A stretch of DNA of 51,102 bases from Flavobacteriales bacterium (GTDB taxonomy: Bacteria; Bacteroidota; Bacteroidia; Flavobacteriales_D; CAJJDF01): positions 1 through 51,102 of the forward strand of contig JAHDBM010000013.1 of NCBI GenBank assembly GCA_020630395.1, read 5' to 3'. The translations under genes were made by a program, and so were the position numbers. Positions 1-51,102 of this stretch are shown piece by piece (the first letter of the stretch is position 1; each line of letters opens with the position of its first letter). The notes below the pieces were generated by a model that saw only the letters and a program-made list of their open reading frames with translations, made no database searches and had not been told where the DNA came from.

Positions 1-86
1 TGCTATTTCATAACACGGCTTTTGCAAATATTCGGTTTAAAGGGTTTGAAGAGTTTTACTTAAGCCTAATAAGACACAGCAAATAA
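1..86 (+). CDS. C-terminal tail of an upstream gene, cut by the window edge
   Basis: An open frame runs from base 3 (the codon before it is incomplete) to a TAA at 84-86, giving 27 residues that end in IRHSK. The composition (Phe, Arg, Leu and Glu rich, no low-complexity runs) looks coding. The frame is on the same strand as the nonulosonate operon that starts 41 bases later. It is probably the last part of the preceding gene of the same operon. The piece is too short to assign a family. Confidence 0.45.
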   Translation, partial: LFHNTAFANIRFKGFEEFYLSLIRHSK

Positions 87-127
87 ATATAAATTGATTA
101 TATTCACTAAAATGATTTTAAATTTGA

Positions 128-1315
128 ATGAACTATTTAAGTCTTATTGATAGAACTGAAAAGCTTTTCGTTAAAGATCTTGAAAAAAACAAGGAAGAAC
201 TAGAACACATTGTATCTAATTCTTCTTTTTTAGTTTTAGGAGGTGCTGGCACTATAGGACAGGCAGTTACAAAAGAAATTTTCAAAAGAAACCCTAAAAA
301 GCTACATGTTGTTGACATTAGTGAAAATAATTTAGTTGAGCTTGTTAGAGATATCAGAAGCTCTATGGGGTACATTGAAGGAGACTTCAAAACATTTGTA
401 TTAGATATTGCCTCTATTGAATATGATGCTTTTATTGAAAATGATGGTCAATTTGATTATGTACTAAACTTATCTGCGTTAAAACATGTACGTAGTGAAA
501 AAGACCCTTTTACCTTGATGAGAATGATTGAGGTAAACATATTAAACACTATTAAAACTATTGATCAATCCATTAAAAATGGAACGAAAAAATATTTTTG
601 TGTTTCAACCGATAAAGCTGCTAATCCGGTTAATATGATGGGAGGTTCTAAACGCATCATGGAGATGTTTTTAATGCAAAAAAGTAAAGAGATTACTATA
701 TCTACTGCACGTTTTGCAAATGTTGCTTTTTCTGACGGATCTTTATTACATGGATTTGATCAAAGAATAAAAAAGTTACAACCAATAGCCGCTCCTTCAG
801 ATGTAAAGCGCTATTTTGTTATTCCTGAAGAATCTGGAGAGCTTTGCTTGATGTCATGTATTTTTGGAGAAAACAGAGACATTTACTTTCCAAAACTTGA
901 TCACAATCTACACTTAATAACGTTTTCAAAAATAGCCGAAAGGTACCTAAAAACTATAGGTTACGAAGCCTATTTATGTGAATCTGAAGATGAAGCAAGA
1001 GCTAGTGTAAACGAATTAGCTAAAAATAAAAAATGGCCTTGTGTATTTACCGAAAGTAATACTACTGGAGAGAAAAGCTTTGAAGAATTTTTTACAGAAA
1101 AAGAAACGTTAGATTTAGATAAACATATTAATCTTGGTATAGTAAAAAATGATCCAATTTTTAATGAGGATAATTTAATTACGTTCTTAAATAAAATACA
1201 TGCTTTTAGAGAACAAAAAAAATGGACTAAAGACGAGATTGTTTCGTTATTTCATTTTATGATACAGAATTTTGGGCATATAGAAACACATAAGTATTTA
1301 GACAGTAAAATGTAA
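128..1315 (+). CDS. legB: LegB-type nucleotide-sugar 4,6-dehydratase (FlaA1/CapD family)
   Basis: This is an NAD(P)-dependent SDR of the polysaccharide biosynthesis protein family (CapD/FlaA1/PglF group). It would convert a nucleotide-linked GlcNAc to the 4-keto-6-deoxy sugar, the first committed step to legionaminic-type acids. The Rossmann glycine motif GGAGTIG is at residues 38-44. STDK is at 160-163 and MGGSK at 171-175, with Met in the place of the usual SDR Tyr, which is normal for this family. At 395 aa it is longer than the roughly 325-330 aa Campylobacter enzymes because of a C-terminal extension (residues about 300-395). The ATG at 128 has no Shine-Dalgarno. LegC starts 3 bases after its stop. 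Whether it uses UDP- or GDP-GlcNAc cannot be read from sequence; PtmE-, PtmF- and PtmA-like genes downstream favour GDP. Confidence 0.85.
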   Translation: MNYLSLIDRTEKLFVKDLEKNKEELEHIVSNSSFLVLGGAGTIGQAVTKEIFKRNPKKLHVVDISENNLVELVRDIRSSMGYIEGDFKTFVLDIASIEYDAFIENDGQFDYVLNLSALKHVRSEKDPFTLMRMIEVNILNTIKTIDQSIKNGTKKYFCVSTDKAANPVNMMGGSKRIMEMFLMQKSKEITISTARFANVAFSDGSLLHGFDQRIKKLQPIAAPSDVKRYFVIPEESGELCLMSCIFGENRDIYFPKLDHNLHLITFSKIAERYLKTIGYEAYLCESEDEARASVNELAKNKKWPCVFTESNTTGEKSFEEFFTEKETLDLDKHINLGIVKNDPIFNEDNLITFLNKIHAFREQKKWTKDEIVSLFHFMIQNFGHIETHKYLDSKM

Positions 1316-1318
1316 AAC

Positions 1319-2470
1319 ATGCATAAAGAAACAGTAGATTTTATTAGGCAAACGTTTAAAGAACCATCTGATTTTATTCCTCTTCATGAACCTAGATTTG
1401 TTGGTAATGAAAGGAAATATGTACTAGATGCAATAGACTCTACTTTTGTTTCTTCTGTTGGTAAGTATGTAGACCAATTTGAACAAATGATGTGTGACAT
1501 TACAGGGGCTAAATATGCTGTAGCTATTGTAAATGGCACAAATGCTCTTCATCTTTCCTTAATTTTAGCAGGAGTGAAAGCAGGAGATGAAGTAATATCT
1601 CAATCATTAACTTTTATTGCTACTGCAAATGCTATTGCTTATTGTAATGCAACACCACACTTTGTAGATGTTGATAAAAAAACAATGGGACTCTCTCCTT
1701 CTCTACTAAAAAAACACTTACAAAACATAGCCCTAATTAAAGAGGGAGCTTGTTACAATAAATTAACAGGTAAAAAAATTGCTGCTTGCGTGCCTATGCA
1801 CACTTTTGGTTTACCCTTATACATTGATGAATTAATTGAAGTATGTAATGAATATCATATTCCTGTTATTGAGGATGCTGCTGAATCTTTAGGATCATAC
1901 TATAAAGATAAGCATACAGGTACATTTGGTCTATTGGGTACATTTAGTTTTAACGGTAATAAAACAGTCACTTCAGGAGGTGGAGGTGCTATTGTAACAA
2001 ACAATAAAGAACTTGCAAAACAAGCTAAACATCTTAGTACACAATCTAAAATACCCCACAAATGGGAATATAAGCACGATAATATTGGTTATAATTACAG
2101 AATGCCAAATATTAATGCTGCACTAGCATGTGCACAACTAGAACAACTCAATTATTACATTAAAAACAAACGAGATTTATCGGATAAATACTTTAATTTT
2201 TTTGAAAATCAAAAAAATGTAAAACTTATAAGAGAAGTTGAAAGTGGTAAAGCTAACTATTGGTTAAATGCAATTTTACTAAATGATAAAAAAGCTAGAG
2301 ATAATTTTTTAGAATATACCAACTCAAACGGAATAATGACAAGACCTATTTGGGGATTAATGAATAATTTAGAAATGTTTAAAGACTGTCCTAAAGCTGA
2401 TCTAAGTAATGCTAAATACTTTGAAGATAGAATTGTTAACATAACGAGTAGTGTAAGAATTAATGAATAA
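1319..2470 (+). CDS. legC: LegC-type PLP aminotransferase (DegT/DnrJ/EryC1/StrS family)
   Basis: This is a cytosolic sugar aminotransferase that would aminate C4 of the 4-keto-6-deoxy-GlcNAc nucleotide made by the preceding dehydratase. The fold-type I signature is complete: the cofactor-binding stretch VNGTNALHLS is at residues 71-80, EDAAES with the pyridine-contacting Asp186 is at 185-190, and the Schiff-base lysine is Lys215 within SFNGNKTVTSGGGGA. The C-terminus contains the NITSS stretch that resembles the end of LegC-type enzymes. Length 383 aa is usual for the family. The stop overlaps the start of the next gene by 8 bases, so translation is probably coupled. The alternative PseC role (pseudaminic acid) is less likely because the synthase and hydrolysing epimerase downstream are LegI/LegG (NeuB/NeuC) type. 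Confidence 0.85.
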   Translation: MHKETVDFIRQTFKEPSDFIPLHEPRFVGNERKYVLDAIDSTFVSSVGKYVDQFEQMMCDITGAKYAVAIVNGTNALHLSLILAGVKAGDEVISQSLTFIATANAIAYCNATPHFVDVDKKTMGLSPSLLKKHLQNIALIKEGACYNKLTGKKIAACVPMHTFGLPLYIDELIEVCNEYHIPVIEDAAESLGSYYKDKHTGTFGLLGTFSFNGNKTVTSGGGGAIVTNNKELAKQAKHLSTQSKIPHKWEYKHDNIGYNYRMPNINAALACAQLEQLNYYIKNKRDLSDKYFNFFENQKNVKLIREVESGKANYWLNAILLNDKKARDNFLEYTNSNGIMTRPIWGLMNNLEMFKDCPKADLSNAKYFEDRIVNITSSVRINE

Positions 2471-3101
2471 AAAAGAAATCATATTAATTGGTGGTGGTGG
2501 TCATTGTAAATCATGCATAGATGTTATAGAATCTACCAATGAATATTCAATTGCTGGGATTATTGATGATAAATCTAAAATTGGAAAAAAAGTTTTAGGA
2601 TATCCAATCATTGGTTGTGATGATGATTTAATATCATTAAACCGCAAGTATAAATTCGCATTAATTACTGTTGGTCAAATAAAATCTAATAAGGCACGAG
2701 TAAATATTTTTAAAAAATTAAAAGAGGCTAATTATACATTACCAATTATTATTGCTAATACAGCTATTGTATCTAAACATGCTACAATTAAAGAAGGCAC
2801 AATTATAATGCATCAAACAATTGTAAATGCTAATGCTAATATAGGTCATAATTGTATTATAAATTCAAAAGCTCTAATTGAGCATGATGTTAAAATTGGA
2901 GATCATTGTCATGTTGCTACACATGCTACCATAAATGGTAATGTAGTAGTTAATAATAATTGTTTTATTGGGTCTTGTTCTTGTATATCTAACGGTATTT
3001 CAATTAACAATAATACTACAATTGGCACATACACATTAGTTAATAAAAATATAAATATAGAAGGAACTTATATTGGTGTTCCAGCTAATAAAGTAAACTA
3101 A
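2463..3101 (+). CDS. NeuD/PglD-type sugar N-acetyltransferase (LegH role)
   Basis: This is a left-handed beta-helix acyltransferase of the NeuD/PglD/VioB group. The N-terminal nucleotide-sugar binding subdomain carries the hallmark LIGGGGHCKSCIDVI (residues about 7-21). From about residue 95 onward hexapeptide repeats dominate, with His at the position of the catalytic base in the GHNC and EHDVKIGDHCHV segments. In a legionaminic acid pathway the expected job is N-acetylation of the C4 amine made by LegC, using acetyl-CoA. O-acetylation of the finished sialic acid (classical NeuD) is the alternative. Its position directly after LegC and before LegI favours the pathway role. Length 212 aa is typical. 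The start overlaps the LegC stop by 8 bases and LegI follows without a gap. Confidence 0.8.
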   Translation: MNKKEIILIGGGGHCKSCIDVIESTNEYSIAGIIDDKSKIGKKVLGYPIIGCDDDLISLNRKYKFALITVGQIKSNKARVNIFKKLKEANYTLPIIIANTAIVSKHATIKEGTIIMHQTIVNANANIGHNCIINSKALIEHDVKIGDHCHVATHATINGNVVVNNNCFIGSCSCISNGISINNNTTIGTYTLVNKNINIEGTYIGVPANKVN

Positions 3102-4097
3102 ATGAATAAAACTTTAATTATAGCTGAAGCAGGAGTTAATCATAACGGTAGTATTGAATTAGCAAAAAAATTAGTAGATTCAGCTGTTGATGCTGGTGTA
3201 GATTATGTAAAGTTTCAAACTTTTAAAGCAGAACAACTCGTTAGCAAAAATGCAAAACAAGCTTCTTACCAAATAGAGAATACTGGAATTAAAGAGTCTC
3301 AATATCAAATGCTTAAAAAACTAGAGTTAACTCATGATAATCATCATATACTAATTGATTACTGTAAACAAAAAGGAGTTAAATTCTTATCAACAGCTTT
3401 TGATTTTGATAGTATTGATTTTTTAAAAGATAAGTTAGATTTTTATAAAATCCCATCAGGAGAAATCACAAACTATCCTTACTTAGTTAAAGTTGCCAAA
3501 CTTCAATTACCAATTGTTATGAGTACTGGAATGGCTAATCTGCAAGAAGTAAAAGATGCTTTAGCGGTTTTAACATCAAATGGAATAGATAAAAATGATG
3601 TAACTGTATTACATTGTAATACAGAGTATCCAACTCCAATGAAAGATGTAAATCTTTTAGCAATGAAAACCATTGAAAAAGAACTAGGAGTTGCTATTGG
3701 TTATTCAGATCATACCTTAGGCATTGAAATACCAATTGCAGCTGTTACGCTTGGTGCTAAAGTAATTGAAAAACATTTCACTTTAGATAAAACAATGGAA
3801 GGTCCTGATCATAAAGCTTCATTAGAGCCTCAAGAACTAAAAGCAATGGTTAAAGCTATTAGAACAATTGAAACTGCTTTGGGTAATGGTATAAAAAAAC
3901 CAAGTAAAAGTGAACAAAAAAATATTTCAGTTGCTCGAAAAAGTATAGTCGCATTAACCGATATTGCTAAAGGAGACATATTAACTGAAGATAACATAAC
4001 CGTTAAACGTCCTGGAACAGGTACTTCGCCTATGAAATGGGATCAAGTAATTGGATCTATAGCAGCTAAAAACTATAAAACTGACGAATTAATATGA
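3102..4097 (+). CDS. legI: Nonulosonic acid synthase, canonical NeuB family (LegI)
   Basis: This enzyme condenses phosphoenolpyruvate with a 6-carbon sugar (2,4-diacetamido-2,4,6-trideoxymannose for LegI) to give the 9-carbon acid. All NeuB marks are present: EAGVNHNG at residues 9-16, VKFQT at 36-40, PSGEITNYP at 118-126, MSTGMANL at 140-147, the metal-binding His204 in GYSDHT and His225 in VIEKHFTLD, and GPDH at 234-237. A C-terminal SAF (antifreeze-like) domain covers about 275-331 and includes KRPGTG, whose Arg303 sits at the position that reaches into the partner's active site in the NeuB dimer. Length 331 aa is usual. The stop overlaps the next start as ATGA. A second, divergent NeuB paralogue lies about 2 kb downstream. 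Confidence 0.92.
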   Translation: MNKTLIIAEAGVNHNGSIELAKKLVDSAVDAGVDYVKFQTFKAEQLVSKNAKQASYQIENTGIKESQYQMLKKLELTHDNHHILIDYCKQKGVKFLSTAFDFDSIDFLKDKLDFYKIPSGEITNYPYLVKVAKLQLPIVMSTGMANLQEVKDALAVLTSNGIDKNDVTVLHCNTEYPTPMKDVNLLAMKTIEKELGVAIGYSDHTLGIEIPIAAVTLGAKVIEKHFTLDKTMEGPDHKASLEPQELKAMVKAIRTIETALGNGIKKPSKSEQKNISVARKSIVALTDIAKGDILTEDNITVKRPGTGTSPMKWDQVIGSIAAKNYKTDELI

Positions 4098-5206
4098 TTA
4101 AAGTTGGAGTTTTAACAAGTTCAAGAGCTGATTTTGGTATTTACCTTCCTCTACTTTTAAAAATGCAAGAGGACTCTTTTTTTGAATTAGAAATAATTGC
4201 TTTTGGCACACATTTGTCAAAAAATCATGGGTATACCCTTTCAGAAATTGAATCATATAATTTAAACATCCCTCATAAATTAGATACTATACCTCATGAA
4301 GATTCACCTTTAGACATTTCAAAAAGTATGGGGGATACAACCACTATTTTTTCTGAATTTTGGAATGACAACAAATTTGACCTTGTATTTGCTTTAGGAG
4401 ATCGCTATGAAATGTTCTCAGCAGTTATTGCTGCTAGTCCCTTTAACATTAAAATTGCACATCTTCATGCTGGTGAGACTACTTTAGGTGCTATTGATAA
4501 TGCATATAGACATGGTATTTCTTTATTATCCAAAATTTTATTTGTATCTCATGAGGACTATAAAACAAGAGCCTATGAAATTGTAAATGAAGAAGCAAAT
4601 ATATTTAATGTTGGTGCCTTAAGTATTGATAATCTATCGAAAGTTAAGTTTTTATCAAAAAAAGATTTTCTCACTAAGTTTAATATTGACTTAAATATTC
4701 CAACCATACTATCAACATTTCATCCAGAAACAATTTCATTTGAAAAAAATGAAATATTCGCTAAAGAGTTAATGGATACTTTTAATGATTTAAGTGAACA
4801 GTATCAAATAGTCATAACTATGCCTAATAGTGATACCATGGGCAATAAAGTTCGAGAAATAATCATTAACCAAAGCAAAGGAAATAACAATATAAAACTA
4901 ATAGAATCATTTGGGATGCTAGGTTATTTATCTTGTATGAAACATTGTCAATTCATGCTAGGAAATACGTCTAGTGGTTTTATTGAAGCAAATTATTTCC
5001 CTAAGTATGTAATTAACATTGGGGACAGACAAAAAGGTAGAATAATTACGGAGAATATTATTTCAACCTCAATAGATAAAAAAAATATATTAGAAGCTGT
5101 TAATTTAATAGATAAAAAACCAACTTTAACTTACAAAGGAGTATACGGAGATGGAAATGCAGCTGATAAAATCATAAAAATTTTGAAAGAAGAATATGTA
5201 TCCTAA
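4094..5206 (+). CDS. legG: Hydrolysing nucleotide-GlcNAc 2-epimerase, NeuC family (LegG)
   Basis: This enzyme releases the nucleotide and inverts C2 to produce the mannose-configured substrate for LegI. It has the GT-B fold of the WecB/NeuC family. The N-terminus (KVGVLTSSRADFGIY) is the NeuC signature. The centre carries GDRYEMFSAV and HLHAGE, and the C-terminal half carries LGNTSSGFIEA (substrate pocket) and NIGDRQKGR. It ends with the typical GDGNAADKIIKIL helix. Length 370 aa fits. It is read out of LegI by an ATGA overlap and overlaps the following nucleotidyltransferase by 11 bases. In the deduced pathway it acts before LegI although it is encoded after it. Confidence 0.9.
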   Translation: MIKVGVLTSSRADFGIYLPLLLKMQEDSFFELEIIAFGTHLSKNHGYTLSEIESYNLNIPHKLDTIPHEDSPLDISKSMGDTTTIFSEFWNDNKFDLVFALGDRYEMFSAVIAASPFNIKIAHLHAGETTLGAIDNAYRHGISLLSKILFVSHEDYKTRAYEIVNEEANIFNVGALSIDNLSKVKFLSKKDFLTKFNIDLNIPTILSTFHPETISFEKNEIFAKELMDTFNDLSEQYQIVITMPNSDTMGNKVREIIINQSKGNNNIKLIESFGMLGYLSCMKHCQFMLGNTSSGFIEANYFPKYVINIGDRQKGRIITENIISTSIDKKNILEAVNLIDKKPTLTYKGVYGDGNAADKIIKILKEEYVS

Positions 5207-6230
5207 TATCATACAACATAAAGACACTATCAAACAAGCATTGACCAAAATTGATGAACTTGCTGGTCAAACACTTTTTATTGTTGATGAGAATGATAAA
5301 ATGATTGGAACACTAACGGATGGAGACATTAGAAGAGGCTTATTAAATGGAGCGAATTTAGATAGTCCAGTTGAAGAGTTCATGTCAAAAAAATTTAAAT
5401 TTTTAATTCAACATGAATTTTCATCAGGTTTAATTAAAGAATTGAAGAAAACCAATATTGTATATGTTCCTTTATTATCTTCAAATCACACCATAATTGA
5501 TGTTATCAACTTAGATAAGCTAGAATCTATACTCCCATTAGAAGCAATTATAATGGCTGGAGGTAAAGGAACTAGACTTAAACCTTTAACATTAAAAACA
5601 CCCAAACCTCTATTAAAAATAGGTGATAAACCAATTATTGAATACAACATAGATAGATTAATAAAAAACGGGGTCAAAAAGATCTACATTTCTGTTAATT
5701 ATCTAAAAGAACAAATTAAAGAATACTTTGGAGATGGTTCTAATAAAGGTATATCAATAGAGTATATTGAAGAAGAAATTATAACTGGAACTCTAGGTTC
5801 AGCAACATATATTGATAATTTCTCTACCAAAGATATACTCGTAATGAATTCAGATCTATTAACAGATATTGATTTTGAGCATCTTTATGAAACATATCTT
5901 AATCATAATGCAGAGATGGCAATAGCTACTGTACCATATAAGGTTAATATCCCATACGGAATAGTTGAAACAAAAAACGCTAAAGTAGTCTCATTAAAAG
6001 AAAAACCCACCTACACATATTATTCTAATGCAGGTATATATATTATTAATGCAGCTTGTATAAAAGAAATACCACAAAAAGCATTTTATAATGCTACTGA
6101 TTTAATTGAAAAATTAATCAATAATAATAGAAAGGTTGTTAGCTTCCCTATCCTAAACTATTGGCTAGATATAGGCAAACCTCTTGATTTTGAAAAAGCA
6201 CAAGAAGATATTAAACATTTAAAACTTTAA
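5196..6230 (+). CDS. ptmE: CBS-domain sugar-1-phosphate nucleotidyltransferase (PtmE-like)
   Basis: This two-domain protein has tandem CBS-type segments at the N-terminus (about 1-115, with FIVDENDKMIGTLTDGDIRRGL) and a sugar nucleotidyltransferase (residues about 118-344). The nucleotidyltransferase signature MAGGKGTRLKPLT is followed by the KPLLKIGDKPI stretch; the metal/nucleotide acidic residues lie in VMNSDLLTDID. The layout matches Campylobacter PtmE, a guanylyltransferase acting on glucosamine-1-phosphate to supply the GDP-sugar for legionaminic acid. The CBS pair could sense an adenine nucleotide. Specificity for GTP is inferred from gene content, not seen in the residues. It overlaps LegG by 11 bases; the next gene begins 6 bases after its stop. 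Confidence 0.82.
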   Translation: MYPNIIQHKDTIKQALTKIDELAGQTLFIVDENDKMIGTLTDGDIRRGLLNGANLDSPVEEFMSKKFKFLIQHEFSSGLIKELKKTNIVYVPLLSSNHTIIDVINLDKLESILPLEAIIMAGGKGTRLKPLTLKTPKPLLKIGDKPIIEYNIDRLIKNGVKKIYISVNYLKEQIKEYFGDGSNKGISIEYIEEEIITGTLGSATYIDNFSTKDILVMNSDLLTDIDFEHLYETYLNHNAEMAIATVPYKVNIPYGIVETKNAKVVSLKEKPTYTYYSNAGIYIINAACIKEIPQKAFYNATDLIEKLINNNRKVVSFPILNYWLDIGKPLDFEKAQEDIKHLKL

Positions 6231-6236
6231 AACATC

Positions 6237-7292
6237 ATGCTTCCTAACAATAAACCATATATAATAGGTGAAACTGCTTTTCATCATGAAGGAGATAAAA
6301 CTTTTTTAAAAGAACTTATATCTGAAGCTCAAAAATTAAAACTAGATGCCATCAAGTTTCATTTTACTGTCGATTTAGATGATTATATGATAGCTTCTCA
6401 TGAAGCAATTGATATTCTTAGACCATGGTGTTTAACTGAATCTGATTGGAATACTGTTTTAACTGATGTAGAAATTGATATTATTGGATTATGTAATGAT
6501 GTTAAATCAATTCAATATGCAATTAATAGCTCATTTAATATAGTCGCTATTGAAATTCATGCTACTGGTTTAAATGATATTTTTTTGCTTGATGAGGCTT
6601 CTAAATTTGATAAAACAATAATTCTTGGAACTGGTGGTTCTACTCTTGACGAAATTGATTTTGCTATTAATTACTTGAAAGAAAAAGGTAAAGCAGATAT
6701 ATTTTTAATGCATGGATTTCAAAACTATCCTACCGATTACAAGGATGTGAAGCTTGATCGTATGAATCAGCTTAATAAATTATTCAATGTGCCTGTTGGA
6801 TATGCTGATCACACTGATCCTCTAAACGAACATAATGAATACATTAGTTGCTTAGGTATTGCTAATGGGCACAATGTAATAGAAAAGCACTTTACACATA
6901 AATATGGTGAAAAACGTATAGATTCTCAAGCTGCAATAAGTATCAATCAAATGAAAAAAGTAAAAGAAATAGCTTCAATCAATTTTGATATTATTAGCAA
7001 AAATAACGCTTTAAGTTTAACCCCTGCTGAGAAAAAATATGGAAACACTGGCCCAATGAAAAAAGCTATTGTAGCTAGAAATAAAATAAATAAGGGAGAA
7101 ATTATTTCCATTGATAATATCGCTTTTAAAAGAACCAATAAAAGTAGCAGTATAAAGCAAATTGAATTAGCAAAAATTTTAAATAATAAAGCTAATATTA
7201 CTATCCAAAAGGATGAAATTATTGACCTTTCTAATGTGGATTACGAATTTGCTACAACTGATATCTCTCAATTCACAAACAATTCAAAATGA
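6237..7292 (+). CDS. Divergent second NeuB-family synthase with SAF domain
   Basis: This 351 aa protein has the same architecture as LegI (TIM barrel plus C-terminal SAF domain at about 270-330) but differs strongly in sequence. It keeps the two metal-binding His (His192 in GYADHT, His218 in VIEKHFTH), an acidic residue at the start of strand 1 (Glu12 in GETAFHHEG) and the SAF KR pair (Lys298-Arg299). The PEP- and sugar-facing loops are changed. PSGEITNYP has no counterpart; the region reads IEIHATGLND. STGM is replaced by GTGGSTLDE, and GPDHKAS by RIDSQAA, keeping only Asp229. It is therefore probably an active aldolase-type condensing enzyme with another sugar or keto-acid substrate. It overlaps the cytidylyltransferase by 4 bases, so the two form a translational pair. 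Its product is not known to me. Confidence 0.75.
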   Translation: MLPNNKPYIIGETAFHHEGDKTFLKELISEAQKLKLDAIKFHFTVDLDDYMIASHEAIDILRPWCLTESDWNTVLTDVEIDIIGLCNDVKSIQYAINSSFNIVAIEIHATGLNDIFLLDEASKFDKTIILGTGGSTLDEIDFAINYLKEKGKADIFLMHGFQNYPTDYKDVKLDRMNQLNKLFNVPVGYADHTDPLNEHNEYISCLGIANGHNVIEKHFTHKYGEKRIDSQAAISINQMKKVKEIASINFDIISKNNALSLTPAEKKYGNTGPMKKAIVARNKINKGEIISIDNIAFKRTNKSSSIKQIELAKILNNKANITIQKDEIIDLSNVDYEFATTDISQFTNNSK

Positions 7293-8059
7293 GCAAAATA
7301 GGATTTATTATTACTGGTAGAATGAAATCTACTCGTTTAAAAAAGAAATTAACGCTAACCATTTTAGACAGAGAAGTTATAACTCACATGATTGATAGGG
7401 CAAAGCTCTATTTTAAAAATTCTGAAATTGTTATAGCCACATCAAATAATACTCAAGATGATATACTAGAACAAATTGCCACAAGAGAAAGTATAAAATT
7501 TTTTAGAGGACATGAAGATGATGTTGTGCTAAGATTATATAATGCTGCGAAAGAAAATAATTTTGAATATTTTATCAACATAACTGCGGATTGTCCTTTA
7601 TTTGGATTTGATTATACTGATGAAATTTATAATTTATTGCATAATAACAATGCAGACTTAGTAACTTCTTTAGATTTGCCACATGGCATTTTTACATATG
7701 GTATTAAAACAACAGCATTTAGAAAAGTAATCGAATTAAAGAAAACTTCAGATACAGAAGTGTGGGGAGATTACTTTTATAACAATCCAGATATCTTTAA
7801 TGTTATTAAACTTAATGTTCCAAAATCTAAAATCAGGCCAGATTATAGATTAACATTAGATTATCCTGAAGATTTTGAATTCTTTAAAGCAGTTTTCAAT
7901 CATTTTGGAAAAGATACATATAAAGTAACTTCAGATAATATTATACATTTTCTTGATGAAAATCCTAGTATTGTAAATATAAACAAAGATTGTAAAGCTC
8001 TTTATGCTCAAAGATGGGACGCTCAAAGAGTTACTAATATTGAAAAAAATAACTTTTAG
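7289..8059 (+). CDS. SpsF-type cytidylyltransferase
   Basis: This 256 aa nucleotidyltransferase belongs to the CMP-sialate/KDO synthetase superfamily but looks like SpsF rather than NeuA/LegF. The N-terminus is ITGRMKSTRLKKKL, in the style of SpsF (ARMGSTRLPGK), where NeuA has a PARGGSKR-type loop. ITADCPLF at about 98-105 holds the metal-binding Asp, and RLTLDYPED near 189-197 is the SpsF C-terminal hallmark. It would make a CMP-activated sugar acid, presumably from the product of the NeuB paralogue encoded just upstream (ATGA overlap) and/or from legionaminic acid. No separate canonical LegF is visible in the window. Confidence is high in the superfamily and low in the substrate. Confidence 0.75.
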   Translation: MSKIGFIITGRMKSTRLKKKLTLTILDREVITHMIDRAKLYFKNSEIVIATSNNTQDDILEQIATRESIKFFRGHEDDVVLRLYNAAKENNFEYFINITADCPLFGFDYTDEIYNLLHNNNADLVTSLDLPHGIFTYGIKTTAFRKVIELKKTSDTEVWGDYFYNNPDIFNVIKLNVPKSKIRPDYRLTLDYPEDFEFFKAVFNHFGKDTYKVTSDNIIHFLDENPSIVNINKDCKALYAQRWDAQRVTNIEKNNF

Positions 8060-8076
8060 CTCATTAAACTAATTTA

Positions 8077-9048
8077 ATGCTTAATCAATTTCAACATATT
8101 ACAATAGGAATTATTGGACTTGGATCAATAGGTCTAAGACATGCCAATGAACTTATAAATCTTGGAGTAAAAAACATATATGCTTTACGAACTAATAAAG
8201 GGTCAAAAGAAATTCCCGAAACAATAATCAATCATATCATAAATATATATGATGAAAAAGATTTTCTTGAGTTGGCTATTGATGGATATATTATCTCTAA
8301 TCCTACAAGCTTACATATTGAAGCAATAAATTTAGTTTCAAAACAAAACAAACCTATATTCATTGAAAAACCATTATGTGAAAACCTTATCGATATTAAT
8401 AAACTCGATAATATTTCTAGTGAATTAATTCAAATTGGTTTTTGCTTAAGATTTAATAGTTTATTTAAAAAAGTTAAAACCTTATTAGATGATAACGCTA
8501 TTGGTGATGTATATCATAGTAGGATAAATGTTGGGCAATATTTACCTTCTTGGCACCCTTATACTGATTATCGAACTGAGTATTTTTCTCAAAAAAAATT
8601 AGGAGGTGGAGCTCTAAGAACATTGTCTCACGAGATAGATCTCGGCTTTTATTTTTTTGGAAAACCAACAAAAGCATTCGCATTAAGTGGTCAAATTTCA
8701 AATCTAGAAATTGATGTTGATGATTACGCTTTGTTACTTTTATCATATCATAATAAGCATACATCAAGAATTGAAATAGACTTCCTTAATAAGAAAAAAG
8801 AACGAAAAGGTATAATTTTTGGCACAAAAGGTGATTTACACTACAATCTTTTTGATAAAACCATTTTCATTTATGATATTAACGGAGAAGAAATTAAAAA
8901 CATAACGATTCAGGATAATAATATGTATAACGAACAAATGCAATCATTCTTAACACTTATTACCTCAAATGGTAAAACAAAAGAAGGAAGCTCTTGGGAT
9001 GAAAACATACATATCATGAAAATAATTGAAAATGAAAAACCTATTTGA
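8077..9048 (+). CDS. Gfo/Idh/MocA-family oxidoreductase (PtmF-like)
   Basis: This NAD(P)-dependent sugar oxidoreductase is 323 aa. The N-terminal Rossmann motif GLGSIGLRHANEL (residues about 15-27) is followed by the family EKP motif in PIFIEKPLCENL. A C-terminal alpha/beta substrate domain contains LGGGALRTLSHEIDLGFYFFG, whose His is the usual catalytic/substrate His of the family. In the Campylobacter legionaminic acid locus a protein of this family (PtmF) works with the SDR PtmA in supplying glucosamine phosphate for GDP-GlcNAc. The same pair stands here next to a PtmE-like gene. The match of role is from gene context. Its end overlaps the SDR gene that follows. Confidence 0.72.
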   Translation: MLNQFQHITIGIIGLGSIGLRHANELINLGVKNIYALRTNKGSKEIPETIINHIINIYDEKDFLELAIDGYIISNPTSLHIEAINLVSKQNKPIFIEKPLCENLIDINKLDNISSELIQIGFCLRFNSLFKKVKTLLDDNAIGDVYHSRINVGQYLPSWHPYTDYRTEYFSQKKLGGGALRTLSHEIDLGFYFFGKPTKAFALSGQISNLEIDVDDYALLLLSYHNKHTSRIEIDFLNKKKERKGIIFGTKGDLHYNLFDKTIFIYDINGEEIKNITIQDNNMYNEQMQSFLTLITSNGKTKEGSSWDENIHIMKIIENEKPI

Positions 9049-9838
9049 TTTAAAAAATAAGATTATTATAGTTTTTGGTGGTTCTGGAATACTTGGAAAG
9101 GAATTCACTAAAGCTCTTGTTCAACATAATGCAACAGTTATAAGTTGTGATCTAAACATACTAGATAAAGACTTGCAAATTGATGGAGTTGATTATAGGA
9201 CACTAGATGTTTCTAATGAAGATGACTTAATTGCATTTAAGGATGAAGTAATAGCAAAACACAACCGAATTGATGTCATTATAAATTCATTAACGGCTAA
9301 GTACAATGATTTTTATCTTCCATTTGATCAAGTATCTACTGAGGGATGGGAAGTAGGTTTAAAAGGAAATCTAACTCTTCCTTTTATGATCTGTAAAACC
9401 TTTATTAATCAGCTTTGTAAACAGAAATCTGGTTCAATTATTAACATTAGTTCTGTTTATGGATTGGTTGGAAATGATCAAAGTATATACGAGGGCTCTA
9501 ACCTTCATGAAATTTATGTAAAGGATAGTCCAGATATTAAACAAATATATTCTCATGGAGTATATAATGCTGCAAAAGGTGGATTAAACAATTTTACTAG
9601 ATATTTAGCATCCTATTACGGGAAATTTAACATTCGAGTAAATACAATTTCGCCCGGAGGAATAGAGTATCCTTCTGAAAATGAAACATTCTTAAAAAAA
9701 TATGGAGCAAAAACTCCTTTAGGACGTAAAGCAAAGAAAGAAGAAATAAATGGAGCTGTAATTTTCCTTGCATCTGATGCGTCAAGTTATGTTACTGGAC
9801 ACAATTTAGTTGTAGATGGAGGTTTCACTGCTTGGTAA
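9032..9838 (+). CDS. ptmA: SDR-family oxidoreductase (PtmA-like)
   Basis: This classical short-chain dehydrogenase is 268 aa. The cofactor motif GGSGILGKEF lies at residues about 16-25, DVSNEDDL follows, and the active site is formed by NISSVYG and YNAAKGGLNNFTRYLA (Tyr-x3-Lys). RVNTISPGGI and ITGH-like VTGHNLVVDGGF at the C-terminus complete the pattern. A longer frame begins with TTG at 9026; the ATG at 9032 is preferred because it gives the normal SDR N-terminus. It overlaps the upstream oxidoreductase by 17 bases. In Campylobacter the homologous PtmA acts with PtmF early in GDP-sugar supply; the pairing here suggests the same, although the reaction cannot be read from sequence. Confidence 0.78.
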   Translation: MKNLFDLKNKIIIVFGGSGILGKEFTKALVQHNATVISCDLNILDKDLQIDGVDYRTLDVSNEDDLIAFKDEVIAKHNRIDVIINSLTAKYNDFYLPFDQVSTEGWEVGLKGNLTLPFMICKTFINQLCKQKSGSIINISSVYGLVGNDQSIYEGSNLHEIYVKDSPDIKQIYSHGVYNAAKGGLNNFTRYLASYYGKFNIRVNTISPGGIEYPSENETFLKKYGAKTPLGRKAKKEEINGAVIFLASDASSYVTGHNLVVDGGFTAW

Positions 9839-9849
9839 TATATAATTAT

Positions 9850-10278
9850 ATGATTTACGATAAACTAAATAATATTGAACGTTACAATGTTTTAAAACAA
9901 ATCGCGAAATTCGATTTTTCAAAATATCAAAAAGGTAAATTTGAAATTAATGGTAAAGATTTTTTTGGCATTGGTTTAGAATATAATACTAAAAATGAAA
10001 GTGAATGTTTATGGGAAGCACATAAACGATATTTAGATATTCATGTTCTTTTAGAAGGAGAGGAAATCATACATGTAACAGACATTAAAAACATGACTGT
10101 TTCTAAAGAACATGATAACGAACAAGATTATGCCTTGTTCACTGGAACTAAAGAACAAGCCTTTGAACTGAAAAAAGGAGACTTTCTAGTACTTTATCCT
10201 AATGAAGTTCATAAAACAGCTGTTAAATTAAATAATGAGTCTACTATCAAAAAAATAGTATTCAAAATACAATTATAA
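9850..10278 (+). CDS. YhcH/YjgK/YiaL (DUF386) family protein
   Basis: This small cupin-like protein is 142 aa from the chosen start. The family signature is EAHKRYLDIHVLLEGEE, followed by DFLVLYPNEVHKTAV near the C-terminus. The His and Glu residues in these two segments are the likely metal ligands. E. coli YhcH (NanQ) is known as a metalloprotein anomerase that opens the N-acetylneuraminate ring for the aldolase, so this protein may act on a nonulosonate or its precursor. A longer frame begins with TTG at 9832 inside the SDR gene; the ATG at 9850 is preferred because family members begin with a short MI-D-KL-NI stretch exactly there. It lies in a biosynthetic operon with no NanA-type aldolase in view, which is unusual. 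Confidence 0.8.
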   Translation: MIYDKLNNIERYNVLKQIAKFDFSKYQKGKFEINGKDFFGIGLEYNTKNESECLWEAHKRYLDIHVLLEGEEIIHVTDIKNMTVSKEHDNEQDYALFTGTKEQAFELKKGDFLVLYPNEVHKTAVKLNNESTIKKIVFKIQL

Positions 10279-10286
10279 ATATTATT

Positions 10287-11183
10287 ATGGAGACTAATTG
10301 CCATGTATGTAATAGTGTTGATACCGAATTATTATATAAAAACCTTAAAGATTTAACATTTAAAACTACCAAGGAAACGTTTGATTTATATTCTTGTAAT
10401 AATTGTGATGCAAAATTTCAACATCCGCTAATGCCAGAAGATAAAGTTGGGCAGTATTACCCAGATAGTTATGACCCATTCAATAATATAAAAAAAACAA
10501 TTATACCGATTAACAACAAGAAAAATCCTCAAAGTGTTTATCTATCGTATTTACATTCAAAGCATAATAAAAATGATGAGTTTTCATTGATTGATGTTGG
10601 CTGTGGTGGTGGTAATTTTTTAAATAGTGTAAATCACTATTTTCCTAATGCTAAATTATTTGGTGTAGATGTATCAGAAATTGCAATTGAAAACCTAAAA
10701 AAAAATAACATTGATGGTACTTGTAATTCACTTTATGACTTTTCTACAAAGATTAAATTTGATTATATTACAGCATCACAAGTATTAGAGCACCTTAATA
10801 GACCTCATGATTTTATAAAAAAAATTACTGAAATAGCTAAACCCAATGCTACATTTATGATAGATGTTCCAGCAAGTGATGGTTATGCTGCAAAAAAGTA
10901 TAAAGAAAACTGGGTACATTGGGACTTACCAAGACATAGTATAATCTACAGCAAAAAAAGTTTAACACACTTATTGAAAGACAACTTTACAACTATAAAT
11001 CTTAATTTTGCTGGTACATATACTGCTATTAGAAGTAGTAAAAAAATAAGTAAAAATAAAGACATATATACCCCTAATTTTATTGATAACTATGTGATCA
11101 AATATGCTTCTCCAATACTTAAAATATTCAATCATCTTTATACCGATAAAATATATTGGATTGGAAAAATGAAAAACAACTAG
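10287..11183 (+). CDS. SAM-dependent methyltransferase with N-terminal zinc ribbon
   Basis: This 298 aa class I methyltransferase has a CHVC zinc-ribbon half at residues 5-8 and a CNNC half at about 37-40. The SAM-binding glycine motif LIDVGCGGGNFL is at about 103-114, and a post-motif acidic residue lies in LFGVDVSE. QVLEHLNRPHDF is typical of Methyltransf_11/23 proteins found in surface polysaccharide loci. It could methylate a sugar of the glycan or, by analogy with zinc-ribbon C-methyltransferases, a nucleotide sugar. The substrate is unknown. It follows the YhcH gene after 8 bases and precedes the HAD gene by 3 bases, so it is part of the same operon. Confidence 0.75.
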   Translation: METNCHVCNSVDTELLYKNLKDLTFKTTKETFDLYSCNNCDAKFQHPLMPEDKVGQYYPDSYDPFNNIKKTIIPINNKKNPQSVYLSYLHSKHNKNDEFSLIDVGCGGGNFLNSVNHYFPNAKLFGVDVSEIAIENLKKNNIDGTCNSLYDFSTKIKFDYITASQVLEHLNRPHDFIKKITEIAKPNATFMIDVPASDGYAAKKYKENWVHWDLPRHSIIYSKKSLTHLLKDNFTTINLNFAGTYTAIRSSKKISKNKDIYTPNFIDNYVIKYASPILKIFNHLYTDKIYWIGKMKNN

Positions 11184-11186
11184 CTT

Positions 11187-11744
11187 ATGTATAAAAAAGT
11201 TTCAATTGATATTGACGGGATACTTAATTACTATCCAAAACCATGGGTAGATTATTTGAATAAAACTCTCAATACTAATTACAACTCTAGAATTGAAGCA
11301 AAGCAAAAGCTTGATTCAAAAAAATATTCTGAAGTAAAAGATAAATATCGTAATTCAAAAACTAAAGCCAATCTTCCAGTTAATAATGAGAATGTTAATT
11401 TTGTTAATAGATTAAATGAACTTGGCTTTGAAATCAATATTTCCACATCTAGACCTATTAGTAAAAGTAAGTATCCTAATTTATTTAACTTAACTTATGA
11501 CTGGCTTAAAAATAATAATATAGCATTTGATAGATTATTATTTAAAGAAGATTCTGACAATTTTTTTTCTAAAATTGGAGCTATTGATTTTCATATTGAT
11601 GATGATATTAAATATGCTTTAATGTTTGCCAATAAAGGAATAAAAACATTTTATTTTAATCAATATGAAAAATTAACGATTAAACATGAATTAATTATTG
11701 AATTAGAAAATTTAAATGATATTATAGATGAATCCCTTTTTTAG
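11187..11744 (+). CDS. HAD-superfamily protein, 5'-nucleotidase-like
   Basis: This 185 aa protein has the HAD motifs in order: motif I SIDIDG with Asp8 and Asp10, motif II ISTSRP (about residues 91-96) and motif IV DFHIDDD (about 130-136). The cap between motif I and II is helical and Lys-rich. The arrangement resembles small NT5C/DUF-type HAD phosphatases often found in capsule loci. In the LegI-type pathway to free acids a phosphatase is needed if the condensing enzyme uses a 6-phosphate sugar, so a link to the divergent NeuB is possible but speculative. Its last 17 bases overlap the start of the following glycosyltransferase in another frame. Confidence 0.65.
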   Translation: MYKKVSIDIDGILNYYPKPWVDYLNKTLNTNYNSRIEAKQKLDSKKYSEVKDKYRNSKTKANLPVNNENVNFVNRLNELGFEINISTSRPISKSKYPNLFNLTYDWLKNNNIAFDRLLFKEDSDNFFSKIGAIDFHIDDDIKYALMFANKGIKTFYFNQYEKLTIKHELIIELENLNDIIDESLF

Positions 11745-12630
11745 TATTTGTGTGCCATCTACCAATAGAGAAGCTACAATTTTTGAAACTCTCAAATCTA
11801 TATCTCTTCAAAAATTCAGTGATTTTGAAGTTATTATCTCGGATTGTAACAGTACTGATAATACTAGGGAAGAAATTAAGAATTTTTTAAATAGTAATCA
11901 TTTTAAGAATAATACGTTTAATTATCAACTTCAATACTTAGATTACACACCAAAAACAGTAGAAGATTGGAATGAACCTCTCAACATAGCAAAAGGTAAA
12001 TATATCGCAATGCTTGAAGGTGATGATCAATTTTTACCCAATCATTTACAGCAAGCATACAATGATTTATCATCTCAAAAAAACATTGGACTATATTTTC
12101 CTGGAAATAAATATAAAAGACAAACACTCGGTAAAGAAAAAGGATACAACCAGCTTTACAGTTTAAAATCTATACCAGCTCCTTCAGAAACTATATTTAA
12201 AAGAACAAATAGAAAAAATATACCATATTATTATAATGTAACTGAATATAATTATTGTCCTGAAATTGAATTATACTTGACAATTTGCAAAAGCTATGAC
12301 ATTTTTTATTCTGGAGTAGAAGGTGTTATTAGAGATGAAACTATTAAATCTAGAGCTAAATGGAGATATTACAGAGACCATTTTTATATAGCAGATAAAT
12401 TCAAAACAAATGTTACTAATAAGCTTTTTTCAAAGACTATAAATGAAATTAAAACAAGAGCTATAAAAGCCATTATATATGATCATTTCACTTACAAAAT
12501 CCCAGAGCGTAAAGAACTTAAAAAGCAATTAAAACTAAGATTTGGTATCTATAATTATTACTTAAGTCTCATTAAAGGATATGGCTTAGTTTCTTTAATT
12601 TTTTTCAAAAAAAAATTTCAAAAAAAATAA
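11728..12630 (+). CDS. GT2-family glycosyltransferase
   Basis: This 300 aa cytosolic or membrane-associated transferase has a GT-A fold. The N-terminus FFSICVPSTNREATIFETLKS is the family 2 nucleotide-binding strand. SDCNSTDNT supplies the first acidic motif and AMLEGDDQF the DxD-type metal site (about residue 98-104). The C-terminal part is basic and Tyr-rich (KKFQKK end), suggesting contact with the inner leaflet. It probably adds a sugar to the lipid-linked repeat unit later exported by the adjacent flippase. Donor and acceptor cannot be deduced. It starts inside the HAD gene and ends 1 base before the flippase start. Confidence 0.8.
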   Translation: MNPFFSICVPSTNREATIFETLKSISLQKFSDFEVIISDCNSTDNTREEIKNFLNSNHFKNNTFNYQLQYLDYTPKTVEDWNEPLNIAKGKYIAMLEGDDQFLPNHLQQAYNDLSSQKNIGLYFPGNKYKRQTLGKEKGYNQLYSLKSIPAPSETIFKRTNRKNIPYYYNVTEYNYCPEIELYLTICKSYDIFYSGVEGVIRDETIKSRAKWRYYRDHFYIADKFKTNVTNKLFSKTINEIKTRAIKAIIYDHFTYKIPERKELKKQLKLRFGIYNYYLSLIKGYGLVSLIFFKKKFQKK

Positions 12631-12631
12631 A

Positions 12632-14140
12632 ATGGGTATCGTAATAAGGCAAAGTTTTAAGAGTACACTTTTTTTATATATAGGGGTATTAATAGGACTT
12701 GTTAATCGACTATTTTTATTACCATATTACTTAACATTTGAACAACTAGGTTTAATTGATATTATCATAGGAATATCAATTATTATATCAGAAATTAGCT
12801 TACTAGGTTTAAAAGGTTCTCTTCAAAAGTTTTTTTCAATATTTGAGAAAAATAAACAATTAAAAACTCTGACTGGTATTACGCTCTACTTACCAATAAT
12901 AAGTTTCTTAATCATAAGCTTAACAATAATACTTTGTAAAGGAACTATAGTAAGTTGGTTTCCTAAAAACGAAACATTATTTAGTAAACATTACTATTAT
13001 CTCATTCCTTTTAGTTTTTTCTTTATGTATAAAGGGATTTTAACCGTGTTTGCTGCGAATAAAATGAGACTTACCGTCCCTACTATATTAAATGAAGTTT
13101 TTTCTAAAATTTCTATATTATTATCACTTTTACTAATTGGTTATCACTTTATAGAGTTTGATGTATATATACTACTAATTTGTATTTCTTATTTTCTTAT
13201 AGCATTTGGTCTCTATTTTTACAATAGAGTTTTCTTAAATATGAAAGCAAGCACCAATTTTTCTAATATTGATCTAAAATCAGTAAAACAAATAAGGACG
13301 TATAGTTTATTCGTGTTATTGATGGGTTTATCTAATATGGTCTCACAATATACCGATTCATTTATGCTAGGATCAATAGAAGGGTTTAATGTTACCGGAA
13401 TATATTCTATTGCTTTTTATATCGGATTATCAATTGAAATGCCTAAAAGAGCAATATCTAGTATTTCAGGTGCTATAATAGCTAAGCATTGGAATAACAA
13501 TGAAGAAAAAGAAATTAATAAACTATATAAGCAATCTTCGATAAACCAAGGAATAATTGGAGCTTTTTTGTTTTTACTCGTATTTGTATGTCTAGATGAA
13601 CTATTTTATATCCTCCCAAAAAGTGAAGAATTATCAATTGGAAAAAATGTAGCACTTATTATTGGGGCTTCAAGATTAATTGATATGATTACTGGTATTA
13701 ACAATGAAATTCTTAGAACTTCTAGTTACTATCGTATAGATTTTATTTTAATATTATTTTTTATTGGCTTATCAATTACTACCAATTTAATACTTATTCC
13801 AATTTTAGGAATTGAAGGTGCCGCCACAGCTACATTAATATCTGTAGCATTATATAACATCATTCGTTTTATAATACTAAAACGGTTATTTAATTTTAAT
13901 CCTTTTACCATAGAAACACTTAAACTTATACTGTTATTAAGCAGCTTAATTGGTGTATCTCTATTATTACCAAATATTAACACTAACAATGTGTTTCAAT
14001 CAATCATTATAATTATAATAAAATCACTTATTTATGGAGGCTTATTTATTTTGATTTCCTACAAACTAAAACTGTCAATAGAAATTAATACTCTTATTAA
14101 TAAAATTGCAAATATTATACGAAAAAAACTAAGGGTTTAA
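12632..14140 (+). CDS. Polysaccharide flippase, Wzx type (MOP superfamily)
   Basis: This 502 aa integral membrane protein has about 12-14 hydrophobic segments spread along the whole length, starting with FLYIGVLIGLVNRLFLLPYYL. The first-helix pattern (basic residues, then a small-residue helix, then LPYYL with a loop) is that of Wzx/RfbX-type undecaprenol-linked oligosaccharide flippases. Charged loops such as KHWNNNEEKEINKLYKQ at about 288-304 are typical. It would move the lipid-linked glycan bearing the nonulosonate across the inner membrane. It is the last gene of the + strand operon; no strong terminator follows its stop directly. No Wzy polymerase is seen in this window. Confidence 0.8.
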   Translation: MGIVIRQSFKSTLFLYIGVLIGLVNRLFLLPYYLTFEQLGLIDIIIGISIIISEISLLGLKGSLQKFFSIFEKNKQLKTLTGITLYLPIISFLIISLTIILCKGTIVSWFPKNETLFSKHYYYLIPFSFFFMYKGILTVFAANKMRLTVPTILNEVFSKISILLSLLLIGYHFIEFDVYILLICISYFLIAFGLYFYNRVFLNMKASTNFSNIDLKSVKQIRTYSLFVLLMGLSNMVSQYTDSFMLGSIEGFNVTGIYSIAFYIGLSIEMPKRAISSISGAIIAKHWNNNEEKEINKLYKQSSINQGIIGAFLFLLVFVCLDELFYILPKSEELSIGKNVALIIGASRLIDMITGINNEILRTSSYYRIDFILILFFIGLSITTNLILIPILGIEGAATATLISVALYNIIRFIILKRLFNFNPFTIETLKLILLLSSLIGVSLLLPNINTNNVFQSIIIIIIKSLIYGGLFILISYKLKLSIEINTLINKIANIIRKKLRV

Positions 14141-14367
14141 ATCAGTTTTTTTTATTTGAATAATATATCAACTTTCTATTCTTTTCTATAACAAATTCAA
14201 TTTTTAATCCTCCACTATAGTTTTATAAAACTTGGTTTTAAAACACTTTAATAACGTTTATTTTGATACTTTTATCAATCATTACTTATGTCTTCTTTAC
14301 ATTTAATTAGAAAAATAAATCAATATTAAAATGAAAGACTCTAAATATGGTTTTGTAAAGCCAAAGT

Positions 14368-14496
14368 TTACTTTTTAAGTATCTCATAAATTTCTAGACA
14401 GTTTTCTCCATGACCATAACAACCTCTCCTTATATTTAAAATATGTTCTACAATTAAAGTGAGTGAAGAAATATTTAAATAGACCTCTGTAAAATA
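14368..14496 (-). pseudogene. Possible 3' remnant of a NeuC/WecB-type epimerase gene
   Basis: On the minus strand 42 codons stay open and end RRGCYGHGENCLEIYEILKK, then stop. This resembles the C-terminal GDGNA..KI..IL helix of the hydrolysing 2-epimerase family, for example VYGDGNAADKIIKIL in the LegG encoded at 4094-5206. There is no start, and a stop codon lies directly upstream in frame. The resemblance covers only about 20 residues and may be chance. Confidence 0.22.
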
Positions 14497-14522
14497 TTAC
14501 ATGTAACTAATATTAATCTTCA

Positions 14523-14553
14523 TTTAGGTGATAGTAAGAATATTTCACCTAAA
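14523..14553. other. Inverted repeat, 9-bp stem with 13-nt loop
   Basis: The arms TTTAGGTGA (14523-14531) and TCACCTAAA (14545-14553) are perfect reverse complements. There is no T-run on either side, so a standard intrinsic terminator is not convincing. It could be a transcript-end structure or a protein-binding palindrome between the converging operons. Confidence 0.5.
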
Positions 14554-14689
14554 ATTACATCAACAATATAGGAGACCTTTTTGGGGGTAGATATGAAATA
14601 AATACGATATGTGAATTCAATAAATATGCTGTATTTGATGAGTAGATTAATCCGCTAAAGAAAAAAAATCAAATTGTATTAATAGATTA

Positions 14690-14721
14690 CTTAAGATATT
14701 TTCAGGTCCAAATATCTTAAG
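14690..14721. terminator. Inverted repeat, 12-bp perfect stem, possible bidirectional terminator
   Basis: The arms CTTAAGATATTT (14690-14701) and AAATATCTTAAG (14710-14721) pair perfectly around an 8-nt loop TCAGGTCC. It lies between the flippase end and the end of the minus-strand glycan operon, where both transcripts must stop. The stem is AT-rich and lacks a clean T-run, so the terminator role is inferred from position. Confidence 0.45.
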
Positions 14722-14818
14722 ATTGTTTCCTGTAAAGAAGTATCTATCTCAACAATATTTACAGTTTTATGAGTTAGAGCTAACTCTATATTAATTTTAA
14801 AATAAATAATTTCTTTAT

Positions 14819-15694
14819 TTATATTTTTTTAAACTGATCTAAATAAGATTGATCTGAATAATTTGTTATTTCTACATTATATTTTTTAGCATAGTCTGCA
14901 ACTACATCAAATGAGAAAAAATAATTGTGAAAAATTAAAAAGATTTCGGATGTTTTAAAGGTTATTCCTTTTTCTTTGTTTTTAAACCAAGGCTGATAAG
15001 ATTCTACTAATTCATTATTGTAAAAATGTCTAGTTCTTATTTGTAATTGATTTTCCTTACTTACTCGTATATCTTCGTGGTGGCTTAAATCGATACCTGC
15101 AATTATAATATCCTTATACCCCATATACATACAATTCATTAAAGCTGGAACTGCTACAGTAGCAGGTCTTGGCATTCCCCATTTTTTTTTCATTAAACTT
15201 AAAAGAAAAGAATTATTTCCATTAAAATTAACATTGTTATAATAGTTAATATTAATCAACTCATTATTAAGATTATTTTCTATTATTATTTTATTAAAAT
15301 CCTTTTTAAATGAAAAAGGAATAAAAATATCAATCGCCCAATCAACACCATATATTTTTTTATAAAACTCAGGTATTCTCTTATCATTCTTATATCCATT
15401 GTATTTAAACAATGGATCACAAATTATATAATAATTAGGTTTTAACTCCTCAAATAAATTAGAGTTACAAAAAAAATTTGTAACCATTATATTGTTGGGC
15501 ATTCCAACAGTTTTAATCTTCTCTAACGCTTTAGTTAAAGAAGGTCCATTAGCAAAGAAAGCAATTTTATCCCCATTGCTAGCTAATGGAACTTTAACTC
15601 TTTTTCTTGATAACACTAAGGCTTTAAACAATGAAACTGAAACACTAATTAAAAGTTTCATGAAGTCTCTTACTGATTCGAAAAATTTGATCAT
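14819..15694 (-). CDS. DUF115/CST-I-like protein, candidate nonulosonate transferase
   Basis: This 291 aa protein has a hydrophobic N-terminal stretch (about 10-30) followed by a compact domain. The motif FFANGPSL (46-53) resembles the nucleotide-binding GNGPSL of CST-I/II sialyltransferases (GT42) and of the related DUF115 proteins that include Maf-type flagellin glycosyltransferases. Other points that line up by eye with CstII are Asn73 in VTNFF, Arg176 in PRPATVA and AGIDLSHH at 199-206 after MGYKDIII. A CMP-nonulosonate as donor would fit the operon encoded just beyond the gap, but this is inference. It is the last gene of the minus-strand glycan operon, 10 bases after the GT4 gene. A membrane anchor plus cytosolic catalytic domain is likely. 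Confidence 0.6.
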   Translation of the reverse strand: MIKFFESVRDFMKLLISVSVSLFKALVLSRKRVKVPLASNGDKIAFFANGPSLTKALEKIKTVGMPNNIMVTNFFCNSNLFEELKPNYYIICDPLFKYNGYKNDKRIPEFYKKIYGVDWAIDIFIPFSFKKDFNKIIIENNLNNELININYYNNVNFNGNNSFLLSLMKKKWGMPRPATVAVPALMNCMYMGYKDIIIAGIDLSHHEDIRVSKENQLQIRTRHFYNNELVESYQPWFKNKEKGITFKTSEIFLIFHNYFFSFDVVADYAKKYNVEITNYSDQSYLDQFKKI

Positions 15695-15704
15695 AACAAT
15701 AACT

Positions 15705-16853
15705 TTACGAGCCTAACTCCCCAATATAGTCATACGTATCTGTAACCATAGATCTGAGCTTATTAGATATTAATAACGTTTTACTTTTTTTAACTAAAAT
15801 TTCTTCTTTTGTTATTGAATGGCAAAAATCAGCTACTTCCTTTTCCATATTTTCTCCATCTTGTATATACCAGCCCGTTTCTTTAAATAATTCCCAACTA
15901 TCACTTTCCTTACTTCCAGAAAACAATACTGTATTCCCCATAGTAACTGCACTTACGGCTTTAGAAGGAACAGCATAATGAGTAAAAGCAGGTAATAAAC
16001 TAACCATATGAACATCAATAAATGTCAATTCATTTCTTGGAATAGATGTTGTTAAATAAACTCCTTCCTTCCCTTTTGCATAATCAATAACAGAAGGTGA
16101 TTTATCACCATATAATGCTAAGACTAGTTTATGCTTTAATGGATCGATATGATTAATCATATGCGTAACAAAATCAGGATTATGGGCATCATGAATATTC
16201 CCACAATAACCAATCATAATTTTGCTATCATCATACCAATGAGGTTTAACTTCTGGAGCTTTATCTTCAAAAAAACCACATGGCAATAATAACGTTTCAA
16301 TTTTATCACTTTTAAAACAATCTTTTGCTAAATGTTCGGCTTGTTTTGGTCCTAAAGCAATTATAAAATTTGGTTTAATACGGTATGTTTTCTTTATGAT
16401 CCATTTATAGAAAATATTCTTTTCCGATAGAACTCCTTTCGCCTTAAACGCTTCTGGAAATAAATCTAAGGCCCAAAAACCTCTAGGTCTTTTTTTACCT
16501 AATAACCATCCTGCCCAAAAGGGTAATAAAGGAGGAGATGTTGTAATTACATATGTAGTATTCTTAATCTTTTTGGCCTTTTTTACAAGCAAATATCCAT
16601 CTAACAACATCTTTACTCCTCTTGCAAAAGAAGAATTATAGTCAAAATAATTTTTAACTTTTATTAAATTCCCTTTAGGTACTCTTTGCTTACCTCCTGT
16701 TGTTGTTTTTTGATTATCGATATGAATAATATTACACTTGACATTAGGGTAATTAGTCTCTAAATACTCTACCATATCACATATCGATTCCCCATTAATA
16801 TTTAATGATGGTGGATAATATCTAGTAAGAAACGTAATAGATTTTTCTTGCAT
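15705..16853 (-). CDS. GT4-family glycosyltransferase, WbuB-like
   Basis: This 382 aa GT-B protein has an N-terminus (ITFLTRYYPPS) and TTSPPLLPFWAGWLLGKK near residue 90-107 that are characteristic of the WbuB/colanic acid-type GT4 group. The C-terminal nucleotide-sugar domain has MIGYCGNIHDAHNPD and a VSLLPAFTHYAVPSKAVSA segment with the lysine of the donor pocket. The frame extends upstream to 16901 inside the epimerase gene, but the ATG at 16853 (MQEKSITFL) is preferred because it sits 10 bases after that gene's stop and gives the normal start for the fold. It probably transfers a hexosamine or deoxy-hexosamine to a lipid carrier or growing glycan. Confidence 0.78.
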   Translation of the reverse strand: MQEKSITFLTRYYPPSLNINGESICDMVEYLETNYPNVKCNIIHIDNQKTTTGGKQRVPKGNLIKVKNYFDYNSSFARGVKMLLDGYLLVKKAKKIKNTTYVITTSPPLLPFWAGWLLGKKRPRGFWALDLFPEAFKAKGVLSEKNIFYKWIIKKTYRIKPNFIIALGPKQAEHLAKDCFKSDKIETLLLPCGFFEDKAPEVKPHWYDDSKIMIGYCGNIHDAHNPDFVTHMINHIDPLKHKLVLALYGDKSPSVIDYAKGKEGVYLTTSIPRNELTFIDVHMVSLLPAFTHYAVPSKAVSAVTMGNTVLFSGSKESDSWELFKETGWYIQDGENMEKEVADFCHSITKEEILVKKSKTLLISNKLRSMVTDTYDYIGELGS

Positions 16854-16863
16854 TACACTAACA

Positions 16864-17925
16864 TTAAACTCTCTCTGACATTGAACTAATAATTTGACCA
16901 ATTATATCTTTCAAATCATATTTATACTCCCATTTTGGATAATGAGACTTAAACTTATCTACATCACTAATATACCAAATATGATCTCCTATTCTATTAT
17001 CATTAGTGTAAGAATAATTCATTTTTTTTCCTGATATTTCTTCCATAATATCTATTGCTTCTAACATTGAACAATTAGAATATCTACTTCCACCAGCATT
17101 ATATACTTCTCCCTTTCTTGGGTTTTGATAAAAATGCCAAAACATGTTTACTAAATCATAACTATGAATATTATCTCTTACCTGTTTTCCTTTATATCCA
17201 AAAATGGTATAATGATCTCCAGTTAAATTGCATTTTGCCAAATAAGATAAAAAACCATGAAGTTTAGCTCCAGAATGATTAGGGCCTGTTAAGCATCCAC
17301 CCCTAAAAACACCTGTCTTCATGCCAAAATAATTTCCATATTCTTGAACCAAAACATCTGCCGCAACTTTAGACGCTCCGAAAACTGAATGAGTAGTATG
17401 ATCTAATGACATTTGCTCGTCAATTCCTTCTTTAAAATAAGAATGACTTTCATCTATTTCCCATCTTTTTTCTAGTTCAATTAAAGGTAATTTATTTGGA
17501 TTATCTCCATAAACTTTATTTGTAGATGTAAATACAAATACTACTTCAGGACAATTAAGTCTACTTAATTCTAATAAATTAAGCGTCCCTGTTGCGTTAA
17601 CTCCAAAATCAACTAAAGGCTCTTTTGCAGCCCAATCGTGTGACGGTTGAGCTGCAGTATGAATTAACAATTTGATGTCTTTACCATATTTTTTGAATAT
17701 AACTTCTAAGCTCTCATAATTTCTAATATCTACATTAAGGTGTTTATAATTATCATATTTATTACTTAAGCTATCCACATTCCATGATGTAGATGCTTCC
17801 TGACCAAAAAAATAGGATCTCATATCATTATCAATTCCTAAAATTAAATCAAATTTATCAGCCAAAAAAGATACTGACTCACTACCTATTAATCCTCCTG
17901 ATCCTGTTATTAAAGCTATATTCAT
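16864..17925 (-). CDS. NAD-dependent epimerase/dehydratase, CDP-paratose 2-epimerase-like
   Basis: This 353 aa extended SDR has [10 protein letters not shown] at residues 8-17 and [12 protein letters not shown] after strand 2, which point to the CDP-tyvelose/paratose 2-epimerase-like group. The active site is unusual: the position of the catalytic Tyr in Tyr-x3-Lys reads VFGASK, with Phe. [12 protein letters not shown] and the C-terminal [14 protein letters not shown] are well conserved in appearance, so the gene is not decayed. From memory, close relatives share the Phe, so it is a family trait and the reaction may differ from standard 4-epimerisation. It would feed the sugar donor used by the GT4 encoded next. 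It is separated from galE by 54 bases. Confidence 0.72.
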
Positions 17926-17979
17926 TATTGTTTTTTTATTTATTATCTCAAAAAATAGTTATTCTACTCCCTTAATTTA

Positions 17980-19008
17980 TTACCAATTTAATGTACTGTG
18001 GTAGGCTTCCCAATCAAGAGAACTTTTAACCATATTATCCAAAGTGTATTTTGCTTCCCAATTTAATACTTTCTTTGCTTTTGTAGTATCTGCCCAAATT
18101 TTAGAAACATCTCCATCTCTTCTGTTTTTAATATCATATTTAATCTCTTTACCTGATGCTCGTTCAAAAGCTTTTATTATTTCTAATACTGAAAATCCAC
18201 TTCCAGATCCTATATTAAAAAATTCAAAATTCTTTTCATTTTGTTCTTGACTCAATCTATTTATTCCTAATATATGTGCCTTTGCTAAGTCAACTACATG
18301 TACGTAATCTCTTATTGCTGTACCATCTATAGTATCATAATCATTACCAAAAATGGTAATTGTATTTGCCTCATTACTAATATATTTAGATATAACAGGA
18401 AAAAGATGCTTAACTTGACCTTTTGGTAATTCTCCTAAAAATCCTGTAGAATGAGCTCCAACAGGATTAAAATACCTAAGTGCAATACAGGAAAAGCCGT
18501 ATGCTTTACATGAATCTTTAATTATTGTTTCACCCATTATTTTAGTTGTACCATAAGGAGAGGATGATTTCTTTATATTCTCAGTTTCAGATACAGGAAG
18601 TTTTAATGGTTCACCATATACAGTACAAGATGATGAAAAAACCAAATTAAACACGTTAAAAGATTTCATTACATCAAGTAAATTAAGAAGCGATACTATA
18701 TTATTAGTATAATATTTCAAAGGGTTTTCAACAGATTCATCAACTAAAAGATGTGCAGCAAAATGAATCACAGAATCAATTTTATGTTTTTCGAAAACCT
18801 CTATTAATTTAAGTTTATTTAAAAGAGTAAAGTTATAAAATGTAGGAGCCTTAGTTGTAATTAACTCAATTTGAGTTAAGATTTCAATATTAGAATTAGA
18901 TAAATCATCTATTATTAATACTTCATATCCTAAATCTAATAATTCTATTACAGTATGTGAACCTATATAACCTAATCCTCCTGTTACTAAAACTGTCTTT
19001 TTATCCAT
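17980..19008 (-). CDS. galE: UDP-glucose 4-epimerase
   Basis: This 342 aa enzyme interconverts UDP-Glc and UDP-Gal (or the GlcNAc forms). It has TGGLGYIGSHT at residues 9-19, IHFAAHLLVDESV, SSSCTVYGEP (Ser) and SPYGTTKIMGE (Tyr-x3-Lys). RYFNPVGAHSTG and the GTAIRDYVHVVDLA stretch are GalE hallmarks. The length is standard. It overlaps the yfhO-family gene by 8 bases, so both are translated from one mRNA. It supplies galactose-type donors to the surrounding glycosyltransferases. Confidence 0.93.
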   Translation of the reverse strand: MDKKTVLVTGGLGYIGSHTVIELLDLGYEVLIIDDLSNSNIEILTQIELITTKAPTFYNFTLLNKLKLIEVFEKHKIDSVIHFAAHLLVDESVENPLKYYTNNIVSLLNLLDVMKSFNVFNLVFSSSCTVYGEPLKLPVSETENIKKSSSPYGTTKIMGETIIKDSCKAYGFSCIALRYFNPVGAHSTGFLGELPKGQVKHLFPVISKYISNEANTITIFGNDYDTIDGTAIRDYVHVVDLAKAHILGINRLSQEQNEKNFEFFNIGSGSGFSVLEIIKAFERASGKEIKYDIKNRRDGDVSKIWADTTKAKKVLNWEAKYTLDNMVKSSLDWEAYHSTLNW

Positions 19009-22000
19009 CTATTTCTGTCGATTCAGTTTTAAAAATAGTGTTTCTTTTTATTCCCTTATAAATGGAAAGGCCTAGAAGAATTATAAAAATGAAAAAACCA
19101 ATTAAATTCAGAGTATTACCAAATCTGTATGCATAAGGATCAAATTTAAATTCAATGTTATGTTTTCCTGAAGGAATACTTAATGCTCGTAATGCATAAT
19201 TAGCTCTAAAATATGGCACTTCATTTCCATCTATGTAAGCTTTCCATCCATTTTCATAATATATTTCAGAAAAAACTGCTATCTGATCAATATTACTATT
19301 AGATTCATATGATAACTGATTGGGTAAATAACTTACCATCTTTATACTTGCAAGAGAATCTATCTTTTCTGTTTTTTTAGCAAAATTATCAAATTCTTTA
19401 TGAACTATAGCTGTGTTGTTTAAATCTACATTAGCAATTTCTAAAATTTCATCATTACTATTTTCAACCCATTTAATATTATCTACAAACCAAGCATTTC
19501 CATTAGCCTCATTATTTATACCCATTAACTTACCTTGATATAAATAATATTTATTATTTAGCATATTTAAGACTTTCATTTTATTATAGTCTCTAGTGTT
19601 TAAATATTGAAGTTCATCTGATATGTAAAAATCAATTAAGTCTTGATATCTTTTGAGCTTAGCTGGATTGTATCCTCCTGAAGATTTATGGAAGTAACTT
19701 ACTCGAGCACTATTAAAAGGATTATCTAAATCTAAGACTCTATAATTGGTGTTAAATCCTAATTCTGAAAACATAATTCTTTCACTCAGTCCTTTGGTAA
19801 TATCCTCTCCATTAGATGCTAATTGATTAAGTCTTGCTTGGACCTGTTCTTTAATTGCTTTGTTTTTAGCCGTTTCAATTTCATAAATTTTTAAATCACC
19901 TTGTTGAGCGTAATACGGAGTATTATCTAATTCAGATTTTTTCCAAGCCTCGTTTGGTATAGGAATAATAACTTTTTCTCCTGGTCTTAATTGGCTTACT
20001 TCTTTATCTTTTTCTCCTGATTTTAGTTCATCAAAAGAAACTCCATATCGGTTAGCTACTTGACGAACGTTTTCATTTTGACCAATGGTATGCTCTAGGT
20101 TAAAATTATTTAAATAACCTACTCCTATAGTCCACATATCTATCGTAACTAATAATACAATACCTGCAAAAGCGTATTTCCTATATTTGTCGAATTTTAT
20201 ATACAGAAAAATAAATCCAAAAGTTAACACTATAAATAAAATACCCCTTAAAGCATCTGCTGTAAAAAATGAAGCTCTTAATTCTTTAACTTGGCTGGCA
20301 ACATCTGTTGGATTGAATCCAGTTGGATTGGTAACATAAGATTGGGACATAGTAGCTATTTTAGCTTCTTCAAACTGGCTTGTTAAACCAACAACATCTG
20401 GTTTTATGACAAAAACGAGTAAAATCACTAAAACAGCACTTGTAGCTATTGCTATAAATTTAATTTTTCTATTTGCCCAATCAATATTCTTAACTAAATG
20501 TATCAAGAACAACACTCCCATTAGAACAACTGTTAAGTTAACAACAACTAAAATTGAAGAAACTGTCCTGAATTTAGTGTATAATGGAACTGTATCTATA
20601 AAGAAGTTAGTTAACCACATATTCTCAATACCAACTGGTAAATCTCCAGTTCGATTAATTAACCAAAATACAATTAATCCTTCAATAACAACAACACCTA
20701 ATTTTAAGGGGTTAACTATCTTTTTATCCTTTACTAAATAATCTATTACAAAATATAATCCACTAAGCATTATCATAGAAACAAATAATATAGCTGTGTT
20801 AGAACCTGGCCCTACTAAATTTTTACCCATTGCTAGTAGTAATGTTAAGATAGTAACTTGCAATAAGAACCACTTCATGGCATTTTGAACAAACACAATA
20901 TAAAGTATTGCAAGAAATATTAATATAACACCTATATAAGTTGGCCCACTAGTAAACGGTTGATCTCCCCAATAACCACTATACATTTTACCTTGATTTT
21001 GTTGGTATTGTGTAACAACTTCATTAAACATTCTAGGGTTTTCTTCCCTAAGTTTATCAAACATTTTACCTGTAATATTTTTTGAATCTCCTTTTGCTTT
21101 GGAAACAAACAAATTCCAGGCTTCACTTTTTCCATAACTCCACTGTGTGATATAATCTCTCTTTAGTCCACTAGTTTGATTAAATTCATCATATGCTATT
21201 TGATCTGGTGTACGTTTATCTTCTCCTTGTTCTTTAGCAGAAATTGAAATAACAGGTTTACCTCTCATTGTTTTCTTCGCAAACTCATAGGTGTTATAAT
21301 AATTACCAAAATTTGCTGTAAGTCCTAAAAATCCTGCAAATACAATTAAAACGGATCGAATTGCAAATTGCTTTAAATTCTTGTTTTTTAAATATCTAAT
21401 ACCTTCAGCTAATCCTATAACAATCATTATAAAACTAAAATAATAAGTCATTTGCGGATGATTGACAAGTAATTCTAATATAAAGAAAAATGTTGTTACA
21501 ACTAAAGGGAATAACCATTCTTTGTTCCTATATAACATTACCATACCACCAATAACTCCGGGGAAAAAAGCTATAGCCATCATTTTTGAAGTATGACCTG
21601 CCTCCATAATGGTAAAGTTATATGTAGCCATTCCATAAGCTATTGAACCTATTAATGATACATAAAACCCAGCATTAAAAGATTTTGCCAATATATAAAA
21701 TGAAAGAAACGCAAAAAGAATTGCTGAAATTGGAAACGATAAAAACTCAACAACTTTATTATATACTTTTTTAACTGGATTATCGTATCTAGCACCTAAT
21801 TGATAAGAAGGCATACCTGAAAAAGAAGTCCCTGTCCATAAAGATTCTTCATCATAAATATCCCTAAAATCACTTAACTCTTTAGACATACCTTGATAAT
21901 TGTTTATATCTCCCATATTTAGAGAATATCCATCCAAAGCTGGTGAAAAATAAATACAACTGATCACTAAAAACACTCCAATAGCTGCAAAATGTTGCCA

Positions 22001-22027
22001 ATTCTTTTTAAACCATTTTTCTATCAT
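19001..22027 (-). CDS. YfhO-family polytopic membrane protein with LysM-like insert
   Basis: This 1008 aa protein has about 14 hydrophobic helices: one near 12-30, a block from about 95 to 240, a block from about 363 to 540, two near 592-638 and one near 975-993. The early periplasmic stretch GYSLNMGDINNYQGMSKE and the C-terminal beta-rich domain (FSEIYYENGWKAYIDG, then PSGKHNIEFKFDP) are YfhO-family marks. The family is related to GT-C glycosyltransferases and in Bacillus YfhO takes part in teichoic acid glycosylation. Between the last core helices and the C-terminal domain, residues about 647-690 look like a LysM module. It is encoded after pbpC and overlaps galE, so a cell-envelope glycosylation role is likely. 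The substrate is unknown. Confidence 0.85.
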   Translation of the reverse strand: MIEKWFKKNWQHFAAIGVFLVISCIYFSPALDGYSLNMGDINNYQGMSKELSDFRDIYDEESLWTGTSFSGMPSYQLGARYDNPVKKVYNKVVEFLSFPISAILFAFLSFYILAKSFNAGFYVSLIGSIAYGMATYNFTIMEAGHTSKMMAIAFFPGVIGGMVMLYRNKEWLFPLVVTTFFFILELLVNHPQMTYYFSFIMIVIGLAEGIRYLKNKNLKQFAIRSVLIVFAGFLGLTANFGNYYNTYEFAKKTMRGKPVISISAKEQGEDKRTPDQIAYDEFNQTSGLKRDYITQWSYGKSEAWNLFVSKAKGDSKNITGKMFDKLREENPRMFNEVVTQYQQNQGKMYSGYWGDQPFTSGPTYIGVILIFLAILYIVFVQNAMKWFLLQVTILTLLLAMGKNLVGPGSNTAILFVSMIMLSGLYFVIDYLVKDKKIVNPLKLGVVVIEGLIVFWLINRTGDLPVGIENMWLTNFFIDTVPLYTKFRTVSSILVVVNLTVVLMGVLFLIHLVKNIDWANRKIKFIAIATSAVLVILLVFVIKPDVVGLTSQFEEAKIATMSQSYVTNPTGFNPTDVASQVKELRASFFTADALRGILFIVLTFGFIFLYIKFDKYRKYAFAGIVLLVTIDMWTIGVGYLNNFNLEHTIGQNENVRQVANRYGVSFDELKSGEKDKEVSQLRPGEKVIIPIPNEAWKKSELDNTPYYAQQGDLKIYEIETAKNKAIKEQVQARLNQLASNGEDITKGLSERIMFSELGFNTNYRVLDLDNPFNSARVSYFHKSSGGYNPAKLKRYQDLIDFYISDELQYLNTRDYNKMKVLNMLNNKYYLYQGKLMGINNEANGNAWFVDNIKWVENSNDEILEIANVDLNNTAIVHKEFDNFAKKTEKIDSLASIKMVSYLPNQLSYESNSNIDQIAVFSEIYYENGWKAYIDGNEVPYFRANYALRALSIPSGKHNIEFKFDPYAYRFGNTLNLIGFFIFIILLGLSIYKGIKRNTIFKTESTEIDG
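19958..20089 (-). other. LysM-like segment encoded within the yfhO-family gene
   Basis: Residues about 647-690 read TIGQNENVRQVANRYGVSFDEL, broken here by position: the first half (647-658) matches the LysM start (T-x-x-Q-x-E-x-V), the second (659-668) the ANRYGVSFDEL helix. After a charged linker, LRPGEKVIIP follows at 680-689. The pattern is that of a peptidoglycan- or chitin-binding LysM. It would face the periplasm. Confidence 0.55.
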
Positions 22028-22071
22028 AAAATACTATTTTTCTTATTGCGACTAAAATACTAATATTATCC

Positions 22072-24402
22072 CTATTCTTTTATTACTTCAAAGTTTATTT
22101 CCTGTGATACACCAAAATCATCAACTAATCTCAACAGATGTTTTCCTTCGTTAAGTTTGGCTTCTATTTGATGTATATCTTTTGTTTTACCCAGATAATG
22201 ATCGTCTAAATGCCAAAAAATAGAAGCATTTTTATTAGCATGATTGGCTTCGAATATAGGTTTTTCCTTCTGCCCTCCTATCCCTACAGGAATAATGATT
22301 TTACTTTCATTTTTAGGATATAACAACACAAATAATGCTTGATTAAACTCAGTACTACATTCAGTTAAAAATTTTGGAGGAGAAGTATAAGTAGGATTTC
22401 TTTTTTGATAATACATTTCCATTTTAGGTGGCAGCACAAACCATGAGGTATCTTTCATCAAATTAACATCATAACAATTACTGTTAACTTGATATGTTAA
22501 TGTTTTATCCAAATACAATGTATGATGATAGGGACATAAAGCTGATGTCTCATTAACTATAGAAACCTCTTTTTTTATTGGCTTTACACAATTATCGGAA
22601 GCTCTATACCCACTTTCTTTGCATATTAACTCTTGCTTTATCTCATCTAAAGGTTTACTAAAAAAATTAGCAGGTGGTAAACCATCAAACACATCAAACA
22701 AAACTGGAGCCGCAGCCTCAACACCAATAACTCCTGGACGTCCTTCTCCATCTGCATTTCCTATCCATACCCCTACAATATATTTACTATCAAATCCTAC
22801 TGCCCAAGCATCTCTAAATCCATAGCTCGTACCTGTTTTCCAAGCTATTTTACGAGACGAAGAGAATGTTTCCCAACTTCTTTCTCCTTGTGGCCGTTCT
22901 ACATCAAGCATAGCATCAATGGTAAACCATGATGCAGCACCATTAATAGTTGATCTTTTCTTTGTTGAATCTATTGTTAAGAAAGAAAACATTGGGACAT
23001 CAGTATCTTTTTTTACACTTGCTGCTAGATTACTGTACATATTCAATAAATCTAATAGCTTAACCTCAGCACCCCCTAATATCAAGGATAACCCATAATG
23101 ATTTGCTGATTTATCTAATGTGGTCATGCCTAACTGCTTTAGCTTATCCTTAAATCGTTCTACCCCATATCGTCTTAACATAACAACAAAAGGAATATTT
23201 AATGATCTTGATAAAGCTTTTGATGCTGCTATTGCTCCTGCATATTGTTTGTTATAATTTACAGGTGAATAACCTGATAAGGTAGTCGGAACATCAGGCA
23301 CTAATTGATGAGGATTGATTAACCCATCTTCAATCATTAAAGCATATAAAAAAGGTTTTAAAATACTTCCTGAACTCCTCTCAGACCTAATAATATCTAC
23401 ATCTCCGCCATGTTCTTTTTCTTTTACTGCTGTATTTCCCACATAACTTAATACTTCTCCTGTTTCTAAATCACCTACTATTACTGCTCCATTAAAAATA
23501 TTATTTTGTTTTAACCTATTGTGATGAGCATTTAAAACCGAAAATGTTTGAGTTTGTATTTGATGATGAATAGTTGTGTTTATAGCCTTTCCTTTATTAC
23601 CCGAAGTAATTACCCAATCCATTAAGTGAGGAACTTCTTGAGGCAATGGTTTTGGATTAATTGGTAACTCTTCTTCTATCGCTAGTGAATAAGTTATACT
23701 ATCAATTTCTTTTACTTCCAGCAATCTTGCTAATAATCTATTTCTTTTATTTTTTAATTTGTCTCTGTTTTTCCCTAAGTGAATAAGTCCTGGTGCATTT
23801 GGCAATACAGCAAGTAAACTAGCTTCAGACCATGATAATTCCTGTGAAGACCTTCCAAAATATCGCCAAGCAGCAGCTTCTAAACCAACAACATTTCCTC
23901 CCATGGGAGCATTGGATGCATATAAAGCTAAAATTTCATCTTTAGTATATCTAGCTTCCAATCGAGTTGACATAAAAATCTCTACTATTTTTTGCCAATA
24001 CGTTCTTGGTTTTTTTCTACTCATTCTTATTACTTGCATAGTAATCGTACTTCCACCACTAACTACATCCCCGTTTTTGATGTTTTGAACAATAGCCCTT
24101 CCCAACCCTTTAAAACTAAAACCAATGTGCGAATAAAAGGACCGATCTTCAAATTGAATAATTGCTTGTTTAAACTTATAGGGTACTTGATCACTTGCAG
24201 GAAAACGCCATTGTCCATCATCTGCTATTCTAGCCCCTAGTAGTTTTCCTTTATAATCATATACAATAGTACTTGTAGGATCTGAAAATAACGTATTAGG
24301 CAAACAGTTATACCACACGATAAATAGGATAACAAAAAAGGATAAAACATAATATTTCTTACGCTTTATCCAATTCCAAAACTTTGCTAATCTTGCTTTC
24401 AC
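22072..24402 (-). CDS. pbpC: Penicillin-binding protein 1C
   Basis: This 776 aa bifunctional peptidoglycan synthase has a transmembrane anchor at about 17-33. The transglycosylase domain (GT51) has catalytic Glu85 in EDRSF and GGSTITMQ at 116-123. The transpeptidase domain has SILK (Ser346, Lys349), SLN (400-402) and KTGTSYG (522-528). The C-terminal PBP1C domain (about 690-776) is the BiPBP_C fold. The start codon is GTG; an in-frame stop lies just upstream so no longer form is possible. It lies 10 bases after the GT2 gene and 44 bases before the yfhO-family gene, inside a glycan operon, unlike the usual pairing of pbpC with an alpha-2-macroglobulin gene. All catalytic residues are present. 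Confidence 0.93.
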   Translation of the reverse strand: MKARLAKFWNWIKRKKYYVLSFFVILFIVWYNCLPNTLFSDPTSTIVYDYKGKLLGARIADDGQWRFPASDQVPYKFKQAIIQFEDRSFYSHIGFSFKGLGRAIVQNIKNGDVVSGGSTITMQVIRMSRKKPRTYWQKIVEIFMSTRLEARYTKDEILALYASNAPMGGNVVGLEAAAWRYFGRSSQELSWSEASLLAVLPNAPGLIHLGKNRDKLKNKRNRLLARLLEVKEIDSITYSLAIEEELPINPKPLPQEVPHLMDWVITSGNKGKAINTTIHHQIQTQTFSVLNAHHNRLKQNNIFNGAVIVGDLETGEVLSYVGNTAVKEKEHGGDVDIIRSERSSGSILKPFLYALMIEDGLINPHQLVPDVPTTLSGYSPVNYNKQYAGAIAASKALSRSLNIPFVVMLRRYGVERFKDKLKQLGMTTLDKSANHYGLSLILGGAEVKLLDLLNMYSNLAASVKKDTDVPMFSFLTIDSTKKRSTINGAASWFTIDAMLDVERPQGERSWETFSSSRKIAWKTGTSYGFRDAWAVGFDSKYIVGVWIGNADGEGRPGVIGVEAAAPVLFDVFDGLPPANFFSKPLDEIKQELICKESGYRASDNCVKPIKKEVSIVNETSALCPYHHTLYLDKTLTYQVNSNCYDVNLMKDTSWFVLPPKMEMYYQKRNPTYTSPPKFLTECSTEFNQALFVLLYPKNESKIIIPVGIGGQKEKPIFEANHANKNASIFWHLDDHYLGKTKDIHQIEAKLNEGKHLLRLVDDFGVSQEINFEVIKE

Positions 24403-24412
24403 AAGTATTTAT

Positions 24413-25138
24413 CTATTTTTTACTGAAAATATTATATTTAAGAATGCAATATATAGCTCTAAAACCATCTTTCCACCCTATATGTTTTCCTTCTTCATAA
24501 GTTCTACCGTAGTAAGATATTCCTACTTCGTAAATTCTTATTTTAGGCACTCTTGATAGTTTTGCAGTTATTTCAGGTTCAAAACCAAATCTTTTTTCTT
24601 TTAGATTTAAAGACTGTGCAATTTTTGTATCAATTAACTTGTAGCATGTCTCCATATCTGTTAGATTAAGATTAGAAAACCTATTAGATAAATGAGTTAA
24701 AAATTTATTACCTCTTGAATGCCAATAAAATAAAATTCTATGTGGATTACCCCCCATAAATCTCGACCCGTAAACTACATCAGCAAATCCTTTTACAACC
24801 GGTTTTAATAAATCGTTATACTCTTCTGGATCGTATTCTAAATCAGCATCTTGAATAACTAAATATTCGCCCTTTGCTTCTTTTATTCCTCTATGCAAAG
24901 CAGCTCCTTTACCCATGTTTTTGGGTTGATTGTAAAACTGAATACCCATTTCAGGATGGTCTGATGCGTATTGCTTGATTACCTCTTCACTGTTATCGGT
25001 AGAGCAATCATTTACAATAATGACTTCTTTTTGAATACCTTCTACAAGTTCTACTGCTCTAACCTTATCAAGAATCATGTGAATGGTTCTTGCTTCATTG
25101 TATGCAGGTATAATAATAGATAAGGTTCTAAAAGCCAT
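24413..25138 (-). CDS. GT2-family glycosyltransferase, DPM1/polyprenyl-phosphate type
   Basis: This 241 aa cytosolic or membrane-associated enzyme resembles dolichyl/polyprenyl-phosphate mannosyl- or glucosyltransferases. It has [14 protein letters not shown] at residues about 6-19, [11 protein letters not shown] for the nucleotide, [13 protein letters not shown] as the DxD metal site and [14 protein letters not shown] and [12 protein letters not shown] in the second half are the usual acceptor-side motifs. It has no membrane helices of its own. It is the first gene of the operon, with 133 bases of untranslated DNA upstream, and could charge undecaprenyl phosphate for the YfhO-family (GT-C-like) protein encoded in the same operon. 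Confidence 0.85.
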
Positions 25139-25156
25139 AGGAAAATTAGTTTATCG

Positions 25157-25164
25157 CGAATATA
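25157..25164 (-). promoter_or_regulatory. Possible Bacteroidota promoter for the glycan operon
   Basis: On the minus strand the box TATATTCG (25157-25164) differs by one base from the TAnnTTTG -7 consensus of Bacteroidota. A TTG lies 23 bases upstream (25088 is excluded; the TTG is at 25188-25190). It is 18 bases from the start codon at 25138, which suits a short leader. No other good box was seen in the 133-base gap. Confidence 0.35.
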
Positions 25165-25271
25165 CTAATACCAATTGAACTTTAAAACAATCTAGTTAAT
25201 TCGCTACTTTTCAGTTATTACTTCAAAATAAACACCATTAATATTTATGATACAATATAAACCTTAAATTA

Positions 25272-26156
25272 TTACTCTTTGGTTTTATAAAAGGGATACA
25301 TTATTTGACTTAAAAATCGTTTTGGAAATTTAACTAAACCATCAAAACCTAACTTAATATCTCTTCCATCTTTTGGTATATATGCTGTGCCAAATAGATA
25401 ATCCCAAATACTTAAACTTATTCCAAAATTCACTCCATACCTCCTAGATTGTGGTAAATCATGAGCATGATGCCAAATATGCATTTTAGGGTTATTAAGG
25501 ATATACTTCAGTGGTCCATAAGACAAGTTGATATTCGCATGATTTAAATGACCTATAGCTATTGAAACATAATAAACAATAAAAGCATCTTGTGGGTTAA
25601 AATTACCAATTATCATCATGATGATATATTTCATTGGTGAGTACACAACATTCTCCATCCAATGATAACGCAAATGAGCCGCAAATCCCATTTCTTCTAC
25701 TGAATGGTGGACTTTATGAAATCTCCATAAAAAGTCAAATCTATGAAGCATTCTATGTGTAAACCATTGAATAAAATCTAAGGAAACAAAGAAGATAATT
25801 AATTGCCAACCATAAGGAAGCTGCTTAGTATCATATAAAATCATACTATCGAAACCACCAGGGATTATATCACCAACTATAGATTTTGTTGTTTCAGAAA
25901 AGGCTACAAAAATGATTAAATTAAAAATATAAAAATTGAAATACATGTAACCTGCATCCAACCAAAAGTCTTTTCTAAATAATGATTGATTCTTTCTCCA
26001 TGGAAAAATCACTTCTAACCCCCATACCAATAACGAGAATGCTGTAAGCATCCAAAAGTAATTGATATACCAATGCTCGGTCTTAAAAGTAATTTCATTC
26101 CAAATGTAATTTCCGTAGGAAGAAAATGAATTGATAAATGTTTCCCAATATTCCAC
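25272..26156 (-). CDS. Sterol desaturase/fatty acid hydroxylase-family membrane protein
   Basis: This 294 aa di-iron membrane oxygenase has about four to five hydrophobic segments (33-52, 70-90, 117-137, 180-200). The histidine clusters HRMLH (about 134-138), HKVHHS (about 146-151) and HIWHHAHD (about 226-233) are the iron ligands of the family. It could hydroxylate or desaturate a lipid; the substrate is unknown. The start is GTG, directly after the stop of the saccharopine dehydrogenase-like gene, so the two are co-transcribed. No ATG is close enough to be a better start without losing the first conserved helix. Confidence 0.85.
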   Translation of the reverse strand: MEYWETFINSFSSYGNYIWNEITFKTEHWYINYFWMLTAFSLLVWGLEVIFPWRKNQSLFRKDFWLDAGYMYFNFYIFNLIIFVAFSETTKSIVGDIIPGGFDSMILYDTKQLPYGWQLIIFFVSLDFIQWFTHRMLHRFDFLWRFHKVHHSVEEMGFAAHLRYHWMENVVYSPMKYIIMMIIGNFNPQDAFIVYYVSIAIGHLNHANINLSYGPLKYILNNPKMHIWHHAHDLPQSRRYGVNFGISLSIWDYLFGTAYIPKDGRDIKLGFDGLVKFPKRFLSQIMYPFYKTKE

Positions 26157-27500
26157 TTACTTTAATCTTATCTCTTTCTCTTTAAATTGAACACCATGCC
26201 CTTCTAACTCTTTTAGTATGGGAGTGTATATTGCTGGTTCAATAGGCATTTTAACTCCTATTTCATTAATCGTTCCATTGAGCATAAGCTTACAACATAT
26301 TGCTACTGGTAACCCTACCGTATTACTCATAGCCGTGTAGGTTTGATCTTCTCCAATATTAACCATAGAAGAATGGACTTCATATTCCTCTCCTTTAGCG
26401 TTAATGTACTTTAACTTGTGCCACATTACAATCATATCTTTATCATCTGGGGCTAATGTCCACTTATCTTCTAATATTTTTTGAAGAATTTGAGCTGGTG
26501 TAGCATCTTTTAATCCAACTTTTTTGTTTTCAAATATTCCAAGCCACACTAATTTCTCCCAAAGCACATCATCTTGCTCTATTTTAAGGTAATAACGTAA
26601 TTTAAGTTCTACAGAATCATGTGGATTATAGGCTAAAAAAGAATTTATAAATTGACGATAGGTCATATTTTCTGATCCCTCAATAACATAACTATCATCT
26701 GTTAATCCTAATTGAACAAAAACATCCCAAGCTCTTGAAAAACCAACTCTTCTTAGAGTTCCTCTATAAATAGTACGAATATCATGTAATCCATATATAG
26801 ATTGATATTTTAATGAATCTCTATTGGCAATTCCTTCGAATTTTCCATATCCATCAATATCAATAAATTCAGTTCTTCTAAATAACTTGTGATAAGGTAT
26901 ATACTTATATTCTTTTTCTTCAAGGAATTTAGCTACACCTCCTTGACCAGCAAGCACAACATTTCTTGGGTTCCAAGTGAATTTATAATTCCAAGGATTA
27001 TTATCACTTTCTGGAGCTACTAATCCTCCCGTAAACGATTCAAAATGGACTACCTCTCCTCCATTTTCTCTTATTTCGTCAATAAGTTTCATTGCACTCA
27101 TGTGATCTATACCAGGATCTACACCCAGTTCATTCATTACCATTATGCCTGCTTCTCTTATTTCTTTATCAAGTGCCTTTATATCATCAGAAACATAAGA
27201 AGGAGTAATAATATTTTTTTTATGTTTGATACAATGTTTTACGACCAAAATATGGAATCGCCAAGGTAACATGGAAATGACGATATCAGCTTTAGCTACT
27301 TCCTCTTCAGCTTGCTTTTCATTATGAATATCAAATTCAATAGCTTTAGTATGAGCATGATTATTTAGCTTTTCTTTAACTAATGAAACATCTCTATCGG
27401 CAACTGTAACCTTCCAGTTTTCCTTTTCTGATTCGTTTACTAAATATCGAATAAGGCTAGAAGATGATCTACCTGCACCTAGTACTAATATTTGCTTCAT
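26157..27500 (-). CDS. Saccharopine dehydrogenase-like NAD(P)-binding protein
   Basis: This 447 aa protein has LGAGRSSSSLIRYL at the N-terminus, a nucleotide-binding Rossmann motif, and VISMLPWRFHILVVKHC and NELGVDPGIDHMSA, which are saccharopine dehydrogenase/reductase signatures. The C-terminal half is the alpha/beta catalytic domain. The known reaction is in lysine metabolism (saccharopine reductase), but in bacteria relatives act on other amino acid adducts such as carboxynorspermidine. Which reaction applies is open. A GTG at 27536 would extend it by 12 residues; the ATG at 27500 (MKQILVLGAG) gives the exact Rossmann start and is preferred. It shares the mRNA with the sterol desaturase-family gene. 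Confidence 0.78.
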   Translation of the reverse strand: MKQILVLGAGRSSSSLIRYLVNESEKENWKVTVADRDVSLVKEKLNNHAHTKAIEFDIHNEKQAEEEVAKADIVISMLPWRFHILVVKHCIKHKKNIITPSYVSDDIKALDKEIREAGIMVMNELGVDPGIDHMSAMKLIDEIRENGGEVVHFESFTGGLVAPESDNNPWNYKFTWNPRNVVLAGQGGVAKFLEEKEYKYIPYHKLFRRTEFIDIDGYGKFEGIANRDSLKYQSIYGLHDIRTIYRGTLRRVGFSRAWDVFVQLGLTDDSYVIEGSENMTYRQFINSFLAYNPHDSVELKLRYYLKIEQDDVLWEKLVWLGIFENKKVGLKDATPAQILQKILEDKWTLAPDDKDMIVMWHKLKYINAKGEEYEVHSSMVNIGEDQTYTAMSNTVGLPVAICCKLMLNGTINEIGVKMPIEPAIYTPILKELEGHGVQFKEKEIRLK

Positions 27501-27602
27501 AAGACTAAATTCATTTTTAATTTTAATAGAAATCACTGAATACTCGAAGTGTTCATTCTTATTTCCTATTTTCGGTAACTATTACATTTAAAAATAAGGA
27601 TA

Positions 27603-29393
27603 ATGTTAGATACTATCTATCAAAATAGAATAAAAGATAATCAACAAAAATTGTCATTTTTAACAAAAAAACTATCCCGAATAGTAATAGCAAGGGTTGG
27701 TGCTTTTTTGTTTCTGTCCTTAATTATTTTTCTATCCATTTATTTTGATAAACCAAGCTACCTTTGGTTAATTATCACACCTATTATAGCCTTTTTTGCT
27801 TTTATAAAACTTAATCAAAAACTAAAAAGAAGACATAATTTAACAGAAGCCATCATCACTTTAGATGAAAGAGAAATTAAAGTATTGAATGGTGACTTTA
27901 GTGCATTTGAAAACGGAAAAGAACATCAACAACCTAATCATGATTATGCTCATGATTTAGATGTTTTTGGAGAAAAATCTATATTCCAGTACCTCAACCG
28001 AACATCTTCAAAAGAAAGTGAAGCGAAATTAGCGCATCATTTAAGTGATTTTAACACCAGCAACACTACTATCAAAGCTAAGCAAGAGGCTATTAAAGAG
28101 TTAACTCATCAAATTGAATGGAGGCAATTATTTTTAGCTAACGGAACATTATTTAAACGTAACAAAAAAACACATAAAGATTTATTTAATTGGCTAAATA
28201 CAGGAATTAATGAAATGAACAGTAATAGTATTTGGCTCGTTACTTTGTGGGGAATCCCTTTGTTAACCTTATTCCCGACTATATTGTTGGCTATGGGGCT
28301 TATTAAAATACAATTATTTCTTTTGTACTTAATTATACCTTTAGCTGTGGTTGGCAGAAAATTAGCCCTTATTAATTTTCATCATAAAGCTTCTTCTGTT
28401 TATACCGATATTCTTAAAAAAAATGGAGTACTTACCGGTTTAATTGAGCAACATTCGTTTCAATCTGACAAGCTCCAACACATTAAACATCAACTTGTAA
28501 ATGAAGATATAATTGCTTCTGAAGAGATAGATAAATTGGCTAAGATTGTTCAAAATCTTGATAATAGAAGTAATCCTCTGTTTGCTTTTTTAGCAAATGC
28601 ATTACTATTATGGGATTTACAATTTCTCTTTAAACTAAAGAAATGGATGGCAAAAAATGGCAGCCAGGTCGAAAAATGGTTTGATGGTGTATATGAAATA
28701 GAATCTTATTTATCCTTTTCTACTTTTGCTTTTAACAATCATAGTTATGTTTACCCAACATTAACTGAAGATAATTTATTAACTGCAACCGACCTTGGTC
28801 ATCCATTAATAGCAAACAACAATAGGGTTAATAATGATTATACCATTAACAACTTACACGAATTTACCATTATAACTGGCGCTAATATGGCAGGGAAAAG
28901 CACATTTTTACGTTCGGTAGGGATTAATTTAATACTTGCTATGAATGGAATGCCTGTATGTGCTAAATCATTTGCTTTTAAACCCATAAAACTGTTTACT
29001 AGTATGCGAACAGCAGATTCATTGAGTGATAGTGAATCTTATTTTTATGCTGAATTAAAAAGGCTAAAAGCCATAGTTGATAAATTAAAGGATGGTGAGG
29101 TTCTTTTTGTTATTCTGGATGAAATTTTAAAGGGAACTAACTCTAAAGATAAAGCTGAAGGGTCTAAGAAATTTGTTGCTCAATTGATTCAATATCCATT
29201 AACTGGAATTATTGCTACTCACGATCTTTCCTTGTGCACTTTAGCTGATACTTATCCAAACAATATAACAAATCAATATTTTGATGTAGAACTTTTAGAA
29301 GATGATCTTGTATTTGATTATAAACTAAAAAATGGTGTATGTTCTAACATGAATGCTGAATATCTTATGAAGAAAATGGGGATAACTGATTAG
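27603..29393 (+). CDS. Membrane-anchored MutS-family ATPase
   Basis: This 596 aa protein has two hydrophobic helices near the N-terminus (about 30-48 and 52-69) and a further pair at about 205-245. A C-terminal MutS domain V has P-loop TGANMAGKST (about 425-434), MRTADSLSDSESYFYAEL (signature region), Walker B VILDEIL (about 503-509) and ATHD (about 538-541). There is no mismatch-recognition domain I with its Phe-x-Glu motif and no Smr domain. It therefore is not MutS or MutS2; it belongs to the MutS-related proteins of Bacteroidota, whose role is unknown. It is divergently transcribed from the saccharopine dehydrogenase-like gene and converges with the anti-sigma gene. Confidence 0.8.
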   Translation: MLDTIYQNRIKDNQQKLSFLTKKLSRIVIARVGAFLFLSLIIFLSIYFDKPSYLWLIITPIIAFFAFIKLNQKLKRRHNLTEAIITLDEREIKVLNGDFSAFENGKEHQQPNHDYAHDLDVFGEKSIFQYLNRTSSKESEAKLAHHLSDFNTSNTTIKAKQEAIKELTHQIEWRQLFLANGTLFKRNKKTHKDLFNWLNTGINEMNSNSIWLVTLWGIPLLTLFPTILLAMGLIKIQLFLLYLIIPLAVVGRKLALINFHHKASSVYTDILKKNGVLTGLIEQHSFQSDKLQHIKHQLVNEDIIASEEIDKLAKIVQNLDNRSNPLFAFLANALLLWDLQFLFKLKKWMAKNGSQVEKWFDGVYEIESYLSFSTFAFNNHSYVYPTLTEDNLLTATDLGHPLIANNNRVNNDYTINNLHEFTIITGANMAGKSTFLRSVGINLILAMNGMPVCAKSFAFKPIKLFTSMRTADSLSDSESYFYAELKRLKAIVDKLKDGEVLFVILDEILKGTNSKDKAEGSKKFVAQLIQYPLTGIIATHDLSLCTLADTYPNNITNQYFDVELLEDDLVFDYKLKNGVCSNMNAEYLMKKMGITD

Positions 29394-29398
29394 CGTTA

Positions 29399-29629
29399 TT
29401 ACTTTGAAGATAAATTATCCTTCAATTTATTTTTATCTGCATCAGATAAGGTAGGTGTTTTTTTCTTTACGTCTTTAAAGGCTCCAGTTAAGCTTTTAGA
29501 AAATCTATGATATTTCCTACATAATTTACAATATAAGTTATGCCACCAAAGAGCTCTTTTCTCTTTACCCGAAAGATTCTCAAAGTCTTTTTTATCCATT
29601 AAATGAGCAGCTTTTTCGCAACTAATCAT
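29399..29629 (-). CDS. Small zinc-finger anti-sigma factor-like protein
   Basis: This 76 aa soluble protein has Cys4 near the N-terminus and HNLYCKLC (His30, Cys34, Cys37), matching the His-x3-Cys-x2-Cys zinc-binding anti-sigma (ZAS) motif. It begins 3 bases after the ECF sigma gene. No membrane helix is present, so release of the sigma factor may depend on a cytosolic signal such as a redox change at the Cys residues. This is inference from the family. The C-terminus is Lys-rich and possibly disordered. Confidence 0.78.
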   Translation of the reverse strand: MISCEKAAHLMDKKDFENLSGKEKRALWWHNLYCKLCRKYHRFSKSLTGAFKDVKKKTPTLSDADKNKLKDNLSSK

Positions 29630-29632
29630 AAC

Positions 29633-30193
29633 TTAATCTTTTAACCATGTTCCTTCCATACATCCTTTTAGCTGTCCTTTTGCTCTATGGATGATTACCC
29701 AAAAGTTGGACGAAGTAATATCATACTCATTACAAATCTCTTCAGAATCTTTTTCATCAATGTATTTATCAATAAAAATTCCTTTCCATTTTTCGGGCAA
29801 CTTACCAATGCAATTCATTAATGCACTTCCTAACTCTTCATTTTCAATTACATGTTCAACTTCGGCTTTTTCTTTTTTAACTGAAACGTTTTCTATCCAA
29901 GACTCATCTTGATCTTCATTCTTGGCAAACTTAGAAACAGGTTTTGTTTTTCTAGCTTCTTGTTGTCTCCAATAATCGATTATTTTTCTTTTAATAATAG
30001 AAAAAAGCCATGTTTTAACTGAACTTTTTTTCTCAAAACGATCAATGGCTTTTAAAGCTGAATAAAATGTTTCTTGTACAAAATCGTAAGCTAACTCTCT
30101 ATCATTAACTCGATAATAGGCATAGCTATACAAAGCATCTGAATAATCATCTACCCATTTAGAAGTATCTATTATTTCTTCTGTTTTCGTCAT
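29633..30193 (-). CDS. ECF-type RNA polymerase sigma factor
   Basis: This 186 aa protein has region 2 at about 10-85, with AYDFVQETFYSALKAIDRF and TWLFSIIKRKIIDYWRQQEARK, and region 4 at about 125-180, with CIGKLPEKWKGIFIDKYIDEKDSEEI as the helix-turn-helix start. A variable acidic linker (EDQDESWIENVSVKKEKAEVE region) joins them. It would direct RNA polymerase to a stress or envelope regulon. It is followed by the zinc anti-sigma gene with 3 bases between them and preceded by mazG without a gap, so it may be transcribed with mazG and the TPR lipoprotein gene. Confidence 0.9.
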   Translation of the reverse strand: MTKTEEIIDTSKWVDDYSDALYSYAYYRVNDRELAYDFVQETFYSALKAIDRFEKKSSVKTWLFSIIKRKIIDYWRQQEARKTKPVSKFAKNEDQDESWIENVSVKKEKAEVEHVIENEELGSALMNCIGKLPEKWKGIFIDKYIDEKDSEEICNEYDITSSNFWVIIHRAKGQLKGCMEGTWLKD

Positions 30194-30955
30194 TTACAGC
30201 TTTTTAGCTTTATTCCAATATTCATCCATTTCTGGCAAGGTCATTTCTCCCATAACCTTACCATCTTTTTTAGATTCGGCCTCAAGATACTGAAATCTTT
30301 TGATAAACTTTTTATTAGTCTTTTCAAGTGCACTTTCAGGATCAACACCTATAAACCTGGCATAATTAATCAATGAAAACAATACATCTCCAAATTCATC
30401 TTCTATGTTATCTGTTTTTTGCTCAATTTCTTCTTGAAGTTCTGCTAACTCCTCATTTACTTTTGCCCATACTTGTGATTGATTATCCCAATCAAAACCA
30501 ACCCCTCTTGCCTTTTCTTGAATTCGAGTAGCTTTTACCATTGCCGGAAGTGATTTAGGCACTCCCTCTAACACAGATTTTTTGCCTGATTTTAACTTAA
30601 TCTTTTCCCAGTTAGCTTTAACATCTTCTTCTGATTCTGCTATTACATCTCCATAAATATGAGGGTGTCTTTCCACTAATTTATCACATACACTATTAAG
30701 TGCATCAGCAATATCAAAATCTCCTGTTTCTGATGCTATTTTAGCATAAAACACCATGTGTAGCATTAAATCTCCAATCTCCTCCTTTACCTCTTCTAAG
30801 TTTTCATCTAAAATTGCATCTGCTAATTCATAGGTTTCTTCGATTGTTAAGTGTCTTAAACTTTGTATGGTTTGTTTTTTATCCCACGGACATTGAGCTC
30901 TTAACTCATCCATTATAACCAATAATCGTTTAAATGCTTCTAATTTATTTTCCAT
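30194..30955 (-). CDS. mazG: Nucleoside triphosphate pyrophosphohydrolase MazG
   Basis: This 253 aa cytosolic enzyme hydrolyses NTPs or dNTPs to NMP plus PPi. It has two MazG domains. The first (about 10-120) starts with CPWDKKQTIQSLRHLTIEETYEL and has EEIGDLMLHMVFYAKIA as the ExxD metal ligands. The second (about 160-253) has ELAELQEEIE and DEFGDVLFSLINYARF. The C-terminus ends in EMDEYWNKAKK. Length fits. It is in the middle of a minus-strand operon: the TPR lipoprotein gene overlaps its start by 11 bases and the ECF sigma gene follows with no gap. Confidence 0.93.
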   Translation of the reverse strand: MENKLEAFKRLLVIMDELRAQCPWDKKQTIQSLRHLTIEETYELADAILDENLEEVKEEIGDLMLHMVFYAKIASETGDFDIADALNSVCDKLVERHPHIYGDVIAESEEDVKANWEKIKLKSGKKSVLEGVPKSLPAMVKATRIQEKARGVGFDWDNQSQVWAKVNEELAELQEEIEQKTDNIEDEFGDVLFSLINYARFIGVDPESALEKTNKKFIKRFQYLEAESKKDGKVMGEMTLPEMDEYWNKAKKL

Positions 30956-31526
30956 CTTGATTCGAAAAATATTGCATTAATTCTTCATCTGTCATATCAA
31001 TTAAAACAAGCCTTGCTTTACTGTCTTTTCCAAATTGATGATCTGGATAATTCTCAGCTAATTCTGTATATATTTTTTTAGCTTTTTCTTTATTACCCAA
31101 TATATCATCATATATGTGTGCTTTCTCATACGCATAATCTGGATAACGTACACTATTGGGATAATCTAAACAAAGTTTATTTAAAATCCTCACTGCCTCA
31201 AAGTATTTTTCTAATCCTCTTGCTGCCAATGCCCCTTTGTACATCATAGACTCTCTACTGGCACTTTCTGGAAAACGCTCTGCAAATTTATTAGATGCCT
31301 CTAACATCTTAATTGCGTTTGGTTTACTTGTTTCATTTGTAACTGAATCTACTAATAATGCCTCTAGATTAATCATTTGCGTTTTTAACTCTTCTTCTGA
31401 TAATTGATCTAGATTAATTACATCAATATGTTCTTCGACTTCTGTAATATGTTCTTTATCATTTTTATCTGCGCCACAGCTTACAACCGTTACAGACAAT
31501 ACTACTACATATAATATTTTTTTCAT
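30945..31526 (-). CDS. TPR-containing lipoprotein
   Basis: This 193 aa protein is preceded by a lipoprotein signal: MKKILYVVVLSVTVVSC, with the lipobox Cys at residue 17. After it come acidic linker residues and TPR-like helices, as in KPNAIKMLEASNKFAERFPES, and ILNKLCLDYPNSVRYPDYAYE, and KAKKIYTELAENYPDH. A GTG at 31568 would extend the frame by 14 residues, but the ATG at 31526 gives a normal signal peptide and is preferred. Its 3' end overlaps mazG by 11 bases. The protein likely sits on the periplasmic face of a membrane; its partner is unknown. Confidence 0.8.
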   Translation of the reverse strand: MKKILYVVVLSVTVVSCGADKNDKEHITEVEEHIDVINLDQLSEEELKTQMINLEALLVDSVTNETSKPNAIKMLEASNKFAERFPESASRESMMYKGALAARGLEKYFEAVRILNKLCLDYPNSVRYPDYAYEKAHIYDDILGNKEKAKKIYTELAENYPDHQFGKDSKARLVLIDMTDEELMQYFSNQDGK

Positions 31527-31545
31527 CACACTAAATTTATTGAAA

Positions 31546-31553
31546 CAAATATA
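31546..31553 (-). promoter_or_regulatory. Bacteroidota -7 promoter box for the TPR lipoprotein-mazG-sigma operon
   Basis: The minus-strand sequence TATATTTG exactly fits TAnnTTTG. It lies 20 bases upstream of the ATG at 31526, which also supports that start over the GTG at 31568. A clear TTG -33 element at the expected distance is not seen. Confidence 0.5.
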
Positions 31554-31625
31554 GTAACAAAAAGACACTTTTATTTTTTAGGTAGACTAATCTAAAAAAT
31601 CAATATCTTGTTATAACTTTTTATC

Positions 31626-31633
31626 TATGTTTG
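31626..31633 (+). promoter_or_regulatory. Possible -7 promoter box for the T9SS gene pair
   Basis: TATGTTTG fits TAnnTTTG. A TTG (31608-31610) lies 15 bases upstream, a little closer than the usual 17-23. The leader to the ATG at 31744 would be about 105 bases. Confidence 0.4.
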
Positions 31634-31743
31634 AAGACATTTTATTAACCAATAACTGTATTTCACTAATCATTTTTTACATCTTATAAAAAAACAAACC
31701 ATAAAAGACATTATAACAACAAGTGTTGCATAATTTTAACAAC

Positions 31744-33648
31744 ATGAAATTACATCTACTTTTCTTACTCGGAATGCTATTTATTACTGTGAATATTTTC
31801 TCACAAAAAGAAGGGTATAATTGGTATTTTGGAAATAATGCCGGACTAAACTTTAGCTCTCCTACTCCAACAATTTTAACTAACAGTAAAATTGATACTT
31901 ACGAAGGCTGTTCTTCTATAAGCGATAAAGAAGGCAATTTATTATTTTACACTGATGGTAGAGTTATCTATAATTCAATGCACGACACTATGTTAAATGG
32001 GAGTAACTTATTTGGGAACCCATCCTCTACTTCATCTGCTATTATTATTCCTAAACCTGGTAGCTATAACACAAATCTTAATAGATATACTAATTATTAC
32101 GTGTTTAGCTGCGATTATGAACATGGAAGTAATGGAATTAACTATTCTGAAATTGATATGCTAATGGATAATGGCTTAGGTGCTGTTTTGTCAACAACAA
32201 AAAACATACACCTAATGGATTCTGCAACTAGTGAAAAAATAACTGCCATTAAACACAGTAATGGCTGTGATTATTGGTTCATAGCTAAAAGTTTTAACAC
32301 TCCTTTTTATCATGCATATTTAGTTAATTCAACTGGTGTTAGTAATGTACCCGTACTAAGCTCAGGACCTAACATGCCTAATACTACTGGAGAAATTACA
32401 GTATCACCAGATCAAAGTATGATTGCTGCAGCTTATGCGCATACCTTTCATATTGAAGTTTATGATTTTAATAGAAGTAATGGAAGTCTGTCATTAAAAT
32501 TTTATGATAGTACGTTTACACCTTTTGGCATAGAATTTTCTCCTGACAATAGTAAGCTATATGTTACTCAAATTTTAGACTCTAATGTATTACAGTACGA
32601 TCTTAGTTTAACCAATAATAATAGTAGTTTTCAATCTTCTAAAGTAATAGTAGGCAAATGTACTGGAAACTTTACTATTGGGAGTTTCACCTATTACTCT
32701 GGAGCAATACAATTAGCTCCAAATAATAAAATATACATCACCAATCCTACATCAAATATGCTCAATGTTATTGAGTTTCCTAATAAAAAAGGTGACAGCT
32801 GTAATTTCGTACAGAATGGTCAATCAATAGGTGCTGGTTTATCTCATTTAAGTCTACCGTCAATCCCTTCTTTTTATAACACTATTGAGCCACACATAAT
32901 AGACAGTAGTAAAAGTTGTTCGCTATCTAAAGTATTTAATCTTGATAATTATGAAGGAATCAATAATATAAACTGGGAAATTATTGATCTTAATGGAAAT
33001 ACATTATTATCGGCTATTGATAGCTCCATAGCATACACATTTAAGGATTTTGGTTCATATATTATTAAAGCTATTTTAGAAAAATGTTATATTGATACTC
33101 TATACGACACCATATCAATTAACTCAAATTATCCAATTGCTGATTTTTCATCTTTAAATTCATACTCTAATACAGATTTTCACATTGATTTTGTCAACCA
33201 ATCTACACATGGAACAAATTATGAGTGGTACAATTCAACCTCACTTTTTGATAGTTCTTTTCACTCAACACTTAATACCGAAAGCTCAAATACAGCACTA
33301 TTAATCTGCTTAGTTGCAAAAAATATTAGTAACGGCTGTGCTGACACATTATGTAAGCCTGTTTATTATGAACCAGAACCTATTTTATTCCTTCCTAATG
33401 CATTTACACCTAATGGTGATGGTATTAATGATGTTTTTTTACCAGTTCTTAATGGAATTAGTAGCTTTAGGTTAATTATATATAATAAATGGGGACAAGA
33501 AATTTTCAATACAAATAATAAAGATGAGGGTTGGGATGGCACATACAAAAACATACTTTCAAAAGAGGATGTTTATATATGGAAAGCTTACTACAAATCA
33601 AAAACGAAAACTCACTTAAAAATTGGCCATGTCACTTTATTAAAATAA
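31744..33648 (+). CDS. Secreted beta-propeller-like protein with T9SS type B sorting domain
   Basis: This 634 aa protein starts with signal peptide MKLHLLFLLGMLFITVNIFS. The first 400 residues look like a beta-propeller: repeated segments such as YNWYFGNNAGLNF, SPDQSMIAAAYAHTF, SPDNSKLYVTQI and APNNKIYITNP. A PKD-like stretch (about 440-540) follows, then the CHU_C-type domain FLPNAFTPNGDGINDVF with YNKWGQEIF and WDGTYKN at the end. It is therefore cargo of the type IX secretion system, probably released or bound to the surface. A GTG at 31723 gives a longer frame; the ATG at 31744 gives the normal signal peptide. The role is unknown. The CocE-type gene follows after 7 bases. Confidence 0.82.
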   Translation: MKLHLLFLLGMLFITVNIFSQKEGYNWYFGNNAGLNFSSPTPTILTNSKIDTYEGCSSISDKEGNLLFYTDGRVIYNSMHDTMLNGSNLFGNPSSTSSAIIIPKPGSYNTNLNRYTNYYVFSCDYEHGSNGINYSEIDMLMDNGLGAVLSTTKNIHLMDSATSEKITAIKHSNGCDYWFIAKSFNTPFYHAYLVNSTGVSNVPVLSSGPNMPNTTGEITVSPDQSMIAAAYAHTFHIEVYDFNRSNGSLSLKFYDSTFTPFGIEFSPDNSKLYVTQILDSNVLQYDLSLTNNNSSFQSSKVIVGKCTGNFTIGSFTYYSGAIQLAPNNKIYITNPTSNMLNVIEFPNKKGDSCNFVQNGQSIGAGLSHLSLPSIPSFYNTIEPHIIDSSKSCSLSKVFNLDNYEGINNINWEIIDLNGNTLLSAIDSSIAYTFKDFGSYIIKAILEKCYIDTLYDTISINSNYPIADFSSLNSYSNTDFHIDFVNQSTHGTNYEWYNSTSLFDSSFHSTLNTESSNTALLICLVAKNISNGCADTLCKPVYYEPEPILFLPNAFTPNGDGINDVFLPVLNGISSFRLIIYNKWGQEIFNTNNKDEGWDGTYKNILSKEDVYIWKAYYKSKTKTHLKIGHVTLLK

Positions 33649-33655
33649 TCACATT

Positions 33656-36493
33656 ATGAAAACATATATATTAATCATAGTATGGTTAAGTTTTACAGTA
33701 AATATTGTTGCCCAAACTAACAACAATGGTAAGCTTGACTTAATAACAGAGTTTTCTTCTATAAAGAAAGTTAAAATGACTATGGATGATGGCACACTGC
33801 TATCAACTCATGTTTATTTGCCTGAAATCTCTGATTCTATATCAGCCACTATTGATGTAGGTGGTACAAATTACACAATTGAAATCGTACCTAAAGGAAC
33901 TCAATTATTTGTTTATGATTCGGTTAATGGCTCTATAAATACTAACCCTTATCAACTACCAACCGTATTTACAAGAACTCCTTACGATAAAGATACATTT
34001 GATGTTTTTGGTATTTACATGAATTTTTTAGGTTTTAATTATATACTGCAGGACATGAGAGGTAGATATGATTCTGAAGGAGTTTACCATCCTATGTATA
34101 GTGATGGTTGGTCAAAAAATGAGTACCATCCCAACACACATAGTCCATTAGACATTACATTACCTTCAGACCCAAGAAATGCCAATAAACATGAAGATGG
34201 CAAAAATTCAATTTACTACATTCTTGATAGCTTAAATACTTGGTATGATCTTGATGGAGACGGCATTAAAGAAACCAATGATAGAGTTTCAAATGGATCG
34301 ATCGCTATGTTTGGTGGTTCGGCTCTTGGTAATACTCAATATCAAGCCGCTTCTTGTATACAAAATGACACTCGTACAGATGGAATAAAAGGATTAGTAC
34401 CTATTGTAGCTACAAATGAGCATTTTAATAGTGTATTACAACATAATGGTGTATTTAGGCAAGCCCTTGTGGAAGGATGGATAACTGGTCAACTTAATCA
34501 TAATGTAGATACAAATCTTTTATCGCTAGATTCTAGCATACACAATAACATACATACCATTTTTGATTATGGTTCTAAACATCCAGATAGTATTATTGCT
34601 ACAGGTGTAGATTTTGCATCTTCTTTAAAAGACCATAATGGGTATACAGGAATGTATCCTAATAGTAAAATTAGATCCAGTTTAAATGCTAGTTTTGCAC
34701 CAATTAATGCGCTAGGTAATGCTGATTCTTTAGGAACCTACAGTAGGTATTCTAATCTTGAAGTCCCCATATATCACCTCACAGGTTGGTGGGATATTTT
34801 TATTGATGGACAAATAGATACATACAATAAAGTAATGCAACATACTTCTTTGCAAACACAAAAAAATCAAAAATTAGTAATTGGACCATGGACACATGAC
34901 ATGATTGCAACCGATTCATCTGGAGATCTTAAATTCCCAAACTCCATTTATGATATAAAAGTTGGAAATAGAGAAGTTTTAGCAAATAGTTTTAATGAGC
35001 TTTTAGATGGTGAACTTGTTAGTTGGTTTAGATATTTATTAAACTATGACAGTGCTAAATACTTAGGTGAACCAAAGGTATTGTTGAAAGAAAGCAGTAA
35101 ATGGCAAAATATTGGGGCTTTTGATATTAGAATTCCTGCTCAAGATCATTATATTTCGTACAGTGATTTTATTAATTTTTTATCTGGCTATAGCGACCTA
35201 AAACAAGTTCCTGTTGAATTAGACAATGGTTCTTCAACAAACACAATACTTTACGATATCCCTACTGATACTAATAATAGACAACCAGGATCTAGCCCTG
35301 TTAATTTTCCTGCTAGTGAAATTGTTGACTACACTAATATTCCTAATATTCGTTATTATGTAACAGGTCCTATTAATGATGGCATAGGGCAAAACTCATC
35401 AGTTGGAAATTATTGGGAGTCTTGTGATCATTTCCCTAGATGGTGGGGAGTAAAAGACTCAACTCTTTACTTACACAGTAATGGCTCATTAAATGGAGTT
35501 GCTCCAATTACTCCAGAAGCCCCTATTACTTACCTACATGACCCTGAAGATCCTGTTAAAACTGTTGGAGGTGGTAATTTAGTTATTGAATTACCTCATA
35601 GTGGAAGAGATAATACTGGTCCATTAAACCTTGCAGACTCTAATATTGATACCTTAACTTTAAACAGACCTGATGTTATACATTTTGAAACTGGACTAAT
35701 TCAAGATTCATTAAAAATTGTTGGTATACCATCAGCTAAAATTTATGCATCAAGTAATCCAACTTCTGGACCAAGTGGACCTACAGATACTGATTTCTTC
35801 ATTCGTATTTTAGATGTTTATCCTAACGGTAAAGAAATTTTTGTTGTAGAAGGAGCTGTAAACGCAAGAGCAAGAGATTATGCTAAACAATTAGCTACAG
35901 GGACTGAAAACATCAATATCCCATATTCAAATATTAATCCGGGGCAAGTATATGAATATGAATTTAACCTATTGCCAATAGCTTACACATTTGGTCATAA
36001 TCATAAAATGAAAGTTCTTATTAGTAGTTCTAATTGGCCAAGATATCAATCTAATCCTAACATACCTATTGAAAACGGAGACTTTTTTAGAAGAACCCCT
36101 GGTGATGGGAAAACATATAATTATTTAGGTAATGTTTACAGCCCAAGAACAGCTCAGCAAAGTATTCAATTCTCACCAAACTATCCAACTCAAATTACCA
36201 TACCTTATTTTGATGGCTACACTGGCATTGGAATAAACGAAAATCTTTTAGCAAAAGATAATTGGAACCTTTTTCCTAATCCTGCTTCATCAAAAATTAC
36301 GGTAGATTCTAAAACATATAAAGACTTTTATGATATCACGATATATGATATAAGCGGAAAAGAAATCATAACAGCCAATCATAATTTTTCATCTGCATCT
36401 ATTGATATTAATAGACTAAAAAAAGGAATGTATATCGTACTTATTTCCAATAATACTGGAATACTATCGTCTAAAAAATTACTTGTTAACTAA
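33656..36493 (+). CDS. Secreted CocE/NonD-family (S15) hydrolase with T9SS type A sorting domain
   Basis: This 945 aa protein has signal peptide MKTYILIIVWLSFTVNIVAQ. The alpha/beta-hydrolase part has TRTPYDKDTF near residue 100, the nucleophile motif FGGSALG with Ser222, Asp380 in TGWWDIF and His414 in GPWTHDM. A beta-rich S15 C-terminal jelly-roll domain follows (about 560-850, with DTDFFIRILDVYPNG). The last 80 residues (NWNLFPNPASSKITV to the terminal SKKLLVN) are the type A sorting domain. The family hydrolyses peptides, beta-lactam-like amides or esters. The usual nucleophile elbow is GxSYxG; here the Tyr is Ala, so the oxyanion environment may differ. It is on one mRNA with the preceding T9SS gene. 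Confidence 0.85.
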   Translation: MKTYILIIVWLSFTVNIVAQTNNNGKLDLITEFSSIKKVKMTMDDGTLLSTHVYLPEISDSISATIDVGGTNYTIEIVPKGTQLFVYDSVNGSINTNPYQLPTVFTRTPYDKDTFDVFGIYMNFLGFNYILQDMRGRYDSEGVYHPMYSDGWSKNEYHPNTHSPLDITLPSDPRNANKHEDGKNSIYYILDSLNTWYDLDGDGIKETNDRVSNGSIAMFGGSALGNTQYQAASCIQNDTRTDGIKGLVPIVATNEHFNSVLQHNGVFRQALVEGWITGQLNHNVDTNLLSLDSSIHNNIHTIFDYGSKHPDSIIATGVDFASSLKDHNGYTGMYPNSKIRSSLNASFAPINALGNADSLGTYSRYSNLEVPIYHLTGWWDIFIDGQIDTYNKVMQHTSLQTQKNQKLVIGPWTHDMIATDSSGDLKFPNSIYDIKVGNREVLANSFNELLDGELVSWFRYLLNYDSAKYLGEPKVLLKESSKWQNIGAFDIRIPAQDHYISYSDFINFLSGYSDLKQVPVELDNGSSTNTILYDIPTDTNNRQPGSSPVNFPASEIVDYTNIPNIRYYVTGPINDGIGQNSSVGNYWESCDHFPRWWGVKDSTLYLHSNGSLNGVAPITPEAPITYLHDPEDPVKTVGGGNLVIELPHSGRDNTGPLNLADSNIDTLTLNRPDVIHFETGLIQDSLKIVGIPSAKIYASSNPTSGPSGPTDTDFFIRILDVYPNGKEIFVVEGAVNARARDYAKQLATGTENINIPYSNINPGQVYEYEFNLLPIAYTFGHNHKMKVLISSSNWPRYQSNPNIPIENGDFFRRTPGDGKTYNYLGNVYSPRTAQQSIQFSPNYPTQITIPYFDGYTGIGINENLLAKDNWNLFPNPASSKITVDSKTYKDFYDITIYDISGKEIITANHNFSSASIDINRLKKGMYIVLISNNTGILSSKKLLVN

Positions 36494-36496
36494 AAA

Positions 36497-36943
36497 ATGG
36501 ACAAGAAATCAATAAAACAATACTGTTTAAATCATTTAAAAGAAAAAAGTGATGTTCTTGTTCATGCTATTAATGAAGCTCAAGCTTCTGCAAATAGCAA
36601 TACCAAAAGTTCAGCTGGAGATAAACACGAAACTTCACGAGCTATGGCGCAATTAGAAAATGAAAGACTTAAAAAGCAACTTCATCAACTCAATAAATTA
36701 AATGAGGCACTTAAAGCTATACCTATTGAACAGCATACTGATAGCATACAACTAGGCTCAATAGCTGAAACAAGTGCTGGGTCCTTTTTTATCTCAATTG
36801 GCTTGGGCAAAATTATGTGTAACAATGAAGAATTTTTTGTTGTACCTCTTCATTCTCCCGTAGGAAAGCAACTCGCCAACAAAAAAGAAGGAGATTCTTT
36901 CGTTTTTAATAATAACCAAGAATCAATTCTAAAACTTTACTAA
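36497..36943 (+). CDS. GreA/GreB C-terminal-domain-like protein
   Basis: This 148 aa protein has a helical Lys/Glu-rich N-terminal part (about 1-75, with ETSRAMAQLENERLKKQLHQL) that may form a coiled coil. A C-terminal part (about 80-148), with LGSIAETSAGSFFISIGLG and PLHSPVGKQLANKKEGDSF, resembles the FKBP-like domain of Gre factors. A classic Gre has an acidic tip on its coiled coil (D-E pair), but such a tip is not evident. Relatives in Bacteroidota are often labelled 3-oxoacyl-ACP synthase, which the sequence does not support. It follows the CocE gene by 3 bases and precedes a strong terminator. It may bind RNA polymerase; this is inference. Confidence 0.55.
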   Translation: MDKKSIKQYCLNHLKEKSDVLVHAINEAQASANSNTKSSAGDKHETSRAMAQLENERLKKQLHQLNKLNEALKAIPIEQHTDSIQLGSIAETSAGSFFISIGLGKIMCNNEEFFVVPLHSPVGKQLANKKEGDSFVFNNNQESILKLY

Positions 36944-36956
36944 TTTATAAGAATCA

Positions 36957-36988
36957 AAAAAGGTGAGTTATAAATAACTCACCTTTTT
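36957..36988. terminator. Bidirectional intrinsic terminator
   Basis: The arms AAAAAGGTGAGTTA (36957-36970) and TAACTCACCTTTTT (36975-36988) form a perfect 14-bp stem around a TAAA loop. The A-run and T-run on the two sides make it work in both directions. It separates the GreA-like gene (+) from the MscS gene (-), which converge here. Confidence 0.9.
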
Positions 36989-37013
36989 CTTTGTTATTAA
37001 CCACTAATATTTA

Positions 37014-37898
37014 TTAGTTGTTTTTCATGTGTACTACTCTTTGTTCAAATGGCGCTTCATATCCAGCATCTCCTAAAGCCTTTACAATTTCCTCTCTCAT
37101 TCCCCAATATACATCCCAGTAATCAGCTACAGTTGTATAAGGTAACGCAACCAATTGAATATTATTATTTGTTAATTCACTAACATAAACTGTTGGAGCT
37201 GGATCTTGTAGTACAATTGGTGAAGATTTAAGTACATTAAGCGCTATTTCTTTTGCTTTTTCAACATCAGACCCATATCTAATAGCAAAATTAAAATCAG
37301 CACGTACATTTCCTATTTTAGAATAATTCTTAATGTTACCTGATAATAATGGCCCGTTAGGTATAAAAACTGTTTTATTTTGAAAAGTTTCTATCTCCGT
37401 TACAAAAACTGATAATTCTCTTACAAAACCTAATTCGCCTTGAACTTCTATTAAATCTCCATTTTTGTATGGTCTAAATATTAACAATAAAATTCCTGAC
37501 GCGAAGTTGCCTAAAGCCCCTTGAAGTGCCATACCAATTGCAAATGCTAACGCTCCAAGTAATGCTACAAAAGAAGCTGTTTCGATTCCTAATTTAGATG
37601 CTATTGCAATTAACAACACTGCTTTTAACACAAAGCCAATTAAAGTTAATAAAAACGGCTGTAAGGTTGTGTCTAATTGTCTTTTTTCAAAAAGTCTTCC
37701 AAGACCTTTCATTACCAAACGAATAATCCAAAAACCAACAATTAAGGTTAATATAGCTCCTAGAACTTTAGGCCCATATTCCCACCCAAATGCTTTTAAT
37801 TGAGATAAAATATCTGATCCTGCTCCACCTGCAACATTTCCAACATGTTCTAATGGATTTAAACTTCCTTCTTGTAAAAAGAATAATAATGATTTCAT
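37014..37898 (-). CDS. MscS-family small-conductance mechanosensitive channel
   Basis: This 294 aa inner-membrane channel has three hydrophobic segments: about 37-62, 78-101 and 104-125. The third is Gly/Ala-rich (ALLGALAFAIGMALQGALGNFASG) as in the MscS pore helix. The beta domain follows with FRPYKNGDLIEVQGELGFV and the C-terminal alpha/beta domain contains IPNGPLLSGNIKNYS. It opens on hypoosmotic shock to release ions and small solutes. It lies 89 bases downstream of recF on the same strand and converges with the GreA-like gene. Confidence 0.92.
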   Translation of the reverse strand: MKSLLFFLQEGSLNPLEHVGNVAGGAGSDILSQLKAFGWEYGPKVLGAILTLIVGFWIIRLVMKGLGRLFEKRQLDTTLQPFLLTLIGFVLKAVLLIAIASKLGIETASFVALLGALAFAIGMALQGALGNFASGILLLIFRPYKNGDLIEVQGELGFVRELSVFVTEIETFQNKTVFIPNGPLLSGNIKNYSKIGNVRADFNFAIRYGSDVEKAKEIALNVLKSSPIVLQDPAPTVYVSELTNNNIQLVALPYTTVADYWDVYWGMREEIVKALGDAGYEAPFEQRVVHMKNN

Positions 37899-37953
37899 AG
37901 TTTTTTATATAGATTTAGTTTATACAAAATAACACATTGAAAAGTTAATATAA

Positions 37954-37974
37954 TGTTATCACAAAAAGATAACA
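37954..37974. other. Short inverted repeat between recF and the MscS gene
   Basis: TGTTATC (37954-37960) and GATAACA (37968-37974) pair perfectly around a 7-nt loop. It lies just after the recF stop in the direction of transcription. No T-run follows, so it is a weak terminator at best. Confidence 0.3.
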
Positions 37975-37987
37975 CTTTATTAACCTC

Positions 37988-39085
37988 CTATTTAATAGCC
38001 CCATTCTTTACAATGAATGTTTTGCAGTGGTATTTTTTTTTCTTGAAAAATTCGGATAATCTACTTTCATCAGTATCTGTTATAAATACTTGTCCAAAAT
38101 TGTCTTTTGTAATAGCACTCATAAGCTCGGCTATTCTTTCCTCATCAAGTTTATCGTATATATCATCTAACAAAAGAATGGGTTTATGATATGATTTCTC
38201 TTCAATGAATTTATAATGAGCCAATTTTAATGCTATAAGATATGTTTTTTGTTGCCCTTGACTCCCAAATTTTTTTAATGACTTTTCACCCAGCTTAAAA
38301 ACATAATCATCTTTATGAATACCAATATTCGTATATGCACTATATCGATCTTTTGTATTATTAATAGTTAATAATTCTTTAAAGTCTCCATCTAATAAAT
38401 GACTTCTATATGCTAAATAAACTTCTTCTTTTCCTTTAGATATTTTTTTATAGTGCTTATTAAATATTGGAATAAATAAATCAATGAACTCTCTTCTAGT
38501 GTTAAATACTTTTTCTCCATACTCTATTAATTGATCATCCCAAACCTCTAGAGAAGTAGCATCAAATTGTCTTGCTTCTTGAAATTGTTTTAATAGTGCA
38601 TTTCTTTGTGCTAACACTTTGTTATAATGAATCAAATCTTTTAAATATTCAGGATTATATTGTGATATAATATGATCAATATACTTTCTTCTCGTATCGC
38701 TACCATCTAATATTAAATTACCATCTATGGGAGAAATCATAACCGTATTAATATACCCTATATGTTCTGATAATCTCTCATAATCAACTTTTCCTTTTTT
38801 AAAGACCTTTTTTCTACCTCTTTTTACTCCGCAGTAAATCTTTTCTTTCTCTTCATCTCTTATAAACTCCCCTTCTAATACAAAAAAGTCTTCACCATCA
38901 TTAATGTTTTGAGAATCTATTGGATTAAAAAAACTTTTGCAATTAGATAAATAGTATATCGCATCTAATACATTGGTCTTTCCCATTCCATTTTTCCCCA
39001 CAAAACAATTAACTTGAGGAGATAATTGAATAGATAATTCCTTATAATTCTTATAATTTATTAGTGATAACTTATCTAAATGCAC
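37988..39085 (-). CDS. recF: DNA replication and repair protein RecF
   Basis: This 365 aa SMC-like ATPase loads RecA at single-strand gaps. It has N-terminal LDKLSLINYKNYKELSI, Walker A GKNGMGKT (residues 30-37), a central helical arm (about 150-250), the signature KFGSQGQQKT (about 271-280) and Walker B PILLLDDIYDKLD (about 308-320). The start is GTG at 39085; the residues MHLDKL match the family start. It is divergently transcribed from the TPR membrane protein gene, with 88 bases between them. It is not near dnaA/dnaN in this window, as is common in Bacteroidota. Confidence 0.95.
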   Translation of the reverse strand: MHLDKLSLINYKNYKELSIQLSPQVNCFVGKNGMGKTNVLDAIYYLSNCKSFFNPIDSQNINDGEDFFVLEGEFIRDEEKEKIYCGVKRGRKKVFKKGKVDYERLSEHIGYINTVMISPIDGNLILDGSDTRRKYIDHIISQYNPEYLKDLIHYNKVLAQRNALLKQFQEARQFDATSLEVWDDQLIEYGEKVFNTRREFIDLFIPIFNKHYKKISKGKEEVYLAYRSHLLDGDFKELLTINNTKDRYSAYTNIGIHKDDYVFKLGEKSLKKFGSQGQQKTYLIALKLAHYKFIEEKSYHKPILLLDDIYDKLDEERIAELMSAITKDNFGQVFITDTDESRLSEFFKKKKYHCKTFIVKNGAIK

Positions 39086-39147
39086 TTACTAACAGCTGTT
39101 GATTAAAATTAATGAGTATAAATATCCTAATAATTAACAAAAAAATA

Positions 39148-39155
39148 TATTTTTG
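39148..39155 (+). promoter_or_regulatory. Bacteroidota -7 promoter box for the TPR-ribH operon
   Basis: TATTTTTG fits TAnnTTTG exactly and ends 18 bases before the ATG at 39174. No clear TTG is found at the -33 distance. Confidence 0.45.
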
Positions 39156-39173
39156 TGCTTCAAATAATATATA

Positions 39174-39845
39174 ATGGCAGACTTAGAAAATTTTGACGGA
39201 CAGGAACTTTTAGATAAAGTACAAGAAAAATTCGAAGCTAATAAAAAATATGTTTACATAGCTTTAGCTGCTATTGTACTAATAATTGGTGGTTTTTGGT
39301 GGTTCAGAAAAAGCAATGCTGAACAAAACATGAAAGCCAATAATGAAATTTGGAAGCCTGAATTTGATTTTGCAAAAGATTCATTTAATCTAGCTATTAA
39401 TGGAGGTATAAATCCTCAAGGATATCCTACTCCAGGATTTGCAAATATAGCGAATAAGTATAGCGGTACTGACGCAGGACAAATTGCTCAATATAGTGTT
39501 GGTGTAGGTCATTTAAACATGGGTAATTTTGATGCTGCTATTGAAGCTCTTGAAGATGTAAGTTTTGATGATGAAATCCTAGGTGCAGTAGCCAAAGGTG
39601 CATTAGGTGATGCTTACTACGAAAAAGGATTAATTGATAAGGCAATAAGTTCTTACAAAGCAGCTATCGATCATTCTAAAAATGAATTTACAGCTCCAAT
39701 TTACTTAAAGAAATTAGCTTCAGCTCAAGAAGATGCAGGAGATACACAAGATGCAGTAGAATCTTACAAAAGAATTAAAAATGACTTTCCTACTTCTAAT
39801 GAAGCTAACGGAATCGAAAAAAATATTGCTAGACTAGAAAAATAA
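39174..39845 (+). CDS. TPR membrane protein, YfgM-like
   Basis: This 223 aa protein has a cytosolic N-terminus ([22 protein letters not shown]), one membrane helix at about 26-43 ([18 protein letters not shown]) and a periplasmic TPR domain. The repeats are visible as [40 protein letters not shown] and [19 protein letters not shown]. The layout is that of YfgM/BamD-like ancillary proteins with a role at the Sec translocon or as chaperone partner. Its stop overlaps the ribH start by one base (TAATG), a constant arrangement in several Bacteroidota, though I cannot verify this here. Confidence 0.82.
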
Positions 39846-40339
39846 TGGCTACAGCAAACACAAACTTATCCTATTACGATAAAGACACAATCCCGAATGG
39901 AAGCGATTTTTCATTCGGGATTGTTGTTTCTGAATGGAATCCTAAAATTACAGGAGGACTATTAAAAGGAGCTAAAGATACACTCATAGAAAACGGAGTT
40001 AAGGAAGAAAACATTCATATTCATTGGTTGCCAGGCACTTTCGAATTGCCATTAGGAGCACAAACACTATTCGAAAACACTGATGTAGATGGACAAATTG
40101 CCATTGGTAGCGTTATACAAGGAGAAACAAAACATTTCGATTTTGTATGTGATGCTGTAACACAAGGTTTAACTGATGTTAATTTAACATATAATAAACC
40201 TGTTGTATTTTGTGTGTTAACAGATAATAACATGCAACAAGCTATTGACAGATCGGGAGGAAAACATGGAAACAAAGGTATTGAATGTGCTATTGCTGCT
40301 ATTAAAATGGTGGATTTTCAAAGAAGATTAAGGGAGTAA
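39845..40339 (+). CDS. ribH: 6,7-dimethyl-8-ribityllumazine synthase
   Basis: This 164 aa enzyme makes lumazine from ribitylaminouracil and dihydroxybutanone phosphate, the penultimate step of riboflavin synthesis. It has [20 protein letters not shown] (about residues 24-43), the substrate loop [27 protein letters not shown] with the catalytic His and [15 protein letters not shown] near the C-terminus. Length is standard. Translation is probably coupled to the TPR gene (TAATG). No FMN riboswitch is seen upstream. Confidence 0.95.
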
Positions 40340-40424
40340 TTATAGTTCATTTAAAATTATTGCAACTTCATTAAACATTATTGCATCCTAACATTTGTTA
40401 GGCAACTACCCCATTTTTTTTATC

Positions 40425-40473
40425 GTTATTTATTAAACAGGAACAACCTTACTAACCTGTATTAATAAATAAC
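40425..40473 (+). promoter_or_regulatory. Long hairpin ending two bases before the adhesin start codon
   Basis: GTTATTTATTAAACAGG (40425-40441) pairs with CCTGTATTAATAAATAAC (40456-40473): 12 bp, a single bulged A at 40461, then 5 bp, with a 14-nt loop. The ATG is at 40476. In the mRNA this stem would lie on the ribosome landing site. It could also end ribH transcripts, but there is no T-run after it. An 8-T stretch precedes it. Confidence 0.6.
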
Positions 40474-40475
40474 AC

Positions 40476-43439
40476 ATGAAAACATTCTTTCTCCTTTTAA
40501 TAATTTGTTTACCGTTTATAACAAATTCTCAAACAACAAATTTAAATACATTTGATAACAAACAAATTCATGAAGCAGAACATGTATTCGAAAAATTTAA
40601 AACTGAATTTAATTTAGACGCAAAAATTTTAGCGCCTACCCCTCAAAATGGCTACTCAACTCTAGATCAAAAAATATTTTCTAATTATATCTACAATGAA
40701 CTTTTCAAATTAAACCCGTTAATTGATGTTATAGAAAAAAAGCAAACTCCAGAACAATTAATTGATATCTACACTAATAAATTAAAGGTGTTATTTAAGA
40801 ATCAAAATACTTATCGTGATTTTAATACATATAAAACAAACTATTTAAACAGCTATCAAACACAGGTTAACAGTCAAAATAATGCAGGGAGAACAGCTGG
40901 ACAACCTTGTGTAAATATTGATGTAGAAGATGGAACATTTAATGGGTGGGACGCAACATTTGGGAGATCTTGCAGAACTGGAAACAGGTGTTACAACCAA
41001 ACAGCTATTGGCACAAATGCTAATCACACTATAATGAATGGAGCTGGTAATGACCCTGATGTTCCTGCATTAAATGTACAAAGTCCATTTGGTGGAAATA
41101 ATACCATTAGATTAGGAGACCTTGATGATGGTAATGGTGCTGCTACTGTTGCACACACTTTTCTAGTAACCGCTAATCAACCTATTTTTACCTATGCTTT
41201 TGCAGTAGCACTTGAAGATAATGGACATGACATTGAAGAACAGCCTTTTTTCGCCATTGATTTTTTCGATCAAAATGGAGCACCAATCAATAATTGCGGC
41301 ACATATTATGTAGCAGCTGGTGCCGGAAATCCGGGCTTTCAAAACGGACCAGGAATATGGGAGTGGAAAGATTGGGCTTCAATATACCTAGATATGAGTG
41401 CTTACATTGGTACGAATGTAACTATTCTATTTACTATTTCTGATTGTGATCAAGGAGGACATGAAGGCAGAGCATATATAGATGCTGAATGTCTTGATCC
41501 AGAAATTACATACGCTCCAAACTGTAATGGAAGAACATTAGTAGCTCCTCCTGGTTTATGGCAATACCAATGGAAAGATGCAAATGGAAATCCAGTGGGT
41601 AACAACCAAACACTTGATATTAATATAGCCGGTAGATATTCTGTAGATTTAATTTCTGAATCAGGCTGTGTAGTAACGTTAGACACATTAGCTACCATAC
41701 TTACTCCTTTATCAATTAATCATATATCTCAAGATATTTCTTGTAATGGACTAGCTGATGGATCTATCACCATAAATGCAAATGATGGTACTCCTCCATA
41801 TCAATATAGTATAGATAATGGAGTAACTTTCCAGAATGTAAATATTTTTAATGGTTTAGCTGATGGAAATTATCAAATTGTAGTAATGGATGCAGCAGGA
41901 TGTACTGAAAATGGTTTAGAAACAATAAACGAACCTACACCTATTGTTATTAATGAAATTCATACTGATGCCAGTTGTAATAATATTTGTGATGGTAGCA
42001 TAACATTGAATGTTGCTGGTGGTACTGTTGTAGGACTATATAGCTATGTTTGGAATGGTGCTGCAGCTTGTCCATGTGCTGCTCAAAACAACTTATGTGA
42101 TGGTCCATATACAATTGATGTGAGTGATGACAATGGTTGTACATCATCCATTACTGTTAATATTGATGAACCAACTCCAGTAATATTGAGCTCAAGTAAT
42201 GATACTACTATATGTAATGGTGCTACTGTTAATAGAGTTGCTAATATGATAGGAGGAACTGCTCCTTATACTTATACATGGAATAACGGAGCACTTATTT
42301 TTAATGGAGATAATGTTACCGTAACACCAAATAACAATATTAATTTTATTATAACAGGTACTGATGCCAATGGTTGTTCAGAATCTAAAACATTAGACAT
42401 AACGGTTTTACCTTTGCTAAATGTTCAAGCATTCGCTAATCCACTAACGATATGTTCTGGAGATCAAGTTAATTTATCTGCTACTGGAACTGGAGGTCTT
42501 GCTCCTTATACTTACACATGGGATAATGGTATTGGTTTGGGACAAAATCAGGTAGTATCTCCATTAGTAACTACTACTTATACTGTTACTTTTGATGATG
42601 CTTGTGAAACCCCTCCTCTTACAGCCCCAATTACTGTTACTGTTAATCCACTACCAACTGTTATGTTTGATGCAGATCGTTATGAGGGATGTACGCCAAC
42701 TACAGTAAATTTTACCAATACTACTGATCCTTTAATGGTTGCGAATTGTACATGGAAATATGGTAATGGAACTTCATCAACAAATTGCACACCTGCTAGT
42801 GCTACTTATGATAATATAGGATGTTTTGATGTTCGGTTAATTGTAGAAACTCCTGATGGCTGTATTGATAGTTTAACACAATATAACTTTATCTGTAATC
42901 ATCCATATCCAGTAGCTGACTTTGAAGCTTCTCCATGGATAACGGATGTTTGGAGTACTGAAATTGAATTTACAAACACATCAACTTTAAACGATTATAA
43001 TTTTTGGACTTATGATGAAATAGCAAATTCTACAAGAATAGATTCTACTATTGTTTTTCCTGAAGATTACGGAAAAATATACGACATATGTCTCAAAGTT
43101 GAAACCGTTAATGGTTGTGCAGATTCTATTTGTAAACCTGTTGAAATTGAAGAAAGATCTTATTTCTTTGTTCCTAATACCTTTACCCCTGATGGAGATG
43201 GAAAAAATGATTATTTTGCTCCTGTTACAGTAGGAATAGATGATGACGGATATAACTTCAGTGTATTTAATAGATGGGGAGACCTACTATTCACAACTGA
43301 TCGAATAGGTGCGCAATGGGACGGAATGGATAGAGGAAAATTGGGGGTTCAAGACACTTATATCTGGAAAGTTCAAGCTATTCTATTAGAAACGGGTAAA
43401 AAAATTGAACAAAGAGGTCATGTTAACCTAGTTAGGTAA
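40476..43439 (+). CDS. Large secreted adhesin-like protein with SprB repeats and T9SS type B domain
   Basis: This 987 aa protein has signal peptide MKTFFLLLIICLPFITNS. An N-terminal region (about 140-340) looks like a beta-sandwich that ends in a Cys-rich part (SDCDQGGHEGRAYIDAECLD). Two SprB-type repeats follow (about 415-490 and 490-570), recognised by SCNGLADGSITINANDGTPPY and SCNNICDGSITLNVAGG. PKD/Ig-like domains (570-900; PYTYTWNNG, PYTYTWDNG, TPTTVNFTNTT) and the CHU_C sorting domain (FFVPNTFTPDGDGKNDYF, FNRWGDLLF, WDGMDRGK) complete it. SprB repeats occur in the gliding adhesins of Flavobacterium, so a surface adhesion or motility role is likely. A strong terminator lies after the gene and its start is next to a hairpin. 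Confidence 0.87.
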   Translation: MKTFFLLLIICLPFITNSQTTNLNTFDNKQIHEAEHVFEKFKTEFNLDAKILAPTPQNGYSTLDQKIFSNYIYNELFKLNPLIDVIEKKQTPEQLIDIYTNKLKVLFKNQNTYRDFNTYKTNYLNSYQTQVNSQNNAGRTAGQPCVNIDVEDGTFNGWDATFGRSCRTGNRCYNQTAIGTNANHTIMNGAGNDPDVPALNVQSPFGGNNTIRLGDLDDGNGAATVAHTFLVTANQPIFTYAFAVALEDNGHDIEEQPFFAIDFFDQNGAPINNCGTYYVAAGAGNPGFQNGPGIWEWKDWASIYLDMSAYIGTNVTILFTISDCDQGGHEGRAYIDAECLDPEITYAPNCNGRTLVAPPGLWQYQWKDANGNPVGNNQTLDINIAGRYSVDLISESGCVVTLDTLATILTPLSINHISQDISCNGLADGSITINANDGTPPYQYSIDNGVTFQNVNIFNGLADGNYQIVVMDAAGCTENGLETINEPTPIVINEIHTDASCNNICDGSITLNVAGGTVVGLYSYVWNGAAACPCAAQNNLCDGPYTIDVSDDNGCTSSITVNIDEPTPVILSSSNDTTICNGATVNRVANMIGGTAPYTYTWNNGALIFNGDNVTVTPNNNINFIITGTDANGCSESKTLDITVLPLLNVQAFANPLTICSGDQVNLSATGTGGLAPYTYTWDNGIGLGQNQVVSPLVTTTYTVTFDDACETPPLTAPITVTVNPLPTVMFDADRYEGCTPTTVNFTNTTDPLMVANCTWKYGNGTSSTNCTPASATYDNIGCFDVRLIVETPDGCIDSLTQYNFICNHPYPVADFEASPWITDVWSTEIEFTNTSTLNDYNFWTYDEIANSTRIDSTIVFPEDYGKIYDICLKVETVNGCADSICKPVEIEERSYFFVPNTFTPDGDGKNDYFAPVTVGIDDDGYNFSVFNRWGDLLFTTDRIGAQWDGMDRGKLGVQDTYIWKVQAILLETGKKIEQRGHVNLVR

Positions 43440-43444
43440 TAACA

Positions 43445-45535
43445 TTATTCAATTACTTTATGGAAGTATCTATCATAAGTTGATAATATACTTCCATTTT
43501 TTATGCGTTTTTGCCAATACTTAACACGATATGATGGGACTGAGCTATCAAATAAAATGATCGTATTTCTAATCTCTTTCTCAACCTTGTAAAGCAGATT
43601 AATATTGTCTTTATCTACCCATAAATAATCAATTGTTAATTGATTTAACTTTATAAAACTCTCTTCTGTCAACTTCAATAGTGTTAGCCCTTGAAACCAA
43701 ATAACATTATCTTGTATAATTAGATGATCATTGTTAAATGCTAAACTATCTTTAGCAATAAAAATAGGTTTGGTAATATTCTTTCTAAACCAATTATGAT
43801 GAATATTAAATAGCATTTTGTTCTCATCATTCCACATTTCTTTACTTGTTATCAAATAACTTGTATTCCCAATAGAAAATTCCATTGCAGTTTCATTTCT
43901 CACAGCATATACTGTAAAATCCTTATTCCTGCTATTTCCAATTTCATTTACTACTTGAATTACAACAAACAGCAATAAAAGAGAACCTCCCAAATAAAAA
44001 TATTTTAACCTTCTGTAATAAGTAAAAACTAAAATTGAAATTAATATAACATACAATAGATAAGTATCTGTTCTACTAATGGCTATCTCTTCTACCAGTG
44101 AAAATGGCAATTCTTCTGTTATAAAAATCGCTTGATTAAGAAAAGAAATTACACCAGCTAATACTACCCCAATAAAACCTGCAATAACTGGTATAAAGGA
44201 AGTGACAAATAACAATACGCCAAAATAGATTATTAAAATAGCCACTGGAATAACCAATAAATTAGATACAAAGAAATAAACAGGAAACTGATGAAAATAA
44301 TATAACCCTAAGGGAAATGTTGCTATCTGAGCAGCTAAAGAAACAGCCGTTATTTTCCATGCATGATCTAATATCTTATTGGGTACGTAAAACCAGTTAT
44401 ATATTCTGGGTTGTAAATATACTATCCCTACAACTGCTAAATAAGACAACTGAAATCCTACCTCAAATATTAAGTAAGGATTAACAACAAGTAACACTAT
44501 AGCAGAAACAGCTAATGTATTATAAATACTCGTTTTCCTATTAATTAACTGCTCTCCAACTAATACAAAGCTAAACATGGTAGTTGCCCTTAATACTGAT
44601 GGAGAGAACCCGGTCATTAAAGCATAAAACCACAGAGCCAATAAAATAATAAATACAAAAACATATTTCCCTTGTCGTAATCTCTTTAAAAAGCCTAAAG
44701 AAAACTTCAACAAGAAAAAGATAATACCAACATGCAAACCAGAAACTGCTAACACATGCATTGCTCCTGCACTTGAGTATGATTTAACCAAATCTTTATC
44801 AAGCATTTCTCTGTAACCTAGTAATAATGCTGATGCTACTTTTAATTCATCTCCTTTAATTCCATTATCAACTAGTATATTACAAAAATGATCTCTTAGT
44901 TCATATCCTTTTTTAATTAACCAATTACCATTATTCCTATTCAAAGGAACAACTTGATGATTATTGACAAACAATTGATGATTAATATTATTAAGTTTTA
45001 AATAATGTTTGTAATTAAATTGTTCTGGATTAGAAGGACTCGTAACAGGAGATACTCTTGCAGAAATTAATAAAACATCTCCATATTGATATTGTGGAGA
45101 TAGAGAATCCTTTTTAAAATAAGCTAGTACTTTCCCTACGGATTGTAAAGTTCTACTCCCATTTACAACTCCAACCACTTTAAGGTTTGTTTTGTATGAT
45201 TTTTCTTTCTCTTGAAACTCTTCATCAACCATTACTACCAGTTTACTATCTTTCATAATAAACTTAGAAAAATGTTGATCATGATTGAGCTCAGTTCTTA
45301 TATTAACCAATGATATACCAAAGAATAACAAAGCAATAGATAGTAATATACCTTTATCCATTCTTTGATTAAAACGCACTAAAAACATGGACAGCATCAG
45401 TAAACAAAATGCAATACCACTTAATAGAAAAAATACATAATGATTTAATTCAAATAAAACAGCAAAAACAATACCTAGTACAAAGGGTATTAAGATTTTA
45501 AATGCTGGATTATTTTTGAAAAAGTAATTTTTCAT
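43445..45535 (-). CDS. ComEC/Rec2-family competence membrane protein
   Basis: This 696 aa inner-membrane protein carries incoming single-stranded DNA into the cytosol. N-terminal hydrophobic helices (about 13-62) are followed by a DUF4131/OB-like domain (about 80-200). The Competence domain (about 225-500) has GAMHVLAVSGLHVGIIFFLL and GFSPSVLRATTMF. The C-terminal 170 residues (about 525-696) occupy the place of the metallo-beta-lactamase domain, but no HxHxDH motif is present. It converges with the adhesin gene, with a 5-base gap between stops. Confidence 0.88.
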   Translation of the reverse strand: MKNYFFKNNPAFKILIPFVLGIVFAVLFELNHYVFFLLSGIAFCLLMLSMFLVRFNQRMDKGILLSIALLFFGISLVNIRTELNHDQHFSKFIMKDSKLVVMVDEEFQEKEKSYKTNLKVVGVVNGSRTLQSVGKVLAYFKKDSLSPQYQYGDVLLISARVSPVTSPSNPEQFNYKHYLKLNNINHQLFVNNHQVVPLNRNNGNWLIKKGYELRDHFCNILVDNGIKGDELKVASALLLGYREMLDKDLVKSYSSAGAMHVLAVSGLHVGIIFFLLKFSLGFLKRLRQGKYVFVFIILLALWFYALMTGFSPSVLRATTMFSFVLVGEQLINRKTSIYNTLAVSAIVLLVVNPYLIFEVGFQLSYLAVVGIVYLQPRIYNWFYVPNKILDHAWKITAVSLAAQIATFPLGLYYFHQFPVYFFVSNLLVIPVAILIIYFGVLLFVTSFIPVIAGFIGVVLAGVISFLNQAIFITEELPFSLVEEIAISRTDTYLLYVILISILVFTYYRRLKYFYLGGSLLLLFVVIQVVNEIGNSRNKDFTVYAVRNETAMEFSIGNTSYLITSKEMWNDENKMLFNIHHNWFRKNITKPIFIAKDSLAFNNDHLIIQDNVIWFQGLTLLKLTEESFIKLNQLTIDYLWVDKDNINLLYKVEKEIRNTIILFDSSVPSYRVKYWQKRIKNGSILSTYDRYFHKVIE
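43460..43502 (+). terminator. Intrinsic terminator of the adhesin gene, inside the 3' end of comEC
   Basis: ATGGAAGTAT (43460-43469) pairs with ATACTTCCAT (43488-43497), with an inner stem TATCA/TGATA (43471-43475/43481-43485), followed by T at 43497-43502. It is 20 bases after the adhesin stop and lies within the last codons of comEC on the other strand. Confidence 0.75.
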
Positions 45536-45589
45536 GAGGTTTAAAGCTACTAAAAATCAATTCATATCGTTTTAAAGCTTAGCATTTTA

Positions 45590-45597
45590 TACTTTTG
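45590..45597 (+). promoter_or_regulatory. Bacteroidota -7 promoter box for the PBP4-type gene
   Basis: TACTTTTG fits TAnnTTTG. It ends one base before the ATG at 45599, so a transcript starting about 7 bases after it would begin past that codon. This favours the ATG at 45617 as the true start. A -33 TTG is not evident. Confidence 0.45.
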
Positions 45598-45616
45598 TAT
45601 GTCAAAACACACTTTT

Positions 45617-47104
45617 ATGTTCAAGTTTTTATACACATTATTCTTTATTCTATTGGTGTCTTCCTCAATTATAGGACAGCATACATATACTCCCAAAAAT
45701 AGTATAGAACGAGTAGCGAATGCTATGATGAATGAAAAAGTACTTAAAAATGCTGCCTTTTCTTTTCGTGTTGTGGAGATAAGTACCGATTCTGTTTTGG
45801 CTTCTTATAATCCAAAAATGAGTTTAACGCCTGCATCTACCATGAAATTGGTTACTACTTCAGCTGCAATGGCTATACTAGGATCATACAAACGATTTAA
45901 AACGAAATTACAGTACACAGGATATATTGATACAGCTACCTGTACATTACATGGTAATTTATATATTAAAGGTGGAGGTGATCCAGGTTTAGGCTCTAAA
46001 TATTTCCTTAAAAAAGGAGAAAATCAAAGTGATTTCTTACAAGATTGGGCAGAAGAAGTAGAAAAATTAAATATTCACGAAATTGATGGTCGTGTTATTG
46101 CAGATGCCAGTTATTTTAGCCAAGATATGATACCTTCTACTTGGATTTGGGGTGATATGGGTAATTATTATGGTGCTGGTCCTTCCGGACTAACCATTTA
46201 TGATAATATGCAACATCTTACGTTTTCATCAGGTCCTAATGCTGGAGATAATACCTCAATAGATTGTATTACTCCTTATTTACCAGATGTTTGGTTCGAA
46301 AATAAGGTAAAAGCCTCTAAAGTGAATAAAGACAATGCCTACATATATGCAGCTCCTTATTCTCCATATCGAAAGGCAAAAGGAACAATTCCTAAAGGAA
46401 AAGAAGAATTTAATGTTAGAGGAACAATACATGATCCTGCTTACCAAGCTGCTTATGATTTTGAGTACTATTTACTAAAAAATGGCATTACAGTTACCCA
46501 AAATGCTACTACTGTTAGAAGACAAGATTTATTAGGAATTAAAGACACAGCCAGTAGAACCGATTTTTATACACATAAATCTCCTTCTTTATCTAGAATT
46601 GCGTATTGGACAAATCATGTGAGCGTTAATTTGTTTGCTGAGCATTTACTTAACCAAATTGGAAGAAGAAAATATGGAGATGGAAGTAATTACTCTGGTG
46701 CCTTGGCAGTACAAAAATATTGGACTAATAAATTCGGGTCAGGTTTATATGTAAATGATGGAAGTGGTTTATCCAGGCATAATGCTGTTTCTGCTTATCA
46801 CCTAACCTCTATTTTACGATACATGAGGAGAAGTAAATATTCTAAAAGCTTTTACAGCTCAATGGCAACTGCTGGTAAATCGGGTACCATGAGAAGAATA
46901 GGAAGGGGTACTGCTGCAGCTGGAAATATTAGAGCCAAGAGTGGTACCATGAGCAGAGTTAAAAGTTATGCTGGTTATTGCACAACAAAATCTGGAAAGA
47001 AAGTAGCCTTTGCTATGATTATTAATAATTTTAATTGTTATAGTTCTACGGTAACCAAAAAGCTTGAAAAATTAATGGTAGCAATTGCTAACTTTAATGG
47101 ATAA
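45617..47104 (+). CDS. dacB: D-alanyl-D-alanine carboxypeptidase/endopeptidase, PBP4 (DacB) family
   Basis: This 495 aa peptidase of family S13 trims peptidoglycan cross-links in the periplasm. It has signal peptide FKFLYTLFFILLVSSSIIG and STMK (Ser74 and Lys77 counted from the chosen start) within SLTPASTMKLVTTSAA. A non-catalytic insert with GDPGLGS follows, then SVN in NHVSVNLFAEH, NDGSGLSRHN and KSGT in RAKSGTMSRVKSYAGY. A second KSGT (AGKSGTMRR) lies about 25 residues upstream of it. The frame is open to an ATG at 45599 but the promoter box points to the ATG at 45617. The next gene starts directly after its stop. Confidence 0.92.
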   Translation: MFKFLYTLFFILLVSSSIIGQHTYTPKNSIERVANAMMNEKVLKNAAFSFRVVEISTDSVLASYNPKMSLTPASTMKLVTTSAAMAILGSYKRFKTKLQYTGYIDTATCTLHGNLYIKGGGDPGLGSKYFLKKGENQSDFLQDWAEEVEKLNIHEIDGRVIADASYFSQDMIPSTWIWGDMGNYYGAGPSGLTIYDNMQHLTFSSGPNAGDNTSIDCITPYLPDVWFENKVKASKVNKDNAYIYAAPYSPYRKAKGTIPKGKEEFNVRGTIHDPAYQAAYDFEYYLLKNGITVTQNATTVRRQDLLGIKDTASRTDFYTHKSPSLSRIAYWTNHVSVNLFAEHLLNQIGRRKYGDGSNYSGALAVQKYWTNKFGSGLYVNDGSGLSRHNAVSAYHLTSILRYMRRSKYSKSFYSSMATAGKSGTMRRIGRGTAAAGNIRAKSGTMSRVKSYAGYCTTKSGKKVAFAMIINNFNCYSSTVTKKLEKLMVAIANFNG

Positions 47105-48565
47105 ATGATTTACCTCAGAAAAAATATAGATCTCTTAGTATTTGTAGGGATATTAATTTCGCTATTTTTTTTTCTAAACTTAGACGAATTATTATTCTCA
47201 CCTCCTGGTGGCACACATTATATTAGACAAACAGATAGTTTATCGTTTGCTGCTAATTATTATAATGAAGGATTTAACTTTTTCCAACCTTCAAACTTTA
47301 ATTTACAAAGTGAATCCGGAAATTCCGCTTGTGAATTTCCTATACTCTACTATTTAACAGCTCTTAGTTATTTACTATTTGGTATTAATTTCTTGTCGTT
47401 AAAAATTATTCATTTGATCCTTTTATTCTTTGGGCTTATTTATTTGTATAAGTTTTTAAAACATAAATCAGGTTCATCCCTAATTGGAATGCTTATTACT
47501 CTGCTCCTGTTTACCTCAACAGTATTTAACTATTATGCTATCAATTATCTCCCTGATATTGGTGCGCTTAGCTTCCTTTTTATGGGGATGTATTTTTATT
47601 ATAGTTCTAAACATAAATATCAGCTATTAGTTGCCGTAATGTTATTTACGCTAGCCTGCTTAATTAAAGTAACGTTTGTTATTTATCCATTAGCCTTCTT
47701 TGGACCAACTATTATCCTCAAACTTTGGAATAGACATCATGTAGGTATAATGAAACAAATGATGAGTATCGGGTTTATTTTAGTTTGTCTAGTATGTTGG
47801 AACATATTTGTAATACAGTATAATCAAACATATAACAACACATATTACACAACCTCTATTATGCCTATTTGGGATTTAAATGATACCCAATTAACAACAA
47901 GTTTAAACCACATATTAGTTCATTGGTATAGCAAGTATTTTAATTACACTACTTTTCATCTTATCATCTTATCAGGTGTAATTTCAAGTATATTCCTCTT
48001 AAAACAAAAAAAGGAATATATTCTTAAAGGTATTATTATGACTATTGGTGTCGTATCCTACTTTTTATTATTTTTTAAACAATTTAAAGATCATGATTAT
48101 TACTTTTTAATTCTGGTTCCTTTTTTCTTATTTGTAGTATTGGGAGGAATAAAATCCATCCGCTTATTAAATAGAGATTGGGCAAATACAGGTATTACAT
48201 TAATACTTGCCATTACTGTTATAGTAGGTATTAACTATGCTAATGGTAAATTAAATGATCGATTAGAAAACATGACCGATAATTTTTCTGCTATTGGACA
48301 TGAAATTCTAAAGGATGATAAAATAAATTCTATTTTACCAACAGATGCTAAAGTAATTGTTGCCTATGATACTGCTCCAAATGGTGCATTATTATTTTTA
48401 AACAAAAAAGGATGGACATTAAAAAGTGAAACCGAATTATCTACTCAAAAAACAAATGAATTAAAAAGTAAAGGAGCTACTCATCTTGTTACATCAACTA
48501 AGATTGTGCAAGTAGAATTAAATAACATCTATCATAATAACTCAATTACTATTTATAGTTTGTAA
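47105..48565 (+). CDS. GT39-like polytopic membrane glycosyltransferase
   Basis: This 486 aa membrane protein has about 10-11 helices. The first is at 10-27; the large periplasmic loop after it, with PPGGTHYIRQTDSLSFAANYY, holds the acidic/Arg residues typical of ArnT/PMT-type GT-C enzymes. The C-terminal 100 residues (about 385-486) are soluble. It would transfer a sugar from a polyprenyl-phosphate carrier to a lipid or protein. Substrate is unknown. The start follows the dacB stop directly (TAAATG) and its stop overlaps the TrmH-type gene by one base, so all three are in one operon. Confidence 0.7.
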   Translation: MIYLRKNIDLLVFVGILISLFFFLNLDELLFSPPGGTHYIRQTDSLSFAANYYNEGFNFFQPSNFNLQSESGNSACEFPILYYLTALSYLLFGINFLSLKIIHLILLFFGLIYLYKFLKHKSGSSLIGMLITLLLFTSTVFNYYAINYLPDIGALSFLFMGMYFYYSSKHKYQLLVAVMLFTLACLIKVTFVIYPLAFFGPTIILKLWNRHHVGIMKQMMSIGFILVCLVCWNIFVIQYNQTYNNTYYTTSIMPIWDLNDTQLTTSLNHILVHWYSKYFNYTTFHLIILSGVISSIFLLKQKKEYILKGIIMTIGVVSYFLLFFKQFKDHDYYFLILVPFFLFVVLGGIKSIRLLNRDWANTGITLILAITVIVGINYANGKLNDRLENMTDNFSAIGHEILKDDKINSILPTDAKVIVAYDTAPNGALLFLNKKGWTLKSETELSTQKTNELKSKGATHLVTSTKIVQVELNNIYHNNSITIYSL

Positions 48566-49068
48566 TGGAAAGAAATAACCAACTCATACATGAAGAAGTA
48601 AAAAAAAGTACTCATAATAAAGAGATTATTGTGATTGCTGACAACCTTCGAACTCCTGAGAACATTGGAATGTTATTTAGAGTTTCTGAGGCATTTGGTG
48701 TAAAAAAAGTTGTGTTAATTGGATCATCTTGGGATTTAACTAACAGGAAAATCATACGTACAGCTCGATCTACAACAAATAATTTATCTATCACTCAACT
48801 AGAAGAGTCTACTGATTTAATAAATGAATTAAGGAATGAAAACTTTGTTTGCTTAGCACTTGAGCTAACCAATAACAGCATCCCCATTAAAGAATATAAG
48901 CTAAACACCAATAAAGTTGCTCTTATAATTGGTGCAGAAAGACAAGGTGTACAAGATGAAATACTACAAAAGGTACATCAAGCTGTACATATTGATTTGT
49001 TTGGTAAAAATTCTTCTATAAATGTAGTGAATGCTTTAACAGCTGGATTGTACGAAATTACTCGCTAA
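48565..49068 (+). CDS. TrmH/SpoU-family RNA 2'-O-methyltransferase
   Basis: This 167 aa SPOUT methyltransferase has the three motifs: ENIGMLFRVSEAFGVKKV (about 31-48), ALIIGAERQGV (about 118-128) and SSINVVNALTAGLYE (about 150-164). The latter two build the SAM-binding trefoil knot. It probably modifies a ribose in tRNA or rRNA. The target cannot be told from sequence. Length is short, lacking the N-terminal L30e-type extension of RlmB. The start codon overlaps the previous stop (TAATG); the 3' end overlaps by 11 bases the gene transcribed on the other strand. Confidence 0.88.
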   Translation: MERNNQLIHEEVKKSTHNKEIIVIADNLRTPENIGMLFRVSEAFGVKKVVLIGSSWDLTNRKIIRTARSTTNNLSITQLEESTDLINELRNENFVCLALELTNNSIPIKEYKLNTNKVALIIGAERQGVQDEILQKVHQAVHIDLFGKNSSINVVNALTAGLYEITR

Positions 49069-50191
49069 GTCCATCAATAACCTCCATCATTCGATTAAAA
49101 TTCTTTTTATTCGAATAATTATCTAGTAATACTTTAGTTCGATCCTTTAGCTCTTCTTTAGAAAAATCCTTTTCAATATTCTCCTTAATAAGGCTTTTTA
49201 ACTCTTCGTCTTTTTTGCCAACAATGCATACACCTTGTAAAGTAGTACCCCAAACCATATGATCATTGACTATACAAAACCTACCTTGATAGAGAACATT
49301 TAATAGCTTTAGTTTTAATCCAGTAGCTTGATGTGTGTACAAAAAATTAATATGAGCCTCTCTAATCAATTCCTCCATTTTTTCTTTAGAAGGATTAGGG
49401 ATTAACGATACATTAAGATATTTCGTTACTAACTTCTGCAAAAACTCAGGAGGATTTAGTCCTGCAATAATAAATTGAATATCGGTATCACCTATTATAT
49501 TCTCAATAATATGTTGAGCAGCATGATAATTTTCTGAAACTCCTAAATTTCCATGATACAACACATACTTTCCTTTACCTTCTTTTCCGTTTACTTCCTC
49601 TCCAGAATGAAAGCTTGGAATAAAATAATGGTTGTTATCTGGATACTCTTCCTTAAAATATTCCCAATCTTTTTCAGAAACAATAAACGAACATGAAGCA
49701 TGTTTAATCTGTTTTTCAAACTTTTTTAATCGATTAGTCTCAATTTTTAAATAAAGTTTTTTGAAAATTCTTTTCTCTGCCTTAGCTAAATGCGCATAAT
49801 ATTCATGTTCAATATTGCTTTCCCTAAACACCTTTATCCTATCCTTAAAATCAAGATCATCTAATAAATAACAGGTGTGTAAACCTTCAAATAAAATAGG
49901 GTAATTATCCTTTAATAAGTTTTCTTTCAGCTTATCAGACACTCTACTTTTAACTATAAAAGGTAATTTGCTAAATATCCAAAAAGGAGACATATTCCTT
50001 TGGTAATAATTTACCGAAGCACAGTATTTAAGTAATTCTTTTTGCTCTCCTCTACCGTATTCAAAACAATGCAAATGAACCTTTACACCTTCCTTATGCA
50101 AGGTTTTAATTTTATAAAAAACATCTATAACCCCTCCATAATTAGCAGGAAAAGGTACATCAAAGGCAACTATATGTATATTTTTTATCAC
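49058..50191 (-). CDS. Glycosyltransferase, GT-B fold (GT4-like)
   Basis: This 377 aa protein starts IHIVAFDVPFPANYGGVIDVFY, the usual acceptor-side N-terminus of GT4 transferases (Gly-rich loop). The donor-side domain has YVLYHGNLGVSENYHAA and FIIAGLNPPEF (about 215-255), and ATGLKLKLLNVLYQGRFCIVN as the conserved substrate-side helix. The start is GTG; it overlaps the stop of the upstream glycosyltransferase as GTGA, so the two are co-translated. It probably belongs to another surface-glycan operon that continues beyond the window. The 3' end overlaps the TrmH-type gene by 11 bases. Confidence 0.78.
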   Translation of the reverse strand: MIKNIHIVAFDVPFPANYGGVIDVFYKIKTLHKEGVKVHLHCFEYGRGEQKELLKYCASVNYYQRNMSPFWIFSKLPFIVKSRVSDKLKENLLKDNYPILFEGLHTCYLLDDLDFKDRIKVFRESNIEHEYYAHLAKAEKRIFKKLYLKIETNRLKKFEKQIKHASCSFIVSEKDWEYFKEEYPDNNHYFIPSFHSGEEVNGKEGKGKYVLYHGNLGVSENYHAAQHIIENIIGDTDIQFIIAGLNPPEFLQKLVTKYLNVSLIPNPSKEKMEELIREAHINFLYTHQATGLKLKLLNVLYQGRFCIVNDHMVWGTTLQGVCIVGKKDEELKSLIKENIEKDFSKEELKDRTKVLLDNYSNKKNFNRMMEVIDGLSE

Positions 50192-51102
50192 TTAAGTAAA
50201 GGTAAATAGATTTCTTTTAAAACGGCTTCTTCATTACCCCAATGCAATTCGTTTGATGCTTTTATGGTATTCGCTTTTTTAGCATTATAATCTGTTGAAT
50301 TCTCAAAAATCTGTTGAATCGTATCTGCTATAGCTTTAGGATCGTGAGAAGTACACACCCAACCAACCTGGTAATCTTCTACAATTCGTTTAATCTCTAC
50401 TAAATCACTTACCAATACTGGAGTATTACCATGAATATAGTCGAATAATTTATTCGGCAATGAAAACTGATAATTTGGATTGGTGTTTTTATCCATAGAT
50501 ATTCCCAAATCTGCTACAGCAGTATACTGCATAAGTTCTTCGTATGGCTTTTTACCCAAAATCCACACCTTATCTTCCAACTTAAGTGACCTTATATCTG
50601 CTTTTAAAATATCAAACACATCTCCTCCTCCTACAATAATAAACAGGTAATCATTCGGTAAATATTGCATAGCGCGAACCATCTCTTCTGCCCCTCTATC
50701 AATATTAATACCTGCTCCTTGCAATAAGATCAGTTTTTTATCTAGTGGTAAACCTAAAGATTCTCTAGTAGCAACTACTACCTGTCCTCTCTTCTTAGAT
50801 ATGTTTCTTACCACATGAAGTTTAACGCCATATTTCTTTTCATAAATATCTGCAATCGATTTATTTACCGTTATTACGTTCTTTAATTTGGGAAAAATCC
50901 ACCTTTCTATTCTTAACCAAGTATTTTTTGCAAAACTACCATCCTTCAACTCTGGTACTTCAGTAAAGTACTCATGAGAATCATAAACAAGATGTTTTCT
51001 TCTCCATTTGCTCACCAAATAATTAGGCATTAATGTATCCAAATCATTCGCCAATAAAACCGAACATTTTGTAAATAGCAAATACCAAAATAATCGAAAG
51101 TT
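50188..51102 (-). CDS. Glycosyltransferase (GT4-like), 5' end outside the window
   Basis: The frame stays open to the right edge: at least 304 residues are visible, beginning NFRLFWYLLFTKCSVLLANDLDT in two stretches. A TTG at 51081 could serve as a start but would cut the N-terminal strand of the GT-B fold, so the gene is judged partial. HLVYDSHEYFTEVPEL is the acceptor-side motif of this GT4 group; ILLQGAGINIDRGAEEMVRAM and FDYIHGNTPVLVSDLVEI are the donor-side motifs. It overlaps the following gene by 4 bases (GTGA). Confidence 0.8.
   Translation of the reverse strand, partial: NFRLFWYLLFTKCSVLLANDLDTLMPNYLVSKWRRKHLVYDSHEYFTEVPELKDGSFAKNTWLRIERWIFPKLKNVITVNKSIADIYEKKYGVKLHVVRNISKKRGQVVVATRESLGLPLDKKLILLQGAGINIDRGAEEMVRAMQYLPNDYLFIIVGGGDVFDILKADIRSLKLEDKVWILGKKPYEELMQYTAVADLGISMDKNTNPNYQFSLPNKLFDYIHGNTPVLVSDLVEIKRIVEDYQVGWVCTSHDPKAIADTIQQIFENSTDYNAKKANTIKASNELHWGNEEAVLKEIYLPLLK

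Follow-up and report, generated by a model that had tools for sequence, protein, structure and literature searches.

A divergent NeuB paralogue co-inherited with an SpsF-type cytidylyltransferase in the LegF slot of legionaminic acid operons

Canonical nonulosonate synthases of the NeuB, LegI, and PseI type (TIGR03569 and TIGR03586; NmNeuB, 1xuu; CjPseI, 8h2c) combine a TIM barrel with a SAF domain. The region around PEP and C1 is the part conserved across the Neu, Leg, and Pse synthases, and the PEP neighbours in NmNeuB are positions 110, 129, 131, 132, 182, and 184 (PMC7371886). In the legionaminic acid (Leg) clusters of Campylobacter and Plesiomonas, CMP activation is assigned to LegF, a single NeuA-family gene, and the gene order in Plesiomonas is PtmA, LegF, PtmF, PtmE (PMC4481668). 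In Bacillus subtilis, the NeuB homologue SpsE is the sole synthase of the pathway and SpsF is taken as the CMP-Leg enzyme; spsF is required for Leg on the spore surface and not for making Leg, as expected of an activating enzyme (PMC7439481). An SpsF-type domain has also been proposed to replace the absent NeuA in a Pse cluster of Vibrio B9-25K2, where it forms a bifunctional protein with an aldo-keto reductase (PMC7371886). Regarding sialic acid catabolism, YhcH opens Neu5Ac and the linear form is then used by the aldolase NanA, so that open-chain nonulosonate reaches an enzyme of the C3–C4 bond (PMC8141875). The NeuB fold, the SpsF family, and the replacement of NeuA by SpsF are known already. 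In the open-licence PMC literature searched, no description was found of a NeuB–SpsF pair such as the present one, in which a NeuB paralogue inherited together with SpsF has its PEP pocket rebuilt and the pair takes the position of LegF.

The stretch analysed (51,102 nucleotides, hereafter the window) is contig C11 of a Bacteroidota genome of 3.53 Mb, and it starts with a co-oriented operon on the forward strand. The operon is composed of genes encoding a LegB-type 4,6-dehydratase (128–1315; Polysacc_synt_2), the LegC aminotransferase (1319–2470; TIGR04181, 550 bits), a NeuD/LegH-type acetyltransferase (2463–3101; TIGR03570, above cut-off), LegI (3102–4097), the LegG hydrolysing 2-epimerase (4094–5206; TIGR03568, above cut-off), and a PtmE-type protein with CBS and nucleotidyltransferase domains (5196–6230). 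PtmE is the last gene ahead of the divergent NeuB-fold protein with a SAF domain, which we call NeuB2 (6237–7292; 351 aa), and the SpsF-type cytidylyltransferase (7289–8059; 256 aa). These are followed by a Gfo/Idh/MocA oxidoreductase in a PtmF-like position (8077–9048), an SDR oxidoreductase in a PtmA-like position (9026–9838), and a YhcH/DUF386 protein of the nonulosonate anomerase or 'openase' family (9832–10278; PF04074, 124 bits; TIGR00022, 116 bits, above cut-off), which falls under the cut-off of the YhcH/NanQ anomerase equivalog (85 vs 160 bits). The MocA and SDR genes were considered as part of the NeuB2–SpsF module and rejected, being present in some NeuB2 operons and absent from many. 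The genome holds two NeuBs and the operon a single hexose precursor route. The canonical LegI reported in a preliminary description of the locus was confirmed (TIGR03569, 510 bits, above cut-off; PEP pocket complete), and it is the operon's only protein with an intact PEP-condensing site, judged by sequence.

When compared to the described systems, the window shares with B. subtilis a NeuB homologue accompanied by SpsF, but SpsF has a non-canonical NeuB as its partner here, and LegI is encoded separately. The pair resembles LegF of Campylobacter and Plesiomonas in operon position and predicted CMP activation, although a NeuB-like protein plus SpsF stand in place of one NeuA-family gene. The partner of SpsF is an aldo-keto reductase in Vibrio B9-25K2 and a NeuB paralogue in the window. 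In contrast to the catabolic YhcH/NanA system, YhcH belongs here to a biosynthetic operon, and NeuB2 is unrelated to NanA.

The NeuB2 and SpsF open reading frames overlap by 4 bp through the shared letters ATGA, as described previously. NeuB2, identified from its Pfam matches (NeuB, 109 bits; SAF, 28 bits), its residues, and its AlphaFold model, is full-length and intact, shares 27% identity with LegI of its own operon, and lies far under the NCBIfam cut-offs (148 vs 400 bits for NeuB, 105 vs 340 bits for PseI). The model (pLDDT 90) has a good NeuB-like fold whose best PDB matches are NmNeuB, C. violaceum SpsE, and PseI; a sequence search of the PDB returned no close solved relative. Plasmid and phage collections contained ordinary NeuBs only, at <30% identity, and no NeuB2. 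The motifs PSGEITN, STGM, and GPDH, which the preliminary description found to be missing, read HATGLND, GTGG, and RIDS, and the metal-binding His residues and the SAF Arg are retained as it stated (His192, His218, Arg299). Two features escaped it: the GPDH motif retains its Asp (Asp229, invariant), and the stretch that carries the hexose-contact loop has lost about 16 aa.

Pocket positions were mapped by sequence alignment in 25 NeuB2 sequences and are given in NmNeuB numbering. The canonical NeuBs compared retain the PEP region, whereas NeuB2 carries Leu or Met at 110, Glu at 129 (25/25), His at 131 (25/25), Ala or Ser at 132 (still Ser in 14 of the 25), Gly at 182 (25/25), and Gln at 184 (25/25). 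The replacement of Lys129 by Glu belongs to the core NeuB2 family; Asp occupies this position in locus L064 and in the divergent copy of genome G302. Further changes concern position 55 (His), Ser154 (Gly), and Ser213 (Ala/Thr). Glu25, Lys53, Asp214, His215, Glu234, Lys235, His236, and Asp247 are invariant in all 25 sequences, including the two metal-binding His residues and the catalytic Glu25, and the SAF Arg (Arg314) is found in 22 of them. NeuB2 thus shares with the canonical synthases, in addition to the fold, the two metal His residues, Glu25, Lys53, Asp247, and the SAF Arg. In a divergent subgroup (L027 5160–6155, L028 4626–5651, and L064 7157–8143) Met or Leu replaces the SAF Arg. Between Lys53 and position 110, the segment in which the loop contacting hexose C4–C6 sits, NeuB2 has 45 residues vs 61 in LegI. 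In the window protein, the rebuilt PEP half-pocket is composed of Leu85, Glu106, His108, Gly131, Gly160, Gln162, and Ala190, and the retained metal/aldehyde end of Glu12, Lys40, His192, Glu216, His218, Asp229, and the SAF Arg299.

The new pocket residues Glu106, His108, and Gln162 are themselves invariant from archaea to Bacteroidota, and dN/dS of NeuB2, for the pairs permitting an estimate, is 0.06–0.15, similar to that of SpsF. The invariance of the replacement residues and the low dN/dS mark the site as rebuilt and not decayed. With nearly all PEP-contact positions replaced and the metal/aldehyde end invariant, ordinary PEP condensation is unlikely, and NeuB2 is probably not a PEP-dependent synthase.

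The scan of the genome collection yielded 26 NeuB2 loci, among them two near-duplicates and one looser relative (L030). Cultured carriers are Glaciecola amylolytica, Halpernia humi, Fodinibius roseus, and Maribellus maritimus. The carriers as a whole, which extend over Bacteroidota, Balneolota, Gammaproteobacteria, Nitrospirota, and archaea, include Flavobacteriia, Bacteroidales, Balneolota, Glaciecola, Methyloprofundus, Nitrospirota, Omnitrophota, Atribacterota, Woesearchaeota, and Methanosarcinales. In every locus with a long enough contig, NeuB2 adjoins SpsF (just over 1 kb apart in L009) and a canonical NeuB is also present. Among 395 Bacteroidota genomes, NeuB2 scored 286–515 bits in five (at least 422 in four, 286 in one) and at most 157 in the rest; the matching SpsF subtype reached at least 340 bits in exactly the four genomes with the higher NeuB2 scores and at most 175 in the others. 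In the fifth genome, G302, NeuB2 and SpsF are adjacent and both divergent. Further SpsF searches brought in another NeuB2–SpsF pair, L091, from the family of G188, as well as two SpsFs of intermediate type (L107 and L108, in the class of G007), of which L107 has a NeuB2-like SAF remnant at the contig edge. The maximum-likelihood tree places the NeuB2 sequences in a single clade (28 rows, 100/99), separate from the one that contains every canonical NeuB (49 rows, 99/93), and NeuB2 groups with no known synthase. Partner groups in the NeuB and SpsF trees correspond broadly. The preliminary description had suggested surveying genomes for co-occurrence of the divergent synthase with SpsF; the survey indicates a real, co-inherited functional module. 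A looser relative in G194 (L070 5429–7254) has a partly altered PEP site (Asp110, Gly132, Asp134, Gly154) and is the sole NeuB of its cluster, beside SpsF; it is a possible intermediate, perhaps still active as a synthase, so that functional synthases may exist within the wider clade.

The position of the pair was examined against twelve Leg operons without NeuB2 in which LegI shares 50% identity or more with the window's. A LegF-type gene was found in 8 of these 12 and in none of 28 NeuB2 loci (Fisher p = 6e-6), and in six of the 8 it directly follows PtmE in the fetched stretches. For example, L114 has the order PtmE-LegF-MocA-SDR vs PtmE-NeuB2-SpsF-MocA-SDR in the window. In L112, the NeuA/LegF-type gene neighbours a second NeuB and possibly serves a different sugar. 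LegF and the NeuB2–SpsF pair are mutually exclusive within the sample. The presence of NeuB2 is scattered over the LegI tree, forcing at least four changes, which implies repeated exchange of the cassette against a shared Leg backbone. Taken from gene content and order, the cassette very probably replaces LegF. Its placement is well supported; its chemistry is what we infer.

Regarding the activating enzyme, the census of the window's genome (CYTIDYLYLTRANSFERASE) identified two CTP_transf_3 proteins, SpsF (7289–8059) and a protein on contig C93 recognised as KdsB by its sequence and a pdxJ-like neighbour, and no NeuA or LegF, a point absent from the preliminary description, as was the YhcH gene of the operon. 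The assignment of SpsF relies on this census, its Pfam CTP_transf_3 match (55 bits vs a cut-off of 22.6), its motifs, and its model. The RxKSxRLxxK substrate loop is invariant in 19 sequences, as are the other motifs, and the model (pLDDT 92) best matches 6oew, a Leptospira structure (TM about 0.8), and then KdsB. The window SpsF gave no match to the PseF model, and neither an RGGSKGIPxKN-type motif nor a PseF–LegF match was present in any NeuB2 locus. The pattern of KdsB plus SpsF is repeated in several other NeuB2 genomes, and in Balneola (L008) SpsF is the sole CTP_transf_3 protein. Since the genome lacks LegF, SpsF is the only enzyme able to activate the LegI product. An SpsF from the Leg operon of L108 (10276–11133; genome G556) is nested in the NeuB2-linked SpsF clade (95/81, long branch), and NeuB2 is absent from that entire genome. 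L108 is a natural loss of NeuB2, usable as a control; NeuB2 is therefore not indispensable for SpsF, and its role as an indispensable SpsF subunit was downgraded.

Divergent NeuB and SpsF also occur as fusion proteins of 560–620 aa in nonulosonate operons. Some include SAF (L065 4206–6002; L069 4266–6071; L109 7562–9364, of L092/L109; L110 8925–10784, of L098/L110), and others lack it (L066 4307–5986; L067 5790–7514). Their NeuB parts share with NeuB2 Gly182, usually Gln184, and Ala/Thr213. The operons carry PseB/PseC-like or other nonulosonate genes, labels that reflect sequence resemblance only, and no LegF-type gene. A canonical NeuB lies in the same stretch in L065, L066, L067, L069, and L110; none is seen in the L109 stretch, where the contig breaks off, although that genome encodes another NeuB elsewhere. 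In L068 (4813–6612), L075 (3250–5220), and L078 (3850–5646) the fusion order is reversed, with SpsF ahead of a canonical NeuB; Ser replaces the SAF Arg in these proteins, which form a separate synthase-plus-activator type.

YhcH is encoded in or beside the operon in 14 of 21 NeuB2 loci with enough flank and in 0 of 12 Leg operons without NeuB2 (p = 1.6e-4), a strong association in raw counts; YhcH is absent from the other 7 of the 21 and from the fusion loci. Phylogenetically independent contrasts gave 2–3 of 4 (p = 0.25), too few for significance. According to a whole-genome Pfam search, YhcH is encoded elsewhere in five of the genomes without NeuB2 and is absent from seven, and the operon copy is the only one in the window's genome. 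The presence of YhcH in a biosynthetic operon is most easily explained by an enzyme of that operon using open-chain nonulosonate as its substrate, and the one candidate with no other assigned step is NeuB2. Alternatively, YhcH could help SpsF through faster anomer exchange.

We propose, at a probability of roughly 40%, that NeuB2–SpsF is a swap-in for LegF in which NeuB2 would work on the open-chain product of LegI ahead of SpsF. LegI would make legionaminic acid from PEP and the LegG product, and YhcH, where present, would open the ring of this sugar. NeuB2 would then bind the open-chain sugar acid by its retained metal site and, needing no PEP, act at the C3–C4 end; the most plausible reaction would be a retro-aldol/aldol epimerisation of C4 in which the new residues Glu106 and His108 serve as acid and base. 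SpsF would trap the product as a CMP-sugar. The metal of NeuB enzymes activates the oxygen that becomes O4. C4 epimerisation fits because the metal end is retained and a Glu/His pair is new. That NeuB2 catalyses some change of the LegI product has, in our view, slightly less than an even chance, and that it is specifically a C4 epimerase is doubtful. More tentatively, NeuB2 may be a PEP-independent, metal-dependent nonulosonate epimerase or other C3–C4 enzyme, with the cassette yielding a CMP-nonulosonate unlike that of LegF operons, e.g., 4-epi-legionaminate; such an enzyme might, just as tentatively, have evolved inside the PEP-dependent NeuB/KDO8PS/DAHPS fold. 4-epi-Leg occurs in nature (PMC5595891); literature searches found no gene for it, and a C4-epimer product is undocumented for any NeuB2 carrier.

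By annotation, NeuB2–SpsF clusters seemingly have two nonulosonate synthase genes and are predicted to make ordinary legionaminic acid. If the cassette makes an epimer or another variant, the surface-sugar predictions for many environmental, host-associated, and archaeal lineages would be wrong, and the way in which nature produces a Leg isomer would become directly testable. A NeuB2 that reshapes the sugar before activation would represent a new step in bacterial surface-sugar synthesis and would show the synthase fold losing PEP and gaining a new reaction.

The main rival is a pure binding or channelling role. NeuB2 may conceivably be a non-catalytic former synthase that serves SpsF, or LegI via SAF, by binding nonulosonate, channelling it, or exerting feedback control, a possibility on the unlikely side that draws on the fusion to SpsF in relatives, the 4-bp overlap, the adjacency in nearly all loci, the broadly matching partner groups of NeuB and SpsF, and the loss of the conserved PEP site. 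However, the invariance of the polar pocket residues, including the new Glu106, His108, and Gln162, exceeds the needs of a binding scaffold, and the relatives in L066 and L067 lack the SAF domain through which LegI would be contacted. The SpsF of the same clade in L108 works against this role as well, suggesting that SpsF can do without NeuB2, which contributes something extra.

The preliminary description regarded the pair as a module that makes and activates another sugar acid, possibly from a different keto-acid or with a different chain length. The module itself held up, NeuB2 being co-inherited with SpsF and outside every known synthase group, but a second sugar acid beside a complete Leg pathway did not, given the missing LegF, the one hexose precursor, and the filling of the LegF slot by the pair. 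In its general form, NeuB2 would be a second synthase with another donor or acceptor, and SpsF would activate its product while also activating or ignoring that of LegI. The NeuB fold, metal site, and SAF Arg are retained, and in L070 the looser relative is the only NeuB of its cluster; nevertheless, this is unlikely, as NeuB2 has other residues at the named PEP contacts (with a reversal from Lys129 to Glu) and a shortened segment around the hexose C4–C6 loop, and the operon has a single hexose precursor route. It would also leave LegI orphaned, because there is no second cytidylyltransferase. The replaced PEP half-pocket makes it less likely that chain length alone was altered. A new final product is possible through action on the LegI product, as in the proposed swap-in for LegF, and not through parallel condensation. 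Lastly, a decaying duplicate without function, which the lost catalytic motifs might suggest, is highly improbable, since uniform replacement residues across many phyla and the low dN/dS point to purifying selection.

Two other genes of the window were observed. A methyltransferase gene (10287–11183) weakly matches a pseudaminic-acid-associated methylase model (34 vs 112 bits), and nonulosonate methylation is possible. On the reverse strand, the gene at 14819–15694 has a borderline match to PF01973 (MptE-like; 33.2 vs 34.6 bits), a family presumably related to the flagellin Maf transferases, and is a possible surface-sugar gene.
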